This document shows positions 1 through 64,000 of a DNA stretch of 64,000 nt, piece by piece. The translations under genes and the position numbers were made by a program. The notes under the pieces were generated by a model that did not search any database, was not told the DNA's origin, and saw only the letters and a list, made by a program, of their open reading frames with translations. The stretch's first letter is position 1, and each line of letters begins with the position of its first letter. This DNA comes from Akkermansiaceae bacterium (GTDB lineage: Bacteria > Verrucomicrobiota > Verrucomicrobiia > Verrucomicrobiales > Akkermansiaceae), in the NCBI GenBank assembly GCA_905181965.1, contig CAJIZY010000002.1, positions 124,001 through 188,000 on the forward strand. The letters are read 5' to 3'.

Positions 1-1561
1 CAGCATTTGTCACCCACTCCGCATTTTCACCATCAATCTTGAAGGCTGTGCGAATTAGGATGTCTTGAACGTCGCGCCAAGTGAGATCGTCATTCTCTTC
101 GAGCATCATTGCCGCCACCCCTGAAACCAAAGCGGCAGAAGCCGAAGTCCCACCAAAATCACTAATATATTCGGTGGTTCGGATTGGGTTATCATCTTCG
201 TCAACATCCAAACCGTAAGATGCCGCCAGCAAACTTTGAGCTCCACCGTCAGAAGGTGCAACCACCACAAGGTTAGCCCCCTTCTCCGAATATAGGGCAC
301 GCTGCCCAGCATCATCGATCGAACCTACCGCGATCGTGTATTTCGAGTTAGCGTAACCATCATAATTAGAGTTATCTTCGATCTCTCCTCCATCACCAGC
401 AGCCCACACGAAGATGTTTCCTAAGCCAACAGGGTTCGGATTCCCGGGAGTCGAAGGCCTAGAGCGTCCGAACAAAATTCCGTCTTCGAGCGCAGCTAGA
501 GTCAAAGGCCCAGGTTGTTCAAGATCTAGAGTCGCGTCGTCAGGTCCCCAACTTGAATTGTAGACATCGATAGTATCATTTTCGAAGGAGAGAGAAGCTG
601 CTTCGGTCACGTCGTCCGTTAAGCCATCCGGTCCGAGAAGCCTAATTCCCGAAAGCGTCGCATTGGGGGCAACTCCAGAAATTCCCTCGTTATTATTGAA
701 AGCCGCAGCAATCAAAGAGCCCACGCTCGTTCCATGGGTCAAAGCTGCGTCAAAAGTCGTGGGGTCAGCAGGATCACCTTCAAGCAAATTAAGGTGAGGT
801 CCAGTTGCATTCGCCGCGAGATCAGCGTGGTCGATTGACAAGCCATCATCGATCACTCCGACCGTGACCCCTTGACCTGTCGCGCGGTCTAAAGCGCCTT
901 CCAGCTTAATATCAATACCAGCAACTCCTCCATTAACACCAATATTGTTAAGGTTCCACTGATAGGCCCCATCTTCACGAGGATTATCGATGGTATCGTA
1001 AAAGGGATCACTTGGGATCGCCCGCTTGAACCTCTTCTTTGAGAAAACAGGCTCTGCTGAAACTACCTCTGGGTCGGCAGCAACCCGAGCGAGCTGTGCA
1101 AGCACTTTACCCGCGGACTCCTCTTCACAAATCGCAAGATTAGAACCTTCCCGAACCAACTCCATTGAGTGAATGCCACAACGCTCCTGCACTTCTTGTA
1201 AGCTTGCGCCATTTGCGAGCTTCACGACGTAATGATTACGGAGGATTCGTCGCGCATTCGGATTACGCTGCTCCCCATTAGGATAGAAAACCAAATACTT
1301 TTCGCCGCCAGGCTCAGAGGCCTGAGATATGATGGCGGAGATTGATCCAGCAGCAACCGGAGAAATCTTAAGTCGTCCCGACTCATCAAGGTGGCAAAGC
1401 TCGTAAGTGCAAAGGGTAAGATTGTTGATCAATCCGCCTTGTGAAAATTGGCGACTACCAGACGAGCTTGCTTGCCCGCTAACGATAGAGGCCGCGGAAT
1501 CACCAAACGAGCTGCCGGACAGCGCGATGAGTGTGAGGAAGGTCATTGATGACTTTTTCAT
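1..1561 (-). CDS. Secreted subtilisin-like (S8, kexin/proprotein-convertase type) serine protease, C-terminus outside window
   Basis: The minus strand is open from ATG at 1561 to the window edge (520 residues), so the stop and C-terminal domains are missing. Residues 1-20 form a signal peptide and residues 90-180 look like a propeptide ending in basic residues (KKRFKR). The catalytic triad is visible: Asp238 in VGVIDDG, His276 in THGTS and Ser473 in GGTSASA. The oxyanion-hole motif reads WAAGDGG, with Asp390 where most subtilases have Asn; animal convertase PC2 is known for the same exchange. Family assignment rests on these motifs. It likely acts outside the cytoplasm. It lies 48 bp behind the gene ending at 1610 on the same strand, so the two are probably co-transcribed; that protein may be a substrate or partner (inference). 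Confidence 0.85.
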   Translation of the reverse strand, partial: MKKSSMTFLTLIALSGSSFGDSAASIVSGQASSSGSRQFSQGGLINNLTLCTYELCHLDESGRLKISPVAAGSISAIISQASEPGGEKYLVFYPNGEQRNPNARRILRNHYVVKLANGASLQEVQERCGIHSMELVREGSNLAICEEESAGKVLAQLARVAADPEVVSAEPVFSKKRFKRAIPSDPFYDTIDNPREDGAYQWNLNNIGVNGGVAGIDIKLEGALDRATGQGVTVGVIDDGLSIDHADLAANATGPHLNLLEGDPADPTTFDAALTHGTSVGSLIAAAFNNNEGISGVAPNATLSGIRLLGPDGLTDDVTEAASLSFENDTIDVYNSSWGPDDATLDLEQPGPLTLAALEDGILFGRSRPSTPGNPNPVGLGNIFVWAAGDGGEIEDNSNYDGYANSKYTIAVGSIDDAGQRALYSEKGANLVVVAPSDGGAQSLLAASYGLDVDEDDNPIRTTEYISDFGGTSASAALVSGVAAMMLEENDDLTWRDVQDILIRTAFKIDGENAEWVTNA

Positions 1562-1609
1562 AGAAAATCGAGGTGGAAAATTAAGGTGATGGGTTAGAGC
1601 AATTAGGAT

Positions 1610-3109
1610 TTAGTTCTGCTCGAACTGAACACGAAGGAAGCAAGGGTTTACATTATATGCCGCACGACTTAGCACGCTGATTCGATCGTCATTGTTAAAT
1701 ACAATGAACCAGTTTGGGTCGCCCTGCTCAATCGTGACCCAATTTTCCTGATCTGAGGAATATTGCATAACATAGTCTAAGCGGGATCCAACACCCGGGC
1801 GTTTAGCTACTTCCAAATAGCACTGATCGTTTCCGATAAGCACTGGGGTTGGATTAGGAATCGAGGCTGGGTCCGTTGGGCTGGTTTGAAGCCCAAACTC
1901 TTCCAAGTTGGTGTATCCATCACCGTCAAAATCAGCATCGGGTTCAAGCAATTCATCAGGAGTTCCGGGAGAAAAACCTTCAGTCACGAAACCAGAGTAA
2001 GTATCAATGAGATCAATATCCCATTGATAGAGTCGAGTGGAGCGATCAACTGCGGAACCTACTCCAGAGTTGCGAACGAACTCAACCTCCACCGAAAACT
2101 GTTGGTTTGGACCAAAGAAATCCGGACCAAGATCATAGCCAGTCGGGATCCCAAGATCGCTACTACCAATCAGCTGAGGAAGCTCAGGGTTAGGTGGATC
2201 TGCTACAGGGATAGGAGGAAAAACTATTTTTCTCGTCTCGCGATCGCGGACCGAAAAGAAGATTCGATCATTACCCGAGAAAGTCGAGGGGTTAAACCCT
2301 TCCCATTGAAAGTTGAAAACAATGCGTGGATCAAGCTCCATGACCCCGTTACTCCAGCGGTCATCATTGGTGACGCGAAAATCATTTCCAACATCAATTC
2401 CTCCACTATCCACAGTACGACCCCCAGGCCCAGGGACCGCCTCCACCATTTCACGGTGAGAAGCACTCATGAAAAAATTTGCTGGATTCTCTTCACTCGA
2501 ACCAAGTGCCGGGAATTTGAAAATATAGGTCCCGGGAACGATCTCTCTTCTGTGACGCTCAAGTTCGTTTGGGAGATAAGTCCGTGTCGACTCAAAATCG
2601 GTCAATTCATATCCGACTCCGTTTACAGGATCATTGATGAGATCATAGAAGATGACAGTGCTATTATCTGCCCAATTAAAACCTCCAAGCGGTCGTGGGA
2701 GATCCGAAGGAGGTGCTGAGTACAATTCAACCGCTTCAGTTAAAAAAGGCTGAATGCTTCGTGCAGGAACAGGCTGACTAATAGAAACATAGACACCAAC
2801 ATCACGAACGCCATCACCATCCAAATCTCCCTGAGTAACGAGACCTGTCGTTCCACTTGGGCAAAATATATTAGGGGTTGTGTAAAAAGGACTAAAGTTA
2901 GCTGCACAGCCAAGAGTAGCGGCATTGCCATCGAAAACACGCACGAATAGCTCGCCACCCTGATACTCGGAATCGTTTGGTCCGATCATCTTGAAGACTT
3001 TGGTATCCCGGAAAGTGAGATCAAGGGTTTCAAGAAACTGTGCCTGAGCCAGCGTGGCTGTCAGTGAAAAGGCACCCGCAAGCAGGGCCGTAGATTTTAC
3101 GATGTTCAT
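1610..3109 (-). CDS. Secreted protein with Asp-rich calcium-binding motifs, function unknown
   Basis: About 499 residues from ATG at 3109, which begins a clear signal peptide ending near the AQAQF site; a TTG six codons upstream is less likely. Two calcium-loop-like stretches are visible: DGDGVRD near residue 100 and DADFDGDGYTNLEEFG near residue 400. The latter is the thrombospondin type 3/dockerin-like motif common near the C-terminus of verrucomicrobial secreted proteins. The last 90 residues resemble the short beta-rich tail found on many exported proteins of this phylum. I do not recognise an enzymatic domain. It is followed 48 bp later by the subtilisin-like protease on the same strand, suggesting an operon. 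Confidence 0.75.
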   Translation of the reverse strand: MNIVKSTALLAGAFSLTATLAQAQFLETLDLTFRDTKVFKMIGPNDSEYQGGELFVRVFDGNAATLGCAANFSPFYTTPNIFCPSGTTGLVTQGDLDGDGVRDVGVYVSISQPVPARSIQPFLTEAVELYSAPPSDLPRPLGGFNWADNSTVIFYDLINDPVNGVGYELTDFESTRTYLPNELERHRREIVPGTYIFKFPALGSSEENPANFFMSASHREMVEAVPGPGGRTVDSGGIDVGNDFRVTNDDRWSNGVMELDPRIVFNFQWEGFNPSTFSGNDRIFFSVRDRETRKIVFPPIPVADPPNPELPQLIGSSDLGIPTGYDLGPDFFGPNQQFSVEVEFVRNSGVGSAVDRSTRLYQWDIDLIDTYSGFVTEGFSPGTPDELLEPDADFDGDGYTNLEEFGLQTSPTDPASIPNPTPVLIGNDQCYLEVAKRPGVGSRLDYVMQYSSDQENWVTIEQGDPNWFIVFNNDDRISVLSRAAYNVNPCFLRVQFEQN

Positions 3110-3423
3110 TTTCGAAGGTGTTTGCAATGCATTTACATGTGTTTGGGGATCCTATCAATCGAAAAACTGTTCTTGTTCAACATTTCGGTCGATTGAATTA
3201 CCACAAATCTAGAATTCTGCCTGCTGGGAGGTTAGCTGGCTGAAGTGAAAGGCGACAAGCGCAAAATTAAAAAGCAACTCGTCTATTTTTCGAGAAACGT
3301 GAACTGAAGATTCCTTGAAAAAAAAACCGCTTTTTTACATCCCACTCAGATTTAGGGCCAATCCCGTATTTTCGAGTTCCCGCCGGCCTTAATCCAGCGG
3401 AAATACGGAAGAATCTCTTCTAT

Positions 3424-5245
3424 TCAACGCATTCCCTGCAACAAAAGTTCTGTGTTCGTTTTAGTGCGCGCCAGATTGCGCAAAAGGGTCTCGATGGCCT
3501 CCCCAATTGGCAAACTGGCGAGATGGCGGCGGATTTCCTGCACTCGTGGCAATTCATCAGAATGATAAAGCCGATCGTCATTTCTCGTGCCACTCTGGGG
3601 GATATGAATAGCGGGGTAAATTCGTTTTTCAGCTATTCTTCTATCAAGATGGACTTCCATATTACCTGTTCCCTTCAACTCCTCAAAAATCACATCATCC
3701 ATGCGATTTTCAGTCTCAATCAGGCAAGTTGCCAAAATTGTCAGACTGCCGCCTTCCTCGATATTCCGGGCCGCTCCAAAAAACTTTCGGGTTTCGGTGA
3801 TCGCCTTGGGACTAACTCCGCCCGAGCCGATCGGACCACCACGTGACGCATTATTGTAGCCCCGAGCTAATCGGGTTAAACTATCCAAAAGAATCACAAC
3901 ATCTTTCCCCTGCTCAACCAGTCGACGAGATCTTTCCAAAACAAGATTGGCAACTTCCGCGTGCCTCTTGGAAGGCTCGTCAAAAGTCGAAGCAAACACA
4001 TTTTGACCCACCATTTCTTCAAAATCGGTCACCTCTTCAGGCCGTTCATCCAAAAGAAGGATGACCAACTCGGTTTCAGGCGAGTTCAACTGGATCGATT
4101 TTGCGATTTGCTTAAGTAAAATCGTTTTTCCTCCGCGGGGAGGCGCTACAATCAAGCCTCGCTGCCCCTTTCCGAGTGGCGCCACCAAATCAACCACTCG
4201 CGTTGCGAGACCCGCCCCATCATCGGCCCCCTCAAGCACAAAGCGCTCTTCCGGAAAAAGTGATGTGAGCGAATCGAAGTGAGTCGGTTCCCCATAATCA
4301 GCTAAGGCCACCCCATCGATCTCAAGAATCTCGAGAACCGAAAGAAATTTGTCTCGGTACTTAGGTTCGCGGATTGACACTTTCAGCCGCTGGCCCTCAC
4401 GAAGGCTATATTCCTGCAGCATCTGAGCCGGCACATAAAGATCATCTGGGGAAGCCCTAAAACTACGAGACTCATCCCGAATCATGGCATAATTCCCACC
4501 TGTAAATTCCAAAACACCCTCCCCCTCAATACGAGTTCCATGAGTCGCATAACACGAGAGAATCGTGAATACCAACTGGGCGCGGGTCACCCGGTTGGGA
4601 ATACGAACCGGCAAGCGCTCAACTTCATCATAAAGATCACTCAGCGACTCTCTTCGGAATTTACTTAAATCGATCTGCGCTGGCACCTCCGGCGGAGGAG
4701 GTGGAGGAGTCTCCACTTTTTTGGGAAGTTCTTTAGCTTCGGTCTCTTTAACCACCGAAATCTCATCTTTCTTCGGCGCCTCAGCCTCCGCATCTTCTTC
4801 TACCGTTTCCTGAGAAGCTTTCACCTCAACCTGCTTCTTGGCTAACTTTTTGGAGGCTGCTTTTTTCTTTGCCTCAGGTTCAGCTGAGCAGCCTACGAGA
4901 GGCCCTCGCAACGGCCCGAGCCGACACTGCCACTGCCGCTTCTGCCGCTTCTGCCGCTTCTGCAGCAGCTAATTCGGCTGCGACAGCCTCAGCCATCGCA
5001 TCCTCCTTCTCATCTACAACAGCCTCGACCTCCACTCGAACTCGAGCTCGGTCGCCGCCTTTTTCGCCGCCTTTTTCGCCGCCTTTTTCGCCGCCTTTTT
5101 CGCCGCCTTTTTCGCCGCCTTTTTCGCCGCCTTTTTCGCCGCCTTTTTTAGCCGCTTTTTTAGCCGCTTTTTTCGCCGCTTTTTTAGCCACAGGCTTTGC
5201 AGCCACTTCTTTATTAGGCTCGATTGGTTCTTGCTCGTCAGTCAT
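3424..5245 (-). CDS. rho: Transcription termination factor Rho with long low-complexity N-terminus (apparent frameshift)
   Basis: Rho is the hexameric RNA-dependent ATPase that ends transcription. The C-terminal 400 residues are a full Rho: OB-fold RNA-binding region, Walker A (PPRGGKT), Walker B (VILLLDE), the Q/R-loop region, and a normal C-terminus ([11 protein letters not shown]). ATG at 5245 starts a basic extension of AAKK and GGEK repeats, then an acidic/Ala-rich stretch, ending in a TGA at 4880-4882. The main Rho frame overlaps it (open from about 4911). The two parts must be one gene broken by a one-base frame change in the Ala-rich stretch near 4880-4950; the alternative is a separate start at a TTG at 4911. 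The start overlaps the coaE stop by 4 bp (5242-5245), so coaE-rho is an operon. Confidence 0.88.
5053..5148 (-). repeat. Eight perfect 12-bp tandem repeats in the rho N-terminus
   Basis: The + strand unit cgccgccttttt is repeated eight times without a mismatch and encodes a run of GGEK units in Rho. Less perfect 12-bp units encoding AAKK follow on the 5' side of the gene (5149-5190). Such identical units are prone to copy-number change by slippage. Confidence 0.95.
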
Positions 5246-5844
5246 GAAATAGAAAGGGATTTCAGGAATCGTGCGAGTTGGCTCTCCAAAGTGGCGAGAC
5301 TCCCCTCATTCCAAAAAACGACATCCGCTCTGGCAACCTTTTCCATGATAGGAAGCTGCGCTTTGAGGATCGATGAAATCATTCTGTCTTCGAAGTGATT
5401 TCGGGCCTTGAGGCGGGTTCGTTGCGTAGCTTGAGAAGTAGCCACGACCAGATTTAGCTCCTGACCGAAATCAAATCCGCTTTCAAAAAGAAGCGGCACA
5501 TCTGCGACAAACAGTGTCGTTGAGTTCGTTTTAGAATAAAAATCTAGTTTCTCAAGACATTCCTTTCGCACTTTTGGATGTAGGATGGTTTCCAACTTCC
5601 CCCTTGAATTCTCATTTCCGAAAACAAGTTTTCGCAGAGCTGCTCGATCCAGAGATCCGTCAGCCTTGATCACCGATTGCCCCAAGGCATCCGAAATCTG
5701 CTCTAAAACCGTTTGTTTCTGCAACAGAGATTGCACTGACTCGTCACAATCAAAAAAAGCGGAAGTCGGCATCAGACGACTTATCATCTTACCTGCCGTC
5801 GACTTCCCAGTCGCAATCCCACCGGTCAGAGCAAACACTTGCAT
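5242..5844 (-). CDS. coaE: Dephospho-CoA kinase
   Basis: Phosphorylates dephospho-CoA at the ribose 3' hydroxyl, the last step of coenzyme A synthesis, in the cytoplasm. The protein is about 200 residues, the usual family length. It starts at ATG 5844 directly before the P-loop (LTGGIATGKST); an upstream in-frame extension to 5919 lacks family similarity and was not used. The DxDE-type motif (FFDCDESV) and the lid region (RTRLKARN) are visible. The stop overlaps the rho start by 4 bp. The upstream neighbour is a terminator at the end of the pilus-like cluster, so coaE-rho should have its own promoter within about 90 bp. Confidence 0.92.
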   Translation of the reverse strand: MQVFALTGGIATGKSTAGKMISRLMPTSAFFDCDESVQSLLQKQTVLEQISDALGQSVIKADGSLDRAALRKLVFGNENSRGKLETILHPKVRKECLEKLDFYSKTNSTTLFVADVPLLFESGFDFGQELNLVVATSQATQRTRLKARNHFEDRMISSILKAQLPIMEKVARADVVFWNEGSLATLESQLARFLKSLSIS

Positions 5845-5892
5845 AGGGAAACAATCGCCTGAAACGTTACAAGATACCAGCCCCGGCTCCCA

Positions 5893-5931
5893 AAAACAAA
5901 AAAGCGGGATCTGAATCACAGATCCCGCTTT
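5893..5931 (-). terminator. Rho-independent terminator after the secretin gene
   Basis: A perfect 13-bp stem (left arm 5901-5913, right arm 5919-5931, 5-nt loop) lies just after the secretin stop at 5939. On the minus strand it is followed by a T-rich run (ttttttgttttt). It closes the pilus-like operon and separates it from coaE. Confidence 0.9.
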
Positions 5932-5938
5932 GAAAGAG

Positions 5939-8540
5939 TTATTCCGAATTAATCTCCGGGAAGACTTGGAAGGGCAGTGTCTGCAGCACCTCCACCAACG
6001 GGAGGGGCTGAGAGTTTGCGGCCTTCACACGACTGCCGGTCGCATCGATAATCTCAGCAGTCACGAAGATGATAAGATTACTCTTGATGTGATTCTCAGC
6101 TTTGGTCTGGAAGAGACGACCAATGAAGGGAAGGTCTCCAAGAATGGGGACTTTATCCTCTACTGACTGAACATCTTCACGCATCAGACCACCGACAGCC
6201 ACCGTGTAGCCATCATAGATCGTCAGACCAGTTTTCACGCTGCGGACCGAGAAGACGGGCATCTCAATACGGTTTTCCGTGATCACGATCTGCACAGGGT
6301 TTCCAAGTGCATCAGTTGCCGGGGCTGTGATTGGGCTACCATAGTTAATGAAACCCTCAAATTCGACGATCGTCGGAGTGAAACGAAGCTCAATGATGCT
6401 GTCATTTGCATCGATCTGGGCTTCCACCTCAAGAGTGACACCGGTATTTTTGGTATCAAATGGGATCCGTAAAAGGAGTCACAGGGAAACCGGCACCGCC
6501 GCCGCCGCCGCCGCCATTCTGCTGGTTACCAATACCGCCACCAACTTGGTTAGGAAGCTCGGGTGGTTCGTATTCGGTTGGATAGATAAACTCGCGAATG
6601 ATCTCGATCGTAGCATTTTGACCCGGAAGGGCGACAACGCTTGGCGCGGTCATAATGTCCGCCCCTTTTTTCTGGGCGAGCCCACGCATAATCATCTGAA
6701 CCTGACCACTGCTGAACAATCCAGTCATGGAAAGGATGCCGGGAGCAACACTGTTGGCCTGAGCAGTCCGAGTTGGATTGTTCAAGATTGCATCGATGCT
6801 GTTGCGATTGACTGCGGCAGAACCACTTCTGAGGCTAGAGGTCACGATGTTGGAGACGTTCTCCTGAGGAGAAGCAGGAATCCCGGGGATGTTTACCCGA
6901 TCTACCGTTCCAATAAAGTCAGTGTTATTGCGAGCAGTTCCGCTTCCAACGGTGCCACCACCGAGGAAGTAGTTGCTACCCACTCCAAATGGAGTTGCGA
7001 TCCAATCAAAACCAAGCTCTTCACCATTTTCTTGGGAAACCTCCACAAACTTGGTGGTTACCCGGATCTGGCGGGGAGTGTCATTGATCGCAGCCTGAAC
7101 AATACCGTCGATCAATTCGAGGTTTGTTGGTGTGTTCCGCACGATCAGAGTGCTTGAGCTCTTCAGGAAACTAGCAGAGGAATTTGGAGGGAAAGAAACT
7201 CCATTCTCTTTGAGGAGAGTCACAATGTCCTTGCGAGGCTCGATACCGGCTGGGCCGTTATCATCGCTTGCAGCGAATGGATCGGGATCGCCACCACCAC
7301 CACCACCTTCACCACCACCACTTGTCGTAATGAAAGTCTCGAATGTAGGAGGAACAGTCCAACGACGCTGAACAATATCCGCGTCCTCACCTTCCGTGAT
7401 TGGAAGAAGCGTAACCGCGAACTCGTCAACCTTGTATCGAAGTTTCGCCTCGTCACAGATATACTGAAGGGCTACGCGAAGAGGAACCTGTCTCAGCTCA
7501 AGGTTCTTGATCAGGATCGCATTCGGATCGGTAGCATCACCGAATCCGTCGCCACCACCAAGAGCTTCATCATCACCAGCCGCTCCGCCGTCCTCGCCTA
7601 GAGTCTTGGGAGTACGAACCACAAAGTTGATGCCCTTTTGGCTTTCGTCGATCACGGTGTTGTCCAACTCGACGGAGCGGAGGCGAAGAAACTCTACAGC
7701 CTCTTCCACAGTGATATTGTTCAACTTCACATCAGGAATAATGATCTGGTTGAGTTTGGCGATAATCGAACGCTCACGGTCTTGACCTGAGTCAATATCA
7801 GGGCCCTGACGGACCTGATCACCAAGAGGAGGAACGGCGAGTTCCCATGCACGGTCAACCTGCATCAGCATCTCTGCTCGGGTCTGATCGTAAGCAGCAC
7901 GGTAGTAGTCGGACTTAACCGAAGAACAACGCTCCAGCCAACGACGAGCTGCCTTGTTGTATGGGTCTGTGCGAAGGACCTGCTTGAACTCTTGTTCCGC
8001 TTTGTCGTAAAGACCAAGGTTGTAGAAGCTTTCACCCTTATAAAGAGAACGACGAACTTTTTCGACATTCTCGGTGTGCTCGAAAGTCAGGCCCACCTCG
8101 GTGCGAGTGGGATCATCGAGATACTCGAGGCCCTTCTTAGCAGCTGGATTCCCTGGGTTGTTCTTGTCGATTTCCTCGAGGAGATCGCGAGCTTCCTGAA
8201 ACTTACCCTGCTGACGATACTGTTGTGTCAGAGCAACGGAGCCCTCTTCGAGGCTTTTTGTAATGAACTCGCGGCGATCGCTAGTTGCAGTTCCATACGG
8301 AAGGGTATTGAGGGCCTCACGATATTTTTGAACCGCAGTTTCAAACTCCTTATTACCGTAGGCCTCACGACCCTCGTTAAGAAGTTCGTCGGCCTTAGCC
8401 ACGTCCTGCTGACGGCGAATCGTTTCTTGCCTGAGCAAGTCCTCTTGACCGTATCCGGTCTCGACTGAGAGCGGCGCGATCACGAGTGCCGCTAAGGCAA
8501 ACATGGTGCGATGAGTTAGGTGTGTATTTCTCTTCTGCAT
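5939..8540 (-). CDS. Type IV pilus-like outer-membrane secretin, Amuc_1098 family (frameshifted)
   Basis: Outer-membrane pore of the verrucomicrobial type IV pilus-like system. A signal peptide (residues 1-31) precedes TPR-like helices (about 35-240), N-domains (about 275-520, including VKLNNITVEEAVEFL and a TLIVRNTPTNLELID motif) and a C-terminal secretin beta-domain. The reading frame breaks at about 6456: the first part ends in FTDPI and the rest continues one frame over as FDTKNTGVTLEVEA. Removing one C from the CCC there restores a continuous secretin of about 866 residues, so I favour a sequencing indel. It is the last gene of the five-gene cluster 13211 to 5939 and is followed by a strong terminator. 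Confidence 0.9.
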
Positions 8541-8662
8541 GATCTGAGTGATTTATTGTTGATTTGTGGGGGTGGTGGAAGCTCTTTTTTCAAAAACGGC
8601 AAAGTTTCCTTCGGCCTCTCCTACTCCGGGGTTAGATTTTACGATAGTATGTTGATTTTGAG

Positions 8663-9721
8663 CTACTGGGCGGGGACCTTAATTTCTATAGTTTTGACTC
8701 CGTCACCGAGGTTAAACTCAACGATGACTGATTCAGGTTTCCGGTCTGCACCGAGCTTAACTTCTGCCAGCTTGTAGATCTTATCAGCTCCATTGGCAGG
8801 CAAAGCAAAAGATCCGCTCTCTTCGAGAGTGATCTCGTTCCCTTCTTCCCCAATCGCACTTAAGCGCAGGGTGACACGGTGGTCGTAAAAGGTGATGTCT
8901 CGCAGCTCCGCCTTTTTGGCATTGAACGGAAGATCAAATTGCTTCTTATTTTTACTCGGATTTTGGTCCTCGATCGTAGCCCACTCACGCATCTGTTTAC
9001 CAGCAGGCCCCTCGAAAGCGCGCTTCTCGACATTTGTCAGCTTAAACCGGCCCTTTCCAGGATCGGACGAGAAAAATGTATCGCCGATCTTAATAACTTC
9101 GGAAGCAGGGATTCGGTTGGTCATGAGTCGCTTACCAAACGGAACATAAGCATAGTCAAACTGATATCCTTTCCCAAGAACCGTCTTAAAGAGCAAGCGC
9201 CACATGTCACTCTCAACCTTAACGACCTCGAGCTTTTGAACAAGAGCACCATAGTCGTCTGGATCGTTAGGATCAGTTTTAGCAAGAAATTCCTCCTTAT
9301 TCGTAAAGCCATCTGAGTCCTGATCCATTGTCGGGGAATCTGAGTAAGAAGGATCGATGCGGTGATCAACCCACCACTGATTACCAATCGGCGGATGAAC
9401 CGGTTCAATTTTTAGCAAATCGAGAAGCTTCTTATTATCTCCATCCTTGGTGTAGAGGTCGACACTCGTGAAGAGATTGACTGGACGGCCATCGGATGTT
9501 TTTTGATGAATGACGGGATCTTGCTCAGTGACCATCTTGGTCACCGAAGCAGCAATCTCACCGCCTTCGGCGGTCGTTGTTTTCCCCTGTTTGGTTTCGA
9601 GCTTACTGAACGTTTCGTTCAAAGCCTGATTCCCGCTGTATCCGAGGTAGCCGAGACCCGCAAGAACGAGGGTTCCGCCACCTAGTGCTGCGACATGATA
9701 GTTTTCTTTAATCCAGGACAT
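8663..9721 (-). CDS. Amuc_1099-family pilus-like system protein
   Basis: 352 residues. The N-terminus MSWIKENYHVAALGGG followed by a single membrane segment (about 9-29) marks a bitopic inner-membrane protein with a large periplasmic part. A calcium-type motif DQDSDGFTNKEEFLAKTD lies near residues 130-150. Gene order and protein type match Amuc_1099 of Akkermansia, which sits between the secretin and Amuc_1100. It probably plays an alignment-complex role (PilO/PilP-like) linking the inner-membrane parts to the secretin; that role is inferred. The gap to the Amuc_1100 homologue is 14 bp and to the secretin 122 bp. Confidence 0.85.
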   Translation of the reverse strand: MSWIKENYHVAALGGGTLVLAGLGYLGYSGNQALNETFSKLETKQGKTTTAEGGEIAASVTKMVTEQDPVIHQKTSDGRPVNLFTSVDLYTKDGDNKKLLDLLKIEPVHPPIGNQWWVDHRIDPSYSDSPTMDQDSDGFTNKEEFLAKTDPNDPDDYGALVQKLEVVKVESDMWRLLFKTVLGKGYQFDYAYVPFGKRLMTNRIPASEVIKIGDTFFSSDPGKGRFKLTNVEKRAFEGPAGKQMREWATIEDQNPSKNKKQFDLPFNAKKAELRDITFYDHRVTLRLSAIGEEGNEITLEESGSFALPANGADKIYKLAEVKLGADRKPESVIVEFNLGDGVKTIEIKVPAQ

Positions 9722-9735
9722 TTTTCGTAGGTGTT

Positions 9736-10749
9736 TTATTTGAGTTCTGGGAGATTTTCTTCCTCAATAAAGAGAAGAAGGTCGGCACGAAGATAGACCG
9801 TGAGCTCTTCGCCACCGGACACCTTGTCGAGAACCTTAACAGACTCAACAGGCTCCTCCTCAGCGGTTTCTTCACCCTCGATTTCAATGGCACCAAAAGC
9901 ACCACCGCCACCATCATCGCTCTTCTTCTCAGAAGAAGCAGCCTTGCCAGCGCTCGGGATGCTTGCGGGATTCAAAACCCGCGCAATACGGGTCTCGAAG
10001 AAATACTCGTCGGAATTACCCATGCGCTTTAAGAATTCACGGAGAACAGGCTCGGGAGCCTTGAAGGTGAATTCAACCGGCATACGGTGCGCAATGGCAG
10101 GCAGTTTTTCAAACTTCGGAGGGCGAACTGCTCCGGGAGCAGGACGTTTAGCTCGGCCGCCTCCGCCTGATTGTCTTTTCGCATTCTTAGTTCCAGGCCA
10201 ACCATAGCCATCTTCCTGAGGAAGCGACTCGCGCACAAGGTTCTCAATTTGCTTCACCCCGGCCTCTGAAGCTTGAGTTAAGAGGTATTCCATTGCATCG
10301 AGCTGATAATTCAAAACACCTGTCGCTTCCGCCTTTGGTTGGCTACCGCGATACTTTTTAAAGCCAAGGTAGAAACCGCTTGGAATTGCTTTTTCTCCCG
10401 GAAAAAGCTCGGTCACTCTGCTTACGGTATCGGTAAGCTTGGTTGCAAAATCCTTTCCGGAGAGGTTCTCCGTTTTTTCAGGAACAAAGGCGAGAAGCTT
10501 CTCACGAGCTTCTTTCCCCTTCGCAAGGACTTTTTTAAGGCTCGCCTCCTTAGCTTTCGCATTTTCAGGATTTGGGTAAGGATTGAGACTCTTATCTTTT
10601 TTCAGAGTCGCTTTTTTCGTAGCCACCTGCTGCTGAACCTCTTCGAGGCTGGTGCCCGCTTTCATCCCAAAAGAGATGATGATTGCGGCCAAAAGGACCG
10701 TGACAACCAGCAATCCGCCGAGGAACTTGTTTTCTTTAAACCAAGACAT
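9736..10749 (-). CDS. Amuc_1100-family pilus-associated membrane protein
   Basis: 337 residues with an N-terminal membrane helix (about 9-28), a coiled-coil region (about 32-90), then two alpha/beta domains separated by Gly/Pro-rich linkers (about 195-215 and 275-290). The start MSWFKENKFLGG resembles that of the neighbouring Amuc_1099-type protein, suggesting ancient duplication. In Akkermansia muciniphila the counterpart (317 residues) is the well-studied outer-surface protein reported to signal through TLR2. Structurally it is a PilO-like component. Function in this organism, which need not be host-associated, is unknown; pilus assembly or envelope scaffolding is the reasonable inference. 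Confidence 0.87.
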   Translation of the reverse strand: MSWFKENKFLGGLLVVTVLLAAIIISFGMKAGTSLEEVQQQVATKKATLKKDKSLNPYPNPENAKAKEASLKKVLAKGKEAREKLLAFVPEKTENLSGKDFATKLTDTVSRVTELFPGEKAIPSGFYLGFKKYRGSQPKAEATGVLNYQLDAMEYLLTQASEAGVKQIENLVRESLPQEDGYGWPGTKNAKRQSGGGGRAKRPAPGAVRPPKFEKLPAIAHRMPVEFTFKAPEPVLREFLKRMGNSDEYFFETRIARVLNPASIPSAGKAASSEKKSDDGGGGAFGAIEIEGEETAEEEPVESVKVLDKVSGGEELTVYLRADLLLFIEEENLPELK

Positions 10750-10776
10750 TATAAGTAATTTTTAAGTGTGTGTGAA

Positions 10777-12528
10777 TTATTTGTGTTGGAACGGCTGCTT
10801 CAGTGGAACAAGCATTTTAAAAGGAGCCGCGTAGTCATTGGTCTCTTCTGCCGGAGCAGCTGTAATTTGAGCAAGTTGGTTATCTGGGATTGGTTTGCCT
10901 TTAGCATCGACAAATTTAAGGACTCCAGATTTTTTGAGCTCTTCAAGGATATCGAGAACCTCAGCTTGCTTGTTGAGGTGCAAACCACTGATGGCAACAC
11001 TATCAACCCAAGTTTCCTCCTTCATCAAAGGTGAATTACCGTAGGTGGCAGTGGAAAAACTTTCATCCATGACCGGATCGCTTTTCGCATCCCCATCAAT
11101 CTGATACTTGGTGCGATATTCAAAGTCGGTCACCCAAACATTCTCACTCACAAAAGCCTTAGACACCTCATTCCACGTCTTAATAAAGCTGAGGCGGCCA
11201 TTTTCGGCAGCAGCGTAGGCATTGATGAGTTCCAAGCTCTTCTTCTCATCCTTGAGAAGCTTTTTGATCTTAGAAGCTGATTGCTGGATTTCCCTAGCAC
11301 CTTCCTCAAGGCTAGCAAGATGAGCTTCACCATCACTCACTGATTTGGTCTTAAAACCAGCCCATAAGCCGAGACCAACAATGAAGAGGGCTGCAGCGGT
11401 AATGAGGGCAGGCTTCCGGCGAGTAATATCTCGTTGGGCTTGAACAGCGTAAGGAACGAGGTCGATAGAAACCTCAGATTTTCCTGTTGCGCGCAAGCTA
11501 AGCCCGACGAGCTCACCGAGCTGATGAGCTTCCTCGCCGATAGCGTCAACATCGACACCTTTGCCAACATTAATTCGCTGAAGCGGATTGAAGGTTTCAA
11601 CAGGAAGGTTGAGTTTCTCTTCCAAGAACTCGCGGAGATAAGGAAGATTTGCTGTTCCACCGGCAAGGAGCACTTTCTGAGGAGCGTTCCCACCCTGCTG
11701 ACTTCTGAAGAGAGTATTGGTGCGTTGGATCTCCGCAGTAAGGCGGGCCAGAGCATTTCGAACTACGGTTCCAAGAGCAGCGGTTGCATCATCAAGCTGA
11801 TCGGCATGAGAACCGCCTAGAGTAACCAATCCACTAGAAAGCTTGCTATTCTCCGCTTCAGCGAAGGAAACGTTGTATTCCTTGGCGATTGCACTCGTGA
11901 TGTTAGCTCCACCGATTGAAACTGAACGGGTAAAGAACTTCGTCCCATCAGCGTAAATCAGATTAGAGGTTTTCGCTCCAATATCGAGCAAGAGAACACA
12001 TTCCTCCAAACCGGGATAGTTATAGCGGAAAGAATTATAGAGGGCGGTTGGCGCCGAGTCGACGAGGCGGGTGCCTAGACCGGTATCCGCAACAACTGAA
12101 TTAAGGTCGTTCAGCGAATCAGCCTTAATAGCGACCAAGACAACTTCTTGTTCAATCCCATCAGTCTTAAGCTTCTGCCAATCCCAGACGACCTCGTCGA
12201 GTGGGAACGGAACATTCTGCTGGGCCTCGAAGCGCACCAAGTCGTCCATATCCTCCTCGATAGGAGGAAGCTTAACGAATCGAACAAAGACTGACTGCCC
12301 TGAGAGAGCATAGGCGGCCTTTTGCTTATCAACCTTGAGGCCTTTAGCGAGCTCCTTGATGGCAAGTTTGACCTGAGGAATGCGCGCAGCTTCCGTAGCG
12401 GGGTCGGCTAGGATACTGGTAGCAGCATACTTTTTGAGGATCAGACCTTTTTTGGTCGGGGCGAGGACGCCCATTGAGATTCTCTGAGAACCGATGTTTA
12501 GTGCGATAATCGACTGTTGATCAGCCAT
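10777..12528 (-). CDS. PilM-PilN fusion, Amuc_1101 family
   Basis: 583 residues. Residues 1-340 are an actin/FtsA-like ATPase of the PilM type (IIALNIGSQRISMGVL, ALSGQSVFVRFVKLP, LLLDIGAKTSNLIYADG, LLAGGTANLP). A membrane helix follows at about 375-393, then a coiled coil and a periplasmic PilN-like ferredoxin-fold domain (DSVAISGLHLNKQAEVLDIL). Standard systems encode PilM and PilN separately and PilM binds the PilN N-terminus; here both are one chain. It lies 27 bp upstream of the Amuc_1100 homologue. Confidence 0.88.
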   Translation of the reverse strand: MADQQSIIALNIGSQRISMGVLAPTKKGLILKKYAATSILADPATEAARIPQVKLAIKELAKGLKVDKQKAAYALSGQSVFVRFVKLPPIEEDMDDLVRFEAQQNVPFPLDEVVWDWQKLKTDGIEQEVVLVAIKADSLNDLNSVVADTGLGTRLVDSAPTALYNSFRYNYPGLEECVLLLDIGAKTSNLIYADGTKFFTRSVSIGGANITSAIAKEYNVSFAEAENSKLSSGLVTLGGSHADQLDDATAALGTVVRNALARLTAEIQRTNTLFRSQQGGNAPQKVLLAGGTANLPYLREFLEEKLNLPVETFNPLQRINVGKGVDVDAIGEEAHQLGELVGLSLRATGKSEVSIDLVPYAVQAQRDITRRKPALITAAALFIVGLGLWAGFKTKSVSDGEAHLASLEEGAREIQQSASKIKKLLKDEKKSLELINAYAAAENGRLSFIKTWNEVSKAFVSENVWVTDFEYRTKYQIDGDAKSDPVMDESFSTATYGNSPLMKEETWVDSVAISGLHLNKQAEVLDILEELKKSGVLKFVDAKGKPIPDNQLAQITAAPAEETNDYAAPFKMLVPLKQPFQHK

Positions 12529-12578
12529 AGTTTTAGTGTGTGGGTGTGTGGGAAAAAATTGGCGGAAAGCCCCGAGTA

Positions 12579-13211
12579 TTAGTTTTTTGGCTGAACCTCG
12601 GCGTAACGATCATACCAAAGAGCAGCAAAAGGAGTCTGCGTCTTGTCGAGCAAAGGAAATTTTGAAGTCGCTTCTACGCCCTTCAGGGCCTCACGCCACC
12701 AACCAGCTTTCTGCCCATGAGTGAAGAATCCGACCATCTTGCCACCCCACTCAATTTCACCACCAATGGCTTCAAGATCAGATTTGCTTGCCTTGCTGCT
12801 CCCAGTGATACGCTTGAGAGTGTTTGGAGAAATATAAATTGAGACATAAACCGGCTCATCGACCGGAATATTGACATAAGTGACCGACTTACTGATTTTG
12901 TAGTTTTTACGATCTTGCCCCTTAACGACAACATGCCAATTCACATTGATCTGATCAAGATAGCCGTCCTTGGGCTCGTTCCTTACGCGATCAGGCTGCA
13001 ATTTGACCTCAACCTCGAGCCAATCCTTTGGTTTAAAGCTCTTGGCGTTGCCATCCTGAATTTCGGGAGACTGCAATTCGGTAAACTTCGGATCGTCAAC
13101 CTTGAACTTCGCATCCTTGGACAGTTCGAGTTGTCCAAAGGCGCTGATTGGCAGGCTAAGGCCACACACAAGGGGTAGAATATTTGCGAAAAATCTCTGA
13201 CGAATCATCAT
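12579..13211 (-). CDS. Amuc_1102-family secreted pilus-like system protein
   Basis: 210 residues with a signal peptide (about 1-26, ending ISAFG) and a compact beta-rich domain. No transmembrane segment follows, so it is periplasmic or surface-exposed. It is recognised by its place as first gene of the five-gene cluster and by its size and pattern, which match Amuc_1102 of Akkermansia. Biochemical function is unknown. The start is the ATG-ATG pair at 13211; the leader shows no Shine-Dalgarno. The next gene (PilM-PilN fusion) begins 50 bp downstream. Confidence 0.8.
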   Translation of the reverse strand: MMIRQRFFANILPLVCGLSLPISAFGQLELSKDAKFKVDDPKFTELQSPEIQDGNAKSFKPKDWLEVEVKLQPDRVRNEPKDGYLDQINVNWHVVVKGQDRKNYKISKSVTYVNIPVDEPVYVSIYISPNTLKRITGSSKASKSDLEAIGGEIEWGGKMVGFFTHGQKAGWWREALKGVEATSKFPLLDKTQTPFAALWYDRYAEVQPKN

Positions 13212-13338
13212 TTACTGAAGGTTTTCCGGAAGGTAGGAAATCAGAACGGGGGGCGGCTAGCAAAAAACTACCAAACCCTTGTTTTTTTAGCAGTTGACAG
13301 CGCTCCACGATTCTGGGCGAAGCTCTTTGACAAATCTA

Positions 13339-14034
13339 ATGTCGTCACCTCAATCTTCTTTTATGAAGCACCTAGGCCAAATCAACCAACATTTGTCGGA
13401 TCGAAAACGACTTGTTGTGGGGGCCATTGCCGATCCTTCCACCTTATCAATTAAGCCAACGGACTGCGACATAGTCGAATTGCGTTTGGATTCCCTCGGA
13501 ACCGGCAAAGATGTGCATCAATTTGCAAAAACATGCCCACTTCCGGTCTTAATAACAGCGAGAGGGCCCGAGGAAGGTGGTCAAAGTAGTTGGTCAGCAG
13601 AAGAAAGAGCGCACGCCTATCGAGCATTCCTTCCATATGCCGCTATCATCGATATTGAACTCTGCGATTTTAAAGCTTTTGGCTCGGTCATTGACGATGC
13701 GAAAGGAATTGGCATTCCCGTAATCGGCTCTCTCCATGATTTCGAAGTAACTCCTGAACCGGCATCACTAGCCGAAAAAATAAACACGCGAGCAGACCTC
13801 CACAAATTCGCATTTATGGCGCAGTCTTCAGATGACATCAAAAAGCATCTCGAAATTTTCGAAAGACTATCCGGACACGCCTTATCAGTCATGGGCATGG
13901 GACCACTCGGTGCCGCCGCTCGTCCTCTAATGGCTGAAGCCGGGTCGCTTCTGAACTATGGCTTTCTAGGCACTACTCCGACTGCCCCAAACCAGTGGCC
14001 AGCCGGATTACTCAAGGCTACGCTCGCGATCTGA
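13339..14034 (+). CDS. aroD: Type I 3-dehydroquinate dehydratase
   Basis: Third step of the shikimate pathway: Schiff-base dehydration of 3-dehydroquinate. About 231 residues, the usual length. Diagnostic residues are present: EлRLD-type motif (IVELRLDSL), general base His in GSLHDFE, Schiff-base Lys in LHKFAFM and the SVMGMGPLG substrate loop. The start is uncertain: ATG at 13339 is used, ATG at 13363 is equally possible, and a TTG at 13294 is less likely. Its stop abuts the stop of the convergent helicase gene inside one TGATCA. Confidence 0.9.
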   Translation: MSSPQSSFMKHLGQINQHLSDRKRLVVGAIADPSTLSIKPTDCDIVELRLDSLGTGKDVHQFAKTCPLPVLITARGPEEGGQSSWSAEERAHAYRAFLPYAAIIDIELCDFKAFGSVIDDAKGIGIPVIGSLHDFEVTPEPASLAEKINTRADLHKFAFMAQSSDDIKKHLEIFERLSGHALSVMGMGPLGAAARPLMAEAGSLLNYGFLGTTPTAPNQWPAGLLKATLAI

Positions 14035-15978
14035 TCACGGCACAATCTTCACTGGAGCCGGAGGAAGAGCCGCAAGGAAAGATTTCCCGTAGCGCTTGGT
14101 GACAACCCTATTATCAAGAATTACAACCATTCCCTCATCTTTTTTTGTTCGGATCAATCGGCCCACGCCCTGACGAAGTTTGATGACAGCCTCGGGAACG
14201 GAATACTGCATAAAAGGATTTCCTCCTTCCGCTTCAATTTCTTCCAACCGGGCCGCCGTGAGCGGATGATCTGGCACGGCAAAAGGGAGCCGGGTAATAA
14301 TGACATTGCTCAAAGCCTCGCCAGGCACATCGACCCCCGCCCAAAAACTTTCAGTTCCGAAAAGAACGCTGTGCACATCATTACGGAATTCCTCGACCAT
14401 TTTTTGCCTCGGCACTCCCATTCCCTGGGCAAGAAGAGTCCAGCCGTTGTCGTCGAAAAAATCCTCCATACTTTCCGCCACTGATCGTAAAAGGCGATGA
14501 CTGGTGAAGAGGACGAAAGCACGGCCCTCGCTCTTTTTTACAACACGCTCAATCCAGTGAATTAACATCTTTTCGTAGTCATCGTCGCGCGGATCTGGCA
14601 TTGATTTCATGACATAAATCGCCATTTGCTTTTGATAGTCAAACGGGCTCCCGATTTTTACTGCCGGGACATGCTGCGCGCCAATACGCTCGCGAAAGTA
14701 ACTTAACTGGTCATCGCCCGTCCCCAGAGTTGCGCTTGTAGTGATACAGGTCTTATCCGGACCAAACAAAAGCGGGCGCAAACGATCCGCCACATTTACC
14801 GGCGCAGCATTCAAGGTAAACGAAGTCCCCTCGTAACCGGACTTTTCCACCCAATAAACGCTGCCACCATCTTCCTGGTCGAGGAACATTTTCAAGCCGC
14901 CGTGCATCTCACGAAGCCGACGCGCGCCTTCCATCAACTCGCCTTTGCGCGTATCGTCCTCCGTCCCCTCTGCAACCTCTTCAATCGCAGTCCAACATTC
15001 CCGGAGTGGACCTGCCAAGGTATTCTCCACCAACTCTGGTTGCCTTACACGACACTCCCTCCCCCAGTCCCCAAAGGTAACCGCGGCCCCGATATTTTCA
15101 AAAAACTCATCCGCTTCATCGAGGACATTTTTAGCACAATCCATCGCCTCGGAAGCTTGCGCATATTTCAGCAAACCTTTCCCCGTTTTCGGATGATAGA
15201 GCCGCTGTAAATCAAATCGTAATCCTGCTTGGCTCAACCGCAGGCCAAGAGATTTTGCCGCTACCGCTTCCAAAGTATGAGCTTCATCGAAAATCACGAA
15301 ATCATTAGGAACCAAGAATCCCGATTCGTTTTCCAACATCTCTTCCTCAGGGTTGAGGAGTGAAAAAAACAAGCTGTGATTTACGACAAGAACGCGGGCG
15401 CTTTGAGCAAACTTGCGGGCCTCTTGAAAAAAACAATTCCCGCGTGGTCCGCATGTCCGCTGAGTGCAAATGTGCGATTCACTACAAACCTGTAACCACA
15501 CTTTGAGCGATGGTTCGAAATCCAGATCACTCTTGGTTCCATCACGGGTCGACTCCGCCCATTTCCAAATCTCCATGAGTTCCTCTTGCTCGCTCGAAGT
15601 GAAAAGATCACCACCATTATCCATGGCCCGGCGCAACCTCATCGGGCAAAGATAATTCCCCCGACCTTTTAAAAGAGCTGCTTCAAAAGGCTCCGCCAAA
15701 AGTTTACGCACTATTGGCAAATCTTTCCCGATTAGTTGTTCTTGTAGATTGATAGTGTGAGTTGAAATGACTGCCTTTTTTCCCTCGCGAATGGCATACT
15801 CCACCGCCGGGATCAAATAGGCCAACGACTTGCCGACTCCGGTTCCTGCTTCGACCACCAAGGAGCGCTCACCCTCAAGCGCTTCGGCAACCTCGCCAGC
15901 CATTTGCTGCTGCTCCGCACGATATTCAAAGTCAGGAGACTTTGAGAGCAGACCAGTCTCTGAGAAAACCATCCGCAT
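14035..15978 (-). CDS. DinG/YoaA-type superfamily 2 DNA helicase with iron-sulfur cluster
   Basis: XPD-like 5'-3' helicase probably used in DNA repair or R-loop removal. Walker A is VVEAGTGVGKS, the DEAH box is VIFDEAHTLE and motif VI is QGVGRLIRTKKDEG. Four Cys consistent with the 4Fe-4S domain lie between motifs Ia and II: one in GNYLCPMR and a cluster in VCSESHICTQRTCGPRGNC. About 647 residues from ATG at 15978; a GTG start at 16017 would add 13 residues. It has no exonuclease domain, so it is YoaA-like, not the fused Gram-positive DinG. It is divergent from the blaI-like gene across about 150 bp and convergent with aroD with no gap. Confidence 0.9.
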   Translation of the reverse strand: MRMVFSETGLLSKSPDFEYRAEQQQMAGEVAEALEGERSLVVEAGTGVGKSLAYLIPAVEYAIREGKKAVISTHTINLQEQLIGKDLPIVRKLLAEPFEAALLKGRGNYLCPMRLRRAMDNGGDLFTSSEQEELMEIWKWAESTRDGTKSDLDFEPSLKVWLQVCSESHICTQRTCGPRGNCFFQEARKFAQSARVLVVNHSLFFSLLNPEEEMLENESGFLVPNDFVIFDEAHTLEAVAAKSLGLRLSQAGLRFDLQRLYHPKTGKGLLKYAQASEAMDCAKNVLDEADEFFENIGAAVTFGDWGRECRVRQPELVENTLAGPLRECWTAIEEVAEGTEDDTRKGELMEGARRLREMHGGLKMFLDQEDGGSVYWVEKSGYEGTSFTLNAAPVNVADRLRPLLFGPDKTCITTSATLGTGDDQLSYFRERIGAQHVPAVKIGSPFDYQKQMAIYVMKSMPDPRDDDYEKMLIHWIERVVKKSEGRAFVLFTSHRLLRSVAESMEDFFDDNGWTLLAQGMGVPRQKMVEEFRNDVHSVLFGTESFWAGVDVPGEALSNVIITRLPFAVPDHPLTAARLEEIEAEGGNPFMQYSVPEAVIKLRQGVGRLIRTKKDEGMVVILDNRVVTKRYGKSFLAALPPAPVKIVP

Positions 15979-16068
15979 CTCTTCACCAAACGAATTTCCA
16001 CCACCAAGCGAGATCACTCCCGTGAGTAACTTCTCACGCCACCAAATTCAACTGTCATCAACACAAGA

Positions 16069-16125
16069 ACATCAATGCTGATTTTCCAACATTTATGTTG
16101 CGGTTTTTTTAGCACACATTAATGT
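16069..16125 (+). promoter_or_regulatory. Probable BlaI-type operator array upstream of the blaI-like gene
   Basis: Three sites share the pattern ACAT-N2-ATGT. They are 16069-16078 (ACATCAATGC, one mismatch), 16087-16100 (perfect inverted repeat CAACATTTATGTTG) and 16116-16125 (ACATTAATGT, perfect palindrome). They lie directly before the ATG at 16132. BlaI/MecI repressors bind palindromes with TACA/TGTA half-sites, so autoregulation is likely. They could also control the divergent helicase gene. Confidence 0.65.
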
Positions 16126-16131
16126 CCACCC

Positions 16132-16500
16132 ATGAACCGTTTGGAAAAAGGTGAACTCTCACGCCGTGAGCGACAGCTTCTTGATATCTTATACCGTCTG
16201 GGAGAAGCTACCGCGCAAGATGTGCAAGATGAATTACCCGACCCTCCCTCTTACTCTGCCGTCCGAGCTCTCTTAGCGACACTCGAGAATAAAGATATGG
16301 TCAAACACTCCAAGGAAGGGCGCCGCTATCTTTACAGTCCCGTCATTAACGAAAATAAAGCGAAACGTACCGCCCTCAAAAACCTCCTCGGTACTTTCTT
16401 CAAAGGAAGACCAGAAAACCTTGTCGCGGCCCTCCTCGATCCGAGCGACCAACAGTTAAGCGAAAAAGAAATCGCCGAGATTCGAAAACTCATCAAGTAG
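16132..16500 (+). CDS. BlaI/MecI-family winged-helix repressor
   Basis: 122 residues, the typical family length. It has an N-terminal winged helix (LSRRERQLLDILYRLGEATA, then SAVRALLATLENKDMV as recognition helix and wing) and a C-terminal dimerisation segment. Homologues repress a neighbouring M56 peptidase and its targets until the peptidase triggers cleavage. The M56 peptidase gene follows 9 bp downstream, completing the usual pair. Palindromic sites just upstream suggest autorepression. Confidence 0.93.
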   Translation: MNRLEKGELSRRERQLLDILYRLGEATAQDVQDELPDPPSYSAVRALLATLENKDMVKHSKEGRRYLYSPVINENKAKRTALKNLLGTFFKGRPENLVAALLDPSDQQLSEKEIAEIRKLIK

Positions 16501-16509
16501 CCCTAGGCC

Positions 16510-17442
16510 ATGATTATTCCTTCGCTCGTCTTCTCTCTCCTCGCGGCCTTCGCGATGTGGGTTTTCGTGCGCCGGAACCCTGCCACTGATCCTCGGGTCA
16601 CCGTGGCTATCCTCGCGCTGCTCCTTATTCTTCCGCTCCTCAACTTTCTCCCCAAATACTCGGTTTCCGTTGAAGGAAGCCTTGGCACATCGACCTCGCT
16701 AAGTCCCTCGATCCTCCCATCCATTTGGACCTTAGGGTTTTTATTTTTCGGATTACGTGGGCTCATCGATGTTCTTTCGATGCAACGCTGGAATCGCGAA
16801 TCAAGACTCGCCAATGATCTTCCTGCGTTTCAAGAAACCTTATGCGAACTTGCGATCTCAAGGCGTGTCGATTTGCGTATTCATCCTCGCCTCACATCGC
16901 CAGTTGTTTCGGGGTTGATTCGCCCACGTATTTACCTTCCAGAAAGCTCGACCGACTGGTCACCGCAAACCCTCAGGATGGCACTTCTTCACGAACTCGG
17001 ACATGTCCAACGTCGCGACCTTTGGATGGCCACACTCGCACACATTGTCTGTGTTCTCCACTGGTTCAACCCATCAGTCTGGTGGTTGCGTCGCACTTTC
17101 CTATCACAATGCGAATACGCTTGTGATGCCCACTTAGTTGAGAAAGGAACCGACCCTAATATCTACGCCAACGCACTTTGCGACGTTGCCCAGTCCGCCT
17201 CCGCTCCTCCTCTCTCTCTTGCGATGGCTGGTCATGTTCCTCTCCGAGAACGCATCATCTTTCTTTCTAGCGGTGGCCGTCGGGGCTCAGCCTTTCTTTC
17301 TAGCCTCATTTTCCTGACAGCAAGCAGCGCGATTGCGATGAGCATGGTCCGCTTTGTTCCCGAGCGCGCAGTGACTCCTCTCCTAACTCCGATAGACGAA
17401 GTCGAAATCCGCTTCAACGCGGATCCATTCCCTGGAAATTAG
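16510..17442 (+). CDS. BlaR1/MecR1-like M56 membrane metallopeptidase without sensor domain
   Basis: 310 residues. Two N-terminal hydrophobic segments (about 1-60) and another near 75-90 precede the cytoplasmic zinc protease region with LLHELGHVQRRD (HExxH-type; His, Glu, His ligands) and the downstream CEYACDAHLVEKG motif with the third ligand. A last membrane helix lies near 265-285. Classical BlaR1 adds a penicillin-binding domain after this helix; here the protein ends within about 25 residues, so any signal is not a beta-lactam bound to a fused sensor. Paired with the BlaI-type repressor 9 bp upstream. Confidence 0.9.
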   Translation: MIIPSLVFSLLAAFAMWVFVRRNPATDPRVTVAILALLLILPLLNFLPKYSVSVEGSLGTSTSLSPSILPSIWTLGFLFFGLRGLIDVLSMQRWNRESRLANDLPAFQETLCELAISRRVDLRIHPRLTSPVVSGLIRPRIYLPESSTDWSPQTLRMALLHELGHVQRRDLWMATLAHIVCVLHWFNPSVWWLRRTFLSQCEYACDAHLVEKGTDPNIYANALCDVAQSASAPPLSLAMAGHVPLRERIIFLSSGGRRGSAFLSSLIFLTASSAIAMSMVRFVPERAVTPLLTPIDEVEIRFNADPFPGN

Positions 17443-17544
17443 AGAAACGCCTTATATTTATCGGCAGCCAAAAGCTGAAGAAGGCTCGCCTCGAAAAAGG
17501 CCTTTGGAAGCCCCCTCAATTTACGGCAGACTCTCCCATAACTA

Positions 17545-18981
17545 ATGGATCGTCACGTCAAGTCATCGAAAGAAGTGCTCGCTTGGATTGCGGCACAACG
17601 TCGTGTGACCTCGATTAGTAGTGTCATTATTGCCCTGCTTTTAATGTTCTTGATTGGGATCCTTCTTTACCTCGTCAACCTCAGTATCCTCGAAAAGGAA
17701 ATCCCCCAACAAGTGACCTATATCGCACCACCTTCGGATGAAATCGATGACGATGCTTCGCAAAAAAAAGCGCAGATTCAAATTGCGCGCCGCCCAACCC
17801 CACCGGGCGGAGGGGTACCCTCGAAAATCATCTCTGCCATTACGATCTCTCCCATTGCGGCGCCCACGATGGTAGAGCCCACTCTCGATCAAAGCTTTGG
17901 GATCGACGAGGGCTTTGGTAATGACACCGAAAAAGGGTTTGGCGGAGGAGATTTTGGAACTGTTCCTGGGGGAGCGGGCAAACGTTGTAACACTGATGAC
18001 CGTCTTGCCCGTCTGGCAACCACCGGCGGTTCACCACAATGTGAAACCGCAGTCATCAACGCACTTCGCTACCTGAAAAAAAAACAACACAAAGAGGGTT
18101 TTTGGGGCGAAGAACATCGCTGTGGAATCACCGGCTTAGCCCTCTTGGCCTACCTTGGCCATTGTGAGACTCCGGTATCCGAGGAATTTGGGGAAGTTGT
18201 TTTTAATGCCATCGTCTACCTCATCGATCGCGCCATGAAAAATAGAGGTCGGATTTTTGACGATCGGAAAGGCCCATGGTGTTACGAACACGCCATCGCC
18301 ACTTATGCCCTATGCGAAAGCTACCTCTTCAGCCGATCCTTTGGGTATCAAGTTCCTAATCTTAAAAAAGTCGTGCAAGAAGCAGTTCAATGGATCATCG
18401 ATTCTCAAAATACCGTGGGGAGCTGGGATTACCGTTATGGCGGCGGCGGACGTTATGACACCTCAATCACGGCTTGGCACCTGCAGGCGCTAAAAGCAGC
18501 AAAATCGATTAGATTAAAATTGCCAAAGCTCGAGGATACCGTCAGCCGTGGCCTTCAGTCCCTGATCGACGCCCAATTACCTAGCGGGGGAATTGGATAC
18601 GATCCTAACCGAAAGGATGAGGGGAATTTACCCTTAACAGGGGCAGGAGTGCTTTGCCTCCAACAACACCATGGACGAAGGGATTTTGATGCCCGTCAGG
18701 GGATTGGCCACATCGCAAAAAACTCCCGCTTTAACTTTAAAAAGAATGCCAACTTTTACGAACATTACTATGTTTCACAGACAGCCATCAACGAAGGTGG
18801 TGCCTTTTGGAAAAGCTATAACAAGATGTTCCGCGACCAAATGGTTACGAATCAAAATGAGGATGGCTCGTGGCCCAACCCTCCAGGCAACAAGCATTCG
18901 GCTGGGACCGTTTATAACACCGCCCTCGCCACCTTGATGCTTGAGGTCTATTACCGCTACCTTCCGGGCACTGGGAAATGA
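17545..18981 (+). CDS. Membrane-anchored alpha/alpha-toroid (prenyltransferase/squalene-cyclase-like repeat) protein
   Basis: 478 residues. One membrane helix (about 23-47) is followed by a low-complexity Pro/Gly-rich linker (to about 165), then repeats typical of terpene cyclase/alpha-alpha toroid folds: ALRYLKKKQHKEGFWGE, AVQWIIDSQNTVGSWDYR, GLQSLIDAQLPSGGIGYD and a final QNEDGSWPN. The catalytic DxDD of squalene-hopene cyclases is not visible, so enzymatic cyclisation is doubtful. Such proteins are frequent in planctomycetes and verrucomicrobia with no defined role. It follows the M56 gene by 102 bp on the same strand and could belong to the BlaI regulon (inference). Confidence 0.75.
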   Translation: MDRHVKSSKEVLAWIAAQRRVTSISSVIIALLLMFLIGILLYLVNLSILEKEIPQQVTYIAPPSDEIDDDASQKKAQIQIARRPTPPGGGVPSKIISAITISPIAAPTMVEPTLDQSFGIDEGFGNDTEKGFGGGDFGTVPGGAGKRCNTDDRLARLATTGGSPQCETAVINALRYLKKKQHKEGFWGEEHRCGITGLALLAYLGHCETPVSEEFGEVVFNAIVYLIDRAMKNRGRIFDDRKGPWCYEHAIATYALCESYLFSRSFGYQVPNLKKVVQEAVQWIIDSQNTVGSWDYRYGGGGRYDTSITAWHLQALKAAKSIRLKLPKLEDTVSRGLQSLIDAQLPSGGIGYDPNRKDEGNLPLTGAGVLCLQQHHGRRDFDARQGIGHIAKNSRFNFKKNANFYEHYYVSQTAINEGGAFWKSYNKMFRDQMVTNQNEDGSWPNPPGNKHSAGTVYNTALATLMLEVYYRYLPGTGK

Positions 18982-19168
18982 CTCTCATCAGCTCGGGACT
19001 AATCGGCGACTGATCACGGAGTTCTCCCCAGACGGTCTCTACAAGGAATTAGAACAAATTCACTTTCTCCTGACGTTGTAATATTACTTCTGAGAATTAA
19101 TCACACCAGTTGTAACCAAATCAACGCCAAGCTCATAAGGCTTGTATGAAGAAACAAATCCTAACGTT

Positions 19169-20176
19169 ATGAAATTTAATATCCTCCTCGCCGCAAGCTG
19201 TATCGCAATTGGCGCTTCCATCGCCTGGCTTGCCAAGGCCGACCCAAAGGCAGATACCGCAAACACTGCTAAGCCCGCAGTCGAAGAAAAGAAGACCCCT
19301 TCAAAAAGCCAGATTACAACTTCCGAGAATGAGAAACGCGAAGCCAGCAAACGCTCCATCGTCACCCCAGAAGAAGTTACCCCACCCATCGACGCCATCC
19401 CTTTTGATTTTGAAGATGACAGCAGCGATATGGGTAGCCGAATGCAGCAAATGTTCAAAAATCGCCAACAAGCCAAGCTTGATGCCCGTATTTCCAAACT
19501 CGTCGCCCAACTGAATCTCACTCCAGAACAGGAAGCGAGCCTCAAAAAGGCCGCTGCAGATAGAATGAATCGCTTTGGTGAAATGATGGAAGGAGATTTC
19601 GATCCATCCAATATGAGTGAATTATTTAACACAGACGTAATCGATGAAGCACTTGCCGAAATCCTCACCCCGGAACAGCAGGAAGAGCTTGAAGGCGTTA
19701 AGAAACGTGAGATCGCTAACAAAGTCGAAGCACAGGCACTCAAGGAACTCGCTAAATTGAGCAACCTTGATCTCTCCCAAGAACAAAAAGATGCGGCCTA
19801 TGACATTCTTTACAAGAATGCCGAAACTTCGGTTGGAAATGAAACTCCAGCGACAGGCCTTGTTTCGATGATCACCGAGGGATTTGGAATAGAATTGGAC
19901 TCTGATACCTTGGGAATTGCTACGGCGATGATTCCCAGCACCGACGATATCGAAAGCGGAGAGATTGAGCAGGACCCTCGGGCCATGATGGCACAGGCAC
20001 AGGCAAAAATGGACGCACGGATCGACGCTAAAGTTGAGGCGATGCGTCCGGTTCTCAACGACAACCAAATGGATCAATATCGTAAGGACCTCAAATTAAA
20101 ATCAGGTGGAGTATTCGGCGGCCTCTTAAATGGTTTCACCAAGGAAGGAGAGATTCCTTTCGGCAACCGCGAATAG
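19169..20176 (+). CDS. Exported helical protein with LTxxQ-like motifs, function unknown
   Basis: 335 residues from ATG at 19169, which gives a proper signal/anchor segment (MKFNILLAASCIAIGASIAW). An Ala/Lys/Glu-rich helical protein follows. Two motifs LTPEQEASL and LTPEQQEEL recall the LTxxQ motif of periplasmic Spy/CpxP stress proteins, a third (LSQEQKDA) is similar, and Met-rich stretches flank them. A stress-related envelope chaperone is possible but unproven. It ends just before a strong + strand terminator embedded in the 3' end of tadA. Confidence 0.65.
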   Translation: MKFNILLAASCIAIGASIAWLAKADPKADTANTAKPAVEEKKTPSKSQITTSENEKREASKRSIVTPEEVTPPIDAIPFDFEDDSSDMGSRMQQMFKNRQQAKLDARISKLVAQLNLTPEQEASLKKAAADRMNRFGEMMEGDFDPSNMSELFNTDVIDEALAEILTPEQQEELEGVKKREIANKVEAQALKELAKLSNLDLSQEQKDAAYDILYKNAETSVGNETPATGLVSMITEGFGIELDSDTLGIATAMIPSTDDIESGEIEQDPRAMMAQAQAKMDARIDAKVEAMRPVLNDNQMDQYRKDLKLKSGGVFGGLLNGFTKEGEIPFGNRE

Positions 20177-20184
20177 GCCACCCT

Positions 20185-20724
20185 TTATTTTTCAGGCCCG
20201 CGCTCATCCTTGAGCCGGGCCTTTTTTTCGCGCGCTTCCCTAAAAAAACTCTTCAACATCGCAACACACTCTTCCTCCATGACTCCCATTGTGATCTCAC
20301 AGTGGTGATTCAAAGGTGGATTGCTTTGGAGTAAATTAATCCAACCCCCAGCGGCTCCTCCCTTTGGATCCATTGCCCCATAAACGACACGATCCGGTCG
20401 ACAATGAACAATTGCTCCGGCACACATCGGACAAGGCTCCTTGGTCACGTATAAAGTCGCCCCCTCAAGCCGCCAATCACCATAGGCTGTTTGCGCAGAA
20501 GTCAGGGCCAACATCTCGGCATGAGCAGTGGCATCCTTGAGCGTCTCGACCTGGTTCCACGCTCTTGCAATAACTTCACCATCACGAACGACAACTGCTC
20601 CAATTGGAACCTCGCCAACCTCATAAGCCCTACTTGCCTCTCGCAAAGCCTGACTCATAAAAAAAAGGTCGCTTTGAAAGTCGATCGGCTGCTCGCTCTC
20701 GAAGTCATATTCCATAGTTCTCAT
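20185..20724 (-). CDS. tadA: tRNA-specific adenosine deaminase (A34 to inosine)
   Basis: Zinc deaminase making inosine at the wobble position of tRNA. The zinc and catalytic motifs are intact: HAE at 68-70 and PCPMCAGA with Cys98 and Cys101. 179 residues, slightly long through an N-terminal extension of about 20 residues and a charged C-terminal tail. The ATG overlaps the trmO stop by one base (TAATG), indicating translational coupling. An ATG at 20715 is an alternative start. Confidence 0.94.
   Translation of the reverse strand: MRTMEYDFESEQPIDFQSDLFFMSQALREASRAYEVGEVPIGAVVVRDGEVIARAWNQVETLKDATAHAEMLALTSAQTAYGDWRLEGATLYVTKEPCPMCAGAIVHCRPDRVVYGAMDPKGGAAGGWINLLQSNPPLNHHCEITMGVMEEECVAMLKSFFREAREKKARLKDERGPEK
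20194..20228 (+). terminator. Rho-independent terminator for the exported helical protein gene
   Basis: A 12-bp stem with one bulged C (arms 20194-20206 and 20211-20222, loop tcct) is followed by a T7 run on the + strand. It lies inside the 3' coding end of the convergent tadA gene, encoding part of its charged tail. Confidence 0.88.
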
Positions 20725-21413
20725 TAAACGATGTTTTGGCTACTGGAAAGACTCTCTTGCGAAAGGACCAAAACCCGACCGCCTTTCACCTGCCATTTGA
20801 CATTTACTCCTGCCAGTTGGCATCCGTAAATTCGTTCCTCGTCATTATGAAAAGCTGGCCTCGGATCAATCGCCAAAACCCTCGTAATTAAGGCCATCGT
20901 CTCTTCACTAAGTCCCACTTTCGCCTCATCACAAAACTCGACCGCAAGCGGCTCGGGAGCCTCTTTGGCAAATCCTCCTTCAGCCTCGCGTAAGGATTCA
21001 GCATAAGGCAAATAAGGCTTAATATCGAGCACTGGGGTGCCTTCGACGAGATCCAACCCACTTACCTCCAAGGCCCCTTTGGAGACTGATTCCAGAGCGA
21101 CTAAAGAAAGCCCAATTCGATTGGGCCGAAAAGGTGAACGGGTGGCAAGGACTCCCTTCTTGTGATTGCCACCTAGTCTCGGAGGTCGGACGAACCAGCG
21201 AACCTCATCTTCTTTTACTTGATCAAAAAGAAAGACAATCCAGATATGGCTAAACTCTTCAAGCCCTCGACTCGCGTCCGAGGGAACCTCGTCGGAAAAT
21301 ACAACGCGTCCACGCGCCTCAGGAACAATCCCGCTCTGCCGAGGCGTGCCAAACTTCTCACCGAAACAACTCTCGACCCAACCAATCGGGCGCATAGAAA
21401 TTTCCTCGCTCAT
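20724..21413 (-). CDS. trmO: tRNA (t6A37) N6-methyltransferase TrmO
   Basis: TrmO (TsaA/YaeB family) methylates t6A at position 37, next to the anticodon, using S-adenosylmethionine through an unusual beta-barrel fold. The N-terminal domain shows MRPIGWVESCFGEKFGTPRQ, the EFSHIWIVFLF strand and the RSPFRPNRIGLS motif, with the expected C-terminal DPRPAFH region. 229 residues, close to the family norm. First gene of a trmO-tadA operon, with a one-base overlap to tadA. Divergent from gluQ, with starts 191 bp apart. Confidence 0.93.
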   Translation of the reverse strand: MSEEISMRPIGWVESCFGEKFGTPRQSGIVPEARGRVVFSDEVPSDASRGLEEFSHIWIVFLFDQVKEDEVRWFVRPPRLGGNHKKGVLATRSPFRPNRIGLSLVALESVSKGALEVSGLDLVEGTPVLDIKPYLPYAESLREAEGGFAKEAPEPLAVEFCDEAKVGLSEETMALITRVLAIDPRPAFHNDEERIYGCQLAGVNVKWQVKGGRVLVLSQESLSSSQNIV

Positions 21414-21604
21414 GTCTCCAGCAGAGCAGGAGCGGGATCAAGAGGCTAGTATTCCTTTTCAAGTTCATCACAAAGATCTTAACCTGTGCGAAACCCTGTT
21501 GGGAAATTGTGAAACCTACGCCGAAAATACGCACCTTTTTCTTCACTTCCGCTCGTTAGGTAGACGCCACCCCCTAATCGGGCTATTACTTTTTTAGCGA
21601 TACG

Positions 21605-22438
21605 ATGATCACCACCCGCTTTGCCCCCAGTCCAACTGGAAAACTCCACCTCGGCCATGCCTACGCGGCGAAGGTGGCTTATGATCTTGCAAATAAGGAA
21701 GAGTCCCGTTTTTTGGTCCGCTTCGAGGACATCGATCACACCCGCGTGCGCCCGGAATACTACGACGAGATCCTTAAAGATCTAGAATGGCTCGGCTTAT
21801 CTTGGGACGGAGAACCATGGAGACAAAAGGACCGATTAAAACACTATGAGAAGGCTTTGGAACAGCTTAAGGAATTGAGCGTCGTTTATCCCTGCTACTG
21901 CACACGACGGGAGGTCGAAGAAGAATTGGCCCATCTGGCTCAAGCTCCACAAGGTCCCGAAGGGCCTCTTTACCCAGGGACGTGTCGCGGGCTTAAAAAC
22001 GCTCCTCGCGACCGCGACCCCGCCTGGCGGCTTGACTCAAAAAAAGCTGCCTCATTGATCGGTCCACTCAGCTTCCAAGACAAGATTCACGGAGACATCA
22101 AAATCGTCCCTGAACTTCTTGGGGACGTCATCTTAGCACGCAAGGATATCGGAACCTCCTACCATCTTGCTGTCGTAGTCGATGACGCAGCCCAAGAAAT
22201 CACCCATGTCACGCGGGGTGAAGACCTTCTTCCCTCCACTCACGTCCATCGGATTTTACAAAGCCTTTTGGGGCTTCCAGAACCGAAGTATCTCCATCAT
22301 GAACTCGTGACTGATCAATCAGGTGAACGACTTGCCAAAAGAAACGACGCCCAAGCCATCGCCTCCCTCAGGAAGAGGGGGATTTCCGCTGAGGAGGTGA
22401 AAAAAATGTTCTCTACCGCATCGTGTAGCCCTAACTGA
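21605..22438 (+). CDS. gluQ: Glutamyl-Q tRNA(Asp) synthetase
   Basis: A truncated GluRS paralogue that attaches glutamate to the queuosine at position 34 of tRNA-Asp, without the anticodon-binding domain. 277 residues, matching the family. It shows FAPSPTGKLHLGHAYAA (HIGH motif), zinc-binding Cys (CYCTRREV and LYPGTCRG), the THVTRGEDLLPSTHVHRIL segment and a KMSKS equivalent (ERLAKRND). QueE at 63106 shows the host makes the queuosine precursor, so the substrate base is plausible. Divergent from trmO. Confidence 0.93.
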   Translation: MITTRFAPSPTGKLHLGHAYAAKVAYDLANKEESRFLVRFEDIDHTRVRPEYYDEILKDLEWLGLSWDGEPWRQKDRLKHYEKALEQLKELSVVYPCYCTRREVEEELAHLAQAPQGPEGPLYPGTCRGLKNAPRDRDPAWRLDSKKAASLIGPLSFQDKIHGDIKIVPELLGDVILARKDIGTSYHLAVVVDDAAQEITHVTRGEDLLPSTHVHRILQSLLGLPEPKYLHHELVTDQSGERLAKRNDAQAIASLRKRGISAEEVKKMFSTASCSPN

Positions 22439-22459
22439 CAAAACATATTTTCCTCTGTC

Positions 22460-22497
22460 AGCCCTGATCAGATCAGACATCCGGTCGGGGCTTTCTT
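22460..22497 (+). terminator. Probable terminator after gluQ
   Basis: Arms 22460-22467 and 22485-22492 pair over 8 bp (one T-G wobble) around a 17-nt loop, followed by a short T-rich stretch. It lies 22 bp after the gluQ stop. The weak T-tract lowers confidence. Confidence 0.55.
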
Positions 22498-22546
22498 GCA
22501 AGCACACCAATTCCGTCCACCTTTAACAAGATCGCACCTTCAATCT

Positions 22547-25500
22547 ATGAAGCTTTTCCGCACTTCGATTCTTCTCGTTTTTCTTTCACTTGGACTTTCC
22601 GCCGCTGATTTCCACCCGATTTCCTCAATCTCGAGTTCCACCTCCGGCAGTGACCTTTATTTGGTCAACAACCTGATCCAGGGACCTGGTTCGGGATTTG
22701 AAGCCACAGAACCCCACAATAGCATAGGGGGAGGTTCTACCAGCACCTGGGTCACCAATGCCCCCAATGGGGGAGGCGACTACTTCGCCAATGGAGTGGC
22801 CGACCCCGTTCTCATCATCGATCTTGGCGCCGACCGAGGTCTCAGCGAAATCAGCACCTGGGGGTATGCCAATTCCAACACAAATGGCGGACGTGAATTC
22901 AGCCTCCGTTTCGCCACGAGCACAGAAGGCACCGGAGGCTTCAGAAACTCAATCACCTACTCCCCTTCTTTTCAGGCTGCCTTCAGCGCCACCACCCGCG
23001 ACTCAAATTCGTTCAGTCAAAACGTCACCGCCCGCTATGTGGAACTGACCTTCACCGACAACTGGCGAAACGGACAAGGTGGCACTCCGGGGGGAGACCG
23101 CGTGGGGCTCGGTGAGATTGCTTTCGAAGACACCGTTCCTCCTACTGACCCACTCTTGCAAGTCGACAACTCGTTCAATCTCGACCTCGATGGCTCGATC
23201 CAGACCTTCAACCTAGAAGTTTCCAATCTCGGTGCCACTCAAAACCTCACTCTATCCAAGCTTTCATTCGGTGGCCCAAATTCCTTGTCATTTTTGGTCC
23301 TCTCTTTACCGGGAAGCATTATCCCTTCCAGCAGCGGAGTGATTCAGTTTTCCTTTAACCCCACCGGGATCACCGGCGCCGTGAATGCCTCACTGGACTT
23401 CGAAACAAACGACGCCACTCAACCATCACCCTCGGTTGCTTTGAGTGGTTTCATTCACGACCCCCGTATTTCGGCCCCGAGCTTCTTTGACCTCGGCAAC
23501 TTCGAGATCGGTGCCGGCCCGGAAACCGATTCAGTTACGATCAACAATCTTGGTGGAGGACAAAGCCTCAGCATCTCAGGGACCGAACTTACCGGGAGTA
23601 ACGCCGACAACTTCAAAATCATCTCCGCACCTGCCTCGATCGCCCCCCTTGGCAGCGATACTGTCACCCTTCAATTCGACCCTGCTGGTGGCGAAGGCGC
23701 TTCCTCCGCCCAACTTCGCATCACCAGCAATGATGCTATCAATCCCATTACGATTGTGAATCTCAACGCCCTTGTCGGAAACGCCATTCCAAATTCTGGC
23801 CTTCGCATCAACGAATTCATGGCCAGCAACGGCGACACCCTCAATGATGGCAACGGCGAATCCTCTGACTGGATCGAGCTTTACAATGCCGGCCCCGGAC
23901 CAGTCGACCTCTCCGATTGGTCACTCACCGATTCCACAAACAATCTCAACAAATGGGAATTTCCTGCCGGCACATCCCTGACCCAAAATTCCTACCTGAT
24001 CATCTTTGCCTCCGGCCGAAACACCGATAACTATGTCGATCCCGATGGATTTCTCCACACCAACTTCAAGCTCACAACCGGCGGCGAATACTTAGCGCTC
24101 GTGGGGCCAAACGGCACCACTATCAAAAGCGAATATTCTCCCCAATTCCCCTCCCAATTCGGAGATGTCTCCTACGGTACGTTCGCTGAAGGCAGCGAAT
24201 CAACCGACCTCCTCGAAAACTCAAACGCCTCAGTTCTCATTCCACAAGACGGAACCCTTGGACTCTCATGGACCTTCCCCGTTTTTGACACCCAAGATTG
24301 GATTCACCCCGAAACCGGAACAGGCGTCGGTTTTGATAATAGCAGGGATTATTTTCCCTTCATCGATATCAATATTGGCAGCCAACTCTCCGGGAACGGC
24401 ACCACCGCTTATGTCCGTATTCCTTTCGAGATCGAAGACACTACTCAAATCAGCACCCTCACTTTCCGCGCGCGCTATGACGACGGTTATGTCGCCTACC
24501 TTAATGGTAAGCCTATCACTTCTCGTAATGCTCCCAATAGCCCAACTTGGGAGAGCAGGGCTACCGCCAACGCCAACGAAAATGCCAATATTGACGAGAT
24601 CGATATCTCCTCTTTCATCACCGATCTCCAAAATGGGATCAATGTTTTGGCCCTCCATAGCCTAAACCGCAGCGCCGGCAGCAGTGACCTTCTCATAGAC
24701 GCTGAACTCACCGCCACCGCCCCTCCCACTGGCCCACTTCTTTCCGGGTATCTCGCATCACCCACCCCGGGTTCGGAAAACCTCAGTGGCTCTGCCAACC
24801 CTGGCCCTGAAATCATCAACGTTTCACATACTCCAGAACAACCGGCCGAAAACGAGAACATCATCGTAACCGCCTCCGTCTCGCCCAGGCTGATTACGAC
24901 TGGGGATGTCGACCTCACCTACCGCGTTCAATACGGATCCTCGACCACCATCGCCATGCTCGATAACGGAGCCGGAAATGACACCTTCGCAGGTGATTCC
25001 ATTTACACCGCCACCATCCCCTCATCCGCCTATGGTCAGGAAGACATGGTGCGATGGTTTATCACCGCCAACGACGTATCGGAAAGCTCTTCCCGAGCCC
25101 CTTTGTTCCTCGATCAAACAGGCAACAATCAATCTGCACAATACTTTGGCACCATAACTAGCGACCCTTCCGTATCCTCGGGCCTCCCACTCCTCCAGTG
25201 GTTCAGCCAAAATCGATCGGCCGGAAACACCCGCGGTGGAACCCGGGCCTCGGTCTACTTCCAAGATCGCTTTTATGACAACATCTTCGTCCGCCAGCGC
25301 GGACAAGCCACCAACGGATCTCAGTCCCAAAAGTTTGATTTCAACCGCGGCGATTCATTCTACATCAACGAAGAGATGCCCGCAGTTGGGGAGATCAACA
25401 TCAATGGTCGCGGAGCAGATAGCACCTACGTTCGCCAAACCCTCGCTTTCGATACCCACCGCCTCGCCGGCAATGAATCGAGTCTCTCCTACCTCTGGCA

Positions 25501-27457
25501 ACTCCGCGTCAATGGGGCCAATGATCGCGTCGGTATCGCGATTGAGCAAGCGGATGGAGACTATCTTGACCGCTATGGTTACGACGAGGAAGGCGACCTT
25601 TATAAGTTCGTTCAACGCAGTAATCTTAACCCCGTATTCTTCGACACCATCACCGGTATCGAAAAGAAAACAGGCGACAAAGGTAATATCGATTCCGCTG
25701 TGGATCTTGTGGCCGGACTTAATCTTCCTACCCCGACACAGAGACGTAAGTGGATCATCGATAACCTCGACCTCCCCCAGGTCATCAATTATCTCGCTGC
25801 GCGTTCCATAATTCAAGATGCCGACGACCTTCGTAAAAATTTCTATATGTATCTCGATACTCGCGGTGACGAACGCTGGCGCCTTCTCCCCTGGGACAAG
25901 GACTATACCTTCGGCGTCCGCGGAGATGGCGGAACCTTTCTCCCTCATCCTTTCTTCGGTGATGAAGAGCACAAGAAGCAGAACGCCAACCAATGGAATA
26001 TCCTTTATGATGTCATTTTCGAAGAACCAGTTACCCAACGCATCTACCTGCGCCGCCTGCGCACCCTAATGGACGAGGTCCTTCAGCCTTCCTCAACCCC
26101 TTCAAACGATCGCATCCTTGAACAACTCGCCCAAGACATCATTGGCCCCGCTTCTCCACCTTTGAGCAGTAATGTAAATTCTCTCAACAGCTATCTCAAC
26201 GGTCGCCGAAATGTTCTTTTCAATAACTACAATTCGCTCATTCCCTCCAGCCAGACCAGGAGCCCCAGCCTTACCATCGCGGAGGTGGAAACCAATCCTG
26301 CCAGCGGAAACCAAGAAGAAGAATTCATCCGAATCCACAACAACGAAAACACCGAAATCGACATCTCGAACTGGACTCTTGAAGGAGGAGTGAGGTTCAC
26401 TTTTAAAGCCGGCACTGTTATCGAACGAAACGGAGACCTTTATGTCACCCCTAGCAGCAAGGACTTCATCAACCGGGCCACATCCCCAACCGGAGAAGAG
26501 GAACTCCTTACCGCCTCGCCCTACTCGGGACACCTCTCGAACTTTAGTGAAATCCTCACTCTCGACGCCCAAGCCAACCTCATCTCGACCACGACCTATA
26601 CGGGCAACCCTTCCGACGCTCAGCTCTACCTCGTCATCAGCGAGATTATGTACCATCCGGCCAGCCCCAACGGCGATGCCGAGTATGTCGAGCTGATGAA
26701 CATCAGTGACACCAAAACTCTCGAACTCGGCGGGGTTAAATTCACTGAAGGAATTGATTTCACCTTCCCCGCTGGCACCAAGCTTGCCCCGGAAGCCCGA
26801 ATTCTAGTCATCCTTGATGAGAACGCCTTCGAAGCAATTCACGGCCCCGGGAAGCCCATCGCGGGAATCTTCCAAAATGGGTCCCGCCTCAACAACGGAA
26901 GCGATCGCATGAAGCTGGAAGACGCAAGCAATAGCTCAATCCAAGAATTCACCTACGACAACGAACTTCCATGGCCCACCGGACCCGATGGCGGCGGCTT
27001 TAGCCTCGTCCTTATCGAGCCCATCAATTCTCCCGACCACGACCTTTCTGCTAACTGGAAACAAGGCTCCTTTGTTGGAGGAACACCCGGCGAACCAGAA
27101 CCCTCCGGCTTCACTGGAGACCCCAACGCCGATCCCGACCGCGACGGCCTTTCCAATCTCCTCGAATACGCTTTTAGAACCTCTCCAACCCAGTCTCAAC
27201 CTAGTCCCTTCGAAGTCTCAGTCATCGGCACTTCCGTCCAAATCACCATCCCCATCAATCTTGCGGCCAGTGACCTCACCATCAACCTCCAGAGTTCCAA
27301 AGACCTCTCAGTCTGGATCGATGCCTCCGGCGACCTTCCCGAAGTCTCAAGAATCGACAATGGAGACGGCACCGCCAGCCTGACTTTCCTGAGTGATTCC
27401 GAATATCTCAATTCAGAAGACAAACTCTTCTTCCGCCTCAAAGTGGAACTCAACTAA
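22547..27457 (+). CDS. Large secreted lamin-tail/CotH-kinase-like multidomain protein
   Basis: 1636 residues from ATG at 22547, which begins a signal peptide (MKLFRTSILLVFLSLGLSAA). Visible order: discoidin-like N-terminal beta-domain (about 30-200), two ASH/choice-of-anchor-type beta repeats (about 205-415, each ending in a GSNADNF-like motif or its equivalent), a lamin-tail domain (LRINEFMASNGDTLNDG, about 420-540), a jelly-roll segment, then a CotH-kinase-like domain (about 880-1220) with RQRGQATNGSQSQKFDFN and LPWDKDYTFG. Two more lamin-tail domains follow (about 1240-1370 and 1370-1490), then a calcium-type motif (DPNADPDRDGLSNLLEYAF). CotH proteins of spore formers phosphorylate coat proteins; in verrucomicrobia the target is unknown. 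Probably surface-attached or released. Confidence 0.82.
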   Translation: MKLFRTSILLVFLSLGLSAADFHPISSISSSTSGSDLYLVNNLIQGPGSGFEATEPHNSIGGGSTSTWVTNAPNGGGDYFANGVADPVLIIDLGADRGLSEISTWGYANSNTNGGREFSLRFATSTEGTGGFRNSITYSPSFQAAFSATTRDSNSFSQNVTARYVELTFTDNWRNGQGGTPGGDRVGLGEIAFEDTVPPTDPLLQVDNSFNLDLDGSIQTFNLEVSNLGATQNLTLSKLSFGGPNSLSFLVLSLPGSIIPSSSGVIQFSFNPTGITGAVNASLDFETNDATQPSPSVALSGFIHDPRISAPSFFDLGNFEIGAGPETDSVTINNLGGGQSLSISGTELTGSNADNFKIISAPASIAPLGSDTVTLQFDPAGGEGASSAQLRITSNDAINPITIVNLNALVGNAIPNSGLRINEFMASNGDTLNDGNGESSDWIELYNAGPGPVDLSDWSLTDSTNNLNKWEFPAGTSLTQNSYLIIFASGRNTDNYVDPDGFLHTNFKLTTGGEYLALVGPNGTTIKSEYSPQFPSQFGDVSYGTFAEGSESTDLLENSNASVLIPQDGTLGLSWTFPVFDTQDWIHPETGTGVGFDNSRDYFPFIDINIGSQLSGNGTTAYVRIPFEIEDTTQISTLTFRARYDDGYVAYLNGKPITSRNAPNSPTWESRATANANENANIDEIDISSFITDLQNGINVLALHSLNRSAGSSDLLIDAELTATAPPTGPLLSGYLASPTPGSENLSGSANPGPEIINVSHTPEQPAENENIIVTASVSPRLITTGDVDLTYRVQYGSSTTIAMLDNGAGNDTFAGDSIYTATIPSSAYGQEDMVRWFITANDVSESSSRAPLFLDQTGNNQSAQYFGTITSDPSVSSGLPLLQWFSQNRSAGNTRGGTRASVYFQDRFYDNIFVRQRGQATNGSQSQKFDFNRGDSFYINEEMPAVGEININGRGADSTYVRQTLAFDTHRLAGNESSLSYLWQLRVNGANDRVGIAIEQADGDYLDRYGYDEEGDLYKFVQRSNLNPVFFDTITGIEKKTGDKGNIDSAVDLVAGLNLPTPTQRRKWIIDNLDLPQVINYLAARSIIQDADDLRKNFYMYLDTRGDERWRLLPWDKDYTFGVRGDGGTFLPHPFFGDEEHKKQNANQWNILYDVIFEEPVTQRIYLRRLRTLMDEVLQPSSTPSNDRILEQLAQDIIGPASPPLSSNVNSLNSYLNGRRNVLFNNYNSLIPSSQTRSPSLTIAEVETNPASGNQEEEFIRIHNNENTEIDISNWTLEGGVRFTFKAGTVIERNGDLYVTPSSKDFINRATSPTGEEELLTASPYSGHLSNFSEILTLDAQANLISTTTYTGNPSDAQLYLVISEIMYHPASPNGDAEYVELMNISDTKTLELGGVKFTEGIDFTFPAGTKLAPEARILVILDENAFEAIHGPGKPIAGIFQNGSRLNNGSDRMKLEDASNSSIQEFTYDNELPWPTGPDGGGFSLVLIEPINSPDHDLSANWKQGSFVGGTPGEPEPSGFTGDPNADPDRDGLSNLLEYAFRTSPTQSQPSPFEVSVIGTSVQITIPINLAASDLTINLQSSKDLSVWIDASGDLPEVSRIDNGDGTASLTFLSDSEYLNSEDKLFFRLKVELN

Positions 27458-27582
27458 CGAAAGCCTCAAGCTTTCACTCCTTCAGAGATTAGCAAAACTC
27501 AGCGCTTTCGCCGACCCATTCTTCCAGAATCCCCTCCTTGCAGTCTTCACTCAAATTTGGACACTTGAGGGGAAGCCACCTG

Positions 27583-29049
27583 ATGAAACCTCTCTCCTTC
27601 CTTACAAAGCTTACACCAGCCCTCTTCCTATTCAACGTCACCTTGCCTCTAGCTGTAGCTGACGAGAAAAAGCCCAATTTCATCTTCATCCTCTCCGATG
27701 ATATCGCACAGGGGGATCTCGGCGTTTACGGTCAGGAGTTAATCAAAACTCCTCGCATTGACCAACTCGCCAAGGAAGGCACCCGCTACATGCAGGCCTA
27801 CTGCGGCACGAGCGTTTGCGCCCCTTGTCGCTCCGTTTTCTTCACCGGACTTCACTCCGGGAAATGCCCCGTCCGTGGCAACCGCGAAATGGCTCCCGAA
27901 GGACAATGGCCCATCCCTGCCGAAACCGTCACCATCGGTGAAGTCGCCAGGGCTGCTGGATATGCCACCTCGACCTTTGGGAAATGGGGCATGGGATTCT
28001 TTGACACTAGCGGAAGTCCGCACAAGCAAGGCATCGACCGATTCTTCGGCTACAACTGCCAACGGCACGCTCATTCCTACTTCCCCACTTACCTTTACGA
28101 TAATGATGCGCCGGTGCGCCTCCCCGGAAACACCGGCAAAGGAGTTGGAAAAACCTACGCCCAAGAATTGATTCAGAATGAAATGATCAAGTGGGTGAAA
28201 GGAAATGCCAAAGATCCCTTCATGATGTTTTACGCCATCACCCTCCCCCACGGAGCCCATGAAATCGATGACCTTGGCATCTACAAGGACAAACCGTGGA
28301 CCATGAAACAAAAATCCTACGCGGCCCAAGTCACCCGCGTCGACTCCGATATCGGCGAACTCGTAGACACCCTCCGCGATCTCGGCATTGCTAAAAATAC
28401 CCTCATCGTTTTCACCGGCGATAACGGCTCGTCGTTCAATCCTTCCTCCGAAATCGGCAAGCTCTTCAAGCAGGACGCAAATGGCCTTCGCGGATATAAG
28501 CGCGGCATGTACGAAGGGGCTCTTCGGCAAGCCGGATTCGCCTGGTGGCCCGGAACCGTTCCCGCCGGCCGTGTCGACGAATCACCCTGGGCCCTCTGGG
28601 ATCTCATGCCCACCTTCGTCGAAATGAGCGGAGCCACACCGCCCGAGGGATACCAAACCGACGGCCACTCGCTCCTTTCCTATCTCAAAGGAGGCGAAGC
28701 ACCAAAACGCGATTACTTTTACTGGGAACTCCATAAAGGGGCCGTCGTGCAAGCTGCTCGCTGGGGCGAAAACCCTTCGTGGAAAGCAGTCCGAAACGGC
28801 ATCAACAAGCCCATCGAAATTTACAACCTCGCCAAAGACGCCGGCGAAAAAAACAACCTCGCCAAATCACGCCACGATCTCGTCAAGAAAGCCGGAGATA
28901 TTTTCAAAGACGCTCACCAAGTTGATGCCAAATGGCCCCTCAGCGGCCCCACTAAAGCCCAAAAAACCGAAGCCCAAAAAGCCTGGGTCATCAAACGCAA
29001 GCGCGACAAGGACGGCTGGGTCCCGCCCAACGCAAAAGCACTTAAGTAG
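27583..29049 (+). CDS. Secreted Cys-type sulfatase (arylsulfatase family)
   Basis: 488 residues from ATG at 27583 with signal peptide ([20 protein letters not shown]). The formylglycine motif is CAPCR at 79-83 (Cys79 is the residue converted), after the metal-binding [17 protein letters not shown]. Downstream metal ligands are in FTGDNGSSF. It hydrolyses a sulfate ester, probably on an algal or mucin-like glycan; the substrate cannot be read from sequence. Activity requires a formylglycine-generating or anSME-type enzyme encoded elsewhere. It follows the CotH protein gene by 125 bp and converges on the symporter gene. Confidence 0.92.
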
Positions 29050-29129
29050 AGCAACGCACGCCCCAAATTTCTCCCATTCATTTCCTATGAAACCCTTTGG
29101 GGGCCCGTTCTTTCTTTGACTCTGCTTGC

Positions 29130-31259
29130 CTAATACAAGCGCCTGACCAGCACGGCTTTCTCCGCTCGTTTCGACACCACGACTGTCTCATAGGTCTCGG
29201 CCCCCAGAGTGATCATGGGCTCTCCTTCGCCCTCAGATACCGCGATCACTACCGCGTGACTCGATCGGAGTCCACCCAACCACTTACGAGTATCGCTGAC
29301 ATAAACAAGATCACCACAGGCTGCGCCCAAGTCGTCTGCCAAGGCTCGTGAAATGGTGACCCCAGCCAACCTTGCCTCTCCACACAATTCCGGTTCCTCT
29401 TCAAGGCGCTCCACCTTCGCCATGGCCTCAACGACCTCATGTTCGGATCCGGCCGATCCTTTGTAACGTTTGATAGCATCCGCAATCGTTCCCCACACCA
29501 GGCCTTTTTGCCGCTCCTCAGTCTCTGGCTTTGTCAATAGCGTCACTACCACCCCGATGGCCGAACAGACCACCAGCCCATAGCACGCCCGCATGTACTT
29601 GAACTGCTTCATGCCGTCAAAGATCCCATCTCCCGCATCCTTCATGGGCACTCCCTGCGCAAAAGGTTTGATCACCTCCGGCACAAACAACGAGATCCCA
29701 ATGGCAATGAGGCCTCCGACAATCGTCCACAACGCTGCGGTGGCGGTAAAGCGCCGCCAAAACACACTCATCAACAATGCCACCACTAGGGGAGGAGTCA
29801 CTGCAGCCGTAAATGCGCCATGTGCTTCATAAATAGAATCAAACATCATGAAGAGAGGCACAAGAACAACCCCAAAAACCGTCACCGACACCGACGTTAC
29901 CCGGGCTGCTCTCATCATCTGTGCTTCGGTGGCCTGAGGGCGGATGTAGGGCTTGTAAACGTCGTTCACAACCACTGCTGCCACTGCCGTTATCAAAGTA
30001 TCGACGGTCGACATCAACGCTGCCGTCAAAGCCGCCAAAACTAACCCGAAAACTCCGGGACTACTCAGCAATTCTGTCGCGACGTAGAATGCCTGACCCG
30101 CTTCCACGGTATTTGGTAAGTCTCCGTGGTTCACCATGGCACGCGCAATCCAACCACCGCCACCCACAACACATGCTGCCACCACCATTAAAATCACGAC
30201 CATTCCAACGGCTGCTTTACGCGACTCCCGTAGCGAATTTGCAGCTAAGAACCGCATCACCATCCCTTGATTGAGAAAATAAAACATGGCAGTGTTAGCA
30301 ATACCGTCTTGCCAGAAAATCCCCACACTTGGAAACCCCGGGTCTTCATTAAAATTTGGAAAAGCAGTCCGGTGCCCCCTTGGTAAATTCTCCCAAAAAG
30401 CCCCAAATCCACCAAGGTAATCGATCCCCAAATAAAGAATCAAGCCACCCGTAAAGAGCAGCATAACGCCCTGAAAGAGGTCCGTCATGATCACGCTGGT
30501 TTGTCCACCCGCCGTCACATAGGTCGCTGAAATCACCGCCACAATGAGTGCTGCTGTCGGAATCGGCCAGCCCAACAAGGCATTGAGCACTTTGCCCATC
30601 GTGAAAAGATTAACCCCAACGTAACCCACCAAATAAACTAGCACACACATCGTTGCCCAAAATCGGACCTTTGAATTAAACCGTCGGCCAAAGTACTCCG
30701 GAATCGAAGTCACCCGTGAAAAATACAAAATCGGCAACCAGCCGAATAATAACAATGGCAACCAAATCCAGTCATTGAGGTAGGACTGGCTGCTCGAGAG
30801 CCCATACCCAAACCCCTTGTTTGAGTATTTCACAAAGCTATACGATCCTACCGTGGTAGCTACTAAGCTAAATCCAATGAGCCAGCCGGAGAACCGCTGC
30901 CCTCCAAAGAAGAAATCTTTCGTCGTCTTTTGGCGGCGCCCAAACCAAGTCCCCACGATGAGAATGATCGCGAAATATCCGATCATGATTCCATAATCCA
31001 AGCTCGTCCCGCGAGTCTTCCCCTCACTGCCCAAGACGTGGTCAGCCCCGCCCTTGTATGCTTGAGCCGGAGCTTCTTCCATCGGCGCAAACTGCAGAAA
31101 TGCCGTCATCCCCAAAAAGAGGAAGTAGACTCCAAGACACAGTAGGAGATGCCATAACCCCCGTCCACTCCACCCCAAGTATCCCTGCCGCCACGCAAAA
31201 ATTATCCCCACGAGAAATACAATCCCGCCGCCGATACTTTGATAGAGAAATGGTTCCAT
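29130..31259 (-). CDS. Sodium:solute symporter (SSS family) with cytoplasmic C-terminal domain
   Basis: 709 residues with about 14 membrane helices. The SSS core starts near residue 90 (DYGIMIGYFAIILIVGTWFGRRQ) with the signature region TTKDFFFGGQRFSGWLIGFSLVATTVGSYSF read in parts, and the Na2-site helix LAALTAALMSTVDTLITAVAAVVV. Two extra N-terminal helices (about 8-60) and a roughly 130-residue soluble tail after the last helix (about 570-709) extend it beyond the usual length. The tail may be regulatory. Substrate is unknown; sugars or sulfatase products are plausible from the context. The HAD phosphatase gene ends 2 bp upstream, so the two form an operon. Confidence 0.88.
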   Translation of the reverse strand: MEPFLYQSIGGGIVFLVGIIFAWRQGYLGWSGRGLWHLLLCLGVYFLFLGMTAFLQFAPMEEAPAQAYKGGADHVLGSEGKTRGTSLDYGIMIGYFAIILIVGTWFGRRQKTTKDFFFGGQRFSGWLIGFSLVATTVGSYSFVKYSNKGFGYGLSSSQSYLNDWIWLPLLLFGWLPILYFSRVTSIPEYFGRRFNSKVRFWATMCVLVYLVGYVGVNLFTMGKVLNALLGWPIPTAALIVAVISATYVTAGGQTSVIMTDLFQGVMLLFTGGLILYLGIDYLGGFGAFWENLPRGHRTAFPNFNEDPGFPSVGIFWQDGIANTAMFYFLNQGMVMRFLAANSLRESRKAAVGMVVILMVVAACVVGGGGWIARAMVNHGDLPNTVEAGQAFYVATELLSSPGVFGLVLAALTAALMSTVDTLITAVAAVVVNDVYKPYIRPQATEAQMMRAARVTSVSVTVFGVVLVPLFMMFDSIYEAHGAFTAAVTPPLVVALLMSVFWRRFTATAALWTIVGGLIAIGISLFVPEVIKPFAQGVPMKDAGDGIFDGMKQFKYMRACYGLVVCSAIGVVVTLLTKPETEERQKGLVWGTIADAIKRYKGSAGSEHEVVEAMAKVERLEEEPELCGEARLAGVTISRALADDLGAACGDLVYVSDTRKWLGGLRSSHAVVIAVSEGEGEPMITLGAETYETVVVSKRAEKAVLVRRLY

Positions 31260-31261
31260 GA

Positions 31262-32116
31262 TTAAAGAGGTATTGATCGCGAGGATCTTAACAAGGCCTC
31301 TAATTCGCCGAGGTCATTGATGATCAAATCAGGAGTAGAGGCCGGGGCTGTAACTTCGTCCCGCGTAGCTTCGCCCGTCAAGGTTAATGCTCCCAGAACC
31401 CCCGCTTCCCGGGCCATACGCATGTCTGTATAAATTCGATCTCCGACCATCACCACCTCTCCCGCAGTCAAACCCCTCCGATTCATGACCGCCTCAAGAA
31501 TTGCCGGGTTGGGTTTACCCGATACCTGGTCCGGTTTTCTCCCCGTCGCAGACTCCAACAAAGCGCAGATCGCCCCACAGTCTGGCAGAATGGTTTTCAT
31601 TTCGGTCGGGCACACAAGGTCCGGATGAGTGGCTAGGTAGGGCTTTCCCTGTCCAATCCAGTAGGCTGCCCGACAAAGACTCTCGTAATTCAAGCTTGTA
31701 TCGTATCCCACCACCACCGCATCACACCCATCCTCCGACACCACCTCAAATCCGGCACCCTCTAAATCCTTTTTCATTCCTGACGTTCCTAGGACAAAAA
31801 TTCGTCGCACTTCCGGATAGTCACGACGCAAAGTGGCAACACACGCATCAGTTGACATGACCACCTGTTCCGCTTCTACGACAATGCCCATCTGACCCAG
31901 GGATTCCACGTAATCAGCCCGGCTTTTCGAATTATTGTTTGTCAAAAAATCCCACCCAATCCCCAACTCCTTGAGGGTCGCCAAAAATGGCAAAGTTTCA
32001 GCAAACAGACGCCCTCCCAGATAGATCGTCCCATCCATATCGAGCACGACATGGCGCACGCTTTTCAAGCGCCCTTTGTCTAGACCAAACAATAAATTTG
32101 TGGAAACTTTTGGCAT
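31262..32116 (-). CDS. HAD-IIA family phosphatase (NagD/p-nitrophenyl phosphatase-like)
   Basis: About 284 residues from ATG at 32116 (a TTG at 32152 would add 12). HAD motif I is VVLDMDGTIY, motif II is FLTNNNSKSR, the cap is of the IIA type with a DAVVVGYDTSLNY strand, motif III is GKPNPAI and motif IV is MVGDRIYTDM. Probably hydrolyses a sugar or nucleotide phosphate in the cytoplasm. It precedes the symporter gene by 2 bp, suggesting linked uptake and phosphate removal (inference). Confidence 0.88.
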   Translation of the reverse strand: MPKVSTNLLFGLDKGRLKSVRHVVLDMDGTIYLGGRLFAETLPFLATLKELGIGWDFLTNNNSKSRADYVESLGQMGIVVEAEQVVMSTDACVATLRRDYPEVRRIFVLGTSGMKKDLEGAGFEVVSEDGCDAVVVGYDTSLNYESLCRAAYWIGQGKPYLATHPDLVCPTEMKTILPDCGAICALLESATGRKPDQVSGKPNPAILEAVMNRRGLTAGEVVMVGDRIYTDMRMAREAGVLGALTLTGEATRDEVTAPASTPDLIINDLGELEALLRSSRSIPL

Positions 32117-32361
32117 TGCGACCGAATCAATCAGGTCTCTTAAAATATCCAACTTCTAAAAAAGGTTACCAGTGCAGGCGAGTCGCCCAAAAAAAGATAG
32201 CAAGCTCCAAACATGTCCTAGCCAACTTGAGCCTGCCCCGCCCTTGATTTGCCGATCACCTGAAGCCTTCCAAGCCGGACGCCGACGCAATACCCTTTAA
32301 ACCCCCCGCCTCCCGCATTTCACCTACGATCGGAATCCCACTGAACGATCTGCGGGATTCC

Positions 32362-32991
32362 CTAATCAACTGTCTGCTCCACACCAGCCTGTTTTAAGAC
32401 TTCCTCGGGCGGCCCTTTGAAGGGACCTCCATAGGGTGCGTTGCCTTCGTATCCGAGAGCCTTCCAGCAACGCGGATCACTGTAATAAGCACCCGATGCT
32501 AGATTCACAAACACGTTGAAAAAGTGATTCCCCTTCGCCATGATATCGCAGGCTTTTTTCTTTTCCTCTTCCGAAAGGTCCGCAAAGTTCTTTCCGAAAT
32601 TGTTTTGGCACTCCTCATCCAGCTTCTTAAGGCCCGGCACAATCGCACCACGGTCACCCTTCTGCCTAGGATAAGGAGCACTGATCCACTCGTCGATAAA
32701 ATCAGCCACACGCACCTCGCTGGCGGCGGGCCCCAAATCGTCTGCCGGGAAAATCATATCGGCCAAAGCAACCGTTGCCTTCTTTTCTGTTTCCGTCATC
32801 GTCAAAGGCCAGGCTTCGCCCTTCTCATATGATTTGGCCATGACCGGATCCTGACCATAACCGTTCGCGGCAGGTTTTGCCTCTTGCCCCAAAGTAGATG
32901 GCAGAGCCATGCCCTCGGCCGCCGCCACTGCGGCAAACCACTGCAGGACCCGACGTCGAGGAAGTCTGTTTTCTTGATCTTGGGAATTCAT
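32362..32991 (-). CDS. Gluconate 2-dehydrogenase subunit 3 family protein, Tat-exported
   Basis: 209 residues with a twin-arginine signal (PRRRVLQWFAAVAAA) and the DUF family pattern of the small subunit (TMTETEKKATVALADMIFP, then VRVADFIDEWIS). In characterised systems this subunit accompanies a GMC-type flavoprotein and helps its export. The GMC gene ends at 32993, immediately upstream on the same strand (1 bp gap), so the two form a membrane/periplasmic sugar dehydrogenase. No cytochrome subunit is adjacent. Confidence 0.87.
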   Translation of the reverse strand: MNSQDQENRLPRRRVLQWFAAVAAAEGMALPSTLGQEAKPAANGYGQDPVMAKSYEKGEAWPLTMTETEKKATVALADMIFPADDLGPAASEVRVADFIDEWISAPYPRQKGDRGAIVPGLKKLDEECQNNFGKNFADLSEEEKKKACDIMAKGNHFFNVFVNLASGAYYSDPRCWKALGYEGNAPYGGPFKGPPEEVLKQAGVEQTVD

Positions 32992-32992
32992 T

Positions 32993-34731
32993 TTAAAGGT
33001 TTCCTTTCCGTGCTTGTTCTATGAGACGGTCGGCGGCTCGCCAGGCTAGAGCCATGATCGTTTCGGTGGGATTCTTATCGGCATTTGAGGCAAAGGGAGC
33101 GCCATCGCAAAGAAGGAGATTCTTAATATCCCAGGTCTGATTCCACTGATTGCAAACCGACTTCTTCGAATCAGCCCCCATAATCGCTCCACCCACTTCA
33201 TGGATAACCTGGCCTCCTTTTAGAAGAGTCTTTTTAGGATCACGTTTAGGATCAAAAAGACCCTTGCCTCCGGCTGATTCGAAAATTTCAGCAAAGGTTT
33301 TCTGGGCATGAACCGCCATATTCCATTCGTGATCACTCCACTTCCAGTGCCACTTCATCACTGGAATGCCCCACTTGTCTTTCACCTCCGGATCGAGCTC
33401 CGCGAACGATCCTTCATTAGGAATCATCTCTCCACGGCAGGCGATGTGAATGAAGGAACCATAGTATCGCCTCGCCGCTTCCTTCAGCTCTGTTCCATAA
33501 AGCCCCTGTAAGACATGGCCCGGCACCGGATTATTTCCCTTCGGCATTCCCCGCGTCCCGCTGATTTCAACATGGTAACCACGGGCAAAGTCCATCTTCC
33601 CCGCCTTCTGTTCTTTATAGAGCCACCACGGTGAATAGAAGTGACACCCTCCGGCGCCGTCATCGTTGTGAGCCGGAAGATTCTCAAGGGCCGGAATCTG
33701 ACCAGACATATCAGAACCCACTGTGTCCATGATATATTTCCCGACGAGGCCGCTGGAATTCGAGATCCCCTTTCCGCTCGCCGAATTCAAAAGAATACGA
33801 ACGGTCTCGCCGCTACTTGCCGCTAGCACCACGGCCTTTCCTTTGACCCGCTCTTCCTTGCCAGTGGTCTTGTCAATAAAGAGCACTCCCTTGGCCTTGC
33901 CATCTTTCCCGACGATCACCTCTCGCACGTGCGCATCCGCGATGATATCGAGATTCCCGGTCGCATCCGCAGGAGGAATATGGACGGTCGTGCTTTGGTA
34001 ATTTGCCCGGATACTACAACCCCGACCGCATTCCGTGGCCCAAAAACAGGCCGCGCGGGAAGACATTGATTCCTCGACGATTTTCTGGGCCTTCGGATTA
34101 TCAGGATGAAGTTTGGGGGCGAGACACCGGCTCTTCGTCTATGGTACGCTCAAGAAAGGAATGCACTGGCACACCAAGTTTCTTTCTGCATCGCGTTATC
34201 TCGGCGCTGCAACGACCACGATTGCACGACCTCTCGTCGTCGGCGCGTGCGGCGTCCCTCGTTCGTCCCATAAACGCCGATGAGCCGCTCGACCTTGGTG
34301 TAGTAAGGCTCAAGATCATCGTAGGAAATGGGCCAGTCAAACCCCAGGCCATCGCGTGAGTAGGGTTTAAAATCGTAAGGTCCGTTCCGCAGGGAAATCC
34401 TTCCCCAGTGATTGGTCCGTCCCCCCATCATGCGAGCCCGCCACCACATAAATTGTTCCTCGGGCTTGTCACTCGCCTGCGTGTAAGGTTCATCAGGCAC
34501 CTGCCAGCCCCCATCGATGGTGGCGTCGAAGAAGCCGAAGTTTTTGTCCGGAGTCGAAGAACCGCCCAAGGGCGCGTCTTTGCCCGTTTGAAACATCGGG
34601 GTTTCTTTTGCAACATCGTAGGAACGACCTGCCTCCAACATGAGACATTTAATTCCTGCAAGCGTAAGTGTGTAAGCCATCTGGCCGCCCCCAGCACCGG
34701 AACCCACGATGATGACATCAAACATCCTCAT
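32993..34731 (-). CDS. GMC-family FAD-dependent sugar dehydrogenase, large subunit (broken by several frameshifts)
   Basis: Residues 1-150 from ATG at 34731 show the FAD dinucleotide motif VIIVGSGAGGGQMAY, LMLEAGRSY and the GGRTNHWGR motif. The C-terminal part (ATECGRGCSIRANYQSTTVH onward) carries the GMC substrate/FAD region and ends with the VCNQWNQTWDIKNLLLCDG and NPTETIMALAWRAADR motifs. Between about 34060 and 34270 the frame changes at least twice; at about 34095 one surplus C in CCCCC accounts for a switch into KLHPDNPKAQKI. Several indels within 200 bp could be poor sequence or real decay. If intact it oxidises a sugar or polyol in the periplasm together with the adjacent small subunit. 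Confidence 0.82.
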
Positions 34732-34804
34732 GTATATACTTTAGGTAAAAGTGGGCATATTGAAAATTTACTCATTTCTGTAGAAAAATTATCCGAAATA
34801 GGAG

Positions 34805-37702
34805 CTACCTTCTATAAAAATAATCGAGGTGGCGCTTTGTCACAAGATTATTCTTTTCCTCCGGATCATTCGTTAAATTGTAAAGTTCTTCGCCATCGGG
34901 CCATTTGCCATAACGCCATCTTTGATTCCGTAACGCATAACCCATCTCTTTACCTCGAGTTACAATACTGTAGGCATAATTCTTTTTTCCAAGTCGCTCG
35001 GGATGATCGAGAAGCGGACGCAGCGAGGCTCCCTGCAAGTGCCCCGGAGGAGTCAGTCCAGTAAGCTGCGCCAGCGTGGGATAGATATCGATCAATTCCA
35101 CCATCGCCTCGGACCGCGTTCCCGCTTTCGTCAGACCCGGCGCATGAACGATGAAGGGGACCTTAGCCCCGATATCAAAAAGGGTCACCTTTCCCCAGAG
35201 GAAGTGATCTCCGAGGTGGTAACCGTGGTCCGAGGTGAAAATGACGATGGTATTCTCCCACTGCCCGCTTTCCTTGAGCGCGTCCATGACGAGCTTCAAC
35301 TGGGCGTCCACGAAGCTAATACAGGCATGATAGGCCTGCATGTATTTGCGACGTCGTCCATCGTCTTCCTTTCCGAGTTCGAAGCCAAACTCCTTAAAGC
35401 GACCGTTGATAGCTCCCCGGGGGATACTATCCCAAAGGTCAGGCTTATCCGGAGAATAGACAATCTGATCGAGCGGATAGAGATCGAAGTACTTCTGAGG
35501 GGCCAGGAATGGAACGTGGGGTTTTTGAATTCCACAGGTGATGAAGAACGGCTTCTTCCCATTCGGCTTCTCCTTTAACCAACGCGCAACCGTGCGGGCA
35601 TTCTTGCCGTCCTTGTGTTGTTCCTCGGTCAATCCGCTCGGGCCATATCCGGGAGGAGTCTGGGCATCGAGCTTCAACTTGGCCTTCTTTTCAAGAGTCC
35701 GCCAGGCCTTGCGATTCTTAGGCAACTCCACGGAGCCATTCTCAGCCTCAAACTTCTTCCGGGCCTCTGCCACCACGGGAAGCTCGTCGTTATTAAAACG
35801 GTGAAATTCGTTCCAGGCGATCTCGCCATGTTCATGACGAGGCGAGTGAAACACTTTCCCCACACTGCCCGTCCAATAACCATTCTCCTTGAAAAACTGC
35901 GGCATTGAAAGCGTCCCAGGGCGGGTTTGGCGAATGTCAGCCTTGTTATCAATCACTCCACTCGACTGCGGGTAGAGTCCATTCAGAAAAGAAGCCCGCG
36001 ACGGACCGCACACCGGATATTGGCAAAAAGCCCGGTTGAAGGTCATCGCGTTCGAGGCAAATTTCGCAAGCGTCGGGGTTCTGATGTGATCGTATCCGGA
36101 CGGAGAAACGTGGGTATTGAGATCATCGCAGACGATCAAAAGAACGTTCCTTTTGTTCCCCTTTTTCTTTCCGTTCTGCGCCGTCTTTTTGGGAGCAACT
36201 TTTTCACCCTCCTTGCGCCAACGAAACGTCTCTCCCTCAATAATGAGATCTTTCCCAATCGTCCGCTTGAGAGCCGCTGGAGAAAATTTCTTCGGCGCCG
36301 ACTTTCGGAGCAATATCTTGGTGTCCTCGTACTTGGGATTTTCGGCCAGGTTATTCCACTCGTTGGGATCGGATTTCAGATCGTAGAGCTCTTCCCCATC
36401 GCCTCCGTAGGTAATGTAACGCCAGTCCTTGTTGATGATGGCATACTCACCGGGAGCCATGTAAGGCAGGTAAACATCCCGGTCCTTGGCAACCTCCGGT
36501 TTCTCCAAGGTCGATGCCAATGAAGTTCCCTCGAGTTTCTGGTGAGGCCTGGGAAGGCCACACATCTCGACAAAGGTTGGATACATATCGATCAAGCTCG
36601 CCGTCACATCGGTAACCACGCCCTTCTTCACACCGGGACCAGCCCAGATGAAGGGCACATTGGATGTCCGCTCCCAAAGAGTGTGCTTTCCCCAGTCATA
36701 CTTCTCACCGTGGTGATATCCGTGGTCACTCCATAGCACCACGATGGTGTTATCGGCATAAGGACTCTCCTCAAGGGCATTGAGCACCCGCCCCATCATG
36801 GCATCGGCGTAACTCATGCAGGCGAGATAACCATGAATCGCATCCTTGACCGCTCCTTTGGCCTCAAGCTCCTTATGAATCTTGGAGCGGGCCGTTTTCG
36901 CCCTCTTCATCCGTTCCGGTAAATCCTCCAGATCATCAAGCTTGATCGGCGGCAGCTCGATCTTATCGCGCTCATAGAGATCAAAGTATTTCTGCGGACA
37001 ATAGTTCGGGAAGTGCGGCGCATAGATTCCACAGGCCAGGAAGAAAGGCTTGTCATGCTTCTTTCCCAACTGCTCCACCGCCCAATTCACTCGAATGGTG
37101 TCTGCCATCTCTTCTTCCTTGTCATTGGGCAATCCAGCCCATTCCAAAAACAATCCCCCTTTGATCTCTTTTCCTTTATTGAAAACACTCGCGGGAAAAG
37201 GATCGGGAAAAGGCGTTTCCTCGGTCCAATTGTCCAATGACCAACCTTCCTTGCGCTGCGATGGCTTCCGCAGATAAAATTCATCCCATCCCCGAACATC
37301 GATACTTCCCGGCATGTGATGGTAAAGTTTTCCAACTCCCAAGGTGGTGTATCCCGCTTTTGAAAAACTGAGCGGCAGCCCTTCGATCTCCGGATGATCG
37401 GTGAAGTAATCAGACGATCGGTAACACCCAGTCGTCGAAGCATACTGCCCCGAAAAAATGGCCGCCCGCGCCGGCGCACAATAAACTCCCGGCGTGTGCG
37501 CATTCGAGAAGTTCACCCCACGGGCCGCAAGTTTATCAAGATTCGGCGTGATGGCGCGCGGAGTCGCACCTAGAGATCCGATCCAGTCATTCATGTCATC
37601 CACCGCAAGGAAAAGAACATTGGGCTGCTTTGCACATGCAGTACCCGCCGACATAAATACCACAAAAAGAGCTGCTCTAAAGAGATTCGAGATCCAAGTC
37701 AT
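34805..37702 (-). CDS. Tandem double sulfatase (two complete Cys-type sulfatase modules in one chain)
   Basis: 965 residues from ATG at 37702 (GTG at 37714 possible), with signal peptide ending near the AGTACAK site. Module 1 (about 26-520) has metal motif [11 protein letters not shown] and formylglycine site YCAPAR (Cys75). Module 2 (about 530-965) has [11 protein letters not shown] and site VCGPSRASF near residue 575. Both also keep the downstream metal motif ([11 protein letters not shown] and [11 protein letters not shown]) and the basic substrate-pocket KHTLWE or KVTLFD element. Both modules resemble iduronate-2-sulfatase-type enzymes. A Lys-rich linker ([15 protein letters not shown]) joins them. 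A sequencing deletion fusing two genes is possible, but the second module lacks its own signal peptide, which argues for a real fusion. Confidence 0.88.
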
Positions 37703-37771
37703 GAACGAGTTCACGTAATGAACACTTTAGCCACCGAAATAACCAGCCCCCAATCCAGGGACAATGCGCAA

Positions 37772-39031
37772 TCACTCTCCAATGCAATAAACCGTTGATA
37801 ACGATCTCGAGAAAACCTGCCCCTTGATCGGGGCCAAAGTTGAACGGAAAATTTGGCTCACCTCAGCACCTAGCGAGTTATTGGAGACGATCTCCAGCTT
37901 CTTACCCGGTTTGACCACGAGAACGCCACCTCCGTAAACATTCTGTAAAAGAACATGCCCTTTCACGACCAAAGGAGCTGAAGCAAACTCGCCCTTCACT
38001 CCCAGTTTTTCTTCCCAATACACTTTGCCGGTTTTGGCGTCATAACAAGTGGCCCTCCCTGACATCGAAACAACGAGCACGTAACCATCAACGACCGCTG
38101 GGGAAGGGAGGTCCCGTCCGCCTTTTCGTTTGGTGTGCCAAACCATGTGCGACTGAGTGACATCACCATTCCCGCCCGGCTTAACGGCGTAGGTGTCACC
38201 TGGCTTGCCACTCACGACATGAAGAAGGCCATTAAAAAAATCCGGAACTGGCGAGCCCCGTCCATTGAAGGACTTACAGAACCACAATTCTTTTCCTGTC
38301 TTAGGATCATATCCCCGAACGCCCAATTCTCCGTTGAGGACGAGTTCCTTGCGGTCGCCATTCTCGATCACGATAGGGGTGCTCCACCCTCCCCGCGGCT
38401 TCTCTTCTCGTTCTGTTTGCCAAACAGGCTCACCCTTTTCAAGGCTGAGAGCGACGAGTGAAGAAGCGCCCTCCGCATCGCAATTTTGAATCACGAGATC
38501 GCCGAGAATGATAGGAGAGGCCGCCACTCCCCAAGGACCGGGAAAAGCCCCAAGTTCACGCGTCCATTTCTTTTCACCCTCAAGATCAAAGCAGTGAATG
38601 CCAGCCGGACCGAAGAAGGCCACGATCTGCTTTCCGTTCGTAGCACAGGTGGGAGTCGCATAACTATTCATCTTATGCGGATGCTCTGGAGATTTACAAA
38701 GAATCGTTTTCTTCCAGAGAATTTTTCCATTCTTTCGATCCAAGCAGAACACATAACGCTCCTTCCCATCTTCTGAAGCACTAGTGAGAAAGAGTCGGTC
38801 ACCCCAATTTACCGGCGACGATTGCCCCTGCCCCTTGAGCTTGGTTTTCCAGACCACTGAGTCCGCACTCCAGTTCATCGGAACATCCTTCGCATCCGAA
38901 TGACCACGTCCGGTGGGTCCGCGGAACTGTGGCCAGTTCTCCTCCGCATGCAGACTGAGAAGGCCCAACAACCCCACGAAGATTGAAAAAATAAAACGAA
39001 TGAATGGCGCGTGACGAAAAATTATCTTCAT
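37772..39031 (-). CDS. Exported PQQ-type beta-propeller repeat protein
   Basis: 419 residues with signal peptide (about 1-29). WPQFRGPTGRGHSDA marks the family of PQQ-binding-like propellers common in planctomycetes and verrucomicrobia, followed by repeated blade motifs such as VFCLDRKNGKILWKKT, VALSLEKGEPVWQTE, GYDPKTGKELWF and CYDAKTGKVYWEE. It looks like a protein-interaction propeller of the BamB type; PQQ binding and dehydrogenase activity are not shown. It lies upstream of the double sulfatase gene on the same strand, 69 bp away. Confidence 0.87.
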   Translation of the reverse strand: MKIIFRHAPFIRFIFSIFVGLLGLLSLHAEENWPQFRGPTGRGHSDAKDVPMNWSADSVVWKTKLKGQGQSSPVNWGDRLFLTSASEDGKERYVFCLDRKNGKILWKKTILCKSPEHPHKMNSYATPTCATNGKQIVAFFGPAGIHCFDLEGEKKWTRELGAFPGPWGVAASPIILGDLVIQNCDAEGASSLVALSLEKGEPVWQTEREEKPRGGWSTPIVIENGDRKELVLNGELGVRGYDPKTGKELWFCKSFNGRGSPVPDFFNGLLHVVSGKPGDTYAVKPGGNGDVTQSHMVWHTKRKGGRDLPSPAVVDGYVLVVSMSGRATCYDAKTGKVYWEEKLGVKGEFASAPLVVKGHVLLQNVYGGGVLVVKPGKKLEIVSNNSLGAEVSQIFRSTLAPIKGQVFSRSLSTVYCIGE

Positions 39032-39387
39032 GGATTCAGATCAGATATCTACGAACTCCTCGCTCTTTCTATGTCATGAATTAGGGTAATAAATTCCCTT
39101 CCTCCAGCGCCGGAGGGACGCAAGCAGGCGGCAACTCGTACAGCTCATCAGAAGCCGCTCTTCTCACGCCACTTCTAGTCTTCCTCCAGGCAGATGAACG
39201 CAAGGATAAGAACGTCGAGAGATTGATCATTACTATTTTAGGGATGATCACAAGAAAGGTCACAGAAGCCACGGGGGCGCTCCGAAACAAATCACTTGGT
39301 AAAGCTTGTCCTACCTTAAACTGATAATCTGATACGCAATTTGCGCCAGCCCCCAAGCTAGGGGGAAAGCAACATCAACGATGTTCA
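39032..39387. other. Gene-poor 356 bp with a coding-like remnant
   Basis: No gene with a proper start was found. On the + strand, 39081-39319 reads openly from a TAG, giving an amphipathic peptide (containing LLTPLLVFLQADERKDKN and ITRKVTEATGALRNK) that ends at a TGA but has no usable start. The opposite strand is also open (39081-39356). This could be a decayed gene or a dispersed repeat remnant. Confidence 0.4.
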
Positions 39388-40322
39388 CTACTCGGCTTCG
39401 ACTCGCACAAAGAGCCGGCCGGAGGCAATAATGCCTGCCGCGGCCAAATCGAAGGTGACTGTAATTGTATCAGCATCGTCAGGATTTTCGTTCTCTGCTA
39501 TTTTTGTAAACATATTTAATATCTGAGTCAAAACTAGGACCATATGGTAGAATATTTAACAAGGTAGGAAGCGGCGCCCGTATTGAGCCAAGTCAGGGTC
39601 AAGCTTCCCGCGTTCTGATCGTAGACGATGTCAGTCACTGCAAGATTCACCCCGGGGCCTGAACCAGTTCCGTTAATCGCTGAGACAGCCAACCGGTCAT
39701 TAAGAGTGAATTCAATCGATTGAATTACCTTGGACTGATCTTCTTCAGGCAAGTCATAATTGATCTCTCTAGGAAAAACACCTGGTCCAAAATAGCTGTT
39801 CCAGCCTCCAGCACCCCGGCGGGCGATTGCGATTTTATTAGTGGCATTGTAATCTCTTGATGCTTGCCAGTCATTAATCGTAAAAACCAACAACCGAGTC
39901 GAAGCATCGGTAAAAGTGATCGTTGCCTGAAAGTTATCAACGCCATTCCCCCCAATCCCAAATATAAGAAATTGAAGATTTGAATAAGCGGCCGGACGGT
40001 CGAGAGTGAAAATATCGCCACTCACGAGAATGTTACTTTGATCGTATGGCTGGAGCGAAAAGGCAGTTCCAAAATCGGTCAAAAACGTCCGGTCGACACT
40101 ATCAGGAACAGCGACTGTGGCAGCGGTAGTATCGATAGAAGGAGATCCCTCCTCTGCAAACACCCAGCGAGCCAACCCTCCGTAGTCAGTGACCTCATCT
40201 GGATTGGCTCCTTCCTTCTCAGCAATAGCGTCCGCACTGAACCCGGTTCCGCTGATAGGATCTGCCTGCAAGCCACATGAGGCCGCAGCGGACAAAGCCG
40301 TCATAATCACTTTATTTTTCAT
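39388..40322 (-). CDS. Secreted beta-rich protein, function unknown (frameshifted near C-terminus)
   Basis: Signal peptide at residues 1-21 (MKNKVIMTALSAAASCGLQA), then a beta-rich domain with TFTDASTRLLVFTINDW, seen in other verrucomicrobial exported proteins. A short C-terminal domain follows (GSLTLTWLNTGAASYLVKYS). The first frame stops at 39534. Two further segments continue the expected tail in other frames: YGPSFDSDIKYVY, then IAENENPDDADTITVTFD and GRLFVRVEAE, ending at a TAG at 39388-39390. This tail is typical for secreted proteins of the phylum, so I extend the gene there and assume two indels at about 39490-39545. Confidence 0.65.
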
Positions 40323-40416
40323 AATTATTGGTAGCTTTAAAATATCACTCCATAAACTGACGCTTTCTGAACCTCCGAGATTTATGGTTTTCGAACAGAT
40401 CTTTTGATAGACACTC

Positions 40417-41715
40417 TCACTTTAACTTCAAGACTTCTCCCCTCAAAAGCTTTCTTCCCTGCCTCGAGAGTTTGAGATAGTGATCGGGCGGGAGTCCCTC
40501 ATTATTCAGGAACTGAAACCCCTCCCCCACAGGAGGATCGTTGCTCACCTTAAAAATAGCGGTGGCTTCATCGATCTCGTCAAACATCGCAAGATAAGCA
40601 GTTTCAATTCCAGCTGCTCTCACCCCTACGAATTGGTCCCAGTAAAAACTCCCACCCCGACGAGGAATGGCGTCCAGCTTATCCCCATTCATGTTGTGCC
40701 AACTAAACCCCGGATAAATCACCGGCAGATACTCGAGTCCGTTCTTCTCACACCATCTCCGGTCCTCTACTAGATTGACGACATGCTTTCCACTTTGAAA
40801 ATCGACATGGTTATAGCGACCTACCGACCAAGGGCTCACAATGTCCGCCAACTTAATGATTTCATGCAAATGCTCATCGCTAGTAGAATCACGCCCCAAT
40901 TCACGAAATCCGAAAGGCACCCCAAGCATCACGCTCATACCGCCCCACTCCGGATTGTTTTTTAAAAGCCGAATGAATTTCTCGGTATCTTCGAGCGAGT
41001 AACCACGGTCATCCTTAAAGCCCACTCCCCAGACTGCGACGAGCGGCTTTCCCTCATATTTCAGATAAGCCTGATCATTTGGATCAGTCCCCAACTTCAT
41101 CCGTCTTCGGAGATTTTTCCAATCGCGATTGAGTCTTTCAAAATCATCTGATTTCAACCCGGAGAGGTCATACATCAGCGCGTAAGACCGCCTGTTCGCA
41201 TTAGCGGCTTCGCGACAGTTGAGCAACTTCTGGTTGTCAGCTTTGAGATAATCATAAGAATGATAATTTTTCGCAGCAACCACCCCAAACCTCTGCACGA
41301 AAGCCCCATCAATTCCATAATTTCTCATCCATTGAAAATGCCGGTTCACGGTCTTGGCCTTCACCGAGCTAAAAACCTCTGCGACCTTTCCATCCTTGTG
41401 GCGAAAGACCGTTTTAAATTTCTCGTCGTCATCGTATTCCGACATATCTGGCCAGAGATCGATCGTCAGATACTTAGGCCCAAATTTTTTCCCTTTCCCA
41501 TAATGATGAAACCCCATCCCTGCGCCATCACCTTCTGCGCGAAACCACCCCTGATACCCAGTCATAACCCGGCCCCTCAAACCCGAAGGATTCGGGCGCA
41601 CAGATTTCATTTTTGTTGCTGTATTTAGGTTCGAATAAGCTTCCTCCAGAGAAACCCCCAGAAGCGAAACCATGAGTGCCCCCATGAAAAAGAGACAAGA
41701 GAAAAACAACTTCAT
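40417..41715 (-). CDS. Secreted GH71/GH99-like glycoside hydrolase
   Basis: 432 residues from ATG at 41715 with signal peptide (MKLFFSCLFFMGALMVSLLG). The pattern fits GH99/GH71-like TIM-barrel enzymes: VMTGYQGWFRAEGDG, the DLWPDMSEYD strand, FQWMRNYGIDGAFVQRFG, LMYDLSG, PLVAVWGVGF, IYPGFSWHNM and a late MFDEIDEATAIFK carrying acidic residues. GH99 acts on mannans; the substrate here is unknown. It is divergent from the cytochrome-type dehydrogenase gene (starts 147 bp apart). Confidence 0.8.
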   Translation of the reverse strand: MKLFFSCLFFMGALMVSLLGVSLEEAYSNLNTATKMKSVRPNPSGLRGRVMTGYQGWFRAEGDGAGMGFHHYGKGKKFGPKYLTIDLWPDMSEYDDDEKFKTVFRHKDGKVAEVFSSVKAKTVNRHFQWMRNYGIDGAFVQRFGVVAAKNYHSYDYLKADNQKLLNCREAANANRRSYALMYDLSGLKSDDFERLNRDWKNLRRRMKLGTDPNDQAYLKYEGKPLVAVWGVGFKDDRGYSLEDTEKFIRLLKNNPEWGGMSVMLGVPFGFRELGRDSTSDEHLHEIIKLADIVSPWSVGRYNHVDFQSGKHVVNLVEDRRWCEKNGLEYLPVIYPGFSWHNMNGDKLDAIPRRGGSFYWDQFVGVRAAGIETAYLAMFDEIDEATAIFKVSNDPPVGEGFQFLNNEGLPPDHYLKLSRQGRKLLRGEVLKLK

Positions 41716-41862
41716 AGACGCAGAATACGCTCGCAACCTAGCTTGATCGATCATCAAACCTGCCCCCTCCATCGCGGACGTCGGCGATCAACCACTGTAT
41801 CAAGTCACTTCCCAATGAGAACCCTTGTAAAACTCGTCAAATCAACCAAATTAGAAGCCCGT

Positions 41863-44800
41863 ATGATTTTGAAAATCTTCCTGAGTGTCCTTCTCTGCGC
41901 TCCGCTACTTGCCTGCCCCAATGATGAAAAGACTCCCAAGATTGAAGGCACCGCCAATCCAGAAAAATTTCCGGCCCCGGATCCAGACGAAGCACTTCTC
42001 GCCACTATCCAATACCCAGAAGAAATGACAGCTCGCGTCTATGCACGTGAACCAGATGCTCTCAACGTAACCGCCATCGCCTTTGACGAAAAAAATCGGC
42101 TCTACCTTTCTGAAACCCATCGCTTCGATCGCGGCATCGAGGACAACCGTCGCAACCAACATTGGCTTCGCGACGATATTGCGCTCACTTCCACTTCGGA
42201 GCGACTCGCAATGTATCGAAAGCACGAGGGAGTCAAACCGCTTTCCTACTACACCGAACACTCTGATAAGATTCGTGTGCTTGTTGACGAAGACGCTGAT
42301 GGTAAATTGGACAAATCCCAAATCTTCGCGGACGGCTTTAACGATCCTCTTGACGGCACGGCCGCCGGCATCTTCGCGGCAAACGGCAAGGTCTACTTCG
42401 CATGCATCCCGCATGTCTGGATGATTGAAGATAACGACAGCGACTTGAAAGCCGACAAACCCACGAAAGTGCAAGAAGGCTACGGTATTAGCGTCAGCCT
42501 CAGTGGCCACGACCTCAATGGTTTTTCCTTTGGGCCAGACGGCCGTATCTACTTCACAATCGGCGACCGCGGATACAACCTCAAAACCTCCGACGGACGC
42601 CACCTTTACGACCAATATGCTGGAGCGATCTTTCGCATGGAACCCGACGGCAGCGGGCTGGAAGTCGTTCATTCCGGCCTACGAAACCCAAAAGAAATTG
42701 CTTTTGATCAATACGGTTCAGGATTCTCGGTCGATAACAACGCTGATATGGGTGACAAAGCCCGCCTTATTTACATGGTCGAAGGCGGCGATTCCGGCTG
42801 GCACCGCGGGAATCAAAACCTCCGTAATTTTCGCCACGCCATTGACGTCAGTAACCGTCACCAAATCCCGTGGATGGTCGAAAGCGGATGGGATCTCAAA
42901 GGTGAAAACCGCCCTGCCTCATTTCTTCCTCCCATCACCCACCTAAGTATTGGACCCTCCGGGCTCACTTATAATCCGGGAACTGGCCTCGCTGAAAAGT
43001 GGGATGAGCACTTTTTCATCTGCGACTACTGTGGCGGGCGAAGCAGCGTGATTGGCTTCAAAGTATCGCCTTCTGGAGCCTCCTTCTCAGTCACTAATAA
43101 CGAAACCTTCATTAAAGGATTCCTCAATACTGACATGGAGTTCGGCTACGATGGACGTGTTTATGTGAGCGATTTCACTGGCAGCTGGCGCACCTATGAC
43201 AAAGGCACTATCTTCGTCTTCGAAAACCCAGAAGAGCTTGCCAAGCCAATCATATCTGAGATTCGCTCACTTTTTGCTAACGGGTTTGAAAAACTCCCTC
43301 CCAAGAAGCTTTCCGAGCTCCTCAAGCACACGGATCACCGTGTCAGACAACGCGCTCAATTCGCTCTCGCAAAAAATAATGGGAATCGCGACCTTCTGGC
43401 GGAAGCAGCAGCCCCTACAAACGACCTTTTTACGCGTCTTCATGGACTTTGGGGGCTCGGTCAACTCGCCCGCCTCCAAAAGGACAAGGAATCTCAAATC
43501 CTCCTGAATGATTTTTGCTCCGATAAAAATTGGCGAATTCGAGGACAGGCTGCGCAAGCACTCGGACAGTCGAATCCCAAACCATTCCGAGCTACCCTGG
43601 CCGATCTCCTTACAGACAAGAATCTTAACACCCGAATGCACGCCGCCATTGCACTCGGAAAATCCGGAAACGTAAGCGACATTCCTGCTCTCGTTTCTGT
43701 TCTTCATGAGAACAAAAACAGCGATCCCTACCTGCACCATGGTGCTGTTTACGGACTCGAACTTATCGCTAAAAATACCAACTCTGCCTCGACAATTATC
43801 TCATTAAAAGATCATCCATCGACCGCAGTTCGCCGCGGAGCTATCATGATTCTCCGCCGACTCAAGCACGCAGGCATTGCCTCTTTCCTCAATGACTCAG
43901 ATCCGACCATAGCCATCGAAGCGATCCAGGCCATTAATGATAATTATATTGAAGAAGCCCGTCCTGCTCTTGCTCGTTCCACGCAATGGCTCGGCAAGTC
44001 CACCCCGATGATTGACTACCGCATCATCAATGCCATTTTCCGCGTCGGAGGATATAATAACCTTGACCGTATTCTCAAAATAGCGAGTGATAAAAATCGC
44101 CCTGACAAGCTCCGCATGGAGGCTCTCTTTGCCCTGCAGCGCTGGGAAAACCCACCCGCAGCCGACCCTACTACGGGCAAACATCGCCCACTCTCTAACG
44201 ATCGTTCGCTTGAAGACCACAAAGACACCATCGCGACCGCCTTAAATCGACTTCTTAAAAAATCGACTGACCAGCTCTTAGCCGAAGTCATCCGCACCAC
44301 CGAAAGTTTCGAGATTGCGATTGAGGCGAACACCTTACTAGCACACTTCGCCAATCCCAAGAATGATCCTGTCATCCGTCTAGCGGCTCTCGAAAATTTA
44401 CAAAACTCAAAGAACGCCCTACTCGCTTCGACAATTGCCAAAACTCTCAACGATCCCGATCAGGAGATCCGTGTTCGCAGTCTCGATGCCTTAGCTCGAA
44501 TCGCTCCAAAAGCGGCAGCAGCCCAAGCTCAGAAAATCCTCTTATCGAACAAAATCTTCGATCTTCAAAGGGCTTTCGCCACTCTCGGAGGACTTAAGAA
44601 CAAAGAAGCCACCCAATTTATCCTCACGTCTTTACAGACCATCTCCGCACAACCAGCCGCTGTGCATCTAGACATCATCGAGGCTGCCAAAAGACAAGAT
44701 GACGCCAAAATCGCCGCAGCTCTTGTCGCTTACCAAGCCGGAGTAGATCAATCTAATCCACTTGCCACCCACGCGGTCACACTTAAAGGGGGTGATATTA

Positions 44801-45237
44801 ATCAAGGCCGCTTCGTTTTTTACAATCATGGGGCCGCGCAATGCACCCGTTGCCACAAAGGCCAACGGGGCCGCAAAGGTGGTATTGCCGGCCCTGATCT
44901 GTGGAACGTTGGCAGTCTCCATGGACGGGATTATCTTCTAGAATCGCTGGTGAAACCTAACGCTCATATTGCGCCGGGTTACGGAATGGTTTCAGTCACC
45001 TTAAAGGACAATACTATCGCAGCTGGAAATCTTCATAAGGAGGATTCCAAAAAGGTCATCATCGCTGACATAACGACCGGAGAGAAGACATCCTATGCTC
45101 GGGAAGAAATAGAAGAGATGACGCGACCCGCTTCCACTATGCTTCCAATGTCTGGCATTCTCAAAAAATCAGAGATCCGCGACCTCATCGCCTACCTCAT
45201 GCACCCCACGGATACTAAAAAGAAGCAGAAAAAATAG
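41863..45237 (+). CDS. PVC-type heme-binding dehydrogenase (sorbosone-dehydrogenase-like propeller, HEAT repeats, cytochrome c domain)
   Basis: 1124 residues. ATG at 41863 gives a lipoprotein-type signal (MILKIFLSVLLCAPLLACPN); longer in-frame starts would bury it. Domains: glucose/sorbosone-dehydrogenase-like propeller (about 35-460; LYLSETHRFDRG, FGPDGRIYFTIGDRG, GLRNPKEIAFDQYG, VYVSDFTGSW), HEAT-like repeats (about 490-930; LADLLTDKNLNTRMHAAIAL) and a C-terminal cytochrome c domain with heme motif CTRCH near residue 993 and the distal Met region. The family is abundant in planctomycetes and verrucomicrobia and is thought to oxidise sugars in the periplasm, but substrates are undefined. Confidence 0.9.
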   Translation: MILKIFLSVLLCAPLLACPNDEKTPKIEGTANPEKFPAPDPDEALLATIQYPEEMTARVYAREPDALNVTAIAFDEKNRLYLSETHRFDRGIEDNRRNQHWLRDDIALTSTSERLAMYRKHEGVKPLSYYTEHSDKIRVLVDEDADGKLDKSQIFADGFNDPLDGTAAGIFAANGKVYFACIPHVWMIEDNDSDLKADKPTKVQEGYGISVSLSGHDLNGFSFGPDGRIYFTIGDRGYNLKTSDGRHLYDQYAGAIFRMEPDGSGLEVVHSGLRNPKEIAFDQYGSGFSVDNNADMGDKARLIYMVEGGDSGWHRGNQNLRNFRHAIDVSNRHQIPWMVESGWDLKGENRPASFLPPITHLSIGPSGLTYNPGTGLAEKWDEHFFICDYCGGRSSVIGFKVSPSGASFSVTNNETFIKGFLNTDMEFGYDGRVYVSDFTGSWRTYDKGTIFVFENPEELAKPIISEIRSLFANGFEKLPPKKLSELLKHTDHRVRQRAQFALAKNNGNRDLLAEAAAPTNDLFTRLHGLWGLGQLARLQKDKESQILLNDFCSDKNWRIRGQAAQALGQSNPKPFRATLADLLTDKNLNTRMHAAIALGKSGNVSDIPALVSVLHENKNSDPYLHHGAVYGLELIAKNTNSASTIISLKDHPSTAVRRGAIMILRRLKHAGIASFLNDSDPTIAIEAIQAINDNYIEEARPALARSTQWLGKSTPMIDYRIINAIFRVGGYNNLDRILKIASDKNRPDKLRMEALFALQRWENPPAADPTTGKHRPLSNDRSLEDHKDTIATALNRLLKKSTDQLLAEVIRTTESFEIAIEANTLLAHFANPKNDPVIRLAALENLQNSKNALLASTIAKTLNDPDQEIRVRSLDALARIAPKAAAAQAQKILLSNKIFDLQRAFATLGGLKNKEATQFILTSLQTISAQPAAVHLDIIEAAKRQDDAKIAAALVAYQAGVDQSNPLATHAVTLKGGDINQGRFVFYNHGAAQCTRCHKGQRGRKGGIAGPDLWNVGSLHGRDYLLESLVKPNAHIAPGYGMVSVTLKDNTIAAGNLHKEDSKKVIIADITTGEKTSYAREEIEEMTRPASTMLPMSGILKKSEIRDLIAYLMHPTDTKKKQKK

Positions 45238-45526
45238 GGTGCGGATTCTTCGGACTAAACTAGTCCTTTAAGCTCGCCCTCCCCAGAAGGAACCGCTTCA
45301 AAGCAGAGGTCGTATCCAAGCGGCGAAACAATCTCGAAGAGAATGGCCCCGAAAATTGAAGCCAAAATTCGTTTGGTTATCTATGCGAAAGCCAGAAACT
45401 CGATACCCTAAGTTCAGGTCACTTGCACTACCTAACCATCATCGATTGGCTCAACCAGAAGCTGATTGAGTCCTTGATCGAAAAACATCAAAGGGATGGG
45501 AATCAATACCAACAAAAAGGGGGGCT
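45238..45526. other. Intergenic stretch with short coding-like fragments in several frames (minus strand)
   Basis: No intact gene. On the minus strand, downstream of the candidate selenoprotein gene, successive frames read coherently: IPIPLMFFDQGLNQLLVEP and then FEIVSPLGYDLCFEAVPSGE, each ending at a stop. This looks like a decayed or indel-ridden small gene, but I cannot assign it. Confidence 0.35.
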
Positions 45527-45739
45527 CTAAAAAAGTGCACTCGCCTCTCCGGGAAGTGGAAAGTGTCCGCTTCTTTCCTTCTTCCAAATCACCTTGCTAT
45601 CTTGGCGAATTTCAAAAATCCCGCCACTTCCACCTACCAAAATTACTTTTTGACCAGTAATCTTTTCAATCTCAGCCGACACACGATCGGCTTCGGGACG
45701 GTAATTTCATTGTTCGCAATATTCAATTTCGATCGCCAT
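45527..45739 (-). CDS. SelW/Rdx-family thioredoxin-like protein, candidate selenoprotein with in-frame UGA (CxxU)
   Basis: ATG at 45739 to TAG at 45527-45529 gives 70 residues with one internal TGA at 45707-45709 (codon 11). The protein begins MAIEIEYCEQ, then TGA, then NYRPEADRVSAEIE, followed by VILVGGSGGIFEIRQDSKVI and SGHFPLPGE. This is the full Rdx pattern: beta-strand, Cys-x-x-(Cys/Sec), the NYRP-type helix start, the GSGGIFE motif and the G-x-FP-x-x-GE end. The TGA falls exactly at the second redox position, where SelW, SelT and SelH carry selenocysteine. A small hairpin at 45674-45692 lies 14 nt after the UGA, as expected for a bacterial SECIS. The alternative is a TGC/TGT to TGA mutation or base error in a Cys homologue; no frameshift is needed. 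Presumed role: glutathione- or thioredoxin-linked redox protein. Confidence 0.72.
45674..45692 (-). promoter_or_regulatory. SECIS-like hairpin after the in-frame UGA
   Basis: On the minus-strand RNA, AGCCGAU (45692-45686) pairs with GUCGGCU (45680-45674), 7 bp including one U-G wobble, around the loop CGUGU. The stem starts 14 nt and the loop 21 nt after the UGA. Bacterial SECIS elements are short hairpins in this distance range with a G in the first two loop positions, which is met here. The wobble pair exists only in the minus-strand RNA. Confidence 0.55.
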
Positions 45740-46153
45740 AAAGGGATCATCGCCACGAATCTCGCTCTCACAAACGAAAATTGCCCAGGCTCATAACTTT
45801 CCTTCAAAATCCAAAATCATAAAGTAACAAGGTCGAAAGTCTGGAAACACCTTGTGGAGACGCTGAATTAAAATTCAGAGCGAAGAGAACCTTACCAAAA
45901 AAAGACGAGGAAGCCCGAGGACCCCTCAAATGGCCCTAGAATTCCATAAGTCTCGTCAGCCGACGGGGCTTGATTCGTTGCCTATTTTTTTTTCTCCGAA
46001 AGAGGATGTTTATCCAAATCATCATTTTTTTAATCTTCAGGTTCACGGTAAGTGAATACACCTTACCCTTTTCTAAGTTTTTGTTATTTCAGTATTTAAT
46101 GAAAGTTTGATTCCGACCATGTCAGCGATACTCAAATTGGCGAACAGGGATCT
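45740..46153. other. 414-bp intergenic region upstream of the candidate selenoprotein gene
   Basis: No gene seen. It contains a perfect palindrome CTGAATT-AA-AATTCAG at 45863-45878, about 125 bp before the selenoprotein start; AT-rich runs at 45985-46075; and one copy of a 26-bp repeat at 46090-46115 (see separate entry). A minus-strand ribosome-binding-like GAAGGAAAG precedes an 8-codon ATG frame that stops before the real gene. Confidence 0.5.
46090..46115. promoter_or_regulatory. Copy 1 of a 26-bp repeat, probable regulator binding site
   Basis: Matches the copy at 46683-46708 in 22 of 26 positions and in the same orientation; the shared core is CAGTATTTA-N-TGAAAGTT, then TTCCG. It lies 39 bp beyond the stop of the GbsR-type regulator gene, on the side facing the candidate selenoprotein gene. 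It contains the inverted repeat TTCA-N8-TGAA. Confidence 0.5.
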
Positions 46154-46675
46154 CTAGCTAAAAAACTTCATCGCCAGCTTGATCGCCTTACCGTGTTGCA
46201 TCGAAGCAACGCGATCACCCATTCGAGAAGCAAAGCTCACGAAATCTTCGAGCTGATCCATCTGCTCATGAAAAGCTCTCCCTTCAGGCGATTTCATACC
46301 TTCAGAAGCAGCCTTACAGTTTCGTAAAGTCTCGAGAGCCGGCTCAATCTCTCGCCGTTTCCGCTCTCGCGCGACCCGCCTAAAGATTTCCCACACATCT
46401 TTCTCCGCTTCGAAGAACTCTTTCCGCTCGCCTTTCTTAGTGACGATCCGGATCAGCCCCCAGCTGACGAGATCCTTTAAGTTCGTATGAGCGTTTCCCC
46501 TGCTAATCTCGAGAGTTTCCATAACCTCGTCAGTACTCATCACGTCTGGAGCAGTCATCAAAAGGGCATGGATTTGAGCCATTGTCCGGTTGATGCCCCA
46601 CTGTGCCCCCATTATTCCCCATTGGGTCACGAACTCGTCACGTGCTTCTCCCAGGCTGACACCCTCATCGATCAT
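46154..46675 (-). CDS. GbsR/MarR-family transcriptional regulator
   Basis: 173 residues. A winged-helix DNA-binding region (INRTMAQIHALLMTAPDVMS, TDEVMETLEISRGNAHTNLK as helix-turn-helix, LIRIVTKKGERKEFFEAE as wing) is followed by a long helical C-terminus, the GbsR arrangement (about 170-180 residues). Bacillus GbsR senses choline; the effector here is unknown. A palindromic CAGTA-TT-TACTG lies 8-19 bp upstream of the ATG within a 26-bp element repeated beyond the 3' end, suggesting autoregulation. It is downstream of pgk on the same strand, 152 bp away. Confidence 0.87.
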   Translation of the reverse strand: MIDEGVSLGEARDEFVTQWGIMGAQWGINRTMAQIHALLMTAPDVMSTDEVMETLEISRGNAHTNLKDLVSWGLIRIVTKKGERKEFFEAEKDVWEIFRRVARERKRREIEPALETLRNCKAASEGMKSPEGRAFHEQMDQLEDFVSFASRMGDRVASMQHGKAIKLAMKFFS

Positions 46676-46682
46676 CTGCTTC

Positions 46683-46708
46683 CAGTATTTACTGAAAGTT
46701 CATTTCCG
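46683..46708. promoter_or_regulatory. Copy 2 of the 26-bp repeat, in the promoter of the GbsR-type gene
   Basis: Contains the perfect inverted repeat CAGTA-TT-TACTG at 46683-46694, beginning 8 bp upstream of the start codon at 46675. Its position overlapping the leader fits a repressor operator. See the matching copy at 46090-46115. Confidence 0.55.
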
Positions 46709-46827
46709 TCAAGCTGAGTCTTGAGGTTTTTGAGCTCTCATAACTTATACCCCAAGGACTGGAGCTAAAAACCAAGGAAGGCCAGACCTCCTGAAAGGAG
46801 TATAAAGCTATGGAGAGATTAGAGCCC

Positions 46828-48027
46828 TTAAGCGTCCGTCAAGGCAGCCACTCCAGGAAGAGTCTTTCCTTCAAGGAGTTCAAGACTCGCCCCACCACCG
46901 GTAGAAATAAAGCTCATCTTGTCAGCAACGCCGAACTTCACCGCGGCAGTCACAGAATCACCTCCTCCAACGATACTAAGAGCTCCGCTTTCCACAACAG
47001 CCTCGGCAATCTCTCTTGTGCCTTTTGCAAAGCAGTCCTTTTCAAAAACCCCCATTGGCCCATTCCACAAAACCGTCTTAGCCGTCAGCAGGACTTCCTT
47101 AAATTCAGCAATCGCGACGTCGCCGATATCGATACCTTCCTTGTCGGCCGGAATTGCTCCGCCTTCCCCATAAACTTGAGTATTCCAAGTCTCAGCGCCT
47201 TCCTTGAACTCCTTGGTGATACGCGTATCTGCTGGGAGAAGAAATTTCACTCCTTTTCCCTTGGCTTTTTTCAGGATCTCAAGAGCCAACTCCTGCTTGT
47301 CATTTTCGACCAAGCTCATTCCAACTTCGTAACCTTGCGCCTTCCGGAAAGTGTAGGCCATAGCGCCACCAATCAGGATCGTATCAGCTTTTTCAAGAAG
47401 CGCGGAAATCACCTCAATCTTATCACTCACTTTCGCACCCCCCATAATCACGACAAAAGGGCTTTCAGCGTTAGCGAGTTTACCCTCAAGATACTCAAGC
47501 TCACGCTCGATGAGTAATCCCATAGCGCTTCTAGAAACGTGATGCGTTACGCCCTCGGTGGAAGCGTGGCCTCGATGAGCGGTTCCAAAAGCATCATTCA
47601 CAAAAATCTCTGCGTTTCCGGCGAGAGACTTGGCGAACTCAGCATCGTTTTTCTTCTCCTCGCTGTAGTAACGAGTATTTTCCAAAAGAAGAATTTCTCC
47701 ATCCTTCAGTTGCGCGCGAAGAGCTGAAGTGTCATCTCCGATACAATCATCCGCAAAAATAACATCCTGCTCCAACAACTCGCAAAGTCGGGCCGCTACT
47801 GGTTCTAACGAATACTTCTTCTCCCTAGCTTCAGTCGGCCGCCCCATGTGAGAACAAAGGACCAGACGAGCTCCGTTAGAAACAAGCTGTTTGATAGTCG
47901 GAAGAGCCGCCTGAATACGGGTGTCATCCGTGATTTCGAGGGTATCATTGGTGGGAACATTAAAATCGGCACGCATCAAGACTTCCTGACCGGCGACGTC
48001 GATATCACGAATGGTGAGTTTACTCAT
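46828..48027 (-). CDS. pgk: Phosphoglycerate kinase
   Basis: Glycolytic transfer of phosphate between 1,3-bisphosphoglycerate and ADP in the cytoplasm. 399 residues from ATG at 48027 (MSKLTIRDIDVAGQEVLMRADFN). Family motifs: RADFNVPTND, VLCSHMGRP, VNDAFGTAHRGHAST, FVVIMGGAKVSDK, MAYTFRKAQG, VLWNGPMGVFE and the C-terminal SIVGGGDSVTAA. Length is normal. Divergent from the nucleotidyltransferase gene at 48165. Confidence 0.96.
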   Translation of the reverse strand: MSKLTIRDIDVAGQEVLMRADFNVPTNDTLEITDDTRIQAALPTIKQLVSNGARLVLCSHMGRPTEAREKKYSLEPVAARLCELLEQDVIFADDCIGDDTSALRAQLKDGEILLLENTRYYSEEKKNDAEFAKSLAGNAEIFVNDAFGTAHRGHASTEGVTHHVSRSAMGLLIERELEYLEGKLANAESPFVVIMGGAKVSDKIEVISALLEKADTILIGGAMAYTFRKAQGYEVGMSLVENDKQELALEILKKAKGKGVKFLLPADTRITKEFKEGAETWNTQVYGEGGAIPADKEGIDIGDVAIAEFKEVLLTAKTVLWNGPMGVFEKDCFAKGTREIAEAVVESGALSIVGGGDSVTAAVKFGVADKMSFISTGGGASLELLEGKTLPGVAALTDA

Positions 48028-48164
48028 AATTAGCTGGGTTTTTGGTGCCGCAGACACGGCTTTCTGTCAAGATTTCCCCGGTTTTCACAATTCTGCCCCG
48101 AGAAGCACGCACCTTCCTTGCGCCTTGTCATTCAAGGGTTCTTTGCTCATTCTCCTTAAAACTC

Positions 48165-49001
48165 ATGAAGATCAAGAAAGCGGTCATTACGGCAGCCGGC
48201 CCCACACAGCAGCACTTACCTCTGCAGACCCTCATCAGCCCCAATGGAAGGACTAAAACGGTCGTGGCTTTCATTCTCGACGAAATCTTCGCCAGTGGGA
48301 TCGAATCCGCCGCTATCGTCATCGCACCAGGAACAGAGAAGGCTTTCTCCTCCGCAGTCTCCAACCATCTTGATAAAGTCGTCTTCATAGAACAAGCGAC
48401 TCCACGGGGATATGGACACGCCATTCTTTGCGCCCGGGATTTTACTGGAAACGAACCATTTCTCGTGATGGTGGGGGACCATCTTTACCTTTCTCTTGCC
48501 AAAGAATCGTGCGTTCGCCAGCTCCTGAATTTTGCATCACAAGCAAACGGGCCAGTTTCTGCGGTACAACCAACCCACGAAAGTAAGCTTCCATTTTACG
48601 GGACGGTGGCAGGTTCTCCGGTTGGAGGAATTCAGGGACTCTATGAAGTTTCCCATATCATCGAGAAGCCGACTCCCACCATCGCCGAGCAAGAGCTTAT
48701 CGTTCCGGGCTTACGATCAGGCAACTATCTTTGCTTCTTTGGGATCCACGTTCTAACCGCACCCGTAATGAAATACCTTGATCAAGCATTCACCGAAAAA
48801 GAAGATCTTCCACTCACACCTAGTCTTGCTGCTGCAGCTAAAAGTGAAAAATATCTAGCGTGCGAAATTGAGGGCCTGCGCTTCAATATCGAAGAATCCT
48901 ATGGACTCCTTCGAGCTCAACTCGGAATGGCCCTCTCAGGTGAAGGGCGCGACGAAGTAATGGGTTACATGATCGAACTGATTGCTGCTACCCGACGCTA
49001 A
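48165..49001 (+). CDS. GalU-like nucleotidyltransferase (UTP-glucose-1-phosphate uridylyltransferase family)
   Basis: 278 residues from ATG at 48165. A Rossmann-like nucleotidyltransferase fold: VITAAGPTQQHLPLQTLISP (the usual G-x-G-T-R-x-L-P-x-T-K loop is changed), GYGHAILCARDF, LVMVGDHLYL with the metal Asp, HIIEKPTP and LRSGNYLCFFGIHVLT. It likely makes a UDP- or dTDP-sugar. The altered nucleotide loop leaves activity uncertain. The kinase/pyrophosphorylase fusion gene starts 17 bp downstream, so the two are an operon of sugar activation. Confidence 0.82.
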   Translation: MKIKKAVITAAGPTQQHLPLQTLISPNGRTKTVVAFILDEIFASGIESAAIVIAPGTEKAFSSAVSNHLDKVVFIEQATPRGYGHAILCARDFTGNEPFLVMVGDHLYLSLAKESCVRQLLNFASQANGPVSAVQPTHESKLPFYGTVAGSPVGGIQGLYEVSHIIEKPTPTIAEQELIVPGLRSGNYLCFFGIHVLTAPVMKYLDQAFTEKEDLPLTPSLAAAAKSEKYLACEIEGLRFNIEESYGLLRAQLGMALSGEGRDEVMGYMIELIAATRR

Positions 49002-49018
49002 TCTTCTCATAACTTCCG

Positions 49019-52000
49019 ATGTTAGTCTCACTCATCACCGCAGAGGACCCCGCGACACGCGATCGCTCATTAGCGGAGGCTTGTGTTTCTCTCGATGCGA
49101 AGGGTCTCTTGCAAGAATGCTCCGCACTAGATGCTTTCCGCCGCACATCGGAAAATCTCTATCATCGCGTTCGTGCCATCTTTTTTCTGCAAGCCATTCA
49201 TCGGTTTCACCTCCCCGAAAAACTCCCCACTTTAGATACCGGATCCATCCCTTTCGATGGTTACGAGAACCTTCTTGGGCGCCACTTTGAGGAAGCCATA
49301 GAAGTCTTTCTTAGAGTCCAAGACCGGGAAGGCCCATCCGATGGCATTTGCTCCGCTCTCGCATCAGCTTATCATCAACTCGCCTTTCAAACTCTGGCCG
49401 ATCAAGTCCGAAAATCAGTCCGGACGGTCCGTGGAAACCAGTGGATGTTTCGCATGGGGCACCCAGCTGATCACCCACTCCGCATCCGTCATGAACTCCT
49501 CGAGCAGGACGAACATCGCTTTCCCATTCTCTGCGAACGCACTCCTGTTCGCATGGATTTGACCCACTCGGCTTGGTCGGACATTTTTTTCCTAGGCATG
49601 GACTTCCCCCAAGGAGCCCGTGTCGTCAACGTCTCAGTGGATCTCGCTGTTCATGGACGCGACGCCGTGCCCAAACCTCCGGTCGAGGCCTACTTTCGTA
49701 TTATCGATGAACCGGTCCTCAAGCTCACGTCTATTGACCTCAAGGCCACTGCCATCATCACCTCCCTAGCCGATGTCTTCGACTTTGCGAAAGACTACCT
49801 CGGACTTCTCAAAGCGGCCATCATTGCATCTGGCATCATCCCGCCGGGCATTGAAGGATCCGGGAAATCCCTCGCCGAGCTTCTCAATAGACTGGTAGGC
49901 CCCAATCGCGGAATTGAAATTATCTCCTCGGTCAATGACATCCCAAAAGGCTCCCGTCTAGCCGTTTCGACAAACCTCCTCGCCGCCCTCATCAGCGCCT
50001 GCATGCGCGCCACGGGACAAACCCAATCGCTCACCGGCGAACTCACCGAAAACGAAAGACGTCTTGTCCTTGCCCGTGCCATTCTAGGCGAATGGATCGG
50101 TGGCTCCGGCGGTGGCTGGCAAGACTCTGGCGGCGTCTGGCCAGGAATCAAACTGATCGAAGGGGAACTTGCCGGCGAAACCGACCCAGAACACGGAATC
50201 TCCCGCGGGCGCCTTATGCCCAAGCACAAGGTCTTCAATCAGGAGGAAATCCCTAACTCTGCCCGGCAGGCCCTCACCGATTCCTTGATTCTCGTTCACG
50301 GGGGCATGGCTCAAAACGTCGGTCCCATCCTCGAGATGGTCACCGAAAAATATCTTCTCCGATCTTCCGAGGAATGGAGAGCACGCCAAGAGGCTCTCGA
50401 CCTCCTCGACCAAATCGTAACGGCCCTCGCTAGCGGCAATATCCGAGAACTTGGACGCCTCACCACCGAGAACTTCCGGGGGCCACTCCAAACGATCATT
50501 CCTTGGGCCACCAATCACTTCACGGAAACTCTCATCGATCGCGTCTCCAAGAAATTTGGGGAAGACTTCTGGGGCTTTTGGATGCTCGGCGGCATGTCCG
50601 GTGGCGGTATGGGCTTCATTGTCGAACCATCACGCAAGCAGGAAGCCCTCAATATCATTCACGACATTATGATTCAAACCAAGCGGGAGCTCGAAAACGC
50701 CCTCCCCTTCGCCATGGATCCCGTCGTTTACGACTTCGCGATCAACCCCCATGGGACCTTTGGTCAGATCCATCGTGGAGACGAAGCCCTCCTCCCGCCC
50801 CCCTACTATCACCTCGCTCTTGCCGACACGCTGCGGACTCCTCCCGAGAAACTCTCACCGACAACTCGTGCGGAACTCGATCAATTCGCCCGAGCCTGCC
50901 GGACAAACTCCACATTTTCTTCTTCTGTCGAGTCCCTCTTCGAAACACTCATTCCGCATGTCGACAACGACGCGAACGGTGATAACTCACTTTCCAAACT
51001 CCTCGCCGAAAACGGATTTGATCAGCGACAGCACGAAGAAATTCGTCAAGACCTTTTCGAAGGTAGAATCGGGCTTGCCCAAAACCGCTTACCTCCGACC
51101 ACTCTTATCAAGGATGTCTCACCTACAGACATCACTGATTTCACCAAATCAGATTTCACGAAAGATCTCGCGGTTGGTGAACAAGCACTCGCAAATGGGG
51201 AAGTCGGTGTCATCACGCTCGCCGCCGGGGCCGGATCACGCTGGACCCAGGGAGCGGGAGTTTGCAAGGCGCTCCACCCCTTCGTTCGTCTTAGCGACCG
51301 CCATCGTACCTTTATCGAAACCCACCTAGGCAAGTCCCGCAAACGTGGCCACGAAGCAGGCTCGACCATCCCCCATGTTTTCACAACATCCTACCTAACC
51401 CACCAGCCCACCCGCCAATTCTTGGATACCGTTAAGGATTACAATTATCCTGGCTCGCTCCACTTATCTCAAGGTCGATCAGTGGGCCTTCGTATGATTC
51501 CAACTGTGAGTGACCTACGCTTTGCCTGGGAGGAAATGCCACAGCAGATCCTCGATGAGCAGCAGCAAAAAATGCGTGACTCAGTCAGGTCGGCCTTGCT
51601 CAACTGGGCCCAATCGACCGGGGAAGCGACTGATTACACCGACAACCTCCCGCTACAGTGCCTCCACCCTGTCGGTCACTTTTACGAAGTTCCCAACCTC
51701 CTTCTCAATGGGACTCTCGCCGATCTCCTAATCGACCGGCCACAACTCAGGACCCTAATGTTGCACAACATTGACACTCTTGGAGCTGATGTTGACCCCG
51801 CCCTTCTTGGCCACCACTTGGCAGGAAAGACGGGACTCACTTTTGAAGTCATCACCCGTGCCGAGATGTGCTGAGATGTGCCGAGCCAGGGTGCTGAGGA
51901 ATGCCGTTCGGTGCCTCGCGATGCCTCGCGAGCGAGGGGGTTTGCACGAGATACCGAACGCTACAAACATATTCCGAAAGCTCTGCTCGTTCGGCCTTAC

Positions 52001-52307
52001 TCGAGACGATATTCTTGCTCGTGACGAAAAGAAGATCCTCGCTGGCATCCGAAAAATCGCCTCAACCCTTCCCACTTATATCACGCTTAAAGAAGTTAAA
52101 AAGCGCTGGGGCCACGGCCAGGAAGACGTTTTCCCCGTAACACAATTCGAAAAACTCTGGGGTGACCTCACGACCCTCCCCGGCATCGATTCAAAATTCA
52201 TCGTTGTTCCAAGGTCCCGCGGCCAGCAACTCAAAGACCCCGCTCAACTGGACGCCTGGCTCCGCGACGGCTCCGCCGACCACATCGAATCGCTTTGCGA
52301 GTGGTAA
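49019..52307 (+). CDS. Fusion of a fucokinase-like GHMP module and a UDP-sugar pyrophosphorylase-like module (frameshifted near C-terminus)
   Basis: About 1095 residues. After an N-terminal helical region, residues 175-560 resemble fucokinase-type GHMP kinases: RMDLTHSAWSD (sugar-binding R-x-D...WSD), PKGSRLAVSTNLLAALISA (ATP loop, degenerate) and GGSGGGWQDSGGVWPGIKLI. Residues from about 735 are a UDPGP-type nucleotidyltransferase: GVITLAAGAGSRWTQGAGVCK and later TYITLKEVKKRWGHGQEDVF, with a normal end VESL-like (HIESLCEW). The frame breaks between 51865 and 51975, a stretch rich in short repeats, where more than one indel is needed to join LTFEVITR to LAMPRE and then FGLTRDD. Phosphorylation plus nucleotidylation of one sugar is the likely joint role. 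Confidence 0.8.
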
Positions 52308-52448
52308 AGATTGATATTATTTCATCCCTTTCTAATTGAATTTGAGACCATGACAAGGGTGATACATTTATCGGTCGTGCTCTCATCGTCAGCATACGAG
52401 TTTGATCTATAGGAAGCTGGTGATCGGTTTACCATTAAGCACGAAACT

Positions 52449-53030
52449 TCAAATCTCAACCGCCTCCTCGAGCATCTGGCGATACTCAACCTGCGGAACT
52501 TCGTATCCTCCGAAAGTTCTCAAATGATCCGTCATCCATTGAGTATCCAGTAAAATAACTCTCTCTTCGCGAAGCCATTCAACCAAGTTCACCAGAGCGA
52601 TCTTGCTCGCATCGGTCTTACGGCTGAACATGCTCTCACCAAAAAAAGCCCGTCCCAGTCGCACCCCGTAGAGCCCGCCTTGTAATCCCTCTTCATCCCA
52701 GCACTCCACCGAATGGGCAAATCCTTGTTTAAAGAGCTCGCAATAACTCTCCATAATCACCGGGTCGATCCAGGTTTCCTCTCGGTCGCAGCATCCTTCC
52801 ATCACCTCCTGAAAAGAAGTGTCAAATCGGACCTCGAAGGGTCGCTTTTTCATCGAACGTCTCAAACCGCGCGGAATGTGAAATCGGTCATCGAGTGGAA
52901 TAATTCCCCGCTCCTTTGGCTGAAACCAATAAATTTCGCCATCTTCCGACATCGGAAAAACCCCCTCCATATAGGCACCCAAAAGGACTTCAGTCGGAAT
53001 TTTCTCCACATCGGTATTTTCGCGATACAA
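52449..53030 (-). CDS. aat: Leucyl/phenylalanyl-tRNA--protein transferase
   Basis: Adds Leu or Phe to N-terminal Lys/Arg of proteins, marking them for ClpS-ClpAP degradation. 193 residues. Core motifs: EVLLGAYMEGVFPMSEDGEIYWFQP, RGIIPLDDRFHIPRGLRR, WIDPVIMESYCELFKQGFAHSVE (in parts), GGLYGVRLGRAFFGESMFS and LLDTQWMTDHLRTFGG. The only upstream in-frame start is TTG at 53030, since a TAG lies six codons earlier; a GTG a few codons in is an alternative. Confidence 0.93.
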   Translation of the reverse strand: MYRENTDVEKIPTEVLLGAYMEGVFPMSEDGEIYWFQPKERGIIPLDDRFHIPRGLRRSMKKRPFEVRFDTSFQEVMEGCCDREETWIDPVIMESYCELFKQGFAHSVECWDEEGLQGGLYGVRLGRAFFGESMFSRKTDASKIALVNLVEWLREERVILLDTQWMTDHLRTFGGYEVPQVEYRQMLEEAVEI

Positions 53031-53059
53031 AGCCCTGATTTCAATCTACAATTCTGCTC

Positions 53060-53542
53060 ATGAAAATTGATCTCGCTAACTTACCCGACGAAGGCCAGCA
53101 CTTTGAGGGCGAGCTTCCTCCCGAAGTCTTTGACCTTCAAGAGAGTGACATCATCAGCGTCAGCGCGCTAGAATACTCTCTTTTCACCCAGCGCTTTGAC
53201 ACCGAACTCCTTTTAAATGGTAGCCTGCAGGCTACATTTGAGCTCACCTGCATGCGAAGCCTTCATTCCTTCAAGCAAACCATCTCGATGCCATCTGTTG
53301 CGGTTCAGCATCGAAATCGGCAACGACGGCGAAATTGACGCCTCGGAGGCCATTCGAGAAGAAGTTCTATTGGAACTCCCGACCAACCCGCGCTGCGAAG
53401 ATGGCGACACCCCCGGGAAATGCCAAATAGATCCGAAGTATTTAGCAGTGGACAAGTCGACCAATGATGGAGTAGACAACGCCCCCGCGCAGGACGGCCC
53501 AATCCATGGGGTGCTCTGGACGCATTCGACTCTCAAGATTAA
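53060..53542 (+). CDS. DUF177/YceD-family 23S rRNA accumulation protein (two frame breaks)
   Basis: YceD homologues precede rpmF in many bacteria and aid 23S rRNA maturation. The start [20 protein letters not shown] and the Cys motif region [14 protein letters not shown] are in frame 1. The next part ([47 protein letters not shown]) lies one frame over, and the conserved end [13 protein letters not shown] is in a third, ending at TAA 53540-53542. One missing C near 53500 and an indel near 53290 would restore a protein of about 160 residues. rpmF follows 20 bp later. Confidence 0.82.
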
Positions 53543-53562
53543 CCTTCTTACCCACCAGATTC

Positions 53563-53748
53563 ATGGCCTCACCAAAACGTCGCACCTCCAAGCACAAACA
53601 GAAGCTCCGTCGTGGAGCCAACCGTTGGCGTAAGCCCCTTCTCAAGACCTGTCCTGAGTGCGGTACTAGCATTCCCGGACATATCGCCTGTCCGGCTTGC
53701 GGAACCTACCGTGATCGCCAGGTGGTCACCGACATCGATCAAATCTAG
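53563..53748 (+). CDS. rpmF: Ribosomal protein bL32
   Basis: 61 residues: [20 protein letters not shown], then the zinc-ribbon Cys pairs in CPECG and CPACG and the end of the normal bL32 pattern (GTYRDRQVV). The zinc-binding (four-Cys) form is present, not the Cys-free paralogue. It sits in the conserved DUF177-rpmF-plsX order. A strong terminator lies between it and plsX. Confidence 0.95.
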
Positions 53749-53784
53749 ATCACGTCATCCAAACAAAATTCCAAAACTTTTCTG

Positions 53785-53812
53785 AGCGCGGGGGCACCCT
53801 CCGCGCTTTTTT
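53785..53812 (+). terminator. Rho-independent terminator between rpmF and plsX
   Basis: Arms AGCGCGG (53785-53791) and CCGCGCT (53801-53807) pair perfectly around a 9-nt loop and run into T6. It ends 7 bp before the plsX ATG at 53820, so plsX must rely on read-through or a promoter further upstream. Confidence 0.88.
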
Positions 53813-53819
53813 ACCATCC

Positions 53820-54856
53820 ATGAAGGTTGCACTCGATGCCATGGGCGGCGACAACGCCCCGCAGATCAATATCACCGGTGCCATTGAGGCACTAAAAAGC
53901 TTCCCGCTATCAGAGCTACTCGGAGTCCCAGCTCAGGATGGGAGTGCTCCACACTGCTTCCGAGTGCGGTCTGACCTCAGCCCGCGTGCCATCTTCATTG
54001 AGGCTCCTGAAGTCGTTGGTATGGACGAGTCCGGAGCCAAGGCTCTTAGGCGCAAGAAAAATTCATCAATCTCCATCGCAGCTGATCTCGTCAAAAAAGG
54101 TGACGCTCAGGCCCTCGTCTCGGCGGGTAACACTGGAGCAGCCGTCGCAACTGCCACGGTAAAGCTCCGCCTCCTAAAGGGAGTGCAACGAGCCGGCATA
54201 GCCTCGCCCATGCCCAATGAATTTGGCGTCTGTAACCTTCTAGATGCTGGAGCCAATCCGGAAGCCAAGCCAAGTCACCTTTTGCTGTCTTAGGAAGCGA
54301 ATATGCTAAGGCTGTTTATGGAATTGAAAATCCTCGAGTTGGTTTGATAAATATCGGTGAGGAAGAAGAAAAAGGGACCGCCTTCACCAAGGAAACGATG
54401 ATTCTCCTGAAAAATCTAGTCGAACAAGGCGACGCCCCCTTCACCCTCTGTGGTAATGTTGAAGGCCACGACCTTTTCCAAACTAAGCTCGACGTCTGCC
54501 TCTGCGACGGCTTCACCGGCAACATCGTTCTTAAAAGTTGCGAAGCCACCGCCAAGGCCATGTCCAAATGGATGAAAGAAGAGTTCAAAAAGAATCCTAT
54601 CCGCATCACCGGAGCACTCCTTGGCAGAGGCGCCTTCCAGGCCGTTAAGGATCGCACCAATTATGAATCTTACGGAGGAAGCCCTCTTCTCGGCGTCAAC
54701 GGTGTGGTGATCATCGCCCACGGCGGATCCTCCACTCTCGCAATCAAAAACGCCCTCAAAATGGCCGCCCAAGCGCTTAAACATGAGGTCAACCCCAAGA
54801 TCGAAGAAGCTCTCGCAAAGGTCAGCCTCCCAGATTTGGCTCCAGAACAAGAATAA
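53820..54856 (+). CDS. plsX: Phosphate acyltransferase PlsX (one frame break)
   Basis: Converts acyl-ACP to acyl-phosphate for phospholipid synthesis. MKVALDAMGGDNAPQ, ALVSAGNTGAAVATA and CNLLDAGANPEAKP identify it. After KPSHL the frame ends at a TAG (about 54290) and resumes one frame over as FAVLGSEYAKAVYGIENPRVG, LINIGEEEEKGT, VCLCDGFTGNIVLK and YGGSPLLGVNGVVIIAHGGS. A single lost base near 54280 explains it. Full length would be about 345 residues, normal for PlsX. As the gene is usually essential, a sequencing indel is likely. Confidence 0.9.
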
Positions 54857-55034
54857 GCTCTAATGCTCATCGTATTTGCTGGAAAGTTTCTGCGGCACCC
54901 AAAAGGCAGCACCTAGCAAACCAGCGCAGGAAATTGATCACTGAAACGGGGACCAAACCGCCCTATCGCCTAAGTTTTATAATTTTCGCTTCTTTCATGA
55001 TTGGCCCCCTCCACAACTCCTCCATGATCCTCTC

Positions 55035-56171
55035 ATGACGAATTTCGACAATCCGATCGGCCGACGGGAAACAGGCTCTCTCAAATGGGACCGCCGTGGC
55101 GATCTCGACCCTTTTTGGGTCGCTGACATGGATTTCACCTCCCCACCCGAAGTCATCGACACCATCCGCAAACGGGTCGACCACGGAGTCTTCGGATATG
55201 CCGTCCCACATCCTTCCCTCGTCGAAACCCTCCAAGGCTATCTCCTTGACCGAATCGGCTACACCTGCCCTGAAGAAGAAATCATTCACCTTGGCGGCCT
55301 TGTCCCTGCGCTCTCTCTCGCCGCCCGAGCTTTCGGGAAACCCGGAGAGAAAGTTCTTACCTGCACCCCCATCTACCCTCCATTCCTCGGTATCCATCAT
55401 GATGCCTCGATGGAACTCCTCAGCGTCGATCATGTTGAAATCAACGGACAGTGGACCTTCGATTGGCAAGCTCTAGAAGACAAAGTCACCTCCAACACCA
55501 AGATCTTTCTTCTCAGTAATCCCCAAAACCCCATGGCCCGAGTTTTTAAGGAGGAAGAGATCATTCAACTCGCCACCTTCTGTGAGAAGCATGAGCTAAT
55601 TTTGCTATCAGACGAAATTCACTGCGACCTCATTCTTGACGAAAGAAGGACTCCTCATTTCTCCGCCCTTAATTTACCCGAATCCCTGCGTGACAGAACC
55701 ATCACCCTCTTAGCTCCGAGTAAAACCTATAATATAGCTGGCCTCGGCTACGCCTTTGCGATCATTCCAAATGACTCCATCCGACGCCGCTTCACCGCGG
55801 TTCGCGGCCACACTCTCCCCGAGATCAATTGCATCGCTTATTATGCGGCTGAAGCAGCCTACAAACACGGCGAACCATGGCGACAAGACCTTCTCGCTTA
55901 CCTTCGTGAAAATCGAGACCTTCTCACCTCGACGATTCGCCAAAAAATACCCGGTGCCAAAGTTCCTAATATCGAAGCCACCTATCTGGCTTGGGTTGAC
56001 TGTAAGTCTCTCCAAATAGAGAACCCGGTCCAAGCAGCGGAAGACGCCGGGCTCTTCCTTTCCGACGGCAAGTTCTTTGGGAGAAACCGCTGTGTTCGCA
56101 TAAACTTTGGCACACAAACCAAACGGCTCGAATCAGCTCTTAGCACGTTCTGCGATGCCATGGAACTTTAG
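55035..56171 (+). CDS. PatB/MalY-type PLP-dependent C-S lyase (cystathionine beta-lyase-like)
   Basis: 378 residues, class I/II aminotransferase fold. DPFWVADMDFTSPPEV is characteristic of the MalY/PatB group, as are TCTPIYPPFLGIHH, LLSNPQNPMARVF, LLSDEIHCDLIL (PLP-binding Asp) and the Schiff-base Lys in APSKTYNIAGL. The Arg binding the carboxylate is in CVRINFGT. It probably splits cystathionine or related S-conjugates to a thiol, pyruvate and ammonia. No MalY regulatory partner is nearby. Confidence 0.9.
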   Translation: MTNFDNPIGRRETGSLKWDRRGDLDPFWVADMDFTSPPEVIDTIRKRVDHGVFGYAVPHPSLVETLQGYLLDRIGYTCPEEEIIHLGGLVPALSLAARAFGKPGEKVLTCTPIYPPFLGIHHDASMELLSVDHVEINGQWTFDWQALEDKVTSNTKIFLLSNPQNPMARVFKEEEIIQLATFCEKHELILLSDEIHCDLILDERRTPHFSALNLPESLRDRTITLLAPSKTYNIAGLGYAFAIIPNDSIRRRFTAVRGHTLPEINCIAYYAAEAAYKHGEPWRQDLLAYLRENRDLLTSTIRQKIPGAKVPNIEATYLAWVDCKSLQIENPVQAAEDAGLFLSDGKFFGRNRCVRINFGTQTKRLESALSTFCDAMEL

Positions 56172-56341
56172 GTAGCCCTCGCACACATCTCTTGAGGCTC
56201 TTTTGACCACCTGTCGCAACATCTAGTTTCCGCACAACTGCGGCCCTTCACGATATTGCCTAAGAGCAAGATCAGGTGACCTAGGTTGCGATTCCCAAAA
56301 ACCGCTGATAGCCACCTTCCTATGGCTAAGTAGTAAGGCCT

Positions 56342-57319
56342 GTGAGATTTAATTATGCTATTTTCATTTCGCTCCACGTCCTTCAAATCTGCCAAGGTTT
56401 CAGCGAAGAAGCTCTGACTCTTTCGAATCGACTAGAGGACACGAAAGCCGCTAAACTTCTTATCTTTAAGCTCCGCGATAACGAGGGTCACGGGATGGAT
56501 TGCCTTGATGTCTTCCAACCTCATTCAACAAAAAACGGCACCTCTTTCGGAGTCTCGCACTCCCTCCGGAACGGGGTATTCTCGGTCCACCTTTCTGAGT
56601 CCACCGACCTTAGGAACTGGAAACATGTGATCGAACTAGATCAACACGGTTCGCAAGCGACCGTCCACGAGACTGATGATGGGACCTTCCTACTTGCTTA
56701 CGAAAAAGATGCCCCAAATTCATGTTGGATCCGCTTAAGATCCTACTCTGATTTAGATGCCCTCCGCTCTGGAAGACATGATCACGAGATTGACTTACCC
56801 AGAACCCTCGCCCCCACCGCTGAAGGCACTCCTAGTTTTGAGAAGGTCGATATCGAGAATGGTAATCTTGCCACCTCGAATATCCAACTGCGCTTTCACT
56901 ACTTCAAATATGCACGGGTTGATCAACTCGCATCAGGCACCCTCATTAATTTTAAAAAATGGAAAGCAACCCCCTCTAGAAAACTGAATCAGGCCTTCAT
57001 CAAACTTGGGGCAGATGGCAATATCGGTGACCGAAGCAAATTCATCTGGAAGGACAAATCCTATTACTTGCAAGAAGTTCAAGGGACCCGCAGGGACTGG
57101 GGAACATGGGGCCTCTTCTTGTGCGATTCTAATGGGCTCCCACTAAAAAGGCTGGATCTTAAAACGCCGGGCCACTCGACTGCTTTTGCAAACGCGACAG
57201 TTTCCCAAATTAAAGATAAGAGTGGACAAGAGCTTTTGGTTTTCACCGCCTTCCTCCATAGTAAAGGCTCCTCCCCGCTGGAATCTGGCCAGATGCTCCT
57301 TACTTTTGACGCCCTCTAG
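56342..57319 (+). CDS. Exported protein, possibly beta-propeller, function unknown
   Basis: 325 residues, GTG start at 56342 followed by a weak signal peptide (MRFNYAIFISLHVLQICQG). The sequence alternates short strands with aromatic and Asp turns (VHLSESTDLRNWKHVIELD, VHETDDGTFLLAYEK, KFIWKDKSYYLQEVQG), as in five-bladed propellers of the GH43/GH32-like type. No complete catalytic triad could be assigned, so I give no enzyme function. It stands alone, between the C-S lyase gene and a caspase-like protein gene. Confidence 0.6.
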   Translation: MRFNYAIFISLHVLQICQGFSEEALTLSNRLEDTKAAKLLIFKLRDNEGHGMDCLDVFQPHSTKNGTSFGVSHSLRNGVFSVHLSESTDLRNWKHVIELDQHGSQATVHETDDGTFLLAYEKDAPNSCWIRLRSYSDLDALRSGRHDHEIDLPRTLAPTAEGTPSFEKVDIENGNLATSNIQLRFHYFKYARVDQLASGTLINFKKWKATPSRKLNQAFIKLGADGNIGDRSKFIWKDKSYYLQEVQGTRRDWGTWGLFLCDSNGLPLKRLDLKTPGHSTAFANATVSQIKDKSGQELLVFTAFLHSKGSSPLESGQMLLTFDAL

Positions 57320-57583
57320 TTCTGATAAATATTTCGCTAAAAGCGAAAACTAACCCTCCTTCGATAGCGAAGATAACTGACAAAAAGGAGGGCCTAGTAG
57401 TCGAAGACTCGAGGTTTGCAGGGGCTATTTTGGCCTCATTGACCATCTCATCCAAACAACCAAGATCATACCAGCCATCAAACATCTCCGCTAAAATCGA
57501 TTGAAATACGTCAATCACTCCTTCTCACTGAACTTATCGCCTCCAGCCTTGAAGCCGTCTCAAAGCAAAGACATACTAGCGCC

Positions 57584-58255
57584 ATGAAGTTTTGGGCCCT
57601 TTCACTCTTACTCATCCTAGGACTGCCTCTTTTTGGGAGTCAGCATGTGATCCTTTGTGGCGGCCCAGCCTCACGGAAGTGGGAAAACCTTCGCGTCGAA
57701 CAAGATCGCCATGATAGTTGGTGGGCCAATTTCGTTCGAGCCTCGACTATGCGGATGGATGAAATACGAAAATCCTATGGCTCCAATTCTACGATCACTT
57801 GGATTGTTTACAAAAATGGTTACCTCACCCGAGGACGCGACGACCAAAAGCCCTACACTTCATGGATCGAAGAGCAGGCTATGAAAAGAAAAGCTCAACT
57901 TGTTTGGATCAATACTGGCGCTCAAGCGATTTCCACGATCAACCTCCAGCGAGATATCATTACGTTCGATTTTTTTGGTCACTCCAACCGCCACTGCTTC
58001 ATGCTCGACTACGGCAGTGACGTAATGGCAGTCAGCCAGACCTGGATTCACGAAAGAGACCTCGAGAAGATCAACCGCCGCATCTTCGCAAAAAATGCCT
58101 TTTGCCAAAGCTGGGGCTGCCACACAGGTGAAAGCATGTCTGCTGTCTGGAAACGCCATATGGGATTTCCCCTCATTGGCGCCAAGGGAAAAACCGACTA
58201 TGCAGCGCTCTCTCTTGGTAAAATGCCCACCGTCTCCGGCGAGTGGATTCGGTAA
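57584..58255 (+). CDS. Exported putative caspase-fold (clan CD-like) protein
   Basis: 223 residues with signal peptide (MKFWALSLLLILGLPLFGSQ). Two motifs suggest a His/Cys dyad: FDFFGHSN with His133 at a strand end, and CQSWGCHTG with Cys179 after the next predicted strand. That spacing and the small residues resemble clan CD peptidases. An N-terminal HVILCGGP strand is also consistent. Assignment is from motif geometry only and activity is unproven. It lies 18 bp before bioB and is co-directional with ldt and serB, likely one operon. Confidence 0.55.
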   Translation: MKFWALSLLLILGLPLFGSQHVILCGGPASRKWENLRVEQDRHDSWWANFVRASTMRMDEIRKSYGSNSTITWIVYKNGYLTRGRDDQKPYTSWIEEQAMKRKAQLVWINTGAQAISTINLQRDIITFDFFGHSNRHCFMLDYGSDVMAVSQTWIHERDLEKINRRIFAKNAFCQSWGCHTGESMSAVWKRHMGFPLIGAKGKTDYAALSLGKMPTVSGEWIR

Positions 58256-58273
58256 CTCCTCACCACCAATTTT

Positions 58274-59269
58274 ATGACCTTTGAAGAACTCAACTCCCTC
58301 TATCAACTCCCGCTTTTCGACCTGATCCAGCGTTCCCGCCAGATCCACGAGGAAAACTGGCCGGCTGCCGAAGTCCAGCTCTGCACTCTCCTCTCCATCA
58401 AAACCGGGGGCTGCTCCGAAGATTGCTCCTACTGCGCTCAGTCCGCCCGCTATAAAAGCGGAGTCGATGCCGAACGCCTCATGGAGAAGTGCGACATCAT
58501 GAAGCGGGCCACCGCTGCCCGCGAAAGCGGCTCAACCCGTTTCTGCATGGGCGCTGCCTGGCGCGGTGTCCGCGAGGGAACCCAGCGGTTTGAACAAGTC
58601 CTCGACATCGTTCGTGATGTTTCCGAACTCGGGATGGAAGTCTGTGTGACTCTGGGCGAGCTAGGACCGTCCGAAGCTGAAAAACTCAAAGATGCTGGAG
58701 TAACTGCCTATAATCACAACATCGACACCTCTCCAGAGCACTACCCTAATATTGTCACCACGCACACCTTCCAAGATCGCCTCAACACAATTCGTCACGC
58801 ACAAGATGCCGGAATGTCGATCTGCTGCGGCGGTATCCTAGGACTTGGCGAAACGACCGAAGACCGCCTCAAAATGCTAGAAGTCATCTCCGGCTTCAAT
58901 CCACAACCCGAGTCCGTTCCCATTAACTCCCTCATGCCTATGCCAGGCACCCCGCTGGCCGAAAAACAAGGAGTCGATGTCTTCGAACTCGTCCGGATCA
59001 TAGCCTTAGCCAGACTTGCGGTGCCCAAAGCTAAAGTCCGTCTTTCGGCTGGCCGAACGCAATTATCGGAAGAAGCACAGGCTCTTTGCTTCTTTGCCGG
59101 AGCCAACTCTATTTTCTACGGGGACAAGCTCCTCACCGCCAAAAATCCGGCAATTGAAAAAGATCTCGCGCTCATCGATCGCCTTGGCATGAAACCCCAA
59201 GAACCGAACCGGAAACTTGAGGCCCCTGATTCTGATGAATCACGTCCTGCCGAGCCACAACTCCTTTGA
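58274..59269 (+). CDS. bioB: Biotin synthase
   Basis: Radical SAM enzyme inserting sulfur into dethiobiotin. 331 residues. The 4Fe-4S motif is CSEDCSYC (Cys47, Cys51, Cys54), with CAQSARY next to it. The second-cluster ligands lie in STRFCMGAAWRG, MEVCVTLGEL and ICCGGILGLGE, with Arg in VRLSAGR. YNHNIDTSPEHYPNI and PINSLMPMPGTPL are typical. No other bio genes are in the window. The tail after LGMKPQ is a disordered extension of about 25 residues. Confidence 0.96.
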   Translation: MTFEELNSLYQLPLFDLIQRSRQIHEENWPAAEVQLCTLLSIKTGGCSEDCSYCAQSARYKSGVDAERLMEKCDIMKRATAARESGSTRFCMGAAWRGVREGTQRFEQVLDIVRDVSELGMEVCVTLGELGPSEAEKLKDAGVTAYNHNIDTSPEHYPNIVTTHTFQDRLNTIRHAQDAGMSICCGGILGLGETTEDRLKMLEVISGFNPQPESVPINSLMPMPGTPLAEKQGVDVFELVRIIALARLAVPKAKVRLSAGRTQLSEEAQALCFFAGANSIFYGDKLLTAKNPAIEKDLALIDRLGMKPQEPNRKLEAPDSDESRPAEPQLL

Positions 59270-59284
59270 TCTCCATTATCCCAT

Positions 59285-59746
59285 ATGAATTGGCCAGACC
59301 ATCGTTGTCGTATCGAAGTTTCTCTCGATCGACAACAAGTCACTCTGTTCAAAGAAGAGAAAAAAATTTTTGAAGCCTTCGCTTCAACTTCTGCCAATGG
59401 CGCAGGATTTGAAGAGGGGTCCTTCCGAACGCCCACCGGAAATTTTGTAATTCGGGAACGCATCGGCGAGGGAGCTCCACTCCACACCTCATTCAAAGGA
59501 CGTCTCCCACGAAGGATCTGGCAGGGGGAGAAATCAGACGACGCGATCCTCACCCGCATCCTCTGGCTCCACGGACTTGACCCCGAAAATCGTAACACCT
59601 ACCACCGCTTCATCTACTTCCACGGAACCCATGCCGAAGATTTGATCGGGAAGCCGGCATCACATGGTTGCATCCGGCTAGCGAACAAGCAGATGCTTGA
59701 ACTTTTCGAACTCACTCCGATAGGTAGCGCAGTTCAAATCTCCTAA
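59285..59746 (+). CDS. YkuD-type L,D-transpeptidase domain protein, no signal peptide
   Basis: 153 residues: a bare catalytic domain with RTPTGNFVI, FIYFHGTH and the active-site motif SHGCIRL (His127, Cys129). Such enzymes make 3-3 cross-links in peptidoglycan or attach proteins to it, outside the cytoplasm. No signal peptide is visible at the ATG at 59285, and in-frame upstream sequence belongs to the bioB end, so export or a cytosolic role is unclear. 15 bp after bioB, 6 bp before serB. Confidence 0.88.
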   Translation: MNWPDHRCRIEVSLDRQQVTLFKEEKKIFEAFASTSANGAGFEEGSFRTPTGNFVIRERIGEGAPLHTSFKGRLPRRIWQGEKSDDAILTRILWLHGLDPENRNTYHRFIYFHGTHAEDLIGKPASHGCIRLANKQMLELFELTPIGSAVQIS

Positions 59747-59752
59747 CTCATC

Positions 59753-60396
59753 ATGAAAAAAATCATCGCCTTTGACTGCGACTCAACTCTGTCATCCATC
59801 GAAGGTGTCGATGAGTTAGCCCGAATCGCCGGGGACCAAATCTTCCAGGAAGTGGAGGACCTCACGAATCTTGCGATGGATGGTAAGGTTCCTGTCGAAG
59901 AAGTTTTCACTAGACGTCTTGATCTCATTAAGCCGACCCGCGCTCAGTGTGCAGAAGTTGGAAGGATGTATCTCAATACCGTCGAGCCGACCGCGAAAGA
60001 GACCATCAAAAAACTGCAGGACCAAGGATGGGAGTGCCTCATTATCTCTGGTGGTTTTGAACCTTGTATCGCCCCCCTTGCTCGAGAACTTGGAATCGCA
60101 AGAGTTGAAGCGGTTCCCTTACAATTTGATGCCGGAGGACAATATCTTGGATTCGACAAGAATTACCCAACAACTAGATCCGGAGGAAAACCTGAAATCA
60201 TTAGATCAATCCGTGCAAAAATCGGGGTAAGTAAATTCGTTATGGTGGGGATGGCGCGAGTGACTTAGAGACGGATTCGGAAGTTGATGCTTTCATCGGA
60301 TTTTTCAGATATGTTCAGAGAGATTCAGTGGCGAACAATTGTAATGCTCACGCTTTTTCAATCTCCGAAATCATAGAAACTCACTTGGATTTCTAA
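59753..60396 (+). CDS. serB: Phosphoserine phosphatase-like HAD enzyme (one frame break)
   Basis: HAD motif I FDCDSTLSSIEGVDELA (Asp8 nucleophile, Asp10), motif II LIISGGFEPCIAP and motif III Lys in SGGKPEIIR define the SerB group, which makes serine from phosphoserine. The first frame stops at 60268 after MVGMARVT. Adding one G in the GGGG at about 60247-60250 gives MVGDGASDLETDSEVDAFIG, which is motif IV, and continues to TAA at 60394-60396. The restored protein is about 214 residues, normal for a SerB lacking the N-terminal regulatory domain. Confidence 0.87.
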
Positions 60397-60518
60397 AATG
60401 CTACGATCACTTTCTAGGTAAAATTATCTTACCCCGGATGATCTATCTAAAGGCATAGAAAATTCTATAATCTTGGCACTTTGGGATTCACCGAATTCAA
60501 CGGTAATTCCTTGGCAAA

Positions 60519-61100
60519 CTACCCCCTAAGACCAAGACGGATAAGCTCGGCGCTGTCGGCCCCTGGCTTTTCCTTTAAAACACGATCAACCGCCTTTCGG
60601 GCTTCCGCCTGTTTGAAGCCGAGTGCCATTAATCCCATTTCCGCATCTCGCGCCGAGTCGGTCCGATTCGGATCTGCATCCCAAGTCTCGACAACCCCAA
60701 CCTTGTCTTTCAATTCCAAAATGATTCTCTCTGCAGTCTTTTTGCCAATCCCTTTCACGCCGGATATTCCCGCAGCGTCTCCTTGAATCACTGCCTGTTT
60801 GAAGCCTTCAACTGGTAACCCCCCCAAAACCGCCAAGGCTGTCGCCGGCCCAATTCCACTCACGCGGTCGATCAAGAGCATAAAGACATCTTTTTCCTCG
60901 TCCCGCGCGAAACCGTATAAAGTCAGCGAATTTTCACGCACATGCTGGTATATCCGTAGATCAATCGAATCTCCCTCGAGCGGATTGAGCTGGTCATAAG
61001 TTGAGAGAGGTAAGTGCACAAGATACCCTACCCCACTAGCCCCCACCACGATTCTCCCCGGAATAGCTTCCCAAACTTCACCTTTCAGACGTGCAATCAC
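60519..61100 (-). CDS. ruvA: Holliday junction branch migration protein RuvA
   Basis: 193 residues from GTG at 61100 (VIARLKGEVWE), the position matching the family N-terminus; longer frames add non-homologous residues. The OB-fold domain, the two helix-hairpin-helix motifs (IDRVSGIGPATALAVL and ISGVKGIGKKTAERIILEL) and the C-terminal domain III (ALGFKQAEARKAVDRVL), which contacts RuvB, are present. RuvB and RuvC are not in the window. Confidence 0.94.
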   Translation of the reverse strand: MIARLKGEVWEAIPGRIVVGASGVGYLVHLPLSTYDQLNPLEGDSIDLRIYQHVRENSLTLYGFARDEEKDVFMLLIDRVSGIGPATALAVLGGLPVEGFKQAVIQGDAAGISGVKGIGKKTAERIILELKDKVGVVETWDADPNRTDSARDAEMGLMALGFKQAEARKAVDRVLKEKPGADSAELIRLGLRG

Positions 61101-61278
61101 TTGGGGAACGCTAGTCAAAACTAACCATGTCACAAAGGACAATCACCTTACATTAAGTCCAGGGAAGTTTCTTTATTAAGAAACGCTAACTTAATTGTTT
61201 ACTAAATATTTAGATTTCACATTGTTTATGGCTTTTTTGGTCGCTATTTCCGTAAATCCCTGCTAATCTGGCTTCGTT

Positions 61279-61584
61279 ATGGCAACTACTAAACGGACGC
61301 GTTTCTCCCGTCGACTTCCTGATCATGTCACCGATGAACTGGTGAATGTTCTGGGTTCAGATCCGAAACTTTTCGGATTCAATGACCTTTTTGAGGATGT
61401 CTATGAGCGGTTGAAAGAGCGTAATGCAGTAAGTGGTGGAGAAGAAATGCTTCGTCTTCGCGCTTATGAAAAGCTGCAAAATCTGGTTACCCGTGGCCTT
61501 GCCGAAAAAGACGGCAAGGAATATCGCGGACTCGAGCGCATTCAGGAAGCGCACAGCGACAATATTGCTAAGCAAGAGGGTTAA
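61279..61584 (+). CDS. Small conserved-looking protein, function unknown
   Basis: 101 residues, charged and mostly helical, starting MATTKRTRFSRRLPDHVTDE. The stretch LRLRAYEKLQNLVTRGLAEKDGKEYRG looks like the end of a winged-helix domain (helix then wing), so nucleic acid binding is possible. No signal or membrane segment. An AT-rich 130-bp region upstream (61143-61278) probably holds its promoter, and a strong terminator follows. I do not recognise the family. Confidence 0.65.
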   Translation: MATTKRTRFSRRLPDHVTDELVNVLGSDPKLFGFNDLFEDVYERLKERNAVSGGEEMLRLRAYEKLQNLVTRGLAEKDGKEYRGLERIQEAHSDNIAKQEG

Positions 61585-61645
61585 TTCCCGAAGCAAAGAG
61601 AATTTCGCGAAAATTGATGCTGGCTTTGCCAGCTCCGAATCCTTT

Positions 61646-61685
61646 AATTAACCGCGTTGGAAACGACGCGGTTAATTGCTTTTAT
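61646..61685 (+). terminator. Rho-independent terminator after the 101-residue protein gene
   Basis: A perfect 12-bp stem (61646-61657 with 61666-61677) around an 8-nt loop, followed by gcttttat. It separates the small protein gene from nuoA. The A/T-rich base makes it potentially active on both strands. Confidence 0.8.
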
Positions 61686-61744
61686 ACGAAAGGCGATTAA
61701 TTCTTGAATACGGGTTAAGCCTAACACATTCCTGCTCTAAAATT

Positions 61745-62116
61745 ATGTTGAACGATTATTTTCCTGTTATTCTTCAGGCCCTCGCAGCCATCGGATTTGC
61801 AGGCGCGGCCCTCGGGCTCAGCGTTCTTCTTGGCAAGAGAGGAAGCCACAATGAGACCAAGGAAACTCCTTACGAATGTGGCATGCTGCCAATCGGACAG
61901 GGAGCCCCACGTTTTAGTGTGAAATTCTATCTCGTAGCGATGCTTTTTGTGATTTTTGATATTGAGGTCGTCTTCATGTATCCTTGGGCAGTTAGCTTTG
62001 CCGACCTCGTCCGCGAGAATGTCATGGTTCTTTGGAGCATGGCCAGCTTCGCCGGAATCCTGACGATTGCCTACGTTTACGCGCTCAAGAAAGGCGCACT
62101 GAACTGGAAGGGCTAG
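61745..62116 (+). CDS. nuoA: NADH-quinone oxidoreductase subunit A
   Basis: Membrane subunit of respiratory complex I. 123 residues from ATG at 61745 with three membrane helices. The family motif YECGMLPIGQGAPRFSVKFY carries the conserved Cys on the loop near the quinone site, and LFVIFDIEVVFMYPW is the hallmark of helix 2. The next nuo genes are absent: dapA follows, so nuoA is separated from the rest of complex I in this genome. Confidence 0.93.
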   Translation: MLNDYFPVILQALAAIGFAGAALGLSVLLGKRGSHNETKETPYECGMLPIGQGAPRFSVKFYLVAMLFVIFDIEVVFMYPWAVSFADLVRENVMVLWSMASFAGILTIAYVYALKKGALNWKG

Positions 62117-62190
62117 AGTTGCTCCGAAACCGCCTCATTTTTCAGAGACGAGCTCTATACAATCAGAAGGTTTCGCATTAGAACACCTCC

Positions 62191-63069
62191 ATGTTCGCTG
62201 GAACCTTTACCGCCCTCATCACTCCTTTTCGCGATGGCGCTCTTGATCACGGTGCTTTTAAAGCCCTTATCGATCGCCAAGTCGCGGCGGGAATCACCGG
62301 AATTGTTCCCGTAGGCACCACTGGAGAATCACCCACTCTCGATTCAAACGAGCACCTTGAGGTCATCAGCACAGCAGTTGAGTATGCTGATAAGCGCCTC
62401 CTCGTCGTCGCAGGAAGCGGCGCAAATTCTACCAACGAAGCTATCCATCTCACTCAAGCTTCCGAAAAAGCCGGCGCGGACGCCTCACTTCAAGTTTGCC
62501 CTTATTACAACAAACCTTCTCAAGATGGCCTCTATCAGCACTATAAGACAATCGCTGCAAATACCGGGCTTCCAGTGATGCTTTACTCAATTCCCGGACG
62601 CTCCGTGATCGAGATTAGCATCGAGACCATTGCCCGCCTTGCTCGCGACTGCGAAAACATCGTGGCAAATAAGGAGGCAGGCGGCTCAGTTGATCGAATC
62701 AACCAGCTTGTTCAAGCTGTTCCCGAGGATTTCCAGATTCTTTCCGGAGACGACCCTCTCACCCTCCCTTTCATGTCATGCGGGGCGGTCGGCCTTGTTA
62801 GCGTCGCCTCTAACCTAATCCCCGAAGTGATGACTAGCCTCGTCAATCGCTGCCTCGAAGGAGAATTTGCCGAAGCTCTAGAGATCCAGAAGCGCTACTA
62901 TCCACTTCTTTCAGGCCTCATGGGACTCGACACGAATCCAGTCCCCATCAAATCAGCTGTTGCCTTGCAAGGTCACTGCACCGATGAAATCAGACTCCCC
63001 CTCGTCAACCTTACCGACGAAAAAACGGAGAAGCTTCGAAGCCTCCTCAAAACATATACCCTCCTCTAG
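62191..63069 (+). CDS. dapA: 4-hydroxy-tetrahydrodipicolinate synthase
   Basis: First committed step of lysine and diaminopimelate synthesis, condensing pyruvate with aspartate semialdehyde. 292 residues, the normal length. GTTGESPTL (Thr44, Thr45), Tyr132 in LYSIPGR and the Schiff-base Lys161 in VANKEAGGS are all in place. Begins 74 bp after nuoA and 36 bp before queE on the same strand. Confidence 0.96.
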   Translation: MFAGTFTALITPFRDGALDHGAFKALIDRQVAAGITGIVPVGTTGESPTLDSNEHLEVISTAVEYADKRLLVVAGSGANSTNEAIHLTQASEKAGADASLQVCPYYNKPSQDGLYQHYKTIAANTGLPVMLYSIPGRSVIEISIETIARLARDCENIVANKEAGGSVDRINQLVQAVPEDFQILSGDDPLTLPFMSCGAVGLVSVASNLIPEVMTSLVNRCLEGEFAEALEIQKRYYPLLSGLMGLDTNPVPIKSAVALQGHCTDEIRLPLVNLTDEKTEKLRSLLKTYTLL

Positions 63070-63105
63070 TTCTCACCACAAGAACCCTCCTTTTGACCCT
63101 ATGCC

Positions 63106-63837
63106 ATGAAAGTCTCACGCCTTGCCGATGGGTCCCCCGAGATCTTTCATACCTTACAGGGCGAAGGAGCCTCCCTAGGCTTTCCCGCTGTCTTTCTTCG
63201 GCTCTCGCTTTGTAATCTTCACTGCCATTGGTGTGACACACCTTACACATGGAACTGGGAGCAAACTCCCTGGACCCATCAGGATGGGGTGAAATTTTCA
63301 AAGACCGAAGAGATCGTCGAACTTAGTCCAGCCGAAATCGCGCCACTCATTTTGAGTTACGACTGTAACCGCCTCGTCCTCACCGGAGGTGAGCCCTTGC
63401 TGCAACAAGATGAATTGGTGAAACTCACCAGGTTATTACCTGAGATAGCCTTCATCGAAGTCGAAACAAATGGCACCAAGCTTCCAAGTGACGACTTTAT
63501 TGCTATCCCAACCCAATTTAACGTTTCTCCCAAACTCTCGAACTCGGGAATCGACGAAAAGCTTCGCTTAAATTTCAAGGCCCTCGGTCTTTTTGCTTCG
63601 TTAGAAAAAGCATTCTTCAAGTTTGTCGTCTGCAACCAATCCGATCTTGACGAAATAAAGACCTTACATTCGAAGCTAAACCTTTCCCCCGACCGGATTC
63701 ACCTAATGCCTGAAGGCCGGGACGCTGAAACACTTCAGCACCGTTCGCTCTGGCTTGCTGATATTTGCCGAGATCAAGGCTATCATTTTAGCCCGCGGCT
63801 TCATGTTCTCCTATGGGGAAATGAGCGGGCAAAATAG
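63106..63837 (+). CDS. queE: 7-carboxy-7-deazaguanine synthase
   Basis: Radical SAM ring contraction in the preQ0/queuosine pathway. 243 residues. It has EIFHTLQGEGASLGFPAVFLR, the cluster motif CNLHCHWC (Cys36, Cys40, Cys43) and VLTGGEPLLQQ; the C-terminal segment keeps VSPKLSNSG and IHLMPEGR. This supplies the base later modified by GluQ (21605). The 160 bp after it hold no further gene before the window ends. Confidence 0.95.
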   Translation: MKVSRLADGSPEIFHTLQGEGASLGFPAVFLRLSLCNLHCHWCDTPYTWNWEQTPWTHQDGVKFSKTEEIVELSPAEIAPLILSYDCNRLVLTGGEPLLQQDELVKLTRLLPEIAFIEVETNGTKLPSDDFIAIPTQFNVSPKLSNSGIDEKLRLNFKALGLFASLEKAFFKFVVCNQSDLDEIKTLHSKLNLSPDRIHLMPEGRDAETLQHRSLWLADICRDQGYHFSPRLHVLLWGNERAK

Positions 63838-64000
63838 TATTATTATTGGGGAATCCACGAGCAACCGCTACCCCAATCCCAAAATCACTCGCCGAGGAAC
63901 CTTGAAAACATGGAACCCTCACAACCGTAGCGCGAGGGGACAGAGTAGGGCCCTCGCTAACGTCGGGCCTTTTGACGCTCCCGCACTTTTTCGCGCTGAA

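Follow-up and report, generated by a model that had tools for sequence, protein, structure and literature searches.

The window, by which we mean the whole 64,000-nucleotide stretch of Akkermansiaceae DNA analysed here, lies on contig C2 of a 2.64 Mb assembly of 24 contigs that is 61.6% complete (G000). At 45527-45739 its minus strand carries a frame of 70 codons running from an ATG to a TAG, with a single in-frame TGA at codon 11 and no frameshift. This gene, its parts and its upstream neighbours are as follows.

45527..45739, minus strand: predicted SelW/Rdx-family selenoprotein gene, 70 codons with the TGA read as selenocysteine (Sec) and TAG as stop (translation, Pfam, homologues)
45716..45718, minus strand: TGC codon for Cys8, which opens the CxxU redox motif; UxxU relatives have TGA here
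45707..45709, minus strand: TGA codon of the predicted Sec11, second residue of the CxxU motif (translation and homologues)
45674..45692, minus strand: putative bacterial SECIS hairpin with a 7-bp stem and a 5-nt loop, the loop starting 21 nt after the UGA (MFE, covariation)
45681..45685, minus strand: apical loop CGUGU, with a G at 45684 in 76 of 76 aligned TGA-type sequences
46154..46675, minus strand: neighbour upstream of the SelW gene, with a weak match of MarR/HTH type (MarR_2, 4e-5, below the cut-off)
46828..48057, minus strand: second upstream neighbour, presumably a phosphoglycerate kinase gene (order kept in loci L051-L056)

The first-pass annotation had described this strand as a full 70-residue Rdx protein broken only by one TGA at the second redox position, with no frameshift and with plainly coding sequence beyond the TGA, and all of these points are borne out. 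The product reads MAIEIEYCEQ, then the TGA, then NYRPEADRVSAEIEKITGQKVILVGGSGGIFEIRQDSKVIWKKERSGHFPLPGEASALF up to the final stop, so that the TGA falls in a CxxU motif near the N terminus (Y-C-E-Q-UGA), and the frame downstream of it is conserved among homologues. The product matches Pfam Rdx (PF10262) with an E value of 1e-15 (58.1 bits for a cut-off of 22.6) and passes NCBIfam TIGR02174, CXXU_selWTH (45.6 for a cut-off of 34.2). Nearly the whole of a further model, NF041051 (SelTWH_Campy, SelT/SelW/SelH family (seleno)protein), is matched at 3.8e-20, but as the score of 71.9 bits lies below the equivalog cut-off of 88 bits the gene is not filed under it. A profile of its relatives retrieves the SelW-related crystal structures 2fa8 (4.7e-23), 3dex, 2ojl, 2oka, 2p0g and 2obk, and mouse SelW (2npb) at 5.7e-4. 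An AlphaFold model built from the alignment (pLDDT 86.5) superposes on 2fa8 with a query TM of 0.89 and an rmsd of 1.2, and on mouse SelW with a TM of 0.67. The model thus predicts a thioredoxin-like Rdx fold. The nearest folds, 2fa8, 2oka and 2obk, are presumably of the cysteine type YCTQC-WLLR, which shares the fold at 28-37% identity in the best structural matches.

The order of the SelW gene, the MarR-like gene and the gene at 46828..48057 is kept in 6 of 33 named TGA-type loci tested, these being the six closest (L051-L056); several of the other 27 end early at contig ends. On the other side the SelW gene adjoins a plus-strand gene (41743-45237) whose large product combines DUF7133 and HEAT repeats with a cytochrome c domain at the C terminus. 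A crude hairpin scan of in-frame TGAs gave 22 hits in the window including the SelW gene, and six read-through frames, covering 8 of the 21 other hits, yielded no second selenoprotein when compared with Pfam. One of them matched CoaE and was rejected, as the match starts 3′ of the TGA and does not span it.

Conservation was assessed in 97 genomes comprising the window's own genome and genomes of its genus, family and order. Homologues were present in 40 of them, and in 21 of the 27 of the same genus. Aligned at codon 11, all 40 carry TGA: 36 have a single TGA, three have two, and one is decayed. The same TGA occurs in a separate assembly (G025) whose protein is 97% identical. Decay at this locus was looked for as well, and TGA is the only stop in the matched part of 39 of the 40 homologues, one of these 39 (G045) being truncated at a contig end. 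The decayed copy (L141), in a genome of another family (G068), contains TAG and TAA stops, and that genome still has selA. The gene and selA co-occur strictly: selA scores over the cut-off in 53 of the 97 genomes, among them all 40 with the SelW gene; 13 have selA without the gene, and none of the 44 lacking a selA match has it (Fisher p=2.9e-16 over 97 genomes, kinship ignored).

Among named genomes, whose records are partly the same assemblies as among the 97, 52 loci were matched, 35 with TGA and 17 with TGC or TGT at this codon. The closest is that of Akkermansiaceae bacterium UBA1518 (97%). The 35 TGA loci come from Verrucomicrobiota, Gammaproteobacteria including Pseudomonadales, one organism labelled only 'Proteobacteria', a deltaproteobacterium and a KSB1 bacterium. 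All 17 cysteine loci belong to a different, WLLR-type family in which the motif is followed by W-L/M-L-R; they have Cys at both positions and another sequence 3′ of the motif, and all 18 Cys-type rows (the 17 named loci and one from the genome set) form one separate branch of the tree with support 100. Cys-type (CRWLLR) Rdx genes also occur in three genomes that possess the UGA form (L193 in G049, L194 in G037, L195 in G291), and the W-type is therefore a paralogue. Every Cys locus examined was of the W-type save L210, which reads R-F-V-L-R and is also not NY-type. A cysteine form of the NY-type protein was found neither among the 17 Cys loci and L193-L195 nor among 20 stop-free matches of a phylum search.

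The first-pass annotation had named selA, selB, selD and a tRNA-Sec as the machinery to be sought in the host genome. The three protein genes are there, each over its curated cut-off: selA on contig C9 (486 bits), selB on C11 (310 bits) and selD on C22 (385 bits). A search of the assembly, which is 61.6% complete, brought up no tRNA-Sec. The selD gene has an in-frame TGA of its own (SCGG-TGA-ASKLG; L049 1501-2427, corresponding to C22 7204-8130), so that the genome would hold at least two selenoprotein genes. Seven tRNA-Sec hits below the Rfam cut-off in G000 were typed by ARAGORN as Ser, Gly, Asp, Ser, Cys, Glu and Leu tRNAs, and around selA, selB and selD the same program reported only a tRNA-Glu, near selA. 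A search of G000 with the 5.6 kb surrounding the tRNA-Sec of a genus-mate gave no match, a result that on its own shows little. This region is partly kept between genus-mates (91% over 4779 nt for G025 and G017; 83% over 2640 nt plus 162 nt at the tRNA for G025 and G022), and we therefore take its absence from G000 to reflect an incomplete assembly.

Across the genus, a threshold of E<=1e-7 yields a tRNA-Sec match for 20 of the 27 genomes. ARAGORN reports tRNA-Sec with anticodon TCA in G025, G017 and G022, and in 29 of 30 relatives' loci taken from the best tRNA-Sec matches. Seven genomes, G000 and six others, gave no match at that threshold among the best 39 of at most about 1,200 candidates scored. 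A second, laxer search of these seven, scoring the best 150 of at most about 1,200 candidates, gave a sole match, in G021, which proved to be a tRNA-Ser and was rejected. Because only these best candidates were scored, a tRNA-Sec may have been missed. Five genomes (G000, G008, G014, G021 and G026) thus have the SelW gene and selA and no tRNA-Sec found by these searches. For G026 and G021, which are 97% and 93% complete, missing assembly is a less easy excuse; they could be accounted for by a gap, by divergence of the tRNA-Sec or by its falling outside the candidates scored. That the searches also failed to find the tRNA in the nearly complete G026 slightly lowers our confidence in Sec decoding.

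Downstream of the UGA the mRNA reads GCCGAU-CGUGU-GUCGGC and folds into a hairpin of 7 bp with an MFE of -10.8 kcal/mol. Bacterial SECIS elements are described as having a loop of 3-9 nt, a stem of 4-16 bp, a G in loop positions 1-2, a spacing of 16-37 nt and an MFE <= -7.5 (PMC13188914). The hairpin lies within all of these bounds, its 5-nt loop having G as second nucleotide and starting at 21 nt. Covariation was examined in 76 distinct 48-nt segments; they were selected for TGA, and its presence in all 76 rows is by construction. Five loci of family f3 (L133, L137, L139, L140 and the decayed L141) escaped the motif filter and are absent from this alignment; all have the TGA, four form five of the six pairs scored, and L141 forms three. 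Of the 456 cells, 94.7% are paired as the six-pair stem requires, the outermost pair failing in 16 of the 76 segments, and RNAalifold finds the five inner pairs unprompted. Relative to shuffled alignments, 65 cells are changed on both sides of a pair against 17.2 in shuffles (none of 500 reaching this number), and covariation scores 0.479, against 0.147 in shuffles and at most 0.126 in slid versions. The number of pairs changed on both sides, four of six, is not unusual, being reached by 103 of 500 shuffles.

Such a hairpin could be a mere by-product of selection on the peptide it encodes (NYRPEADRVSAEI) and have no SECIS function. In favour of this, conservation extends to the peptide 3′ of the UGA, folding of the single sequence beats shuffles by a modest margin only (z -1.95; 8 of 200 did as well), and all 18 Cys homologues share the loop G, with Trp as the encoded residue, which makes its invariance weak evidence when taken alone. 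Against this explanation stand the excess of compensatory changes and the fact that segments encoding other residues (ASLA, VSLA, SRLEA) still keep most of the stem. Synonymous codon choice, moreover, is frozen mainly in the hairpin: Arg is CGT in 48 of 54 cases, Val is GTG in 45 of 52 and Asp is GAC in 38 of 43, with normalised entropies of 0.22, 0.35 and 0.52, respectively, for 0.66-1.00 in columns outside codons 7-10 after the UGA. We consider a by-product very unlikely, and the putative SECIS hairpin is the strongest new evidence for the Sec reading beyond the first-pass annotation. Two main hairpin designs are apparent in columns 25-29 of the 76-row alignment, a CGUGU loop with DRVSA-like residues and an A-GUU-U arrangement with ASLA or VSLA, and the protein sequence switches together with the RNA design.

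The remaining readings of the TGA concern the codon itself. Were the code altered genome-wide so that UGA specifies a standard amino acid, or were the codon read through unspecifically, residue 11 would not be Sec. The tRNA-Sec missing from the G000 assembly would suit this, but TGA terminates 11 of the window's 37 open frames (>=200 codons, overlaps <30%); it is thus an ordinary stop for them, which excludes a genome-wide change of code. The presence of selA, selB and selD, the hairpin 3′ of this UGA and the six other read-through frames, none with a Pfam match spanning its TGA, also speak against it, and we regard it as extremely unlikely. More remote still is a pseudogene, in which a nonsense mutation inactivated an Rdx gene of the Cys type. 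TGC and TGT are each one change away from TGA, and the multi-stop copy in G068 shows that decay does occur. A dead gene, however, is hard to reconcile with TGA at this codon in every one of the 40 homologues and in 35 of the 52 named loci across several phyla, with a downstream frame intact in all but one of the 40, with the covarying hairpin, or with the co-occurrence with selA. Most remote of all is a sequencing or assembly error that turned TGC or TGT into TGA, since the same TGA would have had to arise in all the homologues among the 97 assemblies.

We conclude that UGA codon 11 of this Rdx/SelW gene is very probably decoded as selenocysteine. Its earlier designation as a candidate selenoprotein gene is strengthened by the selA, selB and selD genes, by the TGA shared by all homologues and by the covarying hairpin. 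By analogy with established bacterial Sec biology, SelD would make selenophosphate, SelA would convert seryl-tRNA-Sec to Sec-tRNA, and SelB would bind the hairpin (bSECIS) and bring the Sec-tRNA to the ribosome at the UGA; judged from sequence, this recruitment of SelB by the hairpin is the most likely route of decoding. In the product, as in other members of the family, Sec11 would attack as the selenol and Cys8 would resolve as the thiol in a SelW-type CxxU redox centre. A reversible selenenylsulfide would form in thiol/selenol exchange, with glutathione or thioredoxin probably serving as reductant.

Some relatives carry a second UGA. Searches of the order and of family f2 gave matches in 73 of 386 and 22 of 74 genomes, respectively, and 14 Verrucomicrobiales genomes have a SelW homologue with two TGAs nine bases apart, both in the redox motif (L135, L136, L138, L151, L152, L159, L162, L163, L165, L177, L178, L179, L180 and L182). 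The motif is UGMU in 11 of the 14 distinct sequences and USKU, UGQU or UGVU in the rest. Twelve of these genomes belong to family f2 and two (G046, G357) to the window's own family, f1. In one of them, G186, two contigs carry equal-score matches to the UxxU SelW (L180 and L181), through duplication or assembly redundancy. All 14 sequences have one hairpin, in which five or all six of the stem pairs form and an extra pair closes a GUU loop. Counting on the alignment puts the second UGA 22 nt and the first UGA 31 nt ahead of this loop, and both spacings fall in the published range of 16-37 nt. When 387 genomes spread evenly over the phylum were sampled, 28 gave a match, in no case a two-TGA form, so that the UxxU form is seen in the order Verrucomicrobiales only.

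The UxxU sequences group with three CxxU sequences on the tree (17 rows, support 84). At least four changes are needed to place them on this tree, which rests on 70 columns with few forks resolved (7 of 92 starred) and is also compatible with a single origin. As UxxU occurs in two families, intermixed with CxxU, the step from Cys to Sec may have occurred, or been reversed, more than once. Judging from these sequences, it is probable that SelW moved from CxxU to UxxU within the Verrucomicrobiales, both UGAs being read as Sec under one hairpin to give a diselenide redox centre; the CxxU form would in this scenario be represented by the gene in the window.

The gene adds to the known SelW-like selenoprotein family and is no new kind of protein. 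It shares with the prokaryotic SelW-like (SELENOW-like) family the PF10262 domain, the CxxU motif with one Sec and the hairpin directly 3′ of the UGA, and differs in its host, an uncultured Akkermansiaceae-type verrucomicrobium. The literature searched was open-licence and included PMC13188914, PMC2398784, PMC1088965, PMC1794560, PMC9312934, PMC9402790, PMC4807772, PMC7539508, PMC3281104 and PMC12341817. As the first-pass annotation had stated, SelW-like selenoproteins are known from marine bacteria; published work ranks the CxxU type as the most abundant family of marine selenoproteins. Nor had the annotation known of a described case in this lineage: the portions searched contain no Sec-containing verrucomicrobial protein, which for open-licence sources is weak evidence of absence, and the string 'verrucomicrob' is absent from the six selenoproteome papers searched for it. 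According to the available passages, the gut member Akkermansia muciniphila is predicted to make no selenoproteins (2025, PMC12341817), and SELO homologues occur in Verrucomicrobia, Sec being present in only a few SELO members, including those of Metazoa and a few small eukaryotes (PMC3281104).

The bacterial UxxU variant is the part likely to be new to specialists. A UxxU SELENOW has been published for amphioxus and the alga Ostreococcus lucimarinus (PMC7539508, in the part available); like it, the relatives described here have two Sec codons in the SelW motif, but they are bacterial and their hairpin lies inside the reading frame, and the window's gene is itself CxxU. As far as their accessible text goes, a 2026 review gives the prokaryotic SelW-like protein only as CxxU with one Sec (PMC13188914), and the motif is no different in a review of 2022. 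Open-licence searches on two UGA codons in this context and on NCBIfam/PGAP found nothing.

The locus illustrates how a functional gene can be hidden by the ordinary stop-codon rule, and it provides a clear selenoprotein gene in a group of bacteria that has no Sec-containing protein in the literature searched. The frozen codons, together with the choice between DRVSA and ASLA 3′ of the motif, suggest that the RNA element shapes the protein sequence. With CxxU and UxxU forms sharing one hairpin design, the clade is a compact natural series, and offers a way to ask how one SECIS serves two UGAs and what a diselenide buys SelW.
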